Shown here: positions 1 to 43,079 of the stretch, piece by piece
Position numbering within the stretch: the stretch's first letter is position 1
How the letters are laid out: the number at the start of each line of letters is the position of its first letter
Virus record (IMG/VR): IMGVR_UViG_3300007907_000056
Span: 1 to 43,079 of that record
Length of the DNA: 43,079 bases
Origin: a virus
Reading direction: 5' to 3' (one strand)
The notes under the pieces: generated by a model
Told to the model about the DNA's origin: nothing
Databases searched by the model: none
What the model saw: the letters and a program-made list of their open reading frames with translations, nothing else
Made by a program: the position numbers and the translations under genes

Positions 1-168
1 TACCGTTTCGACATTTGTTCCTGTGAAATGAGCGTTTATATCTTCTACCGATATGTTAGAAGCGTTATGTGCGTCTGTCGCATCTTCCGCCTTATGTTCA
101 TCAAACTCTTCCATCGATGGAGCCACTTGCACCCACTGGGTACCATCCCAATAATTTTGTTTTGCCAT
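1..168 (-). CDS. Phage tail/baseplate-associated protein, N-terminal fragment
   Basis: The reading frame starts at an ATG at 166-168 behind a GAGG-type ribosome binding site and runs off the window after 56 codons. It begins MAKQNYWDGTQWVQVAPS, a short Trp-rich opening seen in tail fibre and neck/baseplate proteins of Gram-positive siphophages. It follows the collagen-like tail gene by 12 bp, so it is probably the next gene of the same late operon. The function cannot be set from the fragment. It could be an accessory fibre or a receptor-binding or glycan-binding protein. Confidence 0.7.
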   Translation of the reverse strand, partial: MAKQNYWDGTQWVQVAPSMEEFDEHKAEDATDAHNASNISVEDINAHFTGTNVETV

Positions 169-180
169 TTCCTCAACTCC

Positions 181-3108
181 TTAATTTGTGTCAATCCATA
201 TGAGATTTGTATTCGTTGGTGCGGTGGTTCCTGCGTGATAAGGTTTGTCTATCAACTCTGTCCAAGCTCCCCATCCCGTTTCTGCGGCATTTCCTAGACG
301 TGTGAAGATCTTACCCGTATCGGTGAAAGCGAGTTGGTTTTTCCTGCCGCCAGATGTTCCTGTCCAACGACCATCCGTTATGACGGTACAGTAAGTGCCG
401 CCAGTAAGCCCAACGGTAGCGGTAAACTTGAATTCATTATGCAGGCCACGGGTAGAGTTATAGAAACTAGGAGGGCTATCAACAGACCTTGTATCGGCAT
501 TAGTAACTGTTGTATGTGTATGGGTAGAGGGAGCAAAAGTAGTTGGCTTACTCAACACATTCGCCCATTCCACACTATCAGCAACAGCTGCACCGGGCTC
601 TCCTTTTAAATCAACATATTGATAAATTGTCTCTCCTTCAACCCTTACACCAAGTTGAGTACCGTTCCAGGTAAATTCTAAATTGTCCCCTTGTGGTCCT
701 GTAAGACCAATTGGTCCTTGTGACCCTGTGTCTCCTTTAAGTCCTTGAATACCCTGGGCTCCTGTGTCACCTTTTATTCCTTGTAACCCCTGTGGTCCAT
801 TAGCGCCCGTATCACCTTTAACTCCTTGTATTCCTTGTGTTCCCTGAGCGCCAGTTGCACCAACTGGACCTTTAATATTTCCTCGAACTGTCCAAACGCT
901 AGCTCCTGTTTTTTCTCGGACATCCCAGGTAGATGTATTTAAGTGAAAATCACCAACCACACCCCAACTAGTTGCAGGATTAGCGGTGCCTGAGTACCAG
1001 GTCTTACCGTTTAGTCCAGCGACACCTTGTATGCCTTGTATTCCCTGAATACCTTGGGAGCCAGTATCACCTTTAGTTCCCTGTGGTCCAATTGGTCCGA
1101 TTGGGCCTGTATCACCAGTATCTCCTTTTTCACCCTTAGGACCCTGTATATCAACCACTGCCATCTGTGCAACAATAAGCACATATTGGTTACCTTCTAA
1201 AGATTCAACTAAAGTAATTCCCTTTCCACCTACATTTTCAGTGAAAGAAGTTTGTGGTTGTCGTTCACCATTTACAAATAGATTTACCGCTCTAATACCT
1301 ACTGGAAATGACCAACCATCTGTCCAACTGAATGACGTTTGACCTTCAATAGAAATAAATTCTTTTTCAAACAATACATAAGACTGAGACGAACCAGGAG
1401 GACCCATTTCACCTTGCTCTCCAGTATCTCCCTTTGGTCCTTGAATACCCTGCGGTCCAGTTAATCCTATGTCACCTTGGGGACCAATTGAGCCCGTTAA
1501 ACCGATATCCCCTTTATCGCCTTTAGGACCTGTTAAACCAATTGGACCTCGAGAGCCAGTATCTCCTTTTGCACCAGTCAAACCTATTGGACCCTGCGGA
1601 CCATCATCACCAGTAAGACCCTTATCCCCTTTTAATCCTTGAGGACCGGTAGCACCAACTGGTCCCTGTATTCCTTGTGGACCAACAGGACCTGTATCAC
1701 CTTTTAAACCTTGTGGTCCCTGCGAACCCATGTCGCCTTTGATACCTTGAATTCCCTGTGCACCAGTGTCGCCTTTCAGACCTTGTGGACCCTGTAACCC
1801 GGTGTCTCCTTTGTCGCCCTTCGCTCCAGTTAATCCGATAGGACCTCGTGGACCAGCATCGCCTTGTATCCCCTGTATTCCTTGTAACCCTTGAGGTCCT
1901 ATAAGGTCGGAATATTGATAGGTGACATCGTCATCGCGTTTAACACCAAGAGACGTGCCATTCCAAACATAGTCAAGTCCTACACCGTCAGTACCATCAG
2001 TCCCAGGAGCGCCAGTTTCGCCTATTGTTCCACCTTCAGAAACAGGTTCATCTAATTCACGTTTGATTTTTTCAACGATAGTCGGCAATGGCTGTCCAAA
2101 AATAGCATCCAATTGATACCCGTCTTTTTCAACGACTTCCACAACTTCGGTGACTCGTACATGAGCAGTGCGGGTTTTTTTTGCATTTTGAACCGTTACG
2201 ATATCGCCTAAAAACCAATCCTTACCGTAAACAAATGGACCATATGTTAATACAGACGTTTCAAATGATTCAACTTTTGCGTATTCGGCTAATTTCTGTT
2301 CGCCACGATCAAGTAAGCTACCACCTAAATCAATGTCTCTAGCATCGATGTAAATCTCATTTCTTGCTAATCCGCTCGAACTACCAATAACAGCAACTTC
2401 ACGTGCAGCTCCTTCACCTTGACCTGCCACAATTGCAACATTCTTATAATCAAGGGACGATTCAATCACTTTTTGCGATTTCACGTTATCAAATTCAGCA
2501 CTAAATATAACTGGTGGATTGATGTTTTGAATATTAGTTAAATCTCGACCTTCTATCGTATCGAATATATAAGAAGTACTGTCAAACAAAACATCCCAAC
2601 CAAGACCAGAAGCTACACTTAACTTCTCTAATTCATCAGCTAAGTTTTTAAAGCGTGTCTGATAATAAAAAGAACTCCCACGATTTAAGTTGGGAGCAAT
2701 CGTTAAGTTTGAAATAATGCGTTCTACTGTTGTTGTGACCGCATTGTTATTTACAAATCGTTTCATAAGAGTTTCGGCATTCGAAGTCTGTCCATCATAC
2801 GCTTGTCCACTAGGCGGAATTGTTATCCGTTTGGCGAGCATCCCTTTCAAGTCGTACCCTCTTACAAGTAACATGTCACCACCTTTACCGTTTTCTGATG
2901 TCGTTTCCTCGATGTGTGCAATGATGCCTGTTTTATCACCACCAATACTGACAATCCGACCTTCTATTAATTCTTCCACATTCTCCATGTGTTGATTGAC
3001 AACAATCTGGAAATCACCTTGTTTATGCCAACGCTTTTTCCATATACTACTCTCAAACGCATCAATCTCTGTAATAAATTCAAACGTGTCTGAAAATATA
3101 CGGATCAT
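181..3108 (-). CDS. Tail protein: Gp37-like N-terminus, collagen-like repeats, knob-like C-terminus
   Basis: This is a 975-residue structural protein of the tail tip. Residues 1 to about 350 resemble the siphovirus ReqiPepy6 Gp37-like tail domain (start [20 protein letters not shown]). Two long Gly-X-Y blocks follow, rich in GPQG, GIQG and GDTG triplets, which in this family form collagen-like trimeric stalks. They are broken by small globular inserts, and the motif WNGT-LGV...YQY-DL appears twice, before the first block and after the last. The C-terminus looks like a pyocin-knob or fibre-tip domain and ends in IWIDTN. Sitting after the distal tail and baseplate genes fits a receptor-binding fibre or tail-associated fibre. 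The family call is firm for the collagen part and moderate for the ends. Confidence 0.85.
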
Positions 3109-3146
3109 TCATTTCACCTCAATTCACGTTACGACTTTTGAACCTA

Positions 3147-3791
3147 TTAATTCGTATCAATCCAGATATCTTTATCTTTCGGATTTGTGGGTGCTGTGCT
3201 TTGTACACTAATCATCATTCCCCCAAGTGCTGGTGCTTCTGTTTGAATTGACGCAATAAAGTCATCCCATTCAGCTTGGAAAACATCTGTAGGCACTTGA
3301 ACCATACTTGAGACAACTCCACACAACGATTGATCTAATCGTTCATCCGTGACCGTTGCAATAACTGTTGTTCCTGCGTTTACTCTTACTTGTGCAAGAC
3401 TTAATTCATAGATTAAATCGTTTCGTTCAAGTGTTGGCACTAATGGTGTAGTTGCCGGCACACCTTCTTTAACAACTACGCGTATGTCACGATTAGCGAT
3501 GTTGCGATTTAATCGAATAACGACACGGTCAATTCGTGGAAATGATGCGTTACCTGTTGCGTGAGTTAATTCGATTGGTGCAGTGTTTCGGTATAAATAA
3601 CCCTCCGCAAATGCAGCACCAATTTCAACACTTGAAACAAGTCCAACACCTTTCGACACTTTTAAAGACGGTAAATTATTTCGATAAAATACACCGTTCG
3701 TGAGTAACTCATGATAATACTTCGCAAAATCAGCAGCAGTCACTTCACGATCTGCGCCCACAGAGTCAAACATAAAAAATTCTTCTGCCAT
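3147..3791 (-). CDS. Phage baseplate/tail structural protein
   Basis: The product has 214 residues. The N-terminus (MAEEFFMFDSVGADREVTAA) and the following strand-rich segment resemble a common Gram-positive phage structural protein placed between the distal tail protein and the fibre. The middle contains the pattern RIDRVVIRLNRN typical of that family. The last residues, TAPTN...DIWIDTN, match the C-terminus of the neighbouring fibre gene, which suggests a shared small module. It starts at ATG behind a GGTGAG-type site and lies in the late operon. The role is inferred from position: a baseplate component or fibre adaptor. Confidence 0.75.
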   Translation of the reverse strand: MAEEFFMFDSVGADREVTAADFAKYYHELLTNGVFYRNNLPSLKVSKGVGLVSSVEIGAAFAEGYLYRNTAPIELTHATGNASFPRIDRVVIRLNRNIANRDIRVVVKEGVPATTPLVPTLERNDLIYELSLAQVRVNAGTTVIATVTDERLDQSLCGVVSSMVQVPTDVFQAEWDDFIASIQTEAPALGGMMISVQSTAPTNPKDKDIWIDTN

Positions 3792-3807
3792 TCATCTCAC
3801 CTCACTT

Positions 3808-4680
3808 TTATACTGCTAAATATCTCGGATAAAACTTAATCGTTACAGGTGCCTTTTCAAAATCTGCACCGGTTGAGTAGGTGAGCAAGTTATTACCCGA
3901 ATCCAATTGGAAAAATGTGCTTTGAAGATTGATATAGTTAAAAGCATTTGTTCGTGTTCCATCAACTGCTATTTTCTCCACACGTTTTTTTCCAAATGCG
4001 GTACTGATCCATAGCTTTTCACCATCTAACAAACTCTGTGCTACTTCAATGAATTTTCCTGTTGTTTCGTTTTCAATGCGAATAGGTGAAGTTGCTGGAC
4101 CTTCAAATGTAACTTCGATTGGGGTTGGTGAATCTCCCTCATTGACGACTATTCTCGATTTTGCTGTCGAATCTTGATTACCAAATATGGTTGGTAAAAT
4201 TAAAGGAAAGGTTAAACCTCCACTAAATGTTACTAGTTGTTCAATGTGTTCATTTTCCGAACGCCAATATGGGTTAGATGCGACAAATGTAACTATGCCT
4301 TTTTGCAAGACTTCTGTTCGATTGCGAGATCCATCTGGGAAAAACGGAACAGACTCAGCATTAACCTCAATTTCTCTTATTACAAATCCATTTTCATAAC
4401 GCAAGATTCCGTTATTCAACTTAGGGTTTAGCACTCTACCTAATCTAGTACGAGATTCAGAAATATCAGAGTATGTGTCACCTGTAATGAGGAACTGGAT
4501 AGGTATTATTCGCTCGTCTAATACACTACCGATCAGTGTACTACCATCTTGATACGGTGCTTTCTGTCTTTGTGTATTTGCATTAACATCCCCCAAACCA
4601 TCAACACTGACTAAATAAAAAGGTGGGCCATCAAATGTGACAGACTCACCTTTCGTATTTGTAAAGGTTAACTTCTCCAT
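3808..4680 (-). CDS. Distal tail protein (Dit/Sipho_tail family)
   Basis: The product has 290 residues with the N-terminal pattern of the Sipho_tail family: MEKLTFTNTKGESV, then a GPPFYLVSVDGLG strand region and QKAPYQDGSTLIGSVLDER. Dit proteins form the hexameric hub joining the tail tube to the baseplate. The central stretch NPYWRSENE is also typical. The gene begins right after the tape-measure stop codon, the usual Dit position in SPP1- and TP901-1-like phages. The C-terminal half is a galectin-like or beta-sandwich region by family knowledge. Confidence 0.88.
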   Translation of the reverse strand: MEKLTFTNTKGESVTFDGPPFYLVSVDGLGDVNANTQRQKAPYQDGSTLIGSVLDERIIPIQFLITGDTYSDISESRTRLGRVLNPKLNNGILRYENGFVIREIEVNAESVPFFPDGSRNRTEVLQKGIVTFVASNPYWRSENEHIEQLVTFSGGLTFPLILPTIFGNQDSTAKSRIVVNEGDSPTPIEVTFEGPATSPIRIENETTGKFIEVAQSLLDGEKLWISTAFGKKRVEKIAVDGTRTNAFNYINLQSTFFQLDSGNNLLTYSTGADFEKAPVTIKFYPRYLAV

Positions 4681-7518
4681 TTAGACCCCCCATTCCATTG
4701 CCAGTTGCCGGCTTGCTTTTAATTGTTCATTCTTGATCTCGCTTGGTGATAAAGGTGTATTTGAATTTATTTCTATGTTTTGGACTATTCCTCCACCTGT
4801 TTGTCCGATGCCTTTGTGATTCACTGACATATCCACACTCAACTCTTGTTTGATTTGACGTTTTAAAGAATCAATTTGGGAATGCGTATCTAAAGGGCTC
4901 ATTTGTAAGTCGCTCATTTGTATTGCTAATTCTGGCGAGAAAGCATTAGTTAGTCTAGTGGCCATATCAGATACTGAATTAACGGCTAAATGGCTTGTTT
5001 TGTTAATACCATTGACGATACCTGGTGCAAACCATTTTGAAATATTTTCAAAGGCACGCGATGGAGAATGAGTATCCGTATCTTGTTTAAATCTTGCTAG
5101 TAAACCCTTGGCAAAGCCACCAATGGCATCTAGACCCTCACTTATTTTTCCGGTTATTCCACTAATAACCCCTGCAATTAAATCGGCTCCTGCTTGTTTC
5201 ATTTTTCCTACAAAGGATAGAATCACGTCAGGCATTTCTCCGAACTTTTCTGAGAGTTTTTTAACTATCTCACCTAAAACTGTTACAAAGAATGATTTTA
5301 TCGTACCCCAAATTTTACTTATTGTTTCCTTAGAAAGAGCCATTTGTTTGGAGATGGCATCTTTCATCCCTTGAAAGTCACCTGTCACTAAGGCTTTCAA
5401 GAAACTTAATATATTGGTAAACGTACCCTTAATATAATTCCAAACGGTCTGTATTATAGTCTTTACGCTTTCCATGTAAGACATGATAATGTTGTAAATG
5501 GCCGGGAATTTTTCTTGTATATAGCCCATGATTTTTGCGACTGTATCAACTACAAAGGTACTTACAGCTTTCCAAACTTTAATGGTTACTTCTTTAATTT
5601 TGTCCCAGTTTGCAATGATCAAAATAGCTAAACCAACAATTGCGCCAATAACCCAACCAATAGGACCGAGTGCAATAAACCAAGCTGCTGCCATACGTCC
5701 TGCTTGCAGTAAGGATTGGACACCCATCCAAACCCATTTAGCAACCATTAATGCGGCTGTTTTAACCATTTGAGCACTAGTTATGAGCATAGATTTAAGC
5801 ATCATACCCATTCCGAGTACAAACTTCGCTCTCATTAATGCCGTAGCTGTCCATATTGCTGTAGCTGCACCGCCAAATAATGTACCGAATGCGATAATAT
5901 TAGGAGCAATTGCAATCAATAAACCTGTCATTAGTAAAACCGCGGCACCGATTTTTCCCAATATTGGATGGTTTTTCATCATTTCATTTGACCAAGCTAT
6001 AAAACCATTCACTAATTCAAGTATTTTCTCTCCCATTGGTGCAAGAGCAATACCTATATTTACAATAGCCGTAATTATATTACCTATCGTAGAGACAACA
6101 GTAGGACCATTCGTTTTTATGTAACTGATAAAGTCCTGGAATGCTTGATTTTCAGATAGGGTTGACGACCATTCTCTAAATCGTTTCATCATATCTTGTA
6201 AACTTGTCATCATATCTGCAGAAGATGGAGCGAATGCAGCAAACGTGTTAATGATCCCTTTAAACGCATCTCCGAATATGGCACGTATCTTAGGCATGTT
6301 GGTATTGACATAATCCACAAAAGTTTGAAACTTCTTGCTTTCACTTAATCCAGCAGCCCATTCAGCGAATCTCTCTGACATGGATTGAAACCCTTTTGCT
6401 GTACTTTCAGATAATGGACCAAACGCTACCATCATACTCAATACGCCTTGAGTGAAGTTGCCGAACGCTTTTCCGATAGTTTCAAGCATAGGTCCTGCCG
6501 TTGTGTTCAGGTATTTAAAGAAAGCCATCATGCTTTCGCCCTTCAACGCTTTACCTAAACTAGTTGTCAAACTCTGTACGGCTGTTACCGCTCCTCGGAA
6601 TAGTGGTATTGTCCGCCCTAGCACATCCCCCATAATCCCTAAGAAATCCGTAAAGATTTTAATTGTTGGTTTCTGCAAATTATCAGATAACTTTTTCCAC
6701 ACGCTGTTTAATTTGTTCATTGCTTTGAGTGCTGATGTTTGCTCTTTATTTAGGGATCCTTGAACTTGGGCGAGCTCTTCTAATAACTTAGCCCGTTTCT
6801 TCTCATCGGTTTCTCCTGCAAGCTTTTCTTGAATATCTTTAATGTCAGACGAAGCACCGAATACATCTTTGAGATTAGATACCGCAATAGCTGTGAACGC
6901 TCCTGCTGCAATACCTGCTGCACCGAAAGCTGATGCTAATGCAAAGGTTGAACCCGCTAAAGTACCAACCATAGGACCAAGCTGACCAATCAATCCGACT
7001 AACGTTGAGATTAGAGGTACCAGCGCAGGGGCTAATGATATTCCAATACCCCTAAAGGTCGTGGAGATCAGTTCACCCATACTTCTTATGTTTGATGCGA
7101 CTCTTCCTAGAGTTGCTTGGAATTTTTTAATACGTGCTTCAATTACGATAACTACTTTCTCGCGTGCAAGGTTTCTAGCCACTACTGCAACTTCAGCGGC
7201 TTTTCTCATGAAACGAGATATGTCAGCACCTATTGACTTGTCAGCAGGTCTTAAAACAATCTTTGTTTCTGCTTCTACTTCGCGCAAATTCCACATAAAC
7301 TCGCTAATATCAGCGCCAATATGTTTATTAGATTTCTGAGTGAATTCTTTAACCTTCGCATCAGCTTCACGCAAACCCCACATTAGGTCGTCAATGTCCA
7401 CGTCTATTGGTTTAACTGCTTCCATAGCTGTTTCCTTGACTTTCCTATCAACCTGTTTCATTTTGTTTTGAAAGTCTTTTATTTTCGCACCAATTAAGGC
7501 CTGGAAGTTTTCAATCAT
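4681..7518 (-). CDS. Tail tape measure protein
   Basis: The product has 945 residues, the largest helical protein of the window apart from the collagen fibre. Three short repeats near the N-terminus (roughly residues 35-105) share the pattern IGADIS-FM-.LREVEAE. Hydrophobic segments follow near residues 160-215 and 520-660, as expected for a tape measure that is later ejected. The C-terminal region has DTHSPSRAFENISKWFAPGI, a common motif in this family. Its position just after the frameshifted tail chaperones and before Dit is diagnostic. The length would set tail length. The start ATG follows AGGAGG. Confidence 0.93.
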   Translation of the reverse strand: MIENFQALIGAKIKDFQNKMKQVDRKVKETAMEAVKPIDVDIDDLMWGLREADAKVKEFTQKSNKHIGADISEFMWNLREVEAETKIVLRPADKSIGADISRFMRKAAEVAVVARNLAREKVVIVIEARIKKFQATLGRVASNIRSMGELISTTFRGIGISLAPALVPLISTLVGLIGQLGPMVGTLAGSTFALASAFGAAGIAAGAFTAIAVSNLKDVFGASSDIKDIQEKLAGETDEKKRAKLLEELAQVQGSLNKEQTSALKAMNKLNSVWKKLSDNLQKPTIKIFTDFLGIMGDVLGRTIPLFRGAVTAVQSLTTSLGKALKGESMMAFFKYLNTTAGPMLETIGKAFGNFTQGVLSMMVAFGPLSESTAKGFQSMSERFAEWAAGLSESKKFQTFVDYVNTNMPKIRAIFGDAFKGIINTFAAFAPSSADMMTSLQDMMKRFREWSSTLSENQAFQDFISYIKTNGPTVVSTIGNIITAIVNIGIALAPMGEKILELVNGFIAWSNEMMKNHPILGKIGAAVLLMTGLLIAIAPNIIAFGTLFGGAATAIWTATALMRAKFVLGMGMMLKSMLITSAQMVKTAALMVAKWVWMGVQSLLQAGRMAAAWFIALGPIGWVIGAIVGLAILIIANWDKIKEVTIKVWKAVSTFVVDTVAKIMGYIQEKFPAIYNIIMSYMESVKTIIQTVWNYIKGTFTNILSFLKALVTGDFQGMKDAISKQMALSKETISKIWGTIKSFFVTVLGEIVKKLSEKFGEMPDVILSFVGKMKQAGADLIAGVISGITGKISEGLDAIGGFAKGLLARFKQDTDTHSPSRAFENISKWFAPGIVNGINKTSHLAVNSVSDMATRLTNAFSPELAIQMSDLQMSPLDTHSQIDSLKRQIKQELSVDMSVNHKGIGQTGGGIVQNIEINSNTPLSPSEIKNEQLKASRQLAMEWGV

Positions 7519-7534
7519 GCTTGTTTCCTCCTTT

Positions 7535-7990
7535 CTATTCTGGTTTATATGTCTTCATAGCCTCTTTTGCTTTGTGATAACGTTCGAGATTCATAGGTTC
7601 TTTCTTACCGTTTTCATCTTTACTCATTTCCTGTCTTGCCTTATCTGAATCATATACATCTTTTAATTTAATACGTTTTTTACCCTTCACTTTTGCACTA
7701 AAGATTGCTGATGCGGCACTCAGTTCATAAGCATCTATCTTCCTTAACTGTGCACCAGTTATAAAATTTTTAAATTCCCGAGGAGTCCAGGAATATATCA
7801 GCTCTAAATCATAGACTCCTAAATAATGAGATGAGTCTATTTGTAGTTGGTCGTAATCTATTCCGATAGTTCTTTTCGGGCTTCCTCCATCACGTTGAAC
7901 ATCTTGAGGTTTTCCTGTTTCTCTTCTTCCGTCTTGCCTGTCTCCTTCATTACCGCTAAGTTCTTCCAGAAGTTTTTGGCTTGTTTCTTG
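7535..7990 (-). CDS. Tail assembly chaperone, frameshift extension (gpT-like)
   Basis: This frame has no start codon of its own. It overlaps the 3' part of the upstream chaperone gene in the -1 frame and continues about 107 codons past that gene's stop. It encodes segments such as IDYDQLQIDSSHYLGVYDLE and SWTPREFKNFI, the latter matching the tail-chaperone T-domain pattern, and ends TYKPE. In many siphophages G and GT chaperones are made by -1 slippage. The canonical heptamer T-TTT-TTC lies in the correct frame at 7990-7996. The -1 frame is open from there to the stop at 7535, giving a predicted 258-residue fusion. A second weaker slip candidate, CGA-AAA-GAA, lies near 7870-7878. Which site is used is unknown. 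Confidence 0.8.
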   Translation of the reverse strand, partial: QETSQKLLEELSGNEGDRQDGRRETGKPQDVQRDGGSPKRTIGIDYDQLQIDSSHYLGVYDLELIYSWTPREFKNFITGAQLRKIDAYELSAASAIFSAKVKGKKRIKLKDVYDSDKARQEMSKDENGKKEPMNLERYHKAKEAMKTYKPE

Positions 7991-8310
7991 AAAAAACCCG
8001 ATTGATCTACCGCATTAAAGGCTTCCTTAAATAATTGTTCCGTATCTCCATCTACATCAATTTTTGCTTCAATGGCGGCTTCAATATCAGCTAATGGGGG
8101 CTTTTCCTTGCCCTTATACTCAAGAGCACAATCCCAAAAAGCGACAAGATATTTATTCGAATACTGAAGTAGGTTCATATACAAATTCATAAATCCTCCA
8201 GTATTATTCCCTTTTGAATCTTTGTCGTCATATTTATCATCCGCCAAGCGATCAAACTTGAATGTACATTTACCTTCATATTCAGTCCCATTAATAGTGA
8301 GTTTTGCCAT
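7858..8310 (-). CDS. Tail assembly chaperone (gpG-like)
   Basis: The product has 150 residues starting MAKLTINGTEYEGKCTFKFD, with ATG at 8308-8310 behind GAGGAGG. A longer in-frame extension upstream runs across a terminator and is not the start. The fold family is the phage tail assembly chaperone that coats the tape measure before tube assembly. Its 3' part overlaps a second open frame used by -1 frameshifting. It lies between the major tail protein and the tape measure, the conserved position. The hairpin upstream may keep its level below that of the tail tube protein. Confidence 0.88.
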   Translation of the reverse strand: MAKLTINGTEYEGKCTFKFDRLADDKYDDKDSKGNNTGGFMNLYMNLLQYSNKYLVAFWDCALEYKGKEKPPLADIEAAIEAKIDVDGDTEQLFKEAFNAVDQSGFFKKQAKNFWKNLAVMKETGKTEEEKQENLKMFNVMEEARKELSE

Positions 8311-8341
8311 GTTCCTAATTCCTCCTCTGAAATTCAAAAAT

Positions 8342-8378
8342 AAGTTAAATAAAAAAGAACCACTAGTATAGTGGTTCT
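8342..8378 (-). terminator. Rho-independent terminator after the major tail protein gene
   Basis: On the minus strand AGAACCACTATACTAGTGGTTCT forms a stem of about 9-10 bp, followed by TTTTTTATTT. It lies 6 bp past the stop of the tail tube extension and about 30 bp before the chaperone start. That fits partial termination that makes abundant tail tube mRNA and less chaperone/tape-measure mRNA. Confidence 0.85.
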
Positions 8379-8383
8379 CAACC

Positions 8384-8635
8384 TTATAGGGTGGTTGCTG
8401 TAACCTTGTTGCTTCTTCCAGACTCAATTGTATTAACTACTGCTGTCACTTCAAACTCATAACTAGTTGCAGTTGTAAGTCCAGTAGCGGTGTAAGTAGT
8501 TGTTGCGATGTCTGTTCCAACCTGAACATTGTCTTGATATATACGATAAGTGACCCCACTACCATCTACAGCAGTCCACGATAACGGAACACTATTACTC
8601 GTCGATGTGCCTGCTGTTAGGTTAGTGGGGGCATT
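8384..8635 (-). CDS. Ig/FN3-like C-terminal domain of the major tail protein (+1 frame)
   Basis: This is an 83-residue fibronectin type III-like domain: APTNLTAGTSTSNSVPLSW, then YRIYQDN, then YEFEVTAV and a final SNKVTATTL. It is in the +1 frame relative to the major tail protein and directly overlaps its stop. No ribosome binding site or start codon lies at the domain boundary. The overlap reads CCC TAA, which lets a proline tRNA slip from CCC to CCT and continue. This arrangement is known from Listeria phage PSA and other siphophages. The expected product is a 256-residue minor form of the tail tube protein that displays the domain on the tail surface. Confidence 0.82.
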   Translation of the reverse strand, partial: NAPTNLTAGTSTSNSVPLSWTAVDGSGVTYRIYQDNVQVGTDIATTTYTATGLTTATSYEFEVTAVVNTIESGRSNKVTATTL

Positions 8636-9155
8636 AGGGCGTAGTTGTTTGTTCTGGGAATTCACCAGTAGCTGCACCTGGAGCTTCAAATCCATATGTT
8701 GCAAACTCAATAACTTCTGGTGGTAGAGCTGTAAGTTCTCCTTCTTGTGTTGAACCTATTACCTGTACAGTTGCAGAGATTTCTACAAAACCTTCTGATG
8801 CGGATTTCTCTACACTTTCTACGATTACATATGCAAATACTGAATTATGCTTGCCTGTTGCATTTAAGTTAATGTCAACTTCCCAGACTTTAAGCTGCTT
8901 TTTGTTTTTAATTGCATCGAGTACTGCCTTTTGACCCGCATCAGTTGAATCACCGTAAGCAGTAAATTCGAACGATTCCTTATTCTGACCATACCCTACA
9001 AGACGACCAAATTTAGTCGTTTCATCGATAATGTCATTTTCAATCGAGTAGCTATTGTCTGTTAAATGACCAATAACTAAGCCTTCTGCTGCAAGTGCGG
9101 CATCCGTTGACTGTACTAATAGAATGGTATCTTTACCATTTTGCATAGCGTTCAC
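8634..9155 (-). CDS. Major tail protein (tail tube)
   Basis: The short form has 173 residues. The sequence (KDTILLVQSTDAALAAEGLV, then FEFTAYGDSTDAGQKAVLDA and ending TTTP) fits the TP901-1/phi13-type major tail protein family that polymerises into the tail tube. The stop TAA directly follows a CCC proline codon, giving a slippery +1 site that adds an FN3-like domain. It lies between the tail terminator gene and the chaperones. The start is uncertain by one or two codons (an in-frame ATG at residue 4). Confidence 0.9.
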   Translation of the reverse strand: MNAMQNGKDTILLVQSTDAALAAEGLVIGHLTDNSYSIENDIIDETTKFGRLVGYGQNKESFEFTAYGDSTDAGQKAVLDAIKNKKQLKVWEVDINLNATGKHNSVFAYVIVESVEKSASEGFVEISATVQVIGSTQEGELTALPPEVIEFATYGFEAPGAATGEFPEQTTTP

Positions 9156-9158
9156 TCC

Positions 9159-9563
9159 CTATGTGTTTTGTATTGTGTATTTCATTCGTAAGATTCCATG
9201 ACGAATGCGTGGATCTAAATCATCAATAACTCGTATGGCATCAACCTCTACTTTACGAATCACGAAACCTTCCAACGTCATCTGTATAGCCAGTGCTTTT
9301 AAACACAGGTTTAAAATGTCAATCGCTTCTTTTTTCCCTTCGTAATCACTCCACGCATGGATAACGATTGATAGTTCTTCTCCAAACTTTTGTTTGGTCG
9401 TGAATGGAAGCATTGTAGGCTCGCCAATTGTAATGTATGGGTGTAACTGATCTTCTCCTACTGCATCAAAAACGCCTGTTACCTTTTCCAAAACAGCTGG
9501 ATCAGATGACAGACGTTGAAATATGCCTTCTTGGAGACTAAACATAGCGGTTTGAATCGTCAT
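9159..9563 (-). CDS. Tail terminator/completion protein (DUF3168-like)
   Basis: The product has 134 residues. The pattern TAMFSLQEGIFQRLSSDPAV, then HPYITIGEPT and a later IVIHAWSDYEGKKEA, is characteristic of the DUF3168 tail completion family (SPP1 gp17-like). These form a ring that ends tail tube growth and joins the head. It sits immediately upstream of the major tail protein, the usual place. Confidence 0.88.
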   Translation of the reverse strand: MTIQTAMFSLQEGIFQRLSSDPAVLEKVTGVFDAVGEDQLHPYITIGEPTMLPFTTKQKFGEELSIVIHAWSDYEGKKEAIDILNLCLKALAIQMTLEGFVIRKVEVDAIRVIDDLDPRIRHGILRMKYTIQNT

Positions 9564-9564
9564 A

Positions 9565-9993
9565 TCATCGACCCAACTTTCTCATTTCTTTGCTGAAATA
9601 CTTTTGTCCCTTATCAATGGCTGGAAACCAATAAGGTTGAGGCTTCATTCCCTCAGTAGTTACAAACCTACCTAACTTATTTGAATAGTATGACCATGGA
9701 GTTTTACGTCCATTGCCTTCTACCGCATAAATACCAGTACCAAACTCAACATAAACCGCATAGTGAGCTGTTACACGCACTATAGCGGTCAATCCACCTG
9801 GTAGTATTTCAATTTCTATGGAATCTCTTAAATTACCATCATCTACAGGTGCAAGAGTTTTAGCGGTTGAATGAATAATATAGGCAGTTTCGACAATAAT
9901 ACGTCTAATTTCGTCTAATACATCATCACCATACTTTTTCAAAGCATTTGACAAGGCACGACTACCAAATGTTACTTTTCCGCTCTTAGCCAT
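9565..9993 (-). CDS. HK97 gp10-like head-tail protein
   Basis: The product has 142 residues. The features are a helical N-terminus, then AKTLAPVDDGNLRDSIEIE, then AHYAVYVEFGTGIYA and a C-terminal PQPYWFPAIDKG. These are the hallmarks of the HK97 gp10-like family, which takes part in head-tail joining or neck formation. It overlaps the upstream head closure gene by 8 bp and precedes the tail terminator gene by 1 bp. Confidence 0.9.
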   Translation of the reverse strand: MAKSGKVTFGSRALSNALKKYGDDVLDEIRRIIVETAYIIHSTAKTLAPVDDGNLRDSIEIEILPGGLTAIVRVTAHYAVYVEFGTGIYAVEGNGRKTPWSYYSNKLGRFVTTEGMKPQPYWFPAIDKGQKYFSKEMRKLGR

Positions 9994-10312
9994 TAGGAAT
10001 CAACTTCAACGGAACTTTCATCACTTCATGTTGACCACCTTGATCTTGTGGTTTTCCTACTAATTCATACGTATCACCTTCACAGATGCAACGCATATTA
10101 GCATTAACATCTGTTCGATAAGGATAGTACAGGTTACGATCTAAAGGGTTGTTTAGTTGTTGAGCAGCGAATATCTCTCTACTCTCAGGTGTATCTAAGA
10201 AACCTTGAAAAGATAGTACCGTATTCCATGTTTGTGTATAACCCCCGGCACCGTCTGACACCTTTGTGAATGTCTGAAATACAACTGCGTGTGGGTACTC
10301 ATCGTGATGCAT
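9986..10312 (-). CDS. Head closure protein (SPP1 gp16-like)
   Basis: The product has 108 residues: MHHDEYPHAVVFQTFTKVSD, then GGYTQTWNTVLSFQGFLDT, and an acidic beta-rich C-terminal half. This is the phage head-closure/adaptor family that seals the connector after packaging. The order connector, closure, gp10-like, terminator is conserved in SPP1-like phages. The start overlaps the end of the connector gene. Confidence 0.85.
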   Translation of the reverse strand: MHHDEYPHAVVFQTFTKVSDGAGGYTQTWNTVLSFQGFLDTPESREIFAAQQLNNPLDRNLYYPYRTDVNANMRCICEGDTYELVGKPQDQGGQHEVMKVPLKLIPNG

Positions 10313-10643
10313 GGAATTTCACCTTCTTATAAGGCCTAAGGTACTTGTACATAGCTTCGGGGAAATCTAAATCGTACGAGTATGATACGGACCCCATTGT
10401 TCGTGACTTAATTCCGGCTTTTAATTTATTGTGCTCACACGCTTTCGCAAGGAATATCATGACTCCACCTGGCAACTTAGCAGCTGGTGTTTGATTAAGC
10501 CCGAATAAATTATTGCAATGTGCGGTAACGTGCTCAACAAGTAAAGGGAGCATGGTGTTTAAATACCCCTCATGCTCTTCACCTGCCCAACCGTTAATAT
10601 TTTTCACTTGTTCAATCTCACTCTGTGTAGGTTTGTATTCCAT
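10299..10643 (-). CDS. Head-tail connector/adaptor (SPP1 gp15-like)
   Basis: The product has 114 residues and is largely helical: YKPTQSEIEQVKNINGWAGE, then HVTAHCNNLFGLNQTP, then FLAKACEHNKLKAGI and SYSYDLDFPEAMYKYLRPYK. The helical composition and conserved position just before the closure protein match the SPP1 gp15-like adaptor that docks to the portal. The start ATG has an AGGGG site. Confidence 0.82.
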   Translation of the reverse strand: MEYKPTQSEIEQVKNINGWAGEEHEGYLNTMLPLLVEHVTAHCNNLFGLNQTPAAKLPGGVMIFLAKACEHNKLKAGIKSRTMGSVSYSYDLDFPEAMYKYLRPYKKVKFHASR

Positions 10644-10664
10644 ATGACCCCTACTTTCTGAGGA

Positions 10665-10853
10665 CTATTTTTCTTTTTTTGCATCCTCTTTTTTGCTTTC
10701 TTTTTGCTTAGGTACTGTTACTACCTCAGAGGCTAACTTATACCCTTTCGCTTTGTAAACAACATCATAAGCACGTCGAGTTACGCGAAGAGGCTTACCT
10801 TTTGCGTCGACCACATCAATAATACTGTCTGATGATTTTACATAGGTTGTCAT
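10665..10853 (-). CDS. Small hypothetical virion-region protein
   Basis: The product has 62 residues with an extremely lysine-rich C-terminus (KQKESKKEDAKKEK) and an N-terminal half of mixed strands. No family is recognised. It overlaps the preceding gene by 4 bp, so translation is probably coupled. Small basic proteins between the capsid and connector genes are common in SPP1/Listeria-type phages, but the role is unknown. Confidence 0.7.
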   Translation of the reverse strand: MTTYVKSSDSIIDVVDAKGKPLRVTRRAYDVVYKAKGYKLASEVVTVPKQKESKKEDAKKEK

Positions 10854-11179
10854 GCATCTTCACCTAAATCCTCATCATTCAGTTGTTCTTCGCCTAAAAT
10901 CACGTTGATTAATTCTTCTTTAGTAAAGTTTGATTCATACGTCAGGCTTTCTTTATCCAGGAAAGCTTTCAAGTCGTCATTCTTTACCTTTTTTAGTTCT
11001 TCACGTGAATACGTTAAGTAGTCAACATCGTCTTTAGGTGCGTTCTCTAACTCAGCAATAACCCCTGTTTCTAAGAGCGTTTCGTATTCTTCCTTAGAAA
11101 CTGATAACTTGCTGTCTCTTGCATATCGTTCGCTACCATATTTCACATTACGATTAAATGTTACTTGAACTTTTGACAT
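10850..11179 (-). CDS. Hypothetical protein with HeH/SAP-like C-terminal helices
   Basis: The product has 109 residues. The N-terminus (SKVQVTFNRNVKYGSERYA) resembles a short beta domain. Residues about 60-95 (EELKKVKNDDLKAFLDKE, then FTKEELINVIL) have the helix-extended-helix pattern of HeH/SAP/Rho-N-type small domains. It lies directly after the major capsid gene. Family members are virion-associated or head-completion proteins of unknown function. The ATG follows AAGGAGG. Confidence 0.75.
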   Translation of the reverse strand: MSKVQVTFNRNVKYGSERYARDSKLSVSKEEYETLLETGVIAELENAPKDDVDYLTYSREELKKVKNDDLKAFLDKESLTYESNFTKEELINVILGEEQLNDEDLGEDA

Positions 11180-11203
11180 GTAATTATCCTCCTTTAAAGA
11201 TGA

Positions 11204-11226
11204 ATAAGGGGAAATAAATCCCCCTA
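11204..11226 (-). terminator. Weak hairpin after the major capsid gene
   Basis: On the minus strand AGGGGGATTTATTTCCCCTT can form a 5 bp G:C stem right after the capsid stop, followed by TATTC. The T-run is poor, so this may be an attenuator or mRNA-stabilising hairpin rather than a full terminator. Confidence 0.4.
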
Positions 11227-12270
11227 TTAGTTAACTTTAGCTGCAAAGATGTTATTCAGATTCTCGAAACTTGGTAATACAATTTCAGAGACAATTGTTT
11301 GAACGTTGACTGGGTGAGCTTCTTTGATTGTCGTGATTGCTACCCCAGTGTTCACAATGCTTACGTCAGCATTTGTTTCTCCGGTCATCAAATCTGACTC
11401 TTCTGGTGTTGTACCGTAGTAAGTATTTCCAAGTCCACCACTAGGAATCAATGTGATGTAATCATCAGGATAGAAGCTTTTTAACGTTCCATCTTCTGCT
11501 GTGTATTTTTTATTATAAACAGCAACAGAAAGACCTAACTTATTAAGCAAGTACTGTTTCACCATAGAATCCGTTAAGATGATGTTTTGTGAACCCAAAG
11601 GATTCAAATCTTTACGGATGCTATCATGTTGAAGTAAATAACCGAATGTCTTACGAGTCAAAATAGCACTTGTAGGACGAACGCCTGTATCTTCTTCAAC
11701 CAGGTCCTGCCAAGCAATAATATCTTGAAGAGGTGTAGAAGCTGCATCACTCCAACGAGCTGTTGTAAGTAACTCTTCTTTGTGCTCTTCAGGCATTTTA
11801 TAATCGTAATCATAGTTCACACGATTAGCCGTAATTGCAATTTTACCTGTAGACAATAATTGCATAATCATCCGTTCAGGTTGAACCATGGCGCCTTTAA
11901 CTAAATCAGTTGCATCGTCGTAGATGTTCGCAATAAGAGCATCTACAGCACCATCAAGGTTAGAAGCAAGCAAACGATTTAACTCTTGGCGATCTTTCTC
12001 ACCAATACGCTTTGCTTCACGGAAGAAAGGCATTTCCGTTTGTACTTTATTAAATCCAATGCGATCCCGAACTGTAGCTTTCGCATCAAATTCAGAAGGC
12101 ATTAAGGCAACTGGCAAACCGTTTGCACCTTTAATCCAGCTAAGGTCTAAGCCTAGTTGTTTCTTGGCTGGGAATAATGTTGCCCCTAAATACGGCGTGC
12201 TGTTTGATGGATTGCTAGAAAAATATGTCGCAACGTTCTGTGCGTTTACTAAATCAAAAATTGTTGGCAT
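11227..12270 (-). CDS. Major capsid protein (gpE-like)
   Basis: The product has 347 residues. The opening MPTIFDLVNAQNVATYFSSN, the segment PYLGATLFPAKKQLGLDLSW and KATVRDRIGFNKVQTEMPFF match the phage capsid E family (lambda gpE-like, HK97 fold). It follows the scaffold and decoration genes. The middle segment SAILTRKTFGYLLQH is also typical. It starts at ATG behind GAGAGGATG. Confidence 0.93.
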   Translation of the reverse strand: MPTIFDLVNAQNVATYFSSNPSNSTPYLGATLFPAKKQLGLDLSWIKGANGLPVALMPSEFDAKATVRDRIGFNKVQTEMPFFREAKRIGEKDRQELNRLLASNLDGAVDALIANIYDDATDLVKGAMVQPERMIMQLLSTGKIAITANRVNYDYDYKMPEEHKEELLTTARWSDAASTPLQDIIAWQDLVEEDTGVRPTSAILTRKTFGYLLQHDSIRKDLNPLGSQNIILTDSMVKQYLLNKLGLSVAVYNKKYTAEDGTLKSFYPDDYITLIPSGGLGNTYYGTTPEESDLMTGETNADVSIVNTGVAITTIKEAHPVNVQTIVSEIVLPSFENLNNIFAAKVN

Positions 12271-12286
12271 TTATCGTCATCCTCTC

Positions 12287-12664
12287 TTATTTCACAAATG
12301 TAATTTGTTTTAGTGCCGATACTTCTTCGGCCGTTGGTGCAACTGGTAACTTATCTGTTGCTACAAACCCGTGAATTAGGGCAGCTCCTGAAGCAGAACC
12401 GTGCGTCACATCTACGTCATTAAAGAGAACACCTTCTGCATCTGATACTAATGGCGTCCCTGTGCTTGTTGCTTTAACAGCTAGTGCTGTTGTACTTGCT
12501 AAGAAACCTCCACCTAGAATTGTCCCTGCAGGCACGATCTTTTTACCGTCTGCGTTTGCAACTACCCCTGCATCTGAAACCGTTACAGCTAAATTGACAT
12601 AGTGATCCGGGAATTTCACAATACTTTTTTTGTTCGTGTAAGTTGTTTCTACAAATTTACTCAT
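12287..12664 (-). CDS. Probable head decoration protein
   Basis: The product has 125 residues, rich in Gly, Ala, Val and Thr: KIVPAGTILGGGFLAST and GVLFNDVDVTHGSASGAALI. The pattern resembles the small head decoration or head-fibre proteins that accompany gpE-like capsids (the gpD position just before the capsid gene). It starts at ATG after AAGGAGG. The family call rests on composition and position and is less certain than that of the capsid. Confidence 0.7.
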   Translation of the reverse strand: MSKFVETTYTNKKSIVKFPDHYVNLAVTVSDAGVVANADGKKIVPAGTILGGGFLASTTALAVKATSTGTPLVSDAEGVLFNDVDVTHGSASGAALIHGFVATDKLPVAPTAEEVSALKQITFVK

Positions 12665-12678
12665 TGAATGTTTCCTCC

Positions 12679-13296
12679 TTATTCAAAATAAGATTTACGA
12701 GCTTCTTCAAGCCCTGTATTTGTTCCTGCTGCATTATCTGCAATTTTCTTACCATAGGCACCTGCGTCGGTTTTATTATTGCTGCCATCGTTGTTAAAAT
12801 TACGGCCACCTTGTTTGAACTTGCTTTCGACTGCTGCTTGGACGGCTTTAGTAAACGATTCTTCTAATCTGCCATAATTAGCAGTAGAGCTTTCTTCATC
12901 TTCATTCACGAATATGTCTAGGATATCTACTGGCAACCCCTTAGCGGTTGCTTGTTTAATAGCTGTATTCATATTCTTTTCTTTCTTCGTTGCTTTTTCC
13001 GAGTCCTCAAATTTCTTTTGAAGTTCAGCAAGAGCAATTTCAGCAGGTGTCTTAGCAGGATTTTTCTTAGCGATTTCAGCATCTACCAATGCAGTAAGGT
13101 TCTTCTCTTTCCACGTATTCAACCCTTTAGTAAAGTTTTGATCTAAGCGTGGTTGCAATACCTTTTTTCCTGCGTCCGTGTCTAAGAACCCTTCCACTCC
13201 CTCAACTGTAGGCGTTGAAAGTTCTCCAAGATACGTTTTAACATCTGCATTATCTTTGTTAGCTAAAAGCCAAGCTTTGATTTCTTCTAAAGTCAT
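12679..13296 (-). CDS. Capsid scaffold protein (DUF4355-like)
   Basis: The product has 205 residues, mostly charged helices. An acidic N-terminus (MTLEEIKAWLLANKDNADVK) is followed by DTDAGKKVLQPRLDQNFTKG, a long Lys/Glu coiled-coil-like stretch at about 90-140, and a flexible Asn/Gly-rich tail. This is the DUF4355 phage scaffolding family, which guides procapsid assembly and is then lost. It lies just before the decoration and capsid genes. It starts at ATG with AGGAGG, downstream of the structured RNA region. Confidence 0.85.
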   Translation of the reverse strand: MTLEEIKAWLLANKDNADVKTYLGELSTPTVEGVEGFLDTDAGKKVLQPRLDQNFTKGLNTWKEKNLTALVDAEIAKKNPAKTPAEIALAELQKKFEDSEKATKKEKNMNTAIKQATAKGLPVDILDIFVNEDEESSTANYGRLEESFTKAVQAAVESKFKQGGRNFNNDGSNNKTDAGAYGKKIADNAAGTNTGLEEARKSYFE

Positions 13297-13392
13297 TTCT
13301 GTTTCCTCCTTGTGCCCTCAACAGTTCGAGCCTGAGAGTGCAAAATTAAAAAGCCTGTTTATGACGTCTATTGCTCAAAGACGCTTTTTAAA

Positions 13393-13641
13393 TAAAGTGG
13401 GCGAGGATTTACACCTCGCATGATATACAATAGGCGTGTTCCGACGCCTCGTTTTACCCTTCTGCTAAATCTATGGGACACTATTCCATTCCACCGTATC
13501 CTTGCGAATAACAAGGGTAACACTCTTTAAGAGCCAATTAAGGGAAGTGTTCTCGCTATCTCGTTTAGCATATCGTTACGCGGTCTCACCGAACGAAGTC
13601 TTGTATATCTGATTAACGTCTACTTATTCCGCCACCACTAT
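13393..13641 (-). ncRNA. Candidate structured RNA with tRNA-like (tmRNA-like) ends
   Basis: The 5' part reads ATAGTGG-TG-GCGGAATAAGTAGACGT, close to the acceptor, positions 8-9 and D-arm of tRNA-Leu (usual form GTGGCGGAATTGGTAGACGC). The 3' part has a T-arm-like hairpin GCGAGG-TGTAAAT-CCTCGC followed by CCACTTT and A. ATAGTGG and CCACTTT pair at 6 of 7 positions. Between them GATATACAA (13601-13609) pairs perfectly with TTGTATATC (13422-13430) where an anticodon stem would be. It encloses about 170 nt with several hairpins. GCTAAA/TTTAGC and TTACCCTT/AAGGGTAA can form an interleaved pseudoknot. No CCA is encoded and no known family is recognised. A decayed tRNA gene is the main alternative. 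Confidence 0.55.
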
Positions 13642-13652
13642 TAGTAAAAAAT

Positions 13653-13679
13653 CAGCTATTTAACCGATAGCTCGAAGAT
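13653..13679 (-). terminator. Hairpin with T-run just upstream of the tRNA-like element
   Basis: On the minus strand AGCTAT-CGGTTAA-ATAGCT-GATTTTTT forms a 6 bp stem followed by six T. It ends about 15 nt before the tRNA-like 5' end. It could terminate the upstream 59-codon gene or be a processing/attenuation hairpin of the structured RNA region. The stem is AT-rich, so strength is doubtful. Confidence 0.45.
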
Positions 13680-13764
13680 AGCGGATCACCAAACCTTCCC
13701 TTTCGTATTGGAGTTTCGGAAATGCAAGTTCACCACCACCTTAAAGAAATATGGTTATACAGGT

Positions 13765-13944
13765 TTACAGGTATTCGGATGTTATGTCTCTGCCGAAATC
13801 TAAGCCTTTCACGATACCAGATTCGTCTTTTCCATCAGTCGTTATTAAAACTGTCTCTTTCGGACGACCTTGACGTTTCAACTCTTTCAAAATATCACTC
13901 AGCGTGTTGTCGATTGATTTTAGATACTTTTCGCTTTTATCCAC
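13765..13944 (-). CDS. Small hypothetical protein, 59 residues
   Basis: The start is a GTG at 13942-13944 preceded by GGAG at a normal spacing. An upstream in-frame ATG lacks such a site. The protein begins with an amphipathic helix (DKSEKYLKSIDNTLSDILKE) and then has GRPKETVLITTDGKDESG. Short proteins with the LKSIDNTL pattern are frequent in phages and may form small coiled coils. No function is assigned. It is isolated between two non-coding stretches. Confidence 0.65.
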   Translation of the reverse strand: MDKSEKYLKSIDNTLSDILKELKRQGRPKETVLITTDGKDESGIVKGLDFGRDITSEYL

Positions 13945-14167
13945 AATCTTCACTCCATTCGTATACATGATTTATACATCGTAGCTTCCTATAACCTTGA
14001 TTATGTGAAACTAAATAATTTTAAAAGGCTTTCAAATCAACGTTTTATAAGTTGTATAAAATTCATTAGATGTATGGAATATTCAAACGCTTAAAAACCC
14101 TCTAATTTCACATGATTACTTTTTGTAAGCGAACAGGCTTTTTAGTGTGAAATGTATACCGCATTCA
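13945..14167. other. AT-rich intergenic region between two tiny genes
   Basis: No gene is seen. The stretch has an imperfect inverted repeat (ATGTGAAACTAA near 14004 and TAATTTCACAT near 14103). It also has the sequence AACAGGCTTTTT at 14132-14144, whose exact reverse complement occurs at 13348-13360 beyond the structured RNA. On the minus strand GTTGATTTGAA lies near 14030-14040. It may carry a promoter for the 59-codon gene, but no convincing -35/-10 pair was found. Confidence 0.5.
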
Positions 14168-14260
14168 CTAATTGTTTATTAAATAGAAACCATAAACTAG
14201 TGTAAAAACAGCCAAAATCCACACTGCGTATATATTCAATATTTTCTTTGTCGCGCTCAC
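14168..14260 (-). CDS. Tiny single-pass membrane protein, 30 residues
   Basis: The GTG start follows a near-perfect AAGGAGG at ideal spacing. The peptide has a basic N-terminus (SATKKILNIYAVW) and then a hydrophobic helix (ILAVFTLVYGFYLI) ending in NN. This is the shape of a small membrane peptide with the N-terminus inside. It lies downstream of the HNH gene terminator and before the 59-codon gene. The function is unknown; holin-like or superinfection-exclusion roles are possible but not shown. Confidence 0.65.
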   Translation of the reverse strand: MSATKKILNIYAVWILAVFTLVYGFYLINN

Positions 14261-14358
14261 TGCAATCCCTCCTTATTTAGATTGGTTGACACGCTAACCC
14301 TTCCTGTCCCGTGTCGTGCACTCGCCCCAAGTTATGGCTTATGTTCCCTGTAAATGAG

Positions 14359-14390
14359 CATAATAAAAGCACCTTCATAGGAAGATGCTT
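14359..14390 (-). terminator. Rho-independent terminator of the first HNH gene
   Basis: On the minus strand AAGCATCTTC-CTAT-GAAGGTGCTT makes a 10 bp stem with one T-G pair, followed by TTTATTAT. The stem overlaps the HNH stop codon, so the endonuclease gene carries its own terminator. Confidence 0.8.
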
Positions 14391-15139
14391 AGTTGTTGCG
14401 TATTGTCGTTATAGTTTAAGTAAGTGAGTATTTTTCTTTCTCTCTGTTGAGAGTAGCTCACATCTTTGGAATACCATTCAAAGAAGTTTTTGTCGTTCTT
14501 TCTAGAATTACAATTAATGCATGAGGGTACGATGTTATTTATTGTGTACTCTCCACCTTTAGAAACAGGTACAAAGTGTTCTTGAGCAAGTGGTTTAGAC
14601 TCTCCACAATAAGCACATACCATTTTGAAATGCTTTAAACAGTCACTCCATTGCTTTTCATCATATTCATGAGCGACGTTTTTCATAAGTGCTCTTCTTT
14701 TATGGTGCTTTTTAATATCAATTTCTTTAGAACGCTCTGGATTGTTTAATCTCCATTGCCTCTGTCTTTCTCTACACTTTTCAGCATTCTTAAAATAAAT
14801 AACACTGCGTTGAACACTTATTTTGTCTTTATTGTTATGGTACTTTTCATTAGCTTGAATTCTTAACTTATCCCTATTTTTATCTCGATAGACTTTACAT
14901 CTTTCATTGTTGTTATCCTGTTGTATTTCTAAATAGTATTTTCTTCGATGAGCTTTTACTTGCTCTTGGTTATTCTTTTTCCAGTCTCTGCTTCTTGCAA
15001 GTTTTACTTCTTTAGATTCTTCGGTTTTTCTGCACTCTTTACATTGAGCATTGAAACCGTCCCTACCTGTTTTCTTTTTATGAAAATAATCTTTAGTCAA
15101 TGGTAGTTCATTTAAACATTTCCTACACGTTTTAAACAT
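14375..15139 (-). CDS. HNH homing endonuclease
   Basis: The product has 254 residues from an ATG with GGGGAGG upstream. The N-terminus has a zinc-ribbon pattern (CRKC...CKEC). A long, very basic helical middle follows. The HNH nuclease domain is C-terminal: CAYCGESKPLAQEHFVPVS, then NNIVPSCINCNSRKNDKNF, with both CxxC pairs and the catalytic His intact. It is a free-standing insertion between the minor head gene and the scaffold region, with its own promoter candidate and terminator. Such genes spread by cutting phage genomes that lack them. Confidence 0.88.
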   Translation of the reverse strand: MFKTCRKCLNELPLTKDYFHKKKTGRDGFNAQCKECRKTEESKEVKLARSRDWKKNNQEQVKAHRRKYYLEIQQDNNNERCKVYRDKNRDKLRIQANEKYHNNKDKISVQRSVIYFKNAEKCRERQRQWRLNNPERSKEIDIKKHHKRRALMKNVAHEYDEKQWSDCLKHFKMVCAYCGESKPLAQEHFVPVSKGGEYTINNIVPSCINCNSRKNDKNFFEWYSKDVSYSQQRERKILTYLNYNDNTQQLSIFL

Positions 15140-15214
15140 ATTACAACCTCCCCAGATTGTCCCAAAAGTAATTAAACTGGAAGGAAGGTGGGTACCTTCT
15201 GTTCGGGTGTACAT

Positions 15215-15242
15215 CCCTATCCAGTACTATTATTATACCACA
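15215..15242 (-). promoter_or_regulatory. Candidate extended -10 promoter and structured leader of the HNH gene
   Basis: On the minus strand TGGTATAAT, a perfect extended -10, overlaps the stop codon of the minor head gene. The leader that follows contains GAAGGT/ACCTTC and an outer ACTGGA/TCCAGT pair before GGGGAGG. No good -35 is seen. The endonuclease may therefore be expressed outside late transcription. Confidence 0.5.
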
Positions 15243-16258
15243 TTTCCTAAATTCTTATGCCATTCCGCGAACGGAATATAAGGAATAGCTCGACTAGGTG
15301 CTTGAATTTCCTTCTGAGCACGTTTTAATGCTTGTATATATGTCATAGATTCATTAGCCATGTACTTATCAATACGATCTGCTAATTTCTTCTGGTACTT
15401 GTCATCCATGTAATCACGTTCACGACGATTCTCAGGGAGTTTACCATTTACTTTCATAATGACAACGCAACGACAATTTATATCGAGTTCTGCTTTTCCG
15501 AATAAACGAGGACCTTTAGCTTTCCACTTCTTATAGTGAAAATAGCCATCTTTGTCAGCTTCTTGTGAGTCAAGTATTCGGTGACTGGTTCTAACTCTCA
15601 TATCTAGCATGGAAGCCCAAACCTTTGTCATCTTGGCATATTCTGCAGCCTGGTCAAATACTTTCTCAGCTGCAATGCTCCGACTTCTTCCAGTTTCGGT
15701 TCTTGCTACCAATCTAGCTTTCTTAGAAGCAAAGCCTAATTGATTCTCTAACCTTCTAGCGATATCGGAATACCCTTCACCAGCAATCAATCCTTGTGCT
15801 ATTTCGATGTTAATCTTACGCACGATATCATTACGATGGTTTTCCATAATTCTATTTAAGGTAAGTTCTGCAATAGGGTTTAATAACACCTGCTTAATCG
15901 TAGCTGCAGAAGGGATATCGAATCCCATATCTGGTGCAGGTGTTATGCTTTGTTCGACAATGTAAGCTGTAAGCAAGTATTTTGTGACATATTGATAGTT
16001 CGCTTGTTCTTGAATGTCTTTAACGATCTTTCGATAATCACCGGTCAATGAATCACTGATCAACTTCATTTCTTTTTGGTACCGATTGTATTTGTTCAAA
16101 TCAGTAAACGTTAATTCATTCCCTTTTGAATATCTCCGGAACATTTCAGAAACTTGAAACAGGATAGCCTTCAACCGTTTTGCAAATACTACCTCTAAAT
16201 CATTCTCAGCTTTACTTAAGGCCTTATCTAATTGTTCTTCAATATCAATTTGGTTCAT
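15233..16258 (-). CDS. Minor head protein (SPP1 gp7-like head morphogenesis)
   Basis: The product is about 341 residues from the ATG preceding [18 protein letters not shown], with GGTGATG upstream inside the portal 3' end. The C-terminal half has the conserved Mu F/SPP1 gp7 pattern: RLVARTETGRSRSIAAEK, then WASMLDMRVRTSHRILD and DINCRCVVIM. These proteins bind the portal and enter the head, acting in assembly or DNA entry. It follows the portal with an overlap. Confidence 0.9.
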   Translation of the reverse strand: MNQIDIEEQLDKALSKAENDLEVVFAKRLKAILFQVSEMFRRYSKGNELTFTDLNKYNRYQKEMKLISDSLTGDYRKIVKDIQEQANYQYVTKYLLTAYIVEQSITPAPDMGFDIPSAATIKQVLLNPIAELTLNRIMENHRNDIVRKINIEIAQGLIAGEGYSDIARRLENQLGFASKKARLVARTETGRSRSIAAEKVFDQAAEYAKMTKVWASMLDMRVRTSHRILDSQEADKDGYFHYKKWKAKGPRLFGKAELDINCRCVVIMKVNGKLPENRRERDYMDDKYQKKLADRIDKYMANESMTYIQALKRAQKEIQAPSRAIPYIPFAEWHKNLGNVV

Positions 16259-17606
16259 CGTCATCACCATCAATCGGTTCTAACTGAGTCCCATAAAGTA
16301 AAGCGTCCTTCTGCATCTCCTCTAACTCCCACTCAACATCATCGACTTGAGATAGCATTCCAAGTCTTGAGCGTTCACTGATATGTCCTTTAAATGCTGC
16401 GGTTGTTTGCGCTTCGTCTAATAAGTTATCTGGTAGATTTCTCTTCCACATAAAAAAGACCTTCAAGTAGTCTTCTTGAGTAACACTGTTACGTTTTGAC
16501 CAGGCACTGAACAATACCTTGAATTGATAACGAAGTGCCGCGTTAAACTTCCGTTCCATAGTGATACATTTCGATTCCATCGAAAGCAATTTAAATCTCA
16601 TGGCAACACCTGTAATCGTTCCACCAAACGAATCGTCCCCAAAGTTAACTGACTTAGCAAAACGAAGAATGTTTTCTTCCAAACGATCTAGATGGTTTTC
16701 AATCATCTGATCGTTAATATCCTTTGTAAGATATTTCACATCATCATGTTCACCGAGTAATTCAAATATGCCTGATTTCTTTAATTCTTTGAGCGTGTCT
16801 TCATCTGCCCCCATACCTTTAAGAATGAGATAAGCTAGACGATATTGTTCAATCTCGTTAGAAGCATCTGAAAGTGTTCTGTCGTATGCATCGATTAATG
16901 CTAAAACTTTCTCAGCATCAGCTTTCATTTCTTTATTGTTCGCTACTCCGAACAAGGGATTGTATTCAAATAAATGTGGTCTTATATCGACCAATTCCAA
17001 ATTGATAAAGGTGTAAACATCAGTTGAATCATAAAACTCAACACATTGATCATCACCAGATGGATAAACCCATAGTGAATATTCAGGCTCATGGATATCT
17101 TCACCAATAAAAACAGTTTCCCAAGGATCGATGTTCTTTATTCTCTCTTTTCCGTCTGATTTATCAACGTATACCAGTCGAGATGCCTTACCACAGATGG
17201 CTGCCATTTTACCAAGTTCTGAATCTGCATCTTGTGCATTGTTACGCAACAAAAATTCTTCGACTTGCTCTTTTAGTGGTTTATTTTCTTTATCTACATC
17301 GTAGCTAATCCCGTGACCGAACAAATAGCCTACCTTCGTGTCCACGATATCTGCATCAAAGGCATTATTTAAGCGATTGTCTACTTTGTCATCAAGTCGC
17401 TGGACACCTTTGTTCTCTCCAAAACTATCATAGGCAGCTACCGGGCGTTTAAAGATAGTTGGACCGTCTAGATCTGCTTTATAGCGCTCATATAAACTTT
17501 CCATACGCTTATGATCCACTTTATGTGCCGATAGGATTTCAGAAATTAACGTTTCATCAATTCCGTTTTCGTCTAGCTGCTTCTTGAATTTCCTCAAAGT
17601 ATTCAC
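16245..17606 (-). CDS. Portal protein (SPP1 gp6-like)
   Basis: The product has 453 residues. The N-terminal region ([19 protein letters not shown], then [20 protein letters not shown] and [20 protein letters not shown]) is typical of the SPP1 gp6-like portal family. The portal is the dodecameric ring for DNA packaging. An acidic C-terminus (IDGDDDEPN) is common. It overlaps the large terminase by 4 bp, as in most SPP1-like phages. Confidence 0.93.
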
Positions 17607-18868
17607 CTCTTTTCATTAACTAATTTAAGATTCTTCATCTCTACATCATCAAGTCCATACCAGATAGCTGAGAAGGTATGGGGATCTATGCTGAATTCGT
17701 CTTCAATGATTTCACCATTCTTATCCACCTTGAATGTTAAATCCTGAAGTTCGCGGATAACATCTGGACATTCGTCTGAACAAATGATTCTCTTGAATCG
17801 TTTTACTTTTTTTGTGTACTGGATTCGGGAACCGGCAAACTTACGAGTGGCCATAATCCTAAAACCGTTTTGTCTAAAGAATTGAATGGTTTTAGGTTCT
17901 GCACTATCAGCCTTGATCAGATACTTCTTAAGTTCCTGTAGTTCTTCAGCAGTACGATCATCCGTCATATTGTTTTTGTAGTACTGCCAATAGATGTATA
18001 GCGTAAGTGTGCTTAGATCTACAGCCATCCTCACAACAGCGTTATAGGAATTCACAAAACCAAAGTCCATTCCATTCTTAAGCAATGGTTTTTGAATCTT
18101 GCCTATTGCCTCCATTACTTGTTCATGCGGCTGCACTTCGAATTGAGGCAACACAAGTTTACCGTTTACGCCAAAACGCCCCTTACGCGCAATGCGGTAG
18201 AGGTCTAAGTCATGCGTCTTTAAATCTTCAAGCTGTTCAATATAACTTTCAGGTAAAAATAAGTTATCGTCAGCTGTTGAATGGTGATAATACGTGTTAC
18301 CTATGACAATTGTTTTCTTTTTATATAAATCTTCATCATCCAGGACAAAGAATTTGGTTAACTCATTTTTAAAGAAATGCTTATATGTCCAATTGCTTTT
18401 GCTGACCGGGTTAGTTGATAGAATCATATACAGGTTCAAAGTTGGATGTCGTAAACGTCCAATCAGCTCTTTAAAGCCTTCGTACTTCACCTCTGAACAT
18501 TCTTCCCCCCAAACAAGCGATACGTTATTGATAGACTTTAGCTTTGCTGGCTTATCCATCCCTTTAAAAATTATCTTAGATCCGTTCGGAAAACGTATTT
18601 GCATTGGAGAAGTTACACATCTAATTTTGTGAGCTAAATCTAAATCATTTATAATTTCTTCTAGTAAGGAGAACGTTGAATCACGATGCGTATCATACAC
18701 TTCGCGGACAACTAAAGCCGTTCGTTTCTCCTCCAATAGTTTAAAAATGATTTTCAAAGCAACATGATAAGACTTGCTACTTCCATAACCGCCAACAAGG
18801 AATTGAAACTTCTGTTTCCAGTCAAACAAAAAATCCTCAAAATGAGGATTTACGGTCTTTTCAATCAT
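17603..18868 (-). CDS. Large terminase subunit
   Basis: The product has 421 residues from an ATG at 18866-18868, with GGAG upstream inside the HNH gene. The ATPase has Walker A GGYGSSKS at about residue 26-33, Walker B-like [11 protein letters not shown] at about 115, and a coupling motif LSTNP. The nuclease half has [16 protein letters not shown] with its acidic residue, and a late [14 protein letters not shown]. This is the Terminase_3/PBSX type. The start codon overlaps the last codons of the HNH gene, so its translation now depends on sequence inside the invader. Confidence 0.93.
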
Positions 18869-19406
18869 CGTAGCTCCAATAGAAACCACCTGCTTTATGT
18901 TCACTGTTTATCGCATGGAAAATTGCTCCTGGTGTCACCTTATAGATTCTTGCTGCTTCACTGCCACTTTTATAAGTCTCAAGAATCTCTTTAGTTATGG
19001 GGCAAATTCTCTTGACTTTCTTTTCAGTTCTCATCAACCCATTTTCGTAAGCATGCAAAGCGTTTTCTTTATTAGTCACCCATTCTAAGTTACCAACAAA
19101 GTTGTTGAAAGGGTCGCCGTCGATATGGTTAACCTGTGGAAGATTGTTTAGGTTAGGTATAAAGGCTTCAGCTACTAACCTATGCACCAAATAATGCCCG
19201 TCTTTTAGGCTCTTTAGATGTACCGATTTTCTTTGTTTTTTCTCGCCCTTAAATTTTATGACCTGCTGTTTCATAACTCTTTGCTGAACAGTGTAGCTTC
19301 TTCCATTCGACCTTAAAGTCACTCTCGGCAAACTTCTTATACGTCCAATATTCGAGACTTGATAACTGTCTTCATAGCCTATGATGTCTTTCCAAACTTC
19401 TTCCAT
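18861..19406 (-). CDS. HNH homing endonuclease with NUMOD4 motif, between the terminase genes
   Basis: The product has 181 residues from the ATG at 19404-19406, with AAAGGATGG upstream. Residues 1-40 have the NUMOD4 pattern ([19 protein letters not shown]). The HNH core is [19 protein letters not shown] then [19 protein letters not shown]. The C-terminus is a NUMOD-like DNA-recognition helix ([16 protein letters not shown]). The gene sits between terS and terL, and its last codons overlap the terL ribosome binding site and start. Confidence 0.92.
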
Positions 19407-19620
19407 AAGAGACCATCCTTTCATGCATTTGGTGCATATCTTATTCAAATTGAGTTGACATAATTCGAGCTATGGGAAGCTAGGATTTTTAAAAAGCCAA
19501 TATTACCAAGGCTTTAGAAGCTTCGGTTTTTATTGTTTATGCGTAATTTTATACATTGTTGATTTGAAGGGCTTTACAAGGATTCTAATAAATTATTTCC
19601 CAACTTCTGATGCATAAAAG
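19407..19620 (-). other. Intergenic region between terS and the HNH gene, with terminator-like hairpin
   Basis: On the minus strand AAAGCC-TTGGTAATATT-GGCTTT followed by TTAAAAA forms a terminator-like hairpin at 19491-19515. A smaller ATGCA/TGCAT hairpin lies just before the HNH ribosome binding site. The plus strand near 19559 has GTTGATTTGAA, also present on the minus strand near 14040. No gene is seen. A terminator between terS and terL would be unusual and may have arrived with the endonuclease. Confidence 0.45.
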
Positions 19621-20466
19621 TTATTCCTTGCTTTTGCTACGAATAATGATTTCAATTGGTCCCTCACCTTTATTACCGTTCAACTTCTCAATTTCTGCAT
19701 TAGTCTTAACAATATCTGTTTTTAACTTCTCTTCTTGGAGCTTCTTCTTATCATTTTCAGAAAGAAGGTCAAAATACTTCGTAAGCATATCCAGAGCTTT
19801 CATCTTGTCAGCAAGCTTAACTGTTATGCCCTCTTTCCCTTGCTTCACTTCTGTAACGATTGAACCGTCAATATCCGATGAATCATTCAAGTGAACGTAA
19901 TTAAAAGCATAAGTCTTCATGTTACCATGCATATCAAGTTCAGGATCTCCGTCCTCGTTATACATAATCTCCTCTTGGCGACCAAACTTTAAGAACTCCG
20001 TTATATCAGAAAAGGCGATATCAATATACTTTTGTAAGACGTCACGGACATCTAGCTTTAATTCAGTCGCTTGGTCCAACTTCATACGATCAATCTCTGA
20101 AGCTACCTTAGTATTTCTTAGTAACCCATGGCCGTTTGTCATTGCAGTAGTGTACGCACACTCATACGCTTTCTGATAAGCCTTAGTCGCATTGAAGAAC
20201 TTAATGTAGTAAATACAAAAAAGCTTCTGTTTTTCAGTTAAATCTTCTGACTCAATGACAACCTTCTTTTGTTTAGTTACGTTACCTTTTGCATTAGTTA
20301 CGTTACCATTCGTTAAGTCATCCCATTTGTCCTGATTTTTCCACTTACGAATTTGAGCGTCTGAGACGTTTAATTCAGAAGCAATATCTTTTAATAATTT
20401 CTTCCCTTTTGATTGTTTATAAATTTCATACGCTTTATCGCGTGCTGGACTTCTCGCTCTCGCCAT
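19621..20466 (-). CDS. Small terminase subunit (PBSX XtmA-like)
   Basis: The product has 281 residues. The N-terminal HTH (DIASELNVSDAQIRKWKNQD, about 25-45) binds the packaging site. The central terminase small domain (LTEKQKLFCIYYIKFFNATK, then AYECAYTTAMTNGHGLLRNT) fits the Terminase_2/XtmA family. A C-terminal coiled coil (KKKLQEEKLKTDIVKTNAEI) would oligomerise or contact TerL. It is the first gene of the late operon. The ATG follows GGTGG. Confidence 0.92.
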   Translation of the reverse strand: MARARSPARDKAYEIYKQSKGKKLLKDIASELNVSDAQIRKWKNQDKWDDLTNGNVTNAKGNVTKQKKVVIESEDLTEKQKLFCIYYIKFFNATKAYQKAYECAYTTAMTNGHGLLRNTKVASEIDRMKLDQATELKLDVRDVLQKYIDIAFSDITEFLKFGRQEEIMYNEDGDPELDMHGNMKTYAFNYVHLNDSSDIDGSIVTEVKQGKEGITVKLADKMKALDMLTKYFDLLSENDKKKLQEEKLKTDIVKTNAEIEKLNGNKGEGPIEIIIRSKSKE

Positions 20467-20515
20467 TGTATTACCACCACACCTTCTTTCGCGCTATTCG
20501 CTTTTTTAGACATTG

Positions 20516-20550
20516 AAAAAGCACCTAAGCAATTGCCTAAGTGCTTTTTT
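20516..20550. terminator. Bidirectional terminator in the late-operon leader
   Basis: AAAAAGCAC...CTAAGCAATTGCCTAA...GTGCTTTTTT forms a strong hairpin with A- and T-runs on both sides, so it can work in either direction. It lies between the early genes (which end at 20752) and terS (which starts at 20466). It could end early transcription, and the late operon may have to read through it. Confidence 0.8.
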
Positions 20551-20751
20551 GAGTTTAGTGACTGCAGTAAACCAAAGGGGGAAATCTACTGCAGTGCTTA
20601 AGGTATATACCTATACCCTATATATGTGCGATGCCCACCAACCAAGGTCAAGTTTCCCACAATATCAGACTAGCATCTTCCATTTGCCACAGTAATGTCC
20701 TAGAATTGCCCTCTTTAATTAATTTAGTTGATTACTAGAACTGTATATTAA
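20551..20751. promoter_or_regulatory. Candidate late control region with repeated palindromes
   Basis: No gene is seen. Two identical 8 bp palindromes, ACTGCAGT, lie at 20561-20568 and 20588-20595, and GGTATATACC is at 20602-20611. On the minus strand TTGGTT, 17 bp, TATAGG gives a weak promoter-like pair near 20620-20650. ArpU-like regulators act at sites next to late promoters, so the palindromes are candidate regulator sites. A cos or pac role next to terS is also possible. The TTAATTAA repeats near 20720-20755 are AT-rich and unexplained. Confidence 0.45.
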
Positions 20752-21102
20752 TTAAGGTAATTCTATTCGTACTGTAATAACTTTTTCCCATTCAATTTCA
20801 TTAATTTTTTCTATTGTTTTTTCGTCTAAATATGTGGCAGACCAAGCAGGGTTGTTCGATGCCAATTGGTCAAAAAAATGTTCGTGTAGTTCCTCTTCAT
20901 CATCAGAACGAAAGTAAATTCTTTCACCCTTGTGGTAAACTTCATCAACTGATGCTTTTCCCCATATCCCCATGTAATATGAGAAATCATCCCCACCGAG
21001 TTCATTATCAACCATTGGCACGATTGGTAACCCTGGATTTTCTTGAATTAATTTAAGTAACTCGTTGATATTGTTTTCTTGAATTTCGTTTTCTGTAATC
21101 AA
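20752..21102 (-). CDS. Hypothetical acidic phage protein
   Basis: The likely start is TTG at 21100-21102, because GGAGG lies 8 nt upstream. The in-frame ATG five codons earlier has no such site. The product of about 116 residues is acidic, with PMVDNELGGDDFSYYMGIWG and later RSDDEEELHEHFFDQLASNN. It resembles small phage or immunity-type proteins of unknown role. It is the last gene of the early operon, after the ArpU-like regulator. Confidence 0.6.
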   Translation of the reverse strand: MITENEIQENNINELLKLIQENPGLPIVPMVDNELGGDDFSYYMGIWGKASVDEVYHKGERIYFRSDDEEELHEHFFDQLASNNPAWSATYLDEKTIEKINEIEWEKVITVRIELP

Positions 21103-21129
21103 TTTCTTGTCCTCCATCGCTTTTTATTT

Positions 21130-21687
21130 TTAACTAATCTTAATGCCGTAAACACCAAACAATATAACCGATAATCGTTCACAAGCAGTATCGATTGCTT
21201 TGTAGACGCTTCTCTCGTTTATTCTGAATTCTTCTGCGATATCTTCAATCGTTCTTCCTTCAACATATCGCATCTGCAACACTTCAAATTGACGTAAAGA
21301 ATCACGATAGGGATCGTTTTCACAAATGTACTTAAAGGCTGCAAGAGATTGATCAATGTATTGCACCATCACAATTGTTCTTTGGGTGCTAAGTTTTATG
21401 GACTTAACGATATCCTCCCCGTACACCAGTAAATCATTGATGTCCGTTTCTTCGGTAATCCCTTCTCGTTTAGCAACCTTTTTCTCCACCTTGTTTACGT
21501 AAGCTTTGAAGTCACGATAGTTTTTCAGCAATACTTTTGTATTACGTAAACGTTTATCCCTCGCATTTTGTTCATCTTCGAAGTGAAGTTTTTTGTGTAT
21601 CTCGATTGCTTTTTCCGTTGCGGTTTTAGCAGCAATTTCTGCTACTAATGTTAAGTACGCTTCCTGGTTCTTCTTCAAGTATGCCAC
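21130..21687 (-). CDS. ArpU/RinA-like late transcription regulator
   Basis: The product has 185 residues. The long N-terminal helical region (RNTKVLLKNYRDFKAYVNKV) and the C-terminal sigma-region-4-like HTH (QMRYVEGRTIEDIAEEFRIN then ERSVYKAIDTACERLSVILF) match the ArpU family. These activate late genes in Gram-positive phages. Its position just before the late region supports that. The start is GTG. The palindromes near 20561-20611 are candidate targets. Confidence 0.82.
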   Translation of the reverse strand: MAYLKKNQEAYLTLVAEIAAKTATEKAIEIHKKLHFEDEQNARDKRLRNTKVLLKNYRDFKAYVNKVEKKVAKREGITEETDINDLLVYGEDIVKSIKLSTQRTIVMVQYIDQSLAAFKYICENDPYRDSLRQFEVLQMRYVEGRTIEDIAEEFRINERSVYKAIDTACERLSVILFGVYGIKIS

Positions 21688-21692
21688 CCCCG

Positions 21693-21905
21693 TTATCGAA
21701 TAACTTTCTTCACCAGACGCTTAGGTTTATTTAGTACGACCTGACTCTTTAATCGTGTATCTCGAATAAGTGCCCACTTAGTTTGATAATAGATGGGTTC
21801 TTTATTTTCTTTTGGTATGTTGGCAATTGTAGAAATGCACTCTTTAATCGCCCTTACCATTCGGTCAATGGATTGGATAAAATCGGTTATCGCACTAGCC
21901 GTCAC
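21693..21905 (-). CDS. Small basic hypothetical protein
   Basis: The product has 70 residues from a GTG start with GGAGG upstream, overlapping the helicase stop by 4 bp. It has an N-terminal helix (TDFIQSIDRMVRAIKECI) and a very basic C-terminus (VVLNKPKRLVKKVIR). The composition suggests nucleic acid contact, but no family is recognised. Confidence 0.65.
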   Translation of the reverse strand: MTASAITDFIQSIDRMVRAIKECISTIANIPKENKEPIYYQTKWALIRDTRLKSQVVLNKPKRLVKKVIR

Positions 21906-23278
21906 ACATACTCCTCCATTCTTGCTTTAACAGCTTCTAGTAAGGCATCTTGACCTTTCTCTTTGCCCTGCAATACGTTCAATACGTGTTGGTCGATTGT
22001 ATCCTCGGTTAAGATGTGATGAATAATGACGGTCTCATCTTGCCCCTGTCTATGCAACCTCGCATTCGCCTGTTGGTACAATTCAAGGGACCATGTAAGT
22101 CCAAACCAAACTATGATGTGACCTCCATCTTGTAAATTAAGTCCATGTCCTGCAGAAGCTGGATGCGCCAGAAGAAGTTCAATCTCTCCTGCATTCCATC
22201 TCTCTATTGATCTATCAGAGTCTATTGGAATGGCTTGCTTAAACTTTTTTAGGATTCGATCTTTATCATGCTTAAAACTGTAAAACAAAAGAACGGGTTG
22301 CCCTTGTGCAGCTTCAACGATTTCTTCTAAGGCATTTAACTTTTGGTCGTGTATTTGTTGCACGCCTGCATTCTCGTTATAGCTTGCCCCATTTGACAGC
22401 TGCAGTAACTTCTGACTTAAAACTCCAGCGGTTGATGCAACGATATCGCCTTCCATGTATTCAAGGATTCGATCACGTTCTAGTTTTTTGTAAAGCTCTC
22501 TTTCTTTCAGACTTAAATCTACGGTGACGATGTTATCGATTCGTTCAGGCATGTCTAAATGGTCTTTAGCTTTCATCGATACACAAACATCTGAGATTAA
22601 ACTATATATATTTTGTTCAGCTTCTGGTTTAGGCTCATATTTATAAACGATTCGTGCGTTATTCGGATCCGTAGAAGATGGATAAAAATAACGATTTCGA
22701 TAGTGGGTGACTGTTTTTCCTAAACGCTTTCCCTGGTCAATTAAATACACTTGACTCCATAAGTCCAACAAACTATTAGGTGCCGGTGTTCCAGTTAGTC
22801 CAACGAAACGTTTAAAGGCCGGTCGTATTTTTCGTAAGGCTTTAAACCGATTCGATTTAGGGCTCTTAAAACTTGAAAGCTCGTCCACTACCAACATGTC
22901 AAACGGCATTGGTTTGCCTTCATAATGATTCACTAACCATTCCACATTCTCACGGTTGATCACGTAAATGTCTGCATCTTTTTGCAAGGCTTGCCTGCGC
23001 TTTCTCTCGTCACCCAACACTTTGGATATACGAAGATGTTTCGTATGCTCCCACTTAAAAACCTCTCTGCTCCACGTATCTTCTGCTACTCGTTTTGGTG
23101 CGATTACCAACACTTTAGTAATCTCTAAGCTGTTATATATAAGCTGTTCAACAGCGGTCAATGTGGAAACTGTTTTTCCAAGCTAAAGACCCATATCTAA
23201 AAACAAGCCGTATGAGTCATTCTTTAAAATCTGCTCAATTGCGAAAGATTGATAAGTATGCGGTTTGAAATTAACCAT
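21902..23278 (-). pseudogene. SNF2-family DEAD/DEAH helicase interrupted by an amber codon in Walker A
   Basis: Read through, the gene has 458 residues from ATG at 23276-23278 behind GGAGGTGATG. Motif I reads LDMGL-stop-LGKT, with TAG at 23183-23185. The expected GGT CTT GGA AAA ACA carries six extra bases. Later motifs are intact: DELSSFK (motif II), GLTGTPAPN (III), SAGHGLNLQ (V) and QANARLHRQGQDE (VI). Phage SNF2-type helicases normally follow a VRR-NUC gene, as here, and act in replication or recombination. A restart at TTG 23161 would lack Walker A. Possible causes are a real mutation, a scar of endonuclease activity next door, or a sequencing error. Confidence 0.85.
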
Positions 23279-23726
23279 GGTTGACATCACCTCCATATCT
23301 TGCATCATGTAATCTATGCCAGTTCAAATGCTCTTTTTGTGATTTAAATACCATTAAATTATCAGGGTGGTTATTTCTCGCATTATTATCTATATGGTGG
23401 ACCACTTCCCCTGGAAGTAAGGCTCTCCCTAACTTTTCTTCCATTACCATTCGGTGAACGTGTCTACCAAACTTCTTTGCATAGGTGCGTCCATTATTCG
23501 TACATTTTTTCTCTAGCTGCTTATTTCTAATTTTCTCCCTTTCAGTTAAAGTGAGTCCGCCTTTTTGATTCACTCTTTTATCTAGATTGTCGATACCCAT
23601 TTGTTTAACCCTACAATCCTTGCTGCAAAAAGATCTTGACCCTTTCTTTTTACCAGGATATCTTTCAAAGGTCGTTCCGCAATTAAAGCAAGTGGATTGA
23701 CGATCGTACTGTCTAGGTCTGCCCAA
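23271..23726 (-). CDS. HNH endonuclease between the VRR-NUC and helicase genes
   Basis: The product has 151 residues, with a TTG start overlapping the end of the VRR-NUC gene. An N-terminal zinc finger (CFNCGTTFERY...FCSKDC) and a C-terminal HNH core (VHRMVMEEKLGRALLPGEVV then HHIDNNARNNHPDNLMVF) are intact. The last codons (YGGDVNHG) encode the ribosome binding site and start codon of the helicase. The invader therefore sits exactly at a gene boundary and supplies the downstream start. Confidence 0.9.
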   Translation of the reverse strand: MGRPRQYDRQSTCFNCGTTFERYPGKKKGSRSFCSKDCRVKQMGIDNLDKRVNQKGGLTLTEREKIRNKQLEKKCTNNGRTYAKKFGRHVHRMVMEEKLGRALLPGEVVHHIDNNARNNHPDNLMVFKSQKEHLNWHRLHDARYGGDVNHG

Positions 23727-24009
23727 GGTTATCCCTCACCTCTCTATTAATCAATTCGTCTACTTGTTCTTTACTATCAACAACGTACACTGGATGCCCT
23801 AGTTTTAAAAACTCTCGATGGCATTTAGATTGCAAAGGTCTTGTCTTCTCACCAGGTGCTTTTACTTCTACGAAAAAATGTTTCCCTCCAGTAAGTAAAC
23901 ATAGGCGATCAGGTACACCTGATTTTCCAGGAGACACGAACTTTAAACACACCCCACCATTTTCCTCAATGTTCGTTTTTAGATACTTTTCAACATCTCT
24001 TTCTCTCAT
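23713..24009 (-). CDS. VRR-NUC domain nuclease
   Basis: The product has 98 residues: MRERDVEKYLKTNIEENGG, then KFVSPGKSGVPDRLCLLTGG, then HFFVEVKAPGEKTRPLQSKC. This is the stand-alone VRR-NUC (PD-(D/E)xK) fold with the catalytic D of VPDR and the E-x-K motif. These phage nucleases are usually next to an SNF2-type helicase and a VapE-like protein, as here. They act in replication or recombination. Confidence 0.92.
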   Translation of the reverse strand: MRERDVEKYLKTNIEENGGVCLKFVSPGKSGVPDRLCLLTGGKHFFVEVKAPGEKTRPLQSKCHREFLKLGHPVYVVDSKEQVDELINREVRDNLGQT

Positions 24010-24323
24010 GTCATAAAAACACCTTCCATATTTTAGGCGTGGGCGTGTGGGCGTAAAAACATAGCTTTTAACATATATACTGTATTAGGCGTATTAGGCG
24101 TAATGTGTACCTATTATCACTCCCTATATTAAATATAAGTTTTATTCTATTATTTTTGTCTTTACGCCCACACTAAGGCTTTACCCCTTACCGTTCTAAG
24201 TGTTGAGGTGTGGGCGCAAGGTGTGGGCGTAATCAAAATGACGACCACAACGCCCACACTAGTAAAAATTACCAATTTTATTACGCCCACACCTAGGACC
24301 GTTACGCCCACACCTGTTTTTGA
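24010..24323. other. Candidate replication origin with iterons and an AT-rich block
   Basis: This 314 bp gap has no gene. The 12 bp motif GTGTGGGCGTAA occurs seven times with at most two changes. Plus copies start at 24045, 24208 and 24221, and minus copies at 24162, 24248, 24281 and 24302. Weaker GGCGT copies are near 24039, 24084 and 24093. An AT-rich stretch from 24061 to 24160 lies between copy clusters and may be the unwinding element. The site adjoins the primase/helicase gene. This is the layout of an iteron origin. Confidence 0.75.
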
Positions 24324-26765
24324 CTAAATTAGGTCTTCTTCACGTATATAAGCTCGTTGCACACCGTACAATTTTCCGAACCTTAGGGTCCCCTTTTGGT
24401 TCATATCGTTCGGTTTCCAGCCATCCATGTTTCTTAGAATATCATTTACTTCCCGGCGATCCATTGGAGAAAAACGTTTGGCGTCATTTCCTAAACACTC
24501 ACACCACACCTCTAATGCACACACACGTTCACGTATAATAGAACCTTCACCTTCACCGAAATCATCCGTTAAAAACATTCTACGTTCAGCTAGGTCCTTC
24601 TCTTCCCAGTCTTCAGGTAATTTACGTTCAAGGTATTCCTGCACCAAACCTGCCCATGGCGATTCCTCCGTATGCGCTTCTTGAATTACCCTCATTTGCG
24701 CTTCTAAACGGTCTTCTAAAAACAGTTCTTCCCCATCTTTAAATACCTGTTTCGCTTCTGCCCATAACTGCTCGATACCATCGTCAGATAAACTGGACCA
24801 ACGATGTTTTCTATTTTCGATATTCACTGTAATCGGCCAAAATCGACGACCACCAGTCTTATCCTTTAAAAAGTTCGGGTCATTCGTCGTTCCGAAAAAC
24901 ACACACTGGCGTGGAAAGTCTTCTGTATGACGACCATAGGCAACACGGAACCGGTCTTCTCGTTTACTAATGAATTGTTTAATCGATTCAACATCAGCTT
25001 TACGAGTAGCAGACAATTCACCCATTTCGATAATCCAAGCACCTTGCAAGGCTTCAAACGCTTCTTTTCCGTGGACAGAAGTAAGGGAATCACTAAACCA
25101 TTCACGTCCCATGCGGTCAAGAATCATCGATTTACCAATCCCTTGTGGACCGTAAAGCGTAACCATATAATCAAATTTAATGCCTGGAACGTAAACACGG
25201 GCAACAGCTGCCGCAAAGGCTTTTCGTGTAATGGCACGATTTAGTTCGGTGTCTTCTGCACCTAAGTAGTCAATGAATAAAGTCTCAAGGCGGGGAACAC
25301 CATCCCACACTAAAGGTTCTAGATAATCGCGAACGGGATGGAATTTGTGCTTTTCACTGATTACCTTTACGGCATCTTCGGTCTTACTTCGGTTATACAT
25401 TTTATAAACACGTTCCATGTAATCTCTTAATCCGGCATCATCACCGTCAGTCCAATTCTCTTTTTTCGTCACTTTGCGCCAAGGCATATTGCCCATGACC
25501 ATCAATCGATTACTGAAAGAATTGGTGGCAATTTTCCCTTTTAATAGAAGATCGTTTTCAAGCACCAGGACGATGTTAGGTACAGTAACTTCAACATCGC
25601 CTTGTTTGTCTGCAGTCAATCGATGAGTCCAACGTAAATCGATATTCTCCGTTTCAATCTCATCGAATTCCTCAAATGCACTTTCCATCCGTTCACGTGC
25701 GGCAGCCTCTTTGACACCTGGGTCATTTTGAGCGAACTCACGCATTGCGGAATAGCTTGGTCGTTTATTAATAGGAGTTTTTTCGGTAACATCCCCGTCC
25801 TGTGCCCCAAACAAATGAAGGCGGACAAGGTCGAAGGCATTTACGAGTTGATTACTTGTTGGATCCGTACCGTGATGCGAGTAAGCGAACTTACCATCTT
25901 CGTAGAGTATCAATCCACCTGCAGTAGAACCTTCTGTATAGGTGTATCGGGAATCTTGAAACTTCTCATACCTTCCTGGTAGAAAGTTCTCAATCGCTTC
26001 TTCGATGGTATATGTTCGGCAGAAGGCACCAACGAGACCAGCTTTTGAATGTGGGTCCCCTTGCTTATCTGCAAGCTTTTTATGTTCGAGTTGCTGCCTA
26101 GACGATGACGGCCATTCTAGTGGATCGCGCCAATCAACATACAAGGATAAAATATCAGCAGGATCCAACCAAGGTGCATCATGGTAATGGAAGACATATT
26201 CCGCATCAGCAGAAGTTGAAGGCCAGTACATTAATCGATGTGGTTGATAGCTTGTATCATCGAAGTAATCAATACCGATTTGTTCAGCTACTTTTTTTCC
26301 GATAGCGACATACTCTTCAGATGTCACGGGTCGAGTAAAGGGAACGATGAACCTAAGACGTGGCAAACCTTCTTTATGCTTATGTGTAGAGTAAATCGCA
26401 TAAGCAGAACCGAATAACATATCGATGATATCTGCCATGCCTTCTTCTCCGTAGTCAATATCCAGTGTTAAAATACTTCGATTGAACACACTATCGGCTT
26501 TACGTCGTCCACCTTTTAACCGTCCGCCTACAAACCCACCTACATCTTTAATGGAGTCTTGTTGGCTTTTAGGATAACTTCTGTATTCGGATTCTGATTC
26601 TTTTGTCCGGACCGTTGTACGCAACTTTTCCAAGAACTCTGACCACGTCAGTTCTGCGTTGCTCCATTTAACCGACGTTCGGCTGCTTGCGGTTGCAATA
26701 CTGACAGCACCGTCAAAGGTTAGTTTGGGTATAGGTTTTTCTTTTGTTACGGTCACCGCAATCAA
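24324..26765 (-). CDS. VapE-type primase/helicase
   Basis: The product has 813 residues. The N-terminal part (about 95-230) has a primase-like LTLDIDYGEEG and HKHKEGLPRLRFIVPF pattern. The C-terminal part is the virulence-associated E-type ATPase: Walker A GPQGIGKS near residue 540, then WIIEMGELSATRKADVE, then FFGTTNDPNFLKDKTGGRRF. These proteins open the origin and prime phage replication. The start overlaps the MazG-like gene by 4 bp. Its 3' end borders the iteron region. Confidence 0.9.
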   Translation of the reverse strand: MIAVTVTKEKPIPKLTFDGAVSIATASSRTSVKWSNAELTWSEFLEKLRTTVRTKESESEYRSYPKSQQDSIKDVGGFVGGRLKGGRRKADSVFNRSILTLDIDYGEEGMADIIDMLFGSAYAIYSTHKHKEGLPRLRFIVPFTRPVTSEEYVAIGKKVAEQIGIDYFDDTSYQPHRLMYWPSTSADAEYVFHYHDAPWLDPADILSLYVDWRDPLEWPSSSRQQLEHKKLADKQGDPHSKAGLVGAFCRTYTIEEAIENFLPGRYEKFQDSRYTYTEGSTAGGLILYEDGKFAYSHHGTDPTSNQLVNAFDLVRLHLFGAQDGDVTEKTPINKRPSYSAMREFAQNDPGVKEAAARERMESAFEEFDEIETENIDLRWTHRLTADKQGDVEVTVPNIVLVLENDLLLKGKIATNSFSNRLMVMGNMPWRKVTKKENWTDGDDAGLRDYMERVYKMYNRSKTEDAVKVISEKHKFHPVRDYLEPLVWDGVPRLETLFIDYLGAEDTELNRAITRKAFAAAVARVYVPGIKFDYMVTLYGPQGIGKSMILDRMGREWFSDSLTSVHGKEAFEALQGAWIIEMGELSATRKADVESIKQFISKREDRFRVAYGRHTEDFPRQCVFFGTTNDPNFLKDKTGGRRFWPITVNIENRKHRWSSLSDDGIEQLWAEAKQVFKDGEELFLEDRLEAQMRVIQEAHTEESPWAGLVQEYLERKLPEDWEEKDLAERRMFLTDDFGEGEGSIIRERVCALEVWCECLGNDAKRFSPMDRREVNDILRNMDGWKPNDMNQKGTLRFGKLYGVQRAYIREEDLI

Positions 26766-27055
26766 TCCTTCCTGTTCGTGCTCGCTTCCATTTCCTCTAA
26801 TACTTGTTCAGCAAATGCTGCGTAAACGGCAGAGGCGTGTATGCATTCCATATACAAGTTTTGGGCGTCTGTAGGCTTTCCCCAACCTTTAGCCGAGAGT
26901 ATTGCTTGTGCCACTTCACCTGTCTCCTCTGATGCGATAACATGCCATACCTCATGTGGATGTCGCTGTACACCCCACTTCGCGTTTTGTCTCAAACGTT
27001 CAGCTAATATAGCAGCGTTTACTATTCTCATAAGTTCAGTTGGCGTCATCTCCAC
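26762..27055 (-). CDS. MazG-like nucleotide pyrophosphohydrolase
   Basis: The product has 97 residues with RLRQNAKWGVQRHPHEVWH and then ASEETGEVAQAILS, the E-E-x-x-E type metal-binding helix of the all-alpha NTP pyrophosphatase superfamily. It may sanitise nucleotide pools during replication. Coupled overlaps join it to the upstream HTH gene and the downstream primase/helicase gene. Confidence 0.75.
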   Translation of the reverse strand: MEMTPTELMRIVNAAILAERLRQNAKWGVQRHPHEVWHVIASEETGEVAQAILSAKGWGKPTDAQNLYMECIHASAVYAAFAEQVLEEMEASTNRKD

Positions 27056-27876
27056 ACAAATTCACCTACTTCCGACTTTTCCGAAACTGAATCCAAACAA
27101 TCTATAAATCTTATTTGTTGTTTTTTCGCCAATTGCTTTTCCTCGCTTTTCTTGTTGTATTTTGAATAGGTTTGGATTCCATTCACTTTCTTCCAATTTT
27201 GGAGAGTGGCAAGAACGACACCTATTTCAGACGCGATTTCCTTATCACTAATTCCCCTGTTTTTAAAACTTTCATACGCATCTTTTGTAATGTAGACCTT
27301 CTTTGGTCTAGCCATAACATACGCGACATCGTTTTCAGCTTGCCAACTCATAAGGGTCTTCACATTACAGCCTTGTCGCTTTGCTACTTGTCCATTCGTT
27401 AGCCCTTCACCGCGCATGGAAAGATACGTCACTTCATCCAGTTTCAAACGGGTGCCTTTTTTCGCACCTCTAGGTTTGAGTTCCCTTTTTGTTTTGTGTC
27501 TAGCTTTCCAACGAGTAAGAGTATGCGTACAAACATCAAGCAAGATAGCAATCTCTTTATCTAATAAACCGTTTGCGACATGACCGTGATATTGTTCAAC
27601 AGTAAGTAGTTGGTCGATACGGTTTGAATTAGGTTCTTCTTCATCCGGTTTTGAAGGTCGCCCTCGCTTCCCTTTAGGTACTAATTCGTTTCCAATTGCA
27701 CGTATTTGAGTGTAGATCGGGCAACTCTTACATATCCCATCTTGGGTTTTATGCGTGCCTTGCTTTAGTGTGCAAGGTTCACAATGTTTTTCTTCTAAAT
27801 CACCGAGTTTGTAAACGAGTGCCTGACGATGTTGACGTTCGGCAATACGATTTTGTTTTTCAATTGCTTTGGTCAT
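27046..27876 (-). CDS. Zinc-finger protein with three tandem HTH units
   Basis: The product is about 276 residues from ATG at 27874-27876, with AGGTGATT upstream. An N-terminal CxxC...CxxC zinc motif (CEPCTLKQGTHKTQDGICKS) resembles the Gram-positive phage zinc-finger proteins. Three similar HTH-like units follow: LLDKEIAILLDVCTHTLTRW, LTNGQVAKRQGCNVKTLMSW and ISDKEIASEIGVVLATLQNW. It therefore probably binds repeated DNA. The nearby origin iterons are a possible target, by inference only. Confidence 0.75.
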   Translation of the reverse strand: MTKAIEKQNRIAERQHRQALVYKLGDLEEKHCEPCTLKQGTHKTQDGICKSCPIYTQIRAIGNELVPKGKRGRPSKPDEEEPNSNRIDQLLTVEQYHGHVANGLLDKEIAILLDVCTHTLTRWKARHKTKRELKPRGAKKGTRLKLDEVTYLSMRGEGLTNGQVAKRQGCNVKTLMSWQAENDVAYVMARPKKVYITKDAYESFKNRGISDKEIASEIGVVLATLQNWKKVNGIQTYSKYNKKSEEKQLAKKQQIRFIDCLDSVSEKSEVGEFVWR

Positions 27877-28462
27877 TGGAATCACCTGTCGGAAATGTTA
27901 TGAATGATTCAGCTGGATAGAAGCCTGCGAGTTCACCATTGTTATATTCATTTTTAGCGACTATAGTAGCAGTGGTATATACAGATGAATAATCATTTAT
28001 TAGACGAACATCACCTTCTCTAAACTCCCCAACCTCACGCCCCAACTCTGCCCAAAATGCTTCTTCATTGGTTGCGTGTGTTACTCCGTTAAAACATAAA
28101 CTTAAGCCGTCCACAATTCTAAAATCATTGAAATCACTAGCTACATTGCGTTGGTCATGAAGTTTTTCAATTTGAGCAAATTTCTTTCCTGTTGAGAATT
28201 CTTCCCCATCTAACCTAACAATCCAATCACCTTCTTTTGGTTTCGGTTGCTCAATTTCATAGCCAGTTAATAACGCTTTTGCCATATAGAAAGGCGAGAT
28301 GTCATTTAGGCATTCGTGGTTATCGGCGTAACTGTCGTCCCCTTCGTTTGCTTCACTTTTCATGAAGTATTGATAATCAATTAAATCTTGGTCTGTTTCG
28401 TTATATTTAACTTTCCGTTCCTCTATCGCTTTCGCCTGTTCTGCTGTAATAGTAACTTTCAT
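27860..28462 (-). CDS. Hypothetical early protein
   Basis: The product is about 200 residues from an ATG with AAAGGA upstream. The start is MKVTITAEQAKAIEERKVK. The rest is acidic and mixed, with KEGDWIVRLDGEEFSTGKKF and a YPAESFITF end. No family is recognised with confidence. It overlaps the zinc-finger gene by 17 bp. It probably has an early accessory role. Confidence 0.65.
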   Translation of the reverse strand: MKVTITAEQAKAIEERKVKYNETDQDLIDYQYFMKSEANEGDDSYADNHECLNDISPFYMAKALLTGYEIEQPKPKEGDWIVRLDGEEFSTGKKFAQIEKLHDQRNVASDFNDFRIVDGLSLCFNGVTHATNEEAFWAELGREVGEFREGDVRLINDYSSVYTTATIVAKNEYNNGELAGFYPAESFITFPTGDSNDQSN

Positions 28463-28644
28463 TCTTTCCCGTCCTTTCCACTCATATAGCAATCAATATG
28501 ATTATTTACTTCCTTACGTCCTTTTGCGTACCCAATTTTAATACCTTCTTCTTTTCCATCTTCTTTACCGAATGCATACATTTGCACCAATGCCCAAACG
28601 TAGAAAAATATAGAAAGAACTAAGATGAAATGTAGGAACGTCAT
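28459..28644 (-). CDS. Small membrane protein
   Basis: The product has 61 residues. An N-terminal hydrophobic helix (FLHFILVLSIFFYVWALVQM) is followed by a charged tail (GKEDGKEEGIKIGYAKG). The shape is one membrane span with a soluble C-terminus. It is translationally coupled with its neighbours. The role is unknown. Confidence 0.65.
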   Translation of the reverse strand: MTFLHFILVLSIFFYVWALVQMYAFGKEDGKEEGIKIGYAKGRKEVNNHIDCYMSGKDGKE

Positions 28645-28859
28645 AGCCTTACACCTTGGTATTTCATAATCTTTAGATTCGAATTCATTAATTCGACGAC
28701 CACATCGTCATATCGAGAATGTGCTTTTCCTAACTGTTCTTCTAGTTGGTCAACACGGTCAATTAACCACAATCCATCTTCATGTTCGATTTTGTCTCTC
28801 GTGGTTAACCGACCTTTAATTAAAGAAAGTCGTGCTTTATTGTTTCTGACTTTAATCAT
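28641..28859 (-). CDS. Hypothetical early protein with coiled coil
   Basis: The product has 72 residues. A basic N-terminus (IKVRNNKARLSLIKGRLTTR) precedes a helical segment with heptad-like spacing (LIDRVDQLEEQLGKAHSRYD). No family is recognised. 4 bp overlaps with both neighbours mark it as a coupled early gene. Confidence 0.65.
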   Translation of the reverse strand: MIKVRNNKARLSLIKGRLTTRDKIEHEDGLWLIDRVDQLEEQLGKAHSRYDDVVVELMNSNLKIMKYQGVRL

Positions 28860-29050
28860 TTGGATTCACGCTCCAATGCTCGTTTAGCTATATCAATCGC
28901 ATCATTCAAATCAATGTAAGCATACTCATGATTTTCATCAGCTTGTTTTTCGGATGCTATTTTGTTCAAGGCTATACGTAATCGAGCGTTTTCTTTCATC
29001 ACACCATCGTATGAGTAGTGTAAAACTTTGACCTCATTCGTTTCTGCCAT
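28856..29050 (-). CDS. Small hypothetical early protein
   Basis: The product has 64 residues. A mid-protein helix (KENARLRIALNKIASEKQAD) and a final IDIAKRALERESK suggest a short helical hairpin. No function is assigned. It lies in the coupled early gene string. Confidence 0.62.
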   Translation of the reverse strand: MAETNEVKVLHYSYDGVMKENARLRIALNKIASEKQADENHEYAYIDLNDAIDIAKRALERESK

Positions 29051-29052
29051 TT

Positions 29053-29262
29053 TTAACCCTCCAATTTACTCAAAACTCTTCGTACACGATCCATGTCATC
29101 AAATTGACTAACAACGCCATCGACCTCAAGTCTTTTAATCAACTGATAGGATATTAGGAAGCCGATTCCAAATTTTTGTTTAATGTGTGCTGTGCTACAT
29201 TTATTGGTTTCAATCACGAACGTTTTTACTTCCATGTAAAGTTCATCTAAGGTTTGTTTCAT
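29053..29262 (-). CDS. FtsK-gamma-like winged helix protein
   Basis: The likely start is the internal ATG preceding KQTLDELYMEVKT, with GGGAG upstream, giving about 69 residues. The segment CSTAHIKQKFGIGFLISYQL then IKRLEVDGVVS is the FtsK-gamma type winged helix pattern, a small DNA-binding domain. It may regulate early genes. The longer ATG at 29295 is possible. Confidence 0.65.
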   Translation of the reverse strand: MKQTLDELYMEVKTFVIETNKCSTAHIKQKFGIGFLISYQLIKRLEVDGVVSQFDDMDRVRRVLSKLEG

Positions 29263-29291
29263 TCGTTTGAGCTCCCTGTTTTGATTGATTC

Positions 29292-29882
29292 TCACGGTTG
29301 TTTTTTTATCTTTTTTCGTTCACCTATTTTGCTGTGTAAATCTGCTACAAGTACTCCGGTTCTTGTTAAATCTGCATCTTTTTGAATCAAACTGTTTTTG
29401 TTCATAATCACCAATTGCTTTCGTGAAAGGAGAATTAGATTATAGAGTTCAAAATTACGACGGTTTCTATCTCCAAATATAACGACATGCCCTTTTGGTA
29501 CTGGACCATTTGCCTTTTCCCAAACTAACAGGTGTTTCGCTCTCCATTTGTTAGGATCTGCAATCTTAATGTCTACATAATCGTCACCATTTACTCGTTC
29601 CGTTCCTACAGGTTTATAGTTAGCTGGACGGTTACCCTTCTTAAATTGAGTAGGTTCCCATCCACCAATACTTTTACCTTTATTAAACGGAACATGCCCT
29701 GGTTTAAACTGACCATTTAAACCGGTGTTCAACTTACGATTTTTAATAAATGCCGTTATTTGATTTAATCCTAATTTCAATTCGAATTGAGCGTTAAATA
29801 GTTCCTTTATTTCTTTTCTGCTACGTCCTACTACATGATCCGTAATAAAGACGACTTGTTCAGGAGTATAATAGTGTGGCAT
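29292..29882 (-). CDS. HNH endonuclease-type protein
   Basis: The product has 196 residues. The N-terminal HTH-like part (YTPEQVVFITDHVVGRSRKE) is followed by GHVPFNKGKSIGG and the common phage HNH pattern VDIKIADPNKWRAKHLLVWE then KGHVVIFGDRNRRNFELYNL. It belongs to a family often found in early regions of Firmicute phages. The catalytic residues look present. Confidence 0.85.
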   Translation of the reverse strand: MPHYYTPEQVVFITDHVVGRSRKEIKELFNAQFELKLGLNQITAFIKNRKLNTGLNGQFKPGHVPFNKGKSIGGWEPTQFKKGNRPANYKPVGTERVNGDDYVDIKIADPNKWRAKHLLVWEKANGPVPKGHVVIFGDRNRRNFELYNLILLSRKQLVIMNKNSLIQKDADLTRTGVLVADLHSKIGERKKIKKQP

Positions 29883-29885
29883 TTT

Positions 29886-30116
29886 CTACCCCTCCAACAT
29901 TTTAGGTACAATTAAATCAATATCCATCTTGTTATCCGCTGCATGAATCGCTTTTAATACTAAAGATCCATTCGCTATAACCTGGTGCGCCACACGAGTT
30001 ATCGAGTTTGCTCTGTTAATTTCCTCTAAGAGTTTTTCACCTGTTAAATCCTCGTCACCTAAACGCTCCAATTGCGCAAATAGATGGTTGTTCAAATCAC
30101 CAAGTGTATTTTTCAT
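29886..30116 (-). CDS. Conserved small phage protein
   Basis: The product has 76 residues: MKNTLGDLNNHLFAQLERLG, then ITRVAHQVIANGSLVLKAIH and a final DLIVPKMLEG. This helical protein is often found next to HNH and HTH genes in Firmicute phages, but its function is unknown. It ends 3 bp before the HNH gene. Confidence 0.75.
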   Translation of the reverse strand: MKNTLGDLNNHLFAQLERLGDEDLTGEKLLEEINRANSITRVAHQVIANGSLVLKAIHAADNKMDIDLIVPKMLEG

Positions 30117-30156
30117 TACTAACCCTCCCTGTTTCGCTTAATGTTCGGTAAGTGTC

Positions 30157-30687
30157 TTAAATTGTTTTTGTTTCAACTGTACAAATCGTGTCATTGTGCC
30201 AACCACCATGAGGAACGATTAATATTTTAGTTATTTCAAAACCATTACTTTTACCGATACCACCGCTGTTCCAACCGAATGTGATTACTTTCCCACCGGG
30301 TTTTAATATTCTAGCTATCTCTTTCTTTTGGTTGCCCCAATAAGACGATTGAGTTGTTTGCATATTTACTGTTTGACCGAGTGATTTATAGCATTCCGAA
30401 ACTTGTCTAGGTGAATATGGAGGGTCATACAAGACCATATCAATTGATTCGTCACTGAATTGTTGAAAAAAATCTAAAGCATCTAAATGGTAATCTGTTT
30501 CATAAGCAGTATCTAAATCGTTTGTTATATAAGTCTGCTTGTCTGTCATTAAATCTTTAATAGAAAACTCGTTAGCAAAAGGGTCTAAGATAGTTCCTTC
30601 GGCTAGTTCGTTTTTTATCAAATCTTTAATAGGCTTTATTTTGAATGTTTTACTATTCGGCATTGACCACGTGCGTTCTAATAACAA
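30157..30687 (-). CDS. Phage DNA N-methyltransferase-like protein
   Basis: The TTG start at 30685-30687 has AAGGAGG 8 nt upstream. An ATG two codons earlier is too close to the site. The 176-residue product has ERTWSMPNSKTFKIKPIKDL, then TILDPFANEF, then the DPPYSPRQVSECYKS motif and later RILKPGGKVITFGWNSGGIG. The DPPY motif is that of N6-adenine or N4-cytosine methyltransferases. It could protect phage DNA from host restriction. Confidence 0.82.
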   Translation of the reverse strand: MLLERTWSMPNSKTFKIKPIKDLIKNELAEGTILDPFANEFSIKDLMTDKQTYITNDLDTAYETDYHLDALDFFQQFSDESIDMVLYDPPYSPRQVSECYKSLGQTVNMQTTQSSYWGNQKKEIARILKPGGKVITFGWNSGGIGKSNGFEITKILIVPHGGWHNDTICTVETKTI

Positions 30688-30751
30688 ATACATCTCCTCC
30701 TTTTTATTTGAAAATGGTACAATAATTAAAAATTGATAGGGAATGATTATT

Positions 30752-30988
30752 TTGTGTGAATTGAAAAACCAAGAAGTAATGATTGATATTGCTATTAACG
30801 CTGGATATCTGATATCCAAAGGATTGATTGAAATAGATAACTCAAGAGAATTTGTAAATTATGTTATCCCGAAATTATCTAAAGAGTTTTTAAAATTAGA
30901 GAATAAAGATGACTATATATTGTCTATTGACCGATATTCAGAGATTAGATTGATTGAACTATTTGGAATTAGTAAGGTGAATGATTGA
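30752..30988 (+). CDS. Plus-strand small hypothetical protein
   Basis: This is the only plus-strand gene in the early region. The likely start is TTG at 30752, with AGGGA about 10 nt upstream; an ATG at 30743 is closer. The 78-residue product (CELKNQEVMIDIAINAGYLI then SKGLIEIDNSREFVNYVIPK) is acidic and helical, and its codons are very AT-rich compared with the neighbours. It may be a recently acquired accessory gene (moron) with its own regulation. No family is recognised. Confidence 0.6.
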   Translation: MCELKNQEVMIDIAINAGYLISKGLIEIDNSREFVNYVIPKLSKEFLKLENKDDYILSIDRYSEIRLIELFGISKVND

Positions 30989-31025
30989 TTTCACCTTCTT
31001 TAATTCGCTTAATTGGTCTGGTGCG

Positions 31026-31118
31026 TCACTTCCATTTATCACGATGTCGTTTATCCATCCACAAGCACAGTCCAAGAGCGATAACTCCTAGACCGCCAAG
31101 GATGATGTAGGCAATCAT
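31026..31118 (-). CDS. Tiny single-pass membrane protein, 30 residues
   Basis: The start ATG overlaps the stop of the upstream gene as ATGA. The peptide is a hydrophobic helix (MIAYIILGGLGVIALGLCLW) followed by a basic tail (MDKRHRDKWK). A positive C-terminal tail favours an N-out, C-in orientation. It resembles the small membrane peptides common in phage early operons. Function unknown. Confidence 0.65.
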   Translation of the reverse strand: MIAYIILGGLGVIALGLCLWMDKRHRDKWK

Positions 31119-31693
31119 TTGATTCTTGTCACTAATGGGGCAGCTGAATCGAATGCTTCACGTAATGACGTTTTTTCTCTGACGTTATATTTCCGGTTAT
31201 CGATATTGCTCATAGCTTTTTGGATTGTTCCAGCAATCTGTTGAAGTTGTTTAATCAATTTTTCATTATGAACAGCAAAATCATTTAACGGATTTGCGAC
31301 TTCTAAGAAGTTCTTGGTGACCCTTCTCATAATGCGAATTTCTTTCAATTCACTTGTCAATGCAGTTAACTCTTCCAGTGACAAATCTGTAAGTTCCAAA
31401 GCATGAAGAATATCTTGTTCCTCACCATGCAGCCTTTTCAAATCTTCAGTAGCTAAACCGAACATGTTTTTCGTTCCAGATAAGGCGTTGATTGCTTTAG
31501 AAACTTCCTTTTTCGCATGAAAGTGCATATAAGCCGTTGAAAGACTGTATTTATCTCGTTCGGCTTTTTCTCGCTCGTTATCGAAGATAGGTTGTAAAAG
31601 TTCTCTTATACGAGATACAGGTTGATTGGAAAGTTTGAAACGACCTATTTCGTGCAAAAGTTGTTCCACCTCAAATACTTCGTCCCTAGTCAT
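31115..31693 (-). CDS. Helical hypothetical protein
   Basis: The product has 192 residues, almost all helical. Coiled-coil-like stretches are at about 25-60 (IFDNEREKAERDKYSLSTAY) and 95-150 (ELTDLSLEELTALTSELKEI). No family is recognised. Its start overlaps the 40-residue gene as ATGA, and its stop overlaps the tiny membrane gene. Confidence 0.65.
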   Translation of the reverse strand: MTRDEVFEVEQLLHEIGRFKLSNQPVSRIRELLQPIFDNEREKAERDKYSLSTAYMHFHAKKEVSKAINALSGTKNMFGLATEDLKRLHGEEQDILHALELTDLSLEELTALTSELKEIRIMRRVTKNFLEVANPLNDFAVHNEKLIKQLQQIAGTIQKAMSNIDNRKYNVREKTSLREAFDSAAPLVTRIK

Positions 31694-31812
31694 ATGTCAA
31701 ACACACCGCGTTCCCATTTGGAAATGAACTGTTCAAATGTCCAACCGTATTTTTTACGAATACCGTGATACACGAAATAGGTGCCTAAGCTTTCTAGTAA
31801 TCTTTCATTCAT
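31690..31812 (-). CDS. Tiny hypothetical protein, 40 residues
   Basis: ATG follows AGAGAGGG. The protein (MNERLLESLGTYFVYHGIRK then KYGWTFEQFISKWERGVFDI) is a compact helical peptide typical of phage early ORFans. It overlaps the next gene by ATGA. No function is assigned. Confidence 0.65.
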   Translation of the reverse strand: MNERLLESLGTYFVYHGIRKKYGWTFEQFISKWERGVFDI

Positions 31813-31830
31813 TTTTAAGCCCTCTCTTTC

Positions 31831-31971
31831 TTAGCTGTACCAAATGATCCAACCTTGTTTTTTACGTGCATTAAAATCATGCTTCTGAAGTTCTTCGTAC
31901 AACCAAACCTTCTGTTTTCCCTCACCTTGGCCCTCGACACGAAATAGCAGATACGGTTTTCGTTTTGCCAT
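31831..31971 (-). CDS. Tiny hypothetical protein, 46 residues
   Basis: ATG overlaps the stop of the zinc-ribbon gene as TAATG. The product (MAKRKPYLLFRVEGQGEGKQ then LYEELQKHDFNARKKQGWII) is basic and Trp-rich with a strand-like start. It is reminiscent of small nucleic-acid-binding peptides, but no family is recognised. Confidence 0.65.
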   Translation of the reverse strand: MAKRKPYLLFRVEGQGEGKQKVWLYEELQKHDFNARKKQGWIIWYS

Positions 31972-32165
31972 TAGAGGTTGCCGTAGTTTTTTGTTTGTTT
32001 TGCGTAATTCTTCAAATCAACTAAATCTGTATGAATGTGATTACAACATCGACAGATAATTTTTTTCGTTACAGGAATAATACTTTCTTGTAAAGGTGTT
32101 AAGAATAAGGGTTCTCCACATCCTTCACAAATAATGAAGATGTTGCATGGAGCAGATTGTTTCAT
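31971..32165 (-). CDS. Small zinc-ribbon protein
   Basis: The product has 64 residues with CEGCGEPLFLTPLQ and a later KKIICRCCNHIHTD, two CxxC pairs that can hold one zinc. Such ribbons often bind DNA or act in transcription. Its stop overlaps the next gene's start. No named family. Confidence 0.65.
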   Translation of the reverse strand: MKQSAPCNIFIICEGCGEPLFLTPLQESIIPVTKKIICRCCNHIHTDLVDLKNYAKQTKNYGNL

Positions 32166-32208
32166 AATCTCCCACCCCTAACCAGTAGTTTTTCAGTTGA
32201 GTCGTTCA

Positions 32209-32922
32209 TCACTCAATCTCCTTAAATTCGAGATATTTACTCCGTATCTTCTTAATCACACGAGACGTTTGAACTTGTGTTACGCCAATTATTTCCCCAA
32301 TCTCAACTTGCAACAGACCTTCCATTAATCCGCTACAGACAATCTGCTCTCTCGGTGACAAGGTTTTAATAAACTCCCATACAGATAGTGAGGTCGTATC
32401 ATCTTCCGAACCGATTACGAGATGAAGAGTTGCATCATGACCGGCTACATCTTTAAATTTCTTGTCCATACTTCTTGGTGCTTGGTGAAAGATAAAGTTT
32501 AATGCGTGAATCACTTTATCTCGGCATACATCTAATTTGATAGCAATCTCATCAATTGATGATTCTTGCAATTCTGCTTTTTGAATGTGAGTGGCGATAT
32601 CTTTTATAGGTCTTGAGTACTTTAATCCCGGATGCTGGTCACGTAATTCTCTTAGAATTTCGCCTCTTATCATTGGAATGGCATAAGTCGAGAATCGAAC
32701 GTCGTACTTTTCACCATCGAAATATCTAAAGGCTTTTAGTAAACCGATAAATCCTATGGACACGATGTCCTCATACCCCAATCCCACTTTTTCAGCGAGA
32801 TGTTTGTATTTATTACAAACCCTATGCACTAACCTTTTATGACGTTTTACCAATAAATCTTGAGTCAGTAATTCGCCGTTGATTTCTTTCTCCATCAAGC
32901 TTGTTGCCGTTGCAGTACTCAT
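32209..32922 (-). CDS. Sigma-70 family sigma factor (SigB/F/G-like)
   Basis: The product has 237 residues. Region 2 has VGLGYEDIVSIGFIGLLKAF then FSTYAIPMIRGEILRELRDQ. Region 3 has ESSIDEIAIKLDVCRDKVIH. Region 4 has LSPREQIVCSGLMEGLLQVE then IGVTQVQTSRVIKKIRSKYL. The layout matches the SigB/F/G group. It may redirect host RNA polymerase to phage promoters. It lies early, between the clamp-like gene and small genes. The ATG follows AGGGAG. Confidence 0.9.
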   Translation of the reverse strand: MSTATATSLMEKEINGELLTQDLLVKRHKRLVHRVCNKYKHLAEKVGLGYEDIVSIGFIGLLKAFRYFDGEKYDVRFSTYAIPMIRGEILRELRDQHPGLKYSRPIKDIATHIQKAELQESSIDEIAIKLDVCRDKVIHALNFIFHQAPRSMDKKFKDVAGHDATLHLVIGSEDDTTSLSVWEFIKTLSPREQIVCSGLMEGLLQVEIGEIIGVTQVQTSRVIKKIRSKYLEFKEIE

Positions 32923-32923
32923 A

Positions 32924-33520
32924 TCAACACTCCCTAATCGGCATCAACAGACAGGTGATCTCGCCGTGTATTAATTGGAGGGGTTGCATTTCAGAGTCAG
33001 CCGATGCGATTGAGACCGTCTCCGTAAAATAATCGAACACTTCCAGGCATTTTATTAATCGGTTAATTTCTACGCATTTGACAAATGGTTGTGATTTTCC
33101 GATATGGTAAGAACCCTGAATGCCATCCATTCCTAACGCCCCAACCGTTAAGTTAAGCTCACCGCCTAAACCAACCAGCTTAATAGGATCGAAGTTCTTT
33201 TTATGGGTAGATGCTTTCAGTATGTCTCGTAAATGTTTCACTGCTGCTAACGTATCCGCAACAGTCACCTCAGCAACTACGGGCACGTCAGGTACTAACC
33301 GTTCAGCTTTTACGCGTTCAACTTCTAATCGTTTCCCTTTTAAATCAACCACACCTTCAAAGCCTTCAGGGTACGCTTCACGTACTCGAAGTAATTGAAT
33401 CCCGTCCGTCACATACGCATGACCCCAAGTATCAATCGTGATACCGCGAACAGCTTTATTTGTATGTTCTGAGTCAATGAACAGTGGAGCAAACTTTTTA
33501 AGTAAAGCTAATTTGTCCAT
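32924..33520 (-). CDS. Small sliding-clamp-like (DnaN-like) protein
   Basis: The product is about 198 residues, roughly half the size of bacterial DnaN. The start ATG has AAGGAGG 9 nt upstream. The N-terminus (KLALLKKFAPLFIDSEHTNK then ITIDTWGHAYVTDGIQLL) fits a clamp first domain. The last residues (LIHGEITCLLMPIREC) match the LLMPxR ending of beta clamps. It lies two genes after the phage DNA polymerase. It could form a reduced clamp for that polymerase or be a clamp mimic. The family call is from motif similarity only. Confidence 0.6.
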   Translation of the reverse strand: MDKLALLKKFAPLFIDSEHTNKAVRGITIDTWGHAYVTDGIQLLRVREAYPEGFEGVVDLKGKRLEVERVKAERLVPDVPVVAEVTVADTLAAVKHLRDILKASTHKKNFDPIKLVGLGGELNLTVGALGMDGIQGSYHIGKSQPFVKCVEINRLIKCLEVFDYFTETVSIASADSEMQPLQLIHGEITCLLMPIREC

Positions 33521-33905
33521 CTTCATCAACCTCCTTAACAGGCAAGTCCCAACCGATGAAGTACTCGTGCATATCTGACAGAATCAAGCGACCTTTTGAG
33601 TACTTTGTTTCGAAACTGATTTGAAAATCTAATTCAGCGAGCTTAAATTCAATAGGGTTACCTTTGATTTTCGTTAAGTACGCTTTCACAAGTTTTGCGT
33701 TAACAACCAATCCGTTCGGTAATCTAACTGGTTCGACCTTTCGAGCATCGTAACGATCCGCTTCAATCCCTAATCGATTGATAGCCCCTTCAAGTTTTTC
33801 TCGAAGAACACGATCATCTTTTGCTTTCGTGTATTGTTTCTTCAAATTCTGTATATTTGATTGAATCGCTTTTCGTTGCTTATCCATTCGCTCTTTCCAA
33901 TCCAT
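33498..33905 (-). CDS. Hypothetical protein between polymerase and clamp-like genes
   Basis: The product has 135 residues. The N-terminal coiled-coil-like helix is very basic (KERMDKQRKAIQSNIQNLKK). A beta-rich C-terminal part follows (EFKLAELDFQISFETKYSKG). It could be a DNA-binding or polymerase-associated factor by context. It follows the polymerase by 5 bp and overlaps the clamp-like gene. Confidence 0.6.
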   Translation of the reverse strand: MDWKERMDKQRKAIQSNIQNLKKQYTKAKDDRVLREKLEGAINRLGIEADRYDARKVEPVRLPNGLVVNAKLVKAYLTKIKGNPIEFKLAELDFQISFETKYSKGRLILSDMHEYFIGWDLPVKEVDEDGQISFT

Positions 33906-33910
33906 TTATA

Positions 33911-35866
33911 TCAGTCCTTTTTATAGAAGTTAGTTTCAAAACCGTCGGCAGCAAGTGGTAGACCTGGCGCCCATTTAACAGGTTCACCCATCAAATCTTC
34001 CACGATTGCAAGTGCATCTTTATGTGTTTCAGGAACTTCACACACTACTTCATCATGAACATGCATAACAATCGGATACCCAGATACTTCGAGACGTTTC
34101 ATGCTTTCAGCCAAGATGTCACGAGCAATTGCCTGAACGATGTTCTCTACCCATTTCCCACCGTAAGATTCTACTCGATTCCATTTGTTTCGTTCGTCGA
34201 GTCCGAAATGGGCAACTGCGTCTCTTCCGAATTTATTTTCAATAATATGTGGCTTTGCATAGGCAAGACTGCGACCACTTGGCAGGTCAATCATTAGGAA
34301 ACCACGGTCACGTCGGAAAGTTACTCCGTGTGTTTTAACGACCGTTTTGTCTCGAACTGCTTCAATGGCAGCTGCGTCACATGCGTACCAAAATTTCACG
34401 ATGTTCGGGTTCGCATCACGCCAAGCAGTGACTAATGGCTGGAGTTCTTTCTCTGTGAGACCCATCTCAAGTGCACCCATGCTTTTTAATGCACCAGGTC
34501 CACCTTGATAGCCAAGTGCTAATTCTGCTACCTTGCCCTTTTGTCTAAGGTCAGAGCCTTTGCCAATTTCTTCGATAGGGACTTTAAACATTTGACTAGC
34601 AGAAGCTTCATAGATTTTTCCGTGAGTTTGGAAAACATGCAGTCTCCATATCTCCCCAGCGAACCAAGCAATAACGCGAGCTTCTATGGCTGAAAAGTCA
34701 GATACGATTAGTTTGTGTCCTGGTTTAGCGATGAAGCATGTCCGAACAAGTTGACTCAATATATCTTGTAAACTCTCGCTAAATATCAGTTCAATAGATT
34801 CAAAGTCTTGAGCTTTAATGAGTTCACGTGCAGCACTTATTCGAGGAAGGCTCATCTTATTTTTTGTAAGATTCTGAACTTGTACTCCGCGTCCTGCCCA
34901 TCTTCCGGTCTTGGATGCGCCGTAACATTGGAACAATCCGCGAACACGATCATCTTCTAAAATCATGCTTTGCATTTTGCCATATTTTTTAATACTACTT
35001 TTAGACAATTCTTGTCGAAGTTTCAGCACTTCGTGCACGGGTCCAGACGTGTAGTGATTTAAGTATTCCTCTACTGTTTTTTTCTGAAGGTTTGGCAGGA
35101 CCGCATCCTGTGAATGAAACCATTCGAGCAACTGTGAAGGGCTGTTCGGATTCTCAAGGTTCGTCAAGGCTCTAGCTGCTTCCATCGTCCACGCTTTTGC
35201 AAGATGATCGCCAGCAACTGCGCCTTCCATTAATTGAGCATCCAACATGACACCACGGTCATTAATACGTTGGTCAATTGCCCATAAAATTTGTTCGTGT
35301 TTAGGAACTTCAAATGCTGATATGCGCTCACGTATTGCCTGTTCGACTTCCACGTCCTTGATACAATAAGCCAAGAATTGTGACCACTTCTCAGAATCAT
35401 GATGAGGAAGATTTCTTGTTCTTCCTTCATTCGTTTTTGTCGCTTTACAAGGTTTCGAGAAGTAATTGATTAAAGCCGTCCCTGCTGTGTCTTTTTGTAA
35501 GTCCAATTTGAGCACTTCTGCAACTTGACCAAGTGCAGCTGGTAATCCAAGTCTTGTCGAATCAACCATCGTACATTTCCACTGGTAAGGATCCATTTCA
35601 AAACCGAAGTGTTTAGCAAGACATGTTCGTTCAAAGCTCGCATTGTGAGCAGTCTTCATGACACTGTCATCCGTTAAAGCTTCATATAGCTCATTGGGGG
35701 TAGAATCTAATCCAGTAGCTATATCTATAATTTTTACAGGCTCATTATCGAATGAATAAGCAAGCATTAAAATCTCAAAGCTTTCATGTTCTGCGTATCG
35801 ATAAACGCCTGTATCTCGCAAGTTAAGCTCGCAATAGGTTTCAATATCAATTGCTAAGGTTCTCAA
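33911..35866 (-). CDS. Family A DNA polymerase with 3'-5' exonuclease
   Basis: The product has 651 residues. The N-terminal exonuclease has AIDIETYCELNLRDTG, then HNASFERTCLAKHF, then AYCIKDVEVEQAI. The polymerase has motif A SDFSAIEARVIAWFAGE near residue 387, motif B KVAELALGYQGGPGALKSM near 445, and motif C HVHDEVV near 605. This is the usual polymerase of Firmicute phages with DUF2815 and DUF2800 neighbours. It copies the phage genome. Confidence 0.95.
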   Translation of the reverse strand: MRTLAIDIETYCELNLRDTGVYRYAEHESFEILMLAYSFDNEPVKIIDIATGLDSTPNELYEALTDDSVMKTAHNASFERTCLAKHFGFEMDPYQWKCTMVDSTRLGLPAALGQVAEVLKLDLQKDTAGTALINYFSKPCKATKTNEGRTRNLPHHDSEKWSQFLAYCIKDVEVEQAIRERISAFEVPKHEQILWAIDQRINDRGVMLDAQLMEGAVAGDHLAKAWTMEAARALTNLENPNSPSQLLEWFHSQDAVLPNLQKKTVEEYLNHYTSGPVHEVLKLRQELSKSSIKKYGKMQSMILEDDRVRGLFQCYGASKTGRWAGRGVQVQNLTKNKMSLPRISAARELIKAQDFESIELIFSESLQDILSQLVRTCFIAKPGHKLIVSDFSAIEARVIAWFAGEIWRLHVFQTHGKIYEASASQMFKVPIEEIGKGSDLRQKGKVAELALGYQGGPGALKSMGALEMGLTEKELQPLVTAWRDANPNIVKFWYACDAAAIEAVRDKTVVKTHGVTFRRDRGFLMIDLPSGRSLAYAKPHIIENKFGRDAVAHFGLDERNKWNRVESYGGKWVENIVQAIARDILAESMKRLEVSGYPIVMHVHDEVVCEVPETHKDALAIVEDLMGEPVKWAPGLPLAADGFETNFYKKD

Positions 35867-35922
35867 TGTTCCACCGCCTTCTTTAAAAGAAAAAGCAGGG
35901 CCAAGCAGCCCTGCTATAAGGT

Positions 35923-36567
35923 TTAAATTAAATCGTCGTCATCTGAATCCAAATCGTCAAAGTCGTCATCAGCACTTGCACGACCACCAAGGAATTCTCC
36001 ATCTGCCCATTTCTGAACGTTGTTCAATCCAGCAGCAACACCTTTGTTCCCGTTCGTATTGAATGCGTAGAAATTAACGGATACGCGTACATAGCAACCA
36101 CTGTAAAGTGCTGTTGTATCTGTTAGCTTAATTTTATTTTGATCAACGACTCCTGGTGCTGTTTTACTTGATAGATTGATAAAGTAGCTGTCAGCGTAAG
36201 CTTCGTCATCTTCACGATCTACATCACCATCACGCATTGGCGTTTTTAAGTTTGCGGGAACCTTCCCACCAAGTTTTGCTTTTCCTTCTTGTGCGGCTTG
36301 TGCAACTGCTTCTTCAATCAACTTGATTGTTTTTGTATCCGATTTTGGAATGATGATAGACATGCTGTATTTCGGTTCACCTTCACCGTTGATTGCTTTC
36401 GCTTCAAAAATGTTCACATAGCTAGCACGTACTTTACCTGTAATTACTTTTGTTCCGTCTCGTTTCATGGATGATTCCTCTTTTCGGTTTTTTAGTTTTT
36501 TGTTAGATGGTGTTCCCCAGTTTCCGGACTCATACTGGCTAACATGGTAATCAGCAATTTCGCCCAT
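35923..36567 (-). CDS. DUF2815-like ssDNA-binding protein with an N-terminal extension
   Basis: The core starts MKRDGTKVITGKVRASYVNI and contains GEPKYSMSIIIPKSDTKTI and TDTTALYSGCYVRVSVNFYA, the DUF2815 pattern. The end is very acidic (DDDFDDLDSDDDDLI), as in single-stranded DNA-binding proteins. An AGGAGG site and ATG at 36567 add 33 residues (GEIADYHVSQYESGNWGTPS) before the usual start. That piece resembles a small stand-alone phage protein, so it may be fused here. The usual ATG at 36468 has only AGAGGA. Both starts are possible. Confidence 0.82.
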   Translation of the reverse strand: MGEIADYHVSQYESGNWGTPSNKKLKNRKEESSMKRDGTKVITGKVRASYVNIFEAKAINGEGEPKYSMSIIIPKSDTKTIKLIEEAVAQAAQEGKAKLGGKVPANLKTPMRDGDVDREDDEAYADSYFINLSSKTAPGVVDQNKIKLTDTTALYSGCYVRVSVNFYAFNTNGNKGVAAGLNNVQKWADGEFLGGRASADDDFDDLDSDDDDLI

Positions 36568-36570
36568 TAG

Positions 36571-37749
36571 TTATCCTCCTGAAGGTATTTCGTCGAATTC
36601 AGACATTGCGCTTTCTGCTCCAAGAGCAGGGCGTTTATCTGATTCTGGTACTAGAGTTGGTTTGCCTTGAGGCTTGATAATAAGTTCTCCCAAGGTTTCT
36701 CCTACTGCTTTTTTCCCAAGTACTTTTTCTAATTTTGTAATGGACAGAAGCACGGTTTCCGTAAATTCTTCTTTTTTCCACTTCTCAGCAAGTTTTTGAG
36801 TTACATCTATATCATCTGAATACTTTCGACTACTACGACCTTCGACAACCTTCCAACCTTCAAAGGAAACACCCTCTTGTGCTTGCGAAAGAGCGTAGTC
36901 CTGAATGTCTTTTGCCCACTTTTGGATTTCATCTGCTTTAAATAAGATGTCGGCTATCTCATCAACTGTTAGTAAATTAGGATCTTCTAATTGTTTGGGT
37001 ACGTTTAGGTATTCATCAGCTCTAGCTCTGCAGGTATGTCTAACTTTGCAGAACCTACAGTGACTACCTGGTACAAATTCACCTTCACCGTTCCAAGCCA
37101 TTTCTGCACGGGGTTTCACGTAATCAGTTCCCCATGCAACCAATTCAGCAGAAGTTAGGATCTCCGTTGAAATGTTATCAAGCCTTGGTTGAATAATGGT
37201 CATAGACACTTCATGTACATCCTCGATTAATCCAAAGATGGCCAGTGCACCAAGTGCATACAAACGTAGTTGCGAATTGTTTTCTGCACTTACTTCGATT
37301 CCTTTTCCAAACTTCAAATCAATAATCTCGAGAACGCCACCTGAGTAAATTAATACGTCTCCAGTTCCAAATGACTCCGGAACGTAATCTGATAGATCAA
37401 GTCGTTCTTCAAACATCAATACGGGTTTTCCACGTTGACTTGCTGCGTGAATACGTTCAGTAACTAAATCCACATACTCTTGAACATGTTCGTGAAGATC
37501 TTCTGTATAAAACTCGTTCTGTTTCATTTTTTTCAATCTGCTATTGAAAGTACGCTTGTCCAAACCCTCATAAAGTTGTGCAAAGTGTAATTCCGATAAC
37601 TCATGTGCAAAGGTCCCTTCTTTGGCAAACTCGCTTGTAGTGTCTGCGAAACCTTTTTCAAGACTTGCGGACTTGGTACACACCAGCCACCTTGAAGCAC
37701 CACTTGCAGACAAAACCGCATGACTGCGTTCTGCGTGATTAAGTGTCAT
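36571..37749 (-). CDS. DUF2800-like PD-(D/E)xK nuclease with Fe-S cysteines
   Basis: The product has 392 residues. The nuclease core has VLSASGASRWLVCTKSASLE, GTFAHELSELHF, then GVLEIIDLKFGKGIEVSAEN, with the D of IIDLKFGKG and the following K. The cysteine pattern GSHCRFCKVRHTCRARADEY matches the 4Fe-4S-bearing Cas4/AddB-like group. It is the standard partner of DUF2815 and phage DNA polymerase, probably a recombination exonuclease. Confidence 0.88.
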   Translation of the reverse strand: MTLNHAERSHAVLSASGASRWLVCTKSASLEKGFADTTSEFAKEGTFAHELSELHFAQLYEGLDKRTFNSRLKKMKQNEFYTEDLHEHVQEYVDLVTERIHAASQRGKPVLMFEERLDLSDYVPESFGTGDVLIYSGGVLEIIDLKFGKGIEVSAENNSQLRLYALGALAIFGLIEDVHEVSMTIIQPRLDNISTEILTSAELVAWGTDYVKPRAEMAWNGEGEFVPGSHCRFCKVRHTCRARADEYLNVPKQLEDPNLLTVDEIADILFKADEIQKWAKDIQDYALSQAQEGVSFEGWKVVEGRSSRKYSDDIDVTQKLAEKWKKEEFTETVLLSITKLEKVLGKKAVGETLGELIIKPQGKPTLVPESDKRPALGAESAMSEFDEIPSGG

Positions 37750-38225
37750 GAGGCATCTCCGAAGAAAGAAATCACATCATCGTAATCAGACTCTGCAAGG
37801 TCAGAAACCTTCTTCACTTTTTTAGAATCTAGGAAATCTTTCAATTTCTTGCGATTCTCCGGATTGCTTTGAATAAATTCACGAGTTTTTGTTGTTACAA
37901 AATCTAGCGTGTAAGTTGAAGATTGAACTTCTTCTGCAAGTTCTTTTTCAGACGCTCCACCATGACCATTTTTACAAGTTACACCACTTGGTGTTTCAAA
38001 TTGAGGAGCACCACATTTACCACAGTCCGCACCAGTGTATTTTTCGTCTTTAATATCACGACGTTTTTCATTTTCCTTTTTAGTCGTTTCTTTTTTAGGG
38101 TTAGAAGGTAATTCTTTTGGCAAGACTGCTTGTGAATCCAATGTTGCAACTAACTTTTCAACAGCTGCTGTATTGTTTTGAATTGCCTCAAGAAACTCAG
38201 GAGGCAAGGTAAGTGTGATTTGCAT
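37746..38225 (-). CDS. Zinc-ribbon hypothetical protein
   Basis: The product has 159 residues. A central CGKCGAPQFETPSGVTCKNG motif can hold zinc. The C-terminal part (DFVTTKTREFIQSNPENRKK then LKDFLDSKKVKKVSDLAESD) is helical. The family is found upstream of DUF2800 in Firmicute phages. Function unknown, with likely nucleic acid contact. Confidence 0.75.
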   Translation of the reverse strand: MQITLTLPPEFLEAIQNNTAAVEKLVATLDSQAVLPKELPSNPKKETTKKENEKRRDIKDEKYTGADCGKCGAPQFETPSGVTCKNGHGGASEKELAEEVQSSTYTLDFVTTKTREFIQSNPENRKKLKDFLDSKKVKKVSDLAESDYDDVISFFGDAS

Positions 38226-38255
38226 GATTAAATTTCATCTCCTAGTAATAGTTTT

Positions 38256-38669
38256 TTAAGATCTACGGGAAAGCAATTCGATATCCGACTTCTTAGCTTT
38301 ACGTGCTTTTAACACTTGCTTAGATTCTTCATATTGATAATCTTTCAACCGAACAGATGATGTACGACGTTCTTCAATTAACTCAGCGACACCAATAAGG
38401 TTTAAATCTCTTGGTGAGCGATCAGTGTCGACTGCCAGCTGACTTTTATCGAATAATTTAGTTGTTCTGTTTTTAACGATTAGTACATGTGCTTCATTGT
38501 CTTTGTATGCCAACACATTACCGTTTTGCAAAATGTGTTTGATGATACGGTCCGTTTTTGAATCGATTACCTCTTTCAAGTTGGCACGCTCTTTTTTCAA
38601 TTCTTCAATTTCGTTAAACAATCCATTGATTTCCGATTGCTTATAGTTCACACCAATTGTTACGTCCAT
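38256..38669 (-). CDS. Hypothetical early protein with coiled coil
   Basis: The product is about 137 residues from the ATG preceding DVTIGVNYKQSEINGLFNEI, with GGGAG upstream. A heptad-like helix (IEELKKERANLKEVIDSKTD) precedes a strand region and a basic C-terminus (SSVRLKDYQYEESKQVLKAR). A hairpin CGTGG/CCACG lies just before the ribosome binding site and could control translation. Confidence 0.65.
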   Translation of the reverse strand: MDVTIGVNYKQSEINGLFNEIEELKKERANLKEVIDSKTDRIIKHILQNGNVLAYKDNEAHVLIVKNRTTKLFDKSQLAVDTDRSPRDLNLIGVAELIEERRTSSVRLKDYQYEESKQVLKARKAKKSDIELLSRRS

Positions 38670-38753
38670 TGAATTACGCTCCCTTTCGTGGTAAAATCCA
38701 CGTATAATATGATTTTCTTTACCGCCCACTTCTTCCGCCAAGTTGAGAGTGGG

Positions 38754-38972
38754 TTATTTTTGTTGTTCTTCAAGTTTTTCTAAATCATCAACATCGATGT
38801 CATCTACTTCTGCTTGACGACTTGCCTCATACCAATCGACGTTGTCTTCCAATAGCTGGTCTTGCTGACGTTGCGTTAAAGCATCAAACTCTTCTTCTGT
38901 CATATTCAAATCAACAGTAAAATCTGTTTTCAATTTTGCTGAACCACTAACTCTAATCATTTTCTTCTTCAC
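38754..38972 (-). CDS. Small acidic early protein
   Basis: The product has 72 residues. KKKMIRVSGSAKLKTDFTVD then LNMTEEEFDALTQRQQDQLL resembles a small phage-protein family with an acidic end (DDIDVDDLEKLEEQQK). No function is assigned. Confidence 0.7.
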   Translation of the reverse strand: MKKKMIRVSGSAKLKTDFTVDLNMTEEEFDALTQRQQDQLLEDNVDWYEASRQAEVDDIDVDDLEKLEEQQK

Positions 38973-38983
38973 CCCCCTTCAAG

Positions 38984-39226
38984 TTATTTAGCTGTTAACG
39001 GTTTCGCCCCAAGCACTTCTATAAAGAAGTCTTCTAAGTTATCAACCAGGACCACAAAACCTGCATGTTCAAAGTATTGATCACCGCTTTTAATTTCCGA
39101 GCCACACGCATCTTCCGTTGGAGGGTCCTCAACTAATTCTTGTTTGATTTCCCAGTCCGAATGTTCTTGTGTTGGATAGCCAGTAGCGATTGTCATGGCA
39201 ATGTCCGGATGTTCGATGTCTCTCAT
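38984..39226 (-). CDS. YqaI-like small phage protein
   Basis: The product has 80 residues: RDIEHPDIAMTIATGYPTQE, then CGSEIKSGDQYFEHAGFVVL and ENLEDFF-like DNLEDFFIEVLGAK. The overall pattern resembles the YqaI/skin-element group of small proteins. Function unknown. Confidence 0.7.
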   Translation of the reverse strand: MRDIEHPDIAMTIATGYPTQEHSDWEIKQELVEDPPTEDACGSEIKSGDQYFEHAGFVVLVDNLEDFFIEVLGAKPLTAK

Positions 39227-39263
39227 TTGTTCTCACCACCTTTCAATGGGTTGATTGGTGTGT

Positions 39264-39521
39264 TTACAATTCAGCGAAATCGGCTCTAAGATTTTCGATT
39301 TCAATGTCTAGTGCTGACAAAGTTGATTTTTTAATTTCATCAACCAATCCAGTCTTTAGACTTATTTGGACAGCACGCCCATGACCATCTGCATAATTGA
39401 TACGGTCTAAATCAAGAGAGGCTAAAGAGTTTCTTTTATCCTTTAAATCTTTTATGTTTCTTAGAATCTCACGACCCTTGTCCACTCTTTCACCCAGGTA
39501 ATCTAGTGTTTTATCATCCAT
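39264..39521 (-). CDS. Helical hypothetical early protein
   Basis: The product is about 85 residues from the ATG preceding DDKTLDYLGERVDKGREI, with AGGAGG upstream. It is rich in charged helices and ends LDIEIENLRADFAEL. It overlaps the previous gene. No function is assigned. Confidence 0.65.
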   Translation of the reverse strand: MDDKTLDYLGERVDKGREILRNIKDLKDKRNSLASLDLDRINYADGHGRAVQISLKTGLVDEIKKSTLSALDIEIENLRADFAEL

Positions 39522-39726
39522 TTTGTTCACCTCCTTTCACGGATTCATTTAATTCACGAAGGGTTTCAATTTGATCCGCAGCTGCATGAATCTCTTTTGC
39601 AGTAACTGGCCCACCATAAGCAACGTCTGCACACAAAATACAAAGCATTCTATGAAGTTCATTTTCATTGAAACTTACAAACCTGCGCATCAACCCTGAG
39701 CTACTTTTAGCTGAATGTTCAGGCAT
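39514..39726 (-). CDS. Small hypothetical early protein
   Basis: The product is about 70 residues from the ATG preceding PEHSAKSSSGLMRRFVSF. An HRMLCILCADVAYGG segment and a helical AADQIETLRELNESVKG follow. The longer in-frame ATG at 39741 is also possible. No family is recognised. Confidence 0.6.
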   Translation of the reverse strand: MPEHSAKSSSGLMRRFVSFNENELHRMLCILCADVAYGGPVTAKEIHAAADQIETLRELNESVKGGEQNG

Positions 39727-39737
39727 ACTTTTCCACC

Positions 39738-39962
39738 TCATTTCGAGTAAACCGCTGGTAGTGGTTTACAATTTCCGAAATAACCTGCTACTCTTGACTC
39801 TTCCCACTGCTGGTCCGTGTACTGGAACGACCACTTGTTTCCATACAATGAAATCATTCTGTCACGTGCTTGTTCTGGACTTTCGGCATGAATTTCTTGG
39901 TAATGTCCGGCCATGGGTTGCCCACTACCAAACGTAAAAATGTGCTTTTCCATTTCGTTCAT
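39738..39962 (-). CDS. Conserved small phage protein
   Basis: The product has 74 residues: EKHIFTFGSGQPMAGHYQEI, then ESPEQARDRMISLYGNKWSF and QYTDQQWEESRVAGYFGNC. This pattern is frequent in Firmicute siphophages. Its function is unknown. The two halves have an ASCH- or beta-like feel but no firm family. Confidence 0.72.
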   Translation of the reverse strand: MNEMEKHIFTFGSGQPMAGHYQEIHAESPEQARDRMISLYGNKWSFQYTDQQWEESRVAGYFGNCKPLPAVYSK

Positions 39963-39971
39963 CTCCCATTC

Positions 39972-40163
39972 CTACATATTAGAAGCCATAACCCCAAGAC
40001 CGAGTAACACGATCCATGCAGCTCCAATACCGACAATCAACATCCACACGATATCTGACCAATGAGGTGTTTCATGTTCTTCACAAAGAAAGAACGTTTT
40101 AACCCTTGTCCAAAATTTAACTTCAGCATTTGTAATTGGTTCGCCGTTGCCGATGTCTTTCAT
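39972..40163 (-). CDS. Small membrane protein
   Basis: The product has 63 residues. A soluble N-terminal half (ITNAEVKFWTRVKTFFLCEE) is followed by a C-terminal membrane helix (DIVWMLIVGIGAAWIVLLGL). It overlaps the upstream small gene. The role is unknown. Confidence 0.65.
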   Translation of the reverse strand: MKDIGNGEPITNAEVKFWTRVKTFFLCEEHETPHWSDIVWMLIVGIGAAWIVLLGLGVMASNM

Positions 40164-40354
40164 TGAGTAACACCAACCTTTTGAAGTTCTTCATTTAACA
40201 CCGCAAATAGCGGAGTAATCGGCATTCGCTTTTCCCCCCACACTCTCAAGAACTCAATAGCTTTTGTTTCGTCTTGGTAGGACAGTTGAGCAATTAAACC
40301 AGGTATGGCTCCTCGTTTTTCAAGAATGATCGGGTCGATGGGAAATTTACTCAT
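40160..40354 (-). CDS. Small hypothetical early protein
   Basis: The product has 64 residues: SKFPIDPIILEKRGAIPGLI, then ETKAIEFLRVWGEKRMPITP. It is helical and neutral. Its start overlaps the tiny upstream gene as ATGA, and its end overlaps the next as well. Function unknown. Confidence 0.65.
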   Translation of the reverse strand: MSKFPIDPIILEKRGAIPGLIAQLSYQDETKAIEFLRVWGEKRMPITPLFAVLNEELQKVGVTQ

Positions 40355-40461
40355 TTCTTCACGACCCTGTTACCGACTTTTATAAGGTCAACAGGATAGA
40401 GTTCTTGGGCGATTTCTTTTAAAAGGCGTTCTTTTAAAAGCTTTTTCTTATTTTCATTCAA
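40351..40461 (-). CDS. Tiny basic protein, 36 residues, TTG start
   Basis: TTG follows AAAGGTTGATTGCG at normal spacing. The peptide (NENKKKLLKERLLKEIAQEL then YPVDLIKVGNRVVKK) is a basic amphipathic helix. The stop overlaps the next start as ATGA. It lies just after the Cro-like gene and the third operator-like site. No function is assigned. Confidence 0.6.
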   Translation of the reverse strand: MNENKKKLLKERLLKEIAQELYPVDLIKVGNRVVKK

Positions 40462-40497
40462 CGCAATCAACCTTTCTTATTTTGTCATCATTGACTT

Positions 40498-40518
40498 TAG
40501 TCAACATATAGGCGACTT
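40498..40518 (-). promoter_or_regulatory. Operator-like site A
   Basis: On the minus strand this reads AAGTCGCC, five bases, GTTGACTA, the same two half-sites as sites B and C near the promoters. It straddles the stop of the Cro-like gene, so a repressor bound here may act at a distance or through looping. Confidence 0.6.
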
Positions 40519-40705
40519 ATTGACTAAAAAAAATAGTCCATTCTATATCTAATATTTTTGCAATTTCTTTTGCAAGGTTTACGGAAGGCGGTCTTTTAAA
40601 GTTTTCGATTTCATTGTAGTATTGACGTGATATTGACAGCTTTTCGGACATTTGTTCCTGTGTTAATTCTAAATTGTTTCTTTTTTCCACCACTATATTA
40701 CTCAT
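40517..40705 (-). CDS. Cro-like XRE-family HTH regulator
   Basis: The product has 62 residues. One XRE HTH: MSNIVVEKRNNLELTQEQMS, then EKLSISRQYYNEIENFKRPP. It runs divergently from the repressor gene, the usual Cro arrangement. It is probably the first lytic gene, expressed from the promoter at 40744-40773. Single-domain length fits a Cro protein. Confidence 0.88.
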   Translation of the reverse strand: MSNIVVEKRNNLELTQEQMSEKLSISRQYYNEIENFKRPPSVNLAKEIAKILDIEWTIFFSQ

Positions 40706-40720
40706 TTTTTCACCTCACTC

Positions 40721-40742
40721 TTTGTCGCCTAAACGTTGACTA
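40721..40742 (+). promoter_or_regulatory. Operator-like site B
   Basis: TTTGTCGCC, five bases, GTTGACTA. The half-sites TTGTCGCC and TAGTCAAC (second one on the other strand) are roughly inverted repeats. It lies next to the -10 of the lytic promoter, so repressor bound here would block that promoter. Confidence 0.65.
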
Positions 40743-40743
40743 A

Positions 40744-40773
40744 ACTATATCTCAAAATACTCTATCGTGTCAA
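40744..40773 (-). promoter_or_regulatory. Lytic promoter for the Cro-like gene and early operon
   Basis: On the minus strand a perfect -35 TTGACA (40768-40773) and -10 TATAGT (40744-40749) are 18 bp apart. Operator site B overlaps the downstream side. Confidence 0.75.
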
Positions 40774-40797
40774 CAATTAGTTTATAAACTTTGTCGT

Positions 40798-40819
40798 TTT
40801 GTCGCCTTTTTGTTGACTA
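40798..40819 (+). promoter_or_regulatory. Operator-like site C
   Basis: TTTGTCGCC, five bases (TTTTT), GTTGACTA. It differs from site B only in the spacer. It contains the -35 of the repressor promoter, so binding would autorepress the repressor gene. Confidence 0.65.
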
Positions 40820-40841
40820 TTGTCAAAACCTTCGTTATTAT
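40813..40841 (+). promoter_or_regulatory. Promoter for the repressor and integrase genes
   Basis: TTGACT (-35, 40813-40818), 17 bp, TATTAT (-10, 40836-40841), each one mismatch from consensus. It lies 48 bp before the repressor ATG with AGGAGG in between. It overlaps operator site C. Confidence 0.75.
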
Positions 40842-40888
40842 ATAGTCATTAGATAAATCAATAGATAGCTATTAGGAGGATACATAAC

Positions 40889-41515
40889 ATGTACGGTAAA
40901 AAATTAAAACGACTAAGAAAAATTGAGGGTTGGACCCAAGAATATGTAGCAAAAAAACTTGGTGTGAGTAAACAAACCTATTCACATTATGAAAACGAAA
41001 AAAGAAAGCCTTCCCTCCCCATGATCCTTAAATTGGGGGAAATATATGACGTAAACATCAACAATATTTTCAATCATGAAGAAACTGCAAATCTGGTAAA
41101 TGACTCGACAGAAGTATACGAAGTTGGCCCAGTCGAGTATCTGGATATAGTAGGTTCGATTAGTTGTGGTAACGGCGCTTTTGCTTACGAGGATATAGAA
41201 GGGCAAGAAGCCGCCCCAAGAGAATGGTTAAATGGAGGAAAGCACTTTTACTTACGAGCAAAAGGCGATTCTATGGTTGGCGAAAGAATACTAGACGGGG
41301 ACTTGCTTTTAATACGTCAGCAAGATGAGGTAGAAAATGGAGAAATCGCCGTAGTGCTTGTTGGAGAAGAGGCTTTACTCAAGAAAGTAACAAAAACAAA
41401 CGACATGATTATTTTAGAATCTGCTAACCCCAACTACCCAATAAAAATGTTTCCAATCAAAGACAATAGCATTCGCATTATCGGTAAATTAAAACACATT
41501 CTTATTAAACGTTAG
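40889..41515 (+). CDS. CI/LexA-type prophage repressor
   Basis: The product has 208 residues. The N-terminal XRE HTH (about 5-45) has EYVAKKLGVSKQTYSHYENE. The C-terminal S24 peptidase domain has a likely cleavage site Cys93-Gly94 (GSISCGNG), catalytic Ser128 (KGDSMVG) and Lys165 (ALLKKV). It maintains lysogeny and would be self-cleaved after RecA activation. It starts behind AGGAGG. It is followed 16 bp later by the integrase. Confidence 0.94.
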   Translation: MYGKKLKRLRKIEGWTQEYVAKKLGVSKQTYSHYENEKRKPSLPMILKLGEIYDVNINNIFNHEETANLVNDSTEVYEVGPVEYLDIVGSISCGNGAFAYEDIEGQEAAPREWLNGGKHFYLRAKGDSMVGERILDGDLLLIRQQDEVENGEIAVVLVGEEALLKKVTKTNDMIILESANPNYPIKMFPIKDNSIRIIGKLKHILIKR

Positions 41516-41531
41516 GAGGTACACTTTTTTC

Positions 41532-43079
41532 ATGTCAGAACTCATAGTAAAAATCATCCGCGTTATCATATACATTCGAGTATCTACCAAACTCCAAGAG
41601 ACAAAATTCTCTCTTGGAGGACAACGTGACGACTTAACAAAATACGCAACACATCAGGGTTGGCAAATTGTTGATACCATTGTTGATGTTGACAAAGGTG
41701 GAAAGCTAGATAAACCCGGTCTGAATAAACTCCTCGATGCCGTAGAAGAAGATTTAACGGATATTGTACTTGTGGTAGACCAAGACCGCTTATCACGCTT
41801 AGACACGCTTGAATGGGAATTTTTAAAAAGCGTACTCCGATCTAACCGTGTAAAGATAGCCGAACCTGGCACTATCGTTGATTTAGATAATGAAGATGAT
41901 GAATTTATGTCAGATTTGAAAAATCTTTTGGCTCAGCGAGAGAAGAAAAAAATAGTAAGAAGAATGATGCGCGGAAAACGTAGAAGAATGCGTGAAGGGA
42001 AAGGTTTTGGAAAAGCCCCTTTAGGTTACATTTTTAACAATGAGAGTAAAACATATGAAGTAGATGAAGAATGGTCATGGGTCATCCCCTTCATTGATAA
42101 TTTATATCTCAATAAGCAGTTAGGGATGATGTCTATAGCTCAAGAACTAAATAAAATATGTAAAACCCCTTCAGGAAGATTTTGGAACGAACGTCTTATA
42201 CAATTGCGTTTAAAATCAAAAGCATTTCATGGCGTTATGGAGAAAACTTTTGCAAACGGTGAAACGATCACCATTGATAGTATCTATCCAGCTCTCCGAA
42301 ATGAAGAGACGTATCACTTGATACAAGAAGAAAGGATGAAAAGAGGAAAACAATTTAATGCGTATTCTAGAGAAACAGATGATCTCCACTTGTTTAGAAG
42401 AACGCTTTTTGAGTGTGGAGAATGCGGTAGAAAAATATCACTTTCTCAACACGGTTCAAAGAAATCGCCTAGTTTTTATTTAAAACATAATCGGAGTAGA
42501 CGTCTTAAAGACCAAAGCGTGTGTGACATATCTATAAATACAATTCGCATTGAGCCAAATGTTAGAAAAGCTTTATTCGATATTCTTAAAGGAAAAGATT
42601 ATGCAAATAAGTATGTCACCTTAGATCTACATAAAGGTGAACTAAAAGAAATAGAAAGTTCATTGAAATCAATTGAAAAAAACATGAATAGTCTGGAGTT
42701 GAGAAAAAACAGGTTACTTGATTTATTTTTAGATGGATCTTTTGAAAAAGATGTACTTGTAAAAAAGCAAGATGAAATTGATGAATCTTTATTTGTTTTA
42801 CAAAAAAACCATACCGAAATTAAATCAAAGTTAACTCTTTTACGTTCCGAATCATGGGGGTATGATAAAGTATTCGAATTCATGCAGGTAATAAAAGACT
42901 TTGAAAAAGAGTTAACGCCTTTAGAACAAGCTCAAACCTTTGGCACACTGTTCCCTACCGGGAAGCTTCATAAAGATAAGCTTGTTCTCACCACCAATAT
43001 TGAAGGCGCACCAGTTGACTTTAATTTCGATATTAACCACGATCCGTTTCCGGGGCATGCGTCTAAACAGAAAGGGTAA
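41532..43079 (+). CDS. int: Large serine recombinase (integrase)
   Basis: The product has 515 residues. The catalytic domain has Ser18 in YIRVSTKLQ, then LGGQRDDL and DQDRLSRLD. A recombinase domain follows (GKGFGKAPLGYIF), then a zinc-ribbon domain (CGECGRKISLSQHG with a later C) and a coiled coil at about 370-450. It inserts and removes the prophage at att sites. It is probably co-transcribed with the repressor. The stop codon TAA is at the very last base of the window, so the att site lies outside or at the edge. Confidence 0.95.
   Translation: MSELIVKIIRVIIYIRVSTKLQETKFSLGGQRDDLTKYATHQGWQIVDTIVDVDKGGKLDKPGLNKLLDAVEEDLTDIVLVVDQDRLSRLDTLEWEFLKSVLRSNRVKIAEPGTIVDLDNEDDEFMSDLKNLLAQREKKKIVRRMMRGKRRRMREGKGFGKAPLGYIFNNESKTYEVDEEWSWVIPFIDNLYLNKQLGMMSIAQELNKICKTPSGRFWNERLIQLRLKSKAFHGVMEKTFANGETITIDSIYPALRNEETYHLIQEERMKRGKQFNAYSRETDDLHLFRRTLFECGECGRKISLSQHGSKKSPSFYLKHNRSRRLKDQSVCDISINTIRIEPNVRKALFDILKGKDYANKYVTLDLHKGELKEIESSLKSIEKNMNSLELRKNRLLDLFLDGSFEKDVLVKKQDEIDESLFVLQKNHTEIKSKLTLLRSESWGYDKVFEFMQVIKDFEKELTPLEQAQTFGTLFPTGKLHKDKLVLTTNIEGAPVDFNFDINHDPFPGHASKQKG

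Follow-up and report, generated by a model that had tools for sequence, protein, structure and literature searches.

A gene for an SNF2-type helicase in the viral DNA analysed here (IMG/VR record IMGVR_UViG_3300007907_000056, 43,079 nucleotides; hereafter the window) carries an in-frame amber stop codon within its Walker A motif, with the same leucine codon on either side, and at least 32 SNF2 genes, the window's included, have a stop-containing insert at exactly this place. We propose that the insert is skipped by the translating ribosome in a natural in-frame stop-hop and that it also serves a homing-endonuclease cassette as its protective allele; judging from sequence comparison, we put the probability of these two propositions jointly at about three in four.

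The interrupted Walker A motif of the window helicase

The site in the window reads GAT ATG GGT CTT TAG CTT GGA AAA ACA (Table 1). As the first-pass annotation of this DNA had noted, the TAG lies inside the Walker A motif and in frame, 93 bases past the A of the ATG, and the frame is otherwise complete, being open to position 21902. When the TAG is read as Q, the product matches both SNF2-rel_dom (7.1e-24) and Helicase_C (2.6e-07) in Pfam, as well as PHROG 62, DNA helicase (1.4e-172), and as a query it is matched over at least 80% of its length in 2064 phage records. Only with six bases skipped does its Walker A equal that of its relatives: since insert-free relatives (e.g., L003 and Enterococcus phage phiFL4A) read DMGLGKT, the insert consists of six bases, either CTTTAG or TAGCTT, as had also been recognized. 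What had been overlooked is that the duplicated CTT around the stop would constitute a pair of take-off and landing codons.

Among the 15 comparable stops in the window (preceded by 25 or more open codons and followed by 100 or more), this TAG is the only one flanked by the same amino acid on either side, which argues that the layout is more than chance. The peptide encoded upstream of the stop, where bypassing of the T4 gene 60 type has a nascent-peptide signal (KKYK) at a set distance, comprises only about 31 amino acids. Within the window, we found neither a second helicase copy that would make the interrupted one dispensable nor a phage-encoded suppressor tRNA. An HNH_3 gene, whose product has a zinc-finger-like N-terminal part, lies directly upstream and shares 8 bases with the helicase start, confirming the adjacency reported earlier; the gene order is VapE-like, VRR-NUC, HNH_3, helicase.

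Table 1. Positions of the interrupted helicase gene, its codons at the insert and the neighbouring genes in the window
Feature	Position	Strand	Remarks
SNF2-type helicase gene	21902..23278	(-)	ATG at 23278; product expected only upon stop bypass
GGA, where decoding would resume	23179-23177	(-)	inferred from codon match
Landing codon CTT	23180..23182	(-)	landing role expected from codon match
In-frame amber stop TAG	23183..23185	(-)	read from sequence
Take-off codon CTT (Leu of DMGL)	23186..23188	(-)	read from sequence; matched-codon survey
Helicase 5' end, between HNH gene and putative hop	23189..23278	(-)	counterpart segment foreign (co-converted) in L072 and L064
HNH_3 endonuclease gene	23271..23726	(-)	1.1e-10; 151 aa; proposed homing endonuclease
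VRR-NUC nuclease gene	23713..24009	(-)	directly precedes helicase in HNH-less relatives (e.g., phiFL4A gp27)

Recurrence of the insert in SNF2 genes

The set of 32 loci consists of those found by scanning viral contigs, the window itself and L005, from the genome of Planococcus sp. A6. The insert is 6 nt long at 23 loci and 7 nt long at nine; the stop is TGA in 20, TAG in 11 and TAA in one; and the flanks are CTN-stop-CTN or GTC-stop-GTC, with CTT/CCC as the single exception. L005, the closest relative found (83% identical to the window after the stop), has CTG TAG CTG where the window has CTT TAG CTT, both flanks having changed alike. When 398 sampled genomes of its class were searched, the pattern was present in one, L005 itself, which was already known.

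Scanning viral contigs for the Walker A letters around CTN-TAG-CTN returned seven stretches, all of them helicases. With both codons flanking the TAG left free, 56 stretches were obtained, nine of which lie in SNF2 frames; seven of these have CTN/CTN, one has GTC/GTC (L017, EMGV*VGKT) and one, L027, has CTT-TAG-CCC, with a mismatched landing codon and an adjacent HNH gene, so that the amino acid is the same on both sides in eight of nine. The equivalent scan with TGA yielded at least 120 stretches, and the 11 that lie in SNF2 frames among the matches listed are all CTN/CTN. Where the landing codon was free, it thus matches by amino acid in 19 of the 20 SNF2 frames among the matches listed (18 CTN/CTN, 1 GTC/GTC), a fraction taken from these two scans only, because two other scans fixed CTN on both sides. 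Stretches outside SNF2 frames (47 of 56 for TAG; 109 of the 120 listed for TGA) were dropped by eye as chance matches.

When, instead, the middle codon was left free (CTN-NNN-CTN), all 19 stretches recovered have a stop there (TAG 7, TGA 11, TAA 1) and none has a sense codon. Allowing 1–31 extra bases with TAA or TGA gave 26 stretches. Nine of them belong to SNF2 frames, and each of the nine has a single extra base; the 7-nt form is CTN TGA N CTN at nine loci. The other 17, which have short or unlike frames, were judged by eye to be chance matches, and TAG with 1–31 extra bases gave four stretches, none of them SNF2. Within the set, L089 and L095 are identical in helicase sequence, and L070 and L072 are nearly so.

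Queries with X at the stop position, run against 50,697 phage records, revealed no insert in a named cultured phage among the matches listed. The matches inspected (the best 30 of 327, and 4 of 4 and 15 of 15 records) were either shorter than the query by the length of the insert or gapped. Ruegeria phage RpAliso, the one ambiguous match, reads GLGKT and has no insert.

Signs that the interrupted genes are used

Long frames past the stop are retained at all 32 loci, those of L067, L072 and L017 reaching the end of the sequence. Furthermore, between L070 and L072, both with CTT TGA CTA, the part past the stop shows 38 synonymous changes against 2 non-synonymous ones, and the window and L005 give a pN/pS of 0.13, with synonymous sites saturated. 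Part of this synonymous-biased divergence may predate the arrival of the insert.

On a tree of 83 rows, the presence of the insert requires 11 changes, at least 10 of them forced by well-supported branches, versus 25.1 when the labels are shuffled; this is a rough count, as the controls are without the DEMGL subfamily, L017 is absent, and eight controls or relatives are short or long-branched. The element is distributed sporadically over several SNF2 subfamilies, and some clades contain several diverged interrupted genes.

Four loci (L065, L066, L067 and L075), all DEMGL-type, have a further split in the helicase, which separates the Q-motif part from the downstream Walker A. The split is caused by an HNH sequence just before Walker A in L065, L067 and L075 and by another stretch in L066, an arrangement reminiscent of split phage enzymes. 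Because of the split, these copies are possibly impaired.

Association with endonuclease genes

Of the 32 interrupted helicases, 13 have an intact endonuclease gene as an immediate neighbour, which bears out the relevance that the first-pass annotation had ascribed to the HNH gene. In 12 cases this is an HNH gene directly upstream (the window, L005, L011, L017, L027, L065, L067, L068, L072, L077, L079 and L090) and in one, L014, it is a GIY-YIG gene immediately downstream; the HNH gene of L075 is broken. Among 50 insert-free control helicases, none has an endonuclease gene directly upstream and at most one can be counted, on account of a remnant in L132. The difference between 13 of 32 and 1 of 50 (p=8e-6), as well as that between 12 of 32 and 0 of 43 for upstream HNH genes (p=9e-6), is to be taken as indicative, the loci being partly dependent. 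At least 600 bases of upstream sequence were available for 43 of the 50 controls and 29 of 31 interrupted loci. The control count rests on an HMM search, the firmer source, which gave one far, weak match (L131) and the HNH-like remnant of L132; the Pfam listing covers 25 of 39 control families.

The comparison with HNH-less relatives that had been proposed earlier was informative: all six close insert-free relatives (L002, L003, L004, L006, L007 and phiFL4A, with L003 and L004 showing the same sequence) are without an HNH gene. No intact endonuclease gene adjoins the helicase at 19 of the 32 interrupted loci; the five-locus L076 group has no adjacent endonuclease.

At about 747–1214 bases after Walker A, the insert-free L132 has an in-frame stop and, beyond it, an HNH-like remnant fused into the C-terminal part of the helicase, the frame being shortened; this is apparently a decayed homing event elsewhere in the same gene. 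Shortly downstream of the HNH-less interrupted helicase of L073, we found a TnpB-like gene (L073:3760-4965, minus strand; Cas12f1-like_TNB, 2e-22), an RNA-guided nuclease that could act in the same role as HNH. At its start, the HNH frame of L077 (3976-4536, minus strand) duplicates the helicase N-terminus, so that the cassette seems to carry its own replacement 5' end.

Foreign tracts ending at the insert

Two close pairs of loci allowed the sequence around the insert to be compared with and without it. L072 is nearly identical to Enterococcus phage phiFL4A around the helicase, the HNH gene and the insert being present in L072 only. At the 5' end of the helicase, 17 of 88 positions are mismatched, versus 9 of 240 after the landing codon (p=2e-5), and over 900 positions after the landing codon only 28 differ. 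Likewise, L064 and L003 (Salimicrobium) have 35 mismatches in 96 positions before the insert and 44 in 300 after it (p=1.4e-5), and by eye the leader of L064 resembles the tail of the HNH gene of the window and L005. A foreign segment with the endonuclease gene at one end and the insert at the other points to homing with a cut near Walker A. We found no insert-free relative close enough to the window for such a tract comparison, and we infer that its helicase 5' end (Table 1) is a co-converted segment as well.

L070 shares its insert and 5' end with L072 and has no HNH gene. As two copies of AAAAGGAGTGAT flank the HNH gene of L072 (by eye), L070 looks like the product of an HNH deletion, which suggests that the insert outlives the endonuclease.

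Proposed mechanism

With UAG in the A site, the peptidyl-tRNA(Leu) would leave CUU, skip six bases and re-pair with the second CUU, whereupon decoding would resume at GGA; the product would read DMGLGKT and thus be identical to that of insert-free relatives. The constant stop, the Leu or Val codons on either side and the fixed length of 6–7 nt meet the needs of re-pairing by a P-site tRNA. The two flanking codons are identical in 15 of 31 pairs and differ at the third base in the others (in L027 also at the second), which means that in about half of the pairs one tRNA would have to read both codons. Bypassing of the T4 gene 60 type has mRNA stem-loops as stimulators; here, compared with controls, 3' structure gave p=0.08 for z-scores and p=0.03 for raw energies, and Shine-Dalgarno-like matches before the site are not enriched (p=0.89). 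As no clear stimulator was found, the hop may be inefficient; the helicase may be needed in small amounts only, or a stimulating signal may lie elsewhere.

The adjacent HNH enzyme, or another endonuclease, would introduce a cut or a nick into the conserved Walker A sequence of insert-free helicase genes, and through repair the recipient would acquire copies of the endonuclease gene, of the 5' end of the helicase and of the insert. The insert would abolish the recognition site, and the ribosome would 'splice' the six bases out. Homing-type endonucleases can serve phages in competition (excerpts of PMC12908238), and an insert that blocks cutting could therefore pay even in a phage that lacks an endonuclease of its own.

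In a wider formulation, which we hold to be probable although with less assurance than the core proposal, stop-containing micro-inserts of 6–7 nt would act as a general allele of immunity to homing endonucleases of several unrelated kinds, with the ribosome serving as a phage splicing device; such inserts would have arisen or spread about 10 times or more, would outlive the endonuclease and would be the first natural in-frame stop-hops. The attackers would be HNH enzymes of more than one family together with GIY-YIG, and the target the Walker A DNA of SNF2 genes.

Alternative explanations

The first-pass annotation had considered a recent knock-out, a scar of endonuclease cutting or a sequence error. 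If the insert were such a scar and the helicase a recent pseudogene, the matched codons would reflect a short duplication, and indeed a CTT duplication plus three added bases would yield the layout. An HNH gene adjoins the window helicase, the helicase is split as well in the four DEMGL-type loci, and L132, with its stop and HNH-like remnant, shows that truly decayed relatives exist. However, scars would not give a stop as the middle codon in 19 of 19 cases, and long SNF2 frames are retained at all 32 loci. The 38 synonymous versus 2 non-synonymous changes between L070 and L072, the CTT/CTT of the window against the CTG/CTG of L005, the 10 or more forced changes on the tree and the clades of several diverged interrupted genes likewise speak against a dead gene, and a plain knock-out is in our view unlikely. 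A sequencing or assembly error has nothing but its general possibility in its favour and a negligible probability: the element is present in 31 other, separate contigs; many samples and isolates are represented, the codons differ (CTT/CTT, CTG/CTG, GTC/GTC) and both lengths are seen.

Alternatively, the stop could be read through, or, in the 7-nt form, passed by +1 frameshifting, with two residues added in the P-loop (MGL-x-LGKT). A Leu-x-Leu insertion is chemically possible, and the CTT TGA C of L077, L079, L090 and L099 is the RF2 shift site (excerpts of PMC5009743). Nevertheless, no sense codon was found among 19 middle codons, which suggests that two added residues are not tolerated; readthrough cannot explain the 7-nt form, because all nine have exactly one extra base, nor does it need the matched landing codon that 19 of 20 frames among the matches listed possess. 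The CTA TGA A and CTG TGA A/G forms lack, by reasoning, good +1 re-pairing, and as hopping alone covers both insert lengths we regard this explanation as very improbable. A stop-hop that is regulatory in purpose, with the stop setting a low or conditional helicase level (e.g., through release-factor supply) and the endonuclease linkage being secondary, is also quite unlikely. It would accommodate the 19 of 32 interrupted genes that persist without an intact neighbouring endonuclease, including L070, which retains the site without its HNH gene, and regulated bypassing was raised as a hoped-for case in a 2016 review (excerpts of PMC5009743). Yet the sporadic occurrence in the Walker A of several SNF2 subfamilies and the foreign tracts that end at the element fit homing better, and no conserved stimulator was found.

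Relation to known systems

In-frame stop-hopping is known from constructs, and T4 gene 60, the best-studied phage bypass, has long stood nearly alone. The synthetic stop-hops of Weiss et al. 1987 in E. coli are constructs, whereas the loci described here are natural and recurrent; sites of the CUU UAG CUN type were reportedly included among the former. As of 2016, no natural in-frame stop-hop was known according to excerpts of a review (PMC5009743), and no report of one was found among the matches listed in searches of the open-access literature.

In T4 gene 60/mobA, as at the interrupted SNF2 loci, a stop directly follows the take-off codon, the landing codon matches, and the insert lies in a phage DNA-metabolism gene with an HNH gene nearby (excerpts of PMC5009743, PMC2988022 and PMC11194080); that insert has been proposed to shield the gene against cleavage (excerpts of PMC5009743, PMC2988022 and PMC11194080). 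The T4 insert is 50 nt long with GGA as take-off codon, whereas the SNF2 inserts have 6 or 7 nt with CTN or GTC, the 6-nt form being in frame; no clear mRNA structure was found, and a single enzyme motif houses the SNF2 inserts in many phages. The closest known system would be T4 gene 60 together with the homing-endonuclease gene next to it, and the SNF2 loci, whose insert is nearly as short as possible, would by their layout be its minimal relative. The elements of Magnusiomyces capitatus mitochondria are similar in being short, harmless, bypassed inserts whose A-site codon is unused, but they are mitochondrial, occur in many genes and often have an imperfect landing match (excerpts of PMC5009743). 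With self-splicing introns and inteins, the SNF2 inserts share the position in conserved coding sequence, the link to homing endonucleases and removal during expression (excerpts of PMC2988022 and PMC12908238). However, six bases cannot splice, and it is the ribosome that would remove them; a search of 11 sources for group I and group II intron cores gave no Rfam match at gathering score. The RF2 (prfB) site CUU UGA C likewise places a stop in the A site right after a Leu codon, and the same letters occur in four of the nine 7-nt loci. In contrast to that site, the SNF2 loci have no Shine-Dalgarno enrichment and a second CTN follows directly, and a +1 shift would be of no use to the 6-nt form.

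If the proposed hop is real, a bypass requires almost nothing, and some thirty natural sites are at hand for the study of bypassing. It would also explain apparent pseudogenes, and, next to introns and inteins, it would offer homing cassettes a third way of residing inside an essential motif with the gene spared.

Other features of the window

A second, weak HNH-like frame (18860-19469, minus strand; E 7e-4 with a home-made profile) is situated close to the small terminase gene. In the interval that separates the VapE-like from the VRR-NUC gene, at about 24040-24320, the window has several copies of GTGTGGGCGT / ACGCCCACAC, a motif that occupies the same place in L064 and L003; these repeats are possibly a replication origin or a regulator site.

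Follow-up and report, generated by a model that had tools for sequence, protein, structure and literature searches.

Known iteron-reading initiators

The C-terminal domain of SaPI Rep reads iterons that lie directly downstream of the rep gene (PMC7581432, citing Ubeda 2007). In SCCmec, the isolated C-terminal domain of Cch2 binds the putative origin, a set of direct repeats beside its gene (PMC7581432). In the PLE satellites of Vibrio cholerae, the initiator's DNA-binding domain varies in step with the origin, and its specificity for that origin has been demonstrated; swaps of the origin module are believed to be driven by a phage nuclease that mimics the specificity of the PLE initiator (PMC8263062).

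The DNA analyzed here is a 43,079-nt stretch (the window), IMG/VR virus record IMGVR_UViG_3300007907_000056. An intergenic repeat array in it is very probably the replication origin of a temperate Bacillota phage, with VapE as the phage's own initiator and the VapE C-terminal domain as the putative reader of the iterons. The host is probably of the Bacillaceae/Planococcaceae type. Three features of a SaPI-type replicon are present: i) a VapE/Rep-type AAA+ helicase as putative initiator; ii) a predicted dsDNA-binding C-terminal domain after the helicase core; and iii) iterons directly downstream of the initiator gene that flank AT-rich DNA. The SaPI Rep/PriRep system of staphylococcal pathogenicity islands (PDB entry 7pds) shares the helicase type, the C-terminal domain (an origin reader in SaPI Rep, a putative one here) and the position of the iterons. 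It differs in that here the genome is that of a tailed phage, an AEP-like primase region is fused to the N-terminus, the phage has its own PolA/SSB operon, and the iteron units are highly diversified, their binding being putative.

The other systems are alike in part. Cch2 also combines a C-terminal domain with direct repeats next to the helicase gene (PMC7581432), but the helicase belongs to another family (Primase_Cterm, like SaPI5 Rep) and the iterons are 5-nt AAGTG units. PLE RepA likewise has a DNA-binding domain that covaries with an iteron origin and is exchanged in modular fashion (PMC8263062), but it carries an N-terminal RepA_N domain, its iterons are semi-palindromic and ~30 bp long, and there is no VapE helicase. 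Staphylococcus Triavirus phages (phage 47, 3A and relatives) have an iteron array in the same place between VapE and VRR-NUC, with a different repeat unit, TGTTGCAT (L327), and a different VapE tail; the part of the phage 47 record examined carries no annotated origin. The mechanism, which the present array fits in a tailed phage, is already known, and what appears to be new in the literature searched is the phage-wide, diversified pairing of initiator and iteron.

The intergenic array

The 314-bp stretch that holds the array is exactly the gap between the VapE stop and the VRR-NUC start. The genes and the gap are as follows.

23713-24009, minus strand: VRR-NUC nuclease gene, the array's other flank and the control for covariation
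24010-24323, no strand: putative replication origin, an intergenic iteron array between the VapE and VRR-NUC genes, at the same position in relatives
24324-26765, minus strand: VapE-family primase-helicase of 813 aa, the proposed initiator (Pfam, PHROG and structure models)
24327-24536, minus strand: codons of VapE residues 744-813, winged-helix-like C-terminal domain, the proposed iteron reader, which covaries with the iteron

The gap holds seven GTGTGGGCGTAA-type repeats, three on the plus and four on the minus strand. Five are exact, one has one mismatch and one has two.

24045-24056, plus strand: iteron, exact GTGTGGGCGTAA, VRR-NUC-proximal
24057-24161, no strand: AT-rich block with a GC minimum of 0.22, candidate DNA-unwinding element
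24082-24103, no strand: short direct repeat GTATTAGGC, two copies, within the AT-rich block
24162-24173, minus strand: iteron, exact GTGTGGGCGTAA
24208-24219, plus strand: iteron with one mismatch (GTGTGGGCGCAA)
24221-24232, plus strand: iteron, exact GTGTGGGCGTAA
24248-24259, minus strand: iteron with two mismatches at the 3' end (GTGTGGGCGTTG)
24281-24292, minus strand: iteron, exact GTGTGGGCGTAA
24302-24313, minus strand: iteron, exact GTGTGGGCGTAA, VapE-proximal

An eighth core, GTGGGCG at 24039-24045, overlaps the first copy, and a degenerate partner, GTGGTCGTC, accompanies the two-mismatch copy at about 24240-24248. The AT-rich block separates the first copy from the others, its GC content falling to 0.22 at 24100-24159. 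The original prediction had described seven copies in both orientations with an AT-rich block beside the VapE gene, and the copies located here agree with it.

The motif is also as concentrated as had been proposed. Allowing up to two mismatches, 11 matches occur in the window, as against 1.71 +/- 1.23 in its dinucleotide shuffles, none of 100 of which reached 11. The four matches outside the gap are isolated and have two mismatches each; all five exact 12-mers of the 43-kb record lie inside the gap.

An Rfam search gave no match, and a promoter and terminator scan found nothing above chance. GC skew does not turn at the array; its only sign change tracks the switch of gene strand near 40.5 kb.

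Conserved place, changing repeat unit

Relatives were collected by scans with the VapE protein and comprised viral contigs and prophage-bearing genomes, plus Staphylococcus phage 47. The same motif had been expected at the same place in close relatives, and the three closest lineages do carry an identical or one-base-different motif there. The GTGTGGGCGTAA-type unit is found at this place in Domibacillus (L167) and Salimicrobium (L169 and L247), and Planococcus (L168) has GTGTAGGCG, which differs by one base.

More distant relatives have a different motif at the same place. Over all lineages the units include GTGTGGGCG, GGTTGTCGT, GGTTGCC, TGTTGCAT (the S. aureus Triavirus unit), TGTATCCA, TGTTGACA, TGTTTACA and TGTTACCA, among others, mostly of the form (T/G)GTNNNC. 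At least four copies of one GTNNNN unit are present in 128 of 178 distinct gaps versus 4.2% of dinucleotide shuffles, and at least five copies in 114 of the 178 versus 0.4%. The spacing of same-orientation tandem copies in these gaps peaks at 9 bp. Iteron 6-mers occur at 25.5 per kb within gaps versus 0.50 in the remainder of the loci, a ~50-fold higher density.

The remaining 50 of the 178 relatives fall below the four-copy threshold in the gap, mostly those with VapEs of 45% identity or less. Several of these showed no array at any point of the sequence available around VapE. In L248, L234 and L224, VapE and VRR-NUC are more than 1 kb apart; there the array lies beside VRR-NUC, far from VapE. 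The distant clade (VapE at most 45% identical) has no array in the gap, but five members (L015, L016, L030, L031 and L041) have a similar array in intergenic DNA 4-8 kb away, with units such as ATTGTTTAC, ATTGTTTC and ATGGTTTAC; therefore either the origin or vapE has moved. Measured from the VapE stop, the L030 array lies at about +4560 to +4897 and the L016 array at about -8020 to -7768.

A scan of IMG/VR for paired GTGTGGGCG returned mostly unrelated matches, several in low-complexity repeats; the replication-linked arrays among them were those of L066 and L086.

Across 114 relatives, words other than the iterons, such as AACCCT/AAGGGT and CCTAAT, exceed shuffled levels in the VapE-VRR-NUC gaps. 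CCTAAT is present in 43 of the 114 (mean 0.59 versus 0.19 in shuffles). Such recurring words are perhaps further elements of the origin.

Domains of VapE

VapE consists of an N-terminal AEP-like primase region, an AAA+ VapE helicase domain and a C-terminal domain. The protein matches Pfam VapE-like_dom (E 1.5e-81), and a PHROG DNA primase match covers residues 14-441. Among 70 sequences, D102, D104 and T127 are invariant and S126 and H128 nearly so; we take D-x-D (102-104) and S-T-H (126-128) to be the AEP motifs hDhD and sxH. On this motif evidence the N-terminal region belongs with AEP primase fusions (PrimPol-helicases), and its priming activity is putative.

The last 125 residues were modeled (AF2) as a winged-helix-like domain with a pLDDT of 86.5. 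The only strong PDB match to this model is 7pds, the C-terminal part of PriRep1 with dsDNA, annotated as 'Similar to D. nodosus vapE' (TM 0.72, VIA Z 13.3, rmsd 4.8 over 114 residues). Matches to forkhead and other winged-helix domains had E around 1 and Z around 4, too weak to be read as kinship. Profile searches match the tail to 7pds with E 1e-14 and residues 368-799 with E 3.7e-127, with 33% identity over the helicase and C-terminal part; the full-length VapE model (pLDDT 89.8) also matches 7pds over the helicase part. By these models, VapE carries a C-terminal domain of the dsDNA-binding type after its helicase core and is predicted to bind DNA through it.

Covariation of the VapE tail with the iteron

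The DNA-reading part of an iteron reader should change with the iteron. In close pairs with the same iteron, the C-terminal part of VapE is as conserved as the body. In close relatives with different iterons, divergence is specific to the last ~40-50 residues, as seen from the identities of body and C-terminal part in L249/L282 (.985/.836), L282/L264 (.982/.822), L006/L008 (.988/.918), L303/L284 (.902/.703) and L286/L291 (.852/.606). A sliding window, run on pairs that are not fully independent, peaks at residues 773-812 (t -6.8 to -9.7), with some weaker effects of either sign in other windows. For 31 sister pairs that are phylogenetically independent, tail minus body identity comes to +0.004 where the repeat is shared and -0.125 where it differs (p=0.002); the shared-repeat group in this contrast is small, six pairs. 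No covariation is seen in the 31 pairs for the N-terminus of VRR-NUC (p=0.40), which flanks the array at the opposite end and is just as near to it. This joint change of tail and repeat points to the tail as the origin-reading part and supports the view that the C-terminal domain sets iteron specificity.

Fourfold-degenerate sites of the tail are also somewhat raised when the iterons differ (p=0.03, few sites). Part of the covariation is therefore recombination of tail and array together rather than point-by-point coevolution. In the closest pairs, DNA identity is lowered from the final ~120 nt of vapE through the array and is back up at VRR-NUC; recent changes therefore seem to have moved, or altered, the two as a single cassette.

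One residue stands out. Residue 802, in the motif YG-X-Q, was first spotted by eye in the same data; ranked across all 601 columns by mutual information with the iteron core, it comes first (z 7.1, next 4.7). Leu is found mostly with GTATCC/GTTACC and Thr mostly with GTTTAC/GTTGAC/GTTAAC; where the residue is Val, the core is often GTTGC or GTGGG. The pairing is suggestive of a code, not a solved one. When mutual information was computed for single iteron positions, the top columns for positions 3, 5 and 6 mixed tail and body. A per-column test on distant pairs was unspecific, body columns scoring as high as tail columns, and was dropped as evidence.

Other readings of the array

The array might be the origin and yet be read by a protein other than VapE, the tail differing between relatives through co-transfer with the adjacent array. 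The joint drop of nucleotide identity in the closest pairs and the slightly raised fourfold sites are as such a reading would have it. It is nevertheless unlikely, given that the VRR-NUC N-terminus is equally close and unaffected, that residue 802 is related to the iteron core from one lineage to another, that the tail is homologous to the dsDNA-bound C-terminal region of PriRep1, and that arrays unlinked from vapE have similar motifs. Nor did the three-HTH protein (HTH3) have a match in the 10 relatives searched. The three-HTH protein (27046-27885), proposed alongside the primase/helicase as a binder in the original prediction, has HTH domains and is encoded near VapE. It is an extremely improbable reader: none of 10 records of iteron-bearing or related phages, including those with the same GTGTGGGCG array, has a match, in a search without a positive control on IMG/VR records that may be fragments, and the loci around VapE have none either. 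Of the two proteins proposed, VapE is favored as the putative binder.

It is also quite improbable that the repeats serve as operators, bound by a regulator of the VRR-NUC-HNH-SNF2 genes downstream, rather than as an origin. They do precede VRR-NUC, and one weak promoter-like match falls there, though no more than the shuffle mean. So many copies, facing both ways about an AT block, and the 9-bp tandems of relatives do not fit operators; the covariation is with the helicase protein's domain and not with a regulator; and some distant relatives have their arrays kilobases from VRR-NUC. The iteron-origin reading is strongly supported by the comparative evidence of position, array layout and VapE covariation, from which origin activity is inferred.

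Proposed mechanism and significance

In the model favored here, the VapE primase-helicase, encoded just upstream of the array, would act as its own initiator. Its winged-helix-like C-terminal domain would bind the iterons, each roughly 9 bp, to either side of the AT-rich block, and helicase rings would assemble there. The AT-rich DNA would then melt, the N-terminal AEP-like domain would prime, and the phage A-family polymerase and ssDNA-binding protein would elongate. Iteron and putative reader vary jointly; in the closest pairs they do so as one cassette made up of the array and the final ~40 codons of VapE.

More tentatively, the VapE/VRR-NUC phages of Bacillota may possess a common origin system. 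In it, a small winged-helix-like domain would read a short GT-NNN-N core by way of a simple code that can be deciphered (residue 802 in YG-X-Q and its neighbors), and iteron-reader cassettes would be swapped and diversified; this is conceivable, though doubtful. Pressure from satellites or defense systems perhaps drives the swapping and diversification. Such a system would give these phages a set of mutually blind origin types.

The comparison offers a sequence-based route to both initiator and origin in a replication module that is common among temperate phages and includes elements of Staphylococcus, Enterococcus, Listeria and Clostridium; the literature searched yielded no account of an origin for this VapE module. 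The dozens of matched iteron/tail pairs form a natural data set on how initiators change origin specificity, and could predict cross-replicating satellites or prophages.

Neighboring genes

A SaPI/PICI satellite is a helper-dependent element that lacks virion genes of its own; the 43-kb virus record analyzed here carries its own polymerase and recombinase genes. An HNH endonuclease gene (23271-23726, minus strand) adjoins the origin region, between VRR-NUC and SNF2. In the closest relatives the VRR-NUC and SNF2 starts are about 400 bp apart, leaving no space for an HNH gene. The SNF2-type helicase gene, upstream of the ORF at 21902-23161, has an in-frame TAG at 23183-23185 (minus strand). It falls inside the Walker A motif, which reads DMGL*LGKT; the gene may be broken, or the record may contain a sequencing error. 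At 33911-36567 (minus strand), the genes of an A-family DNA polymerase and an Enc34-type ssDNA-binding protein lie next to each other. This neighboring pair recalls the polymerase-SSB putative primases of mobile elements (title of PMC10061031).
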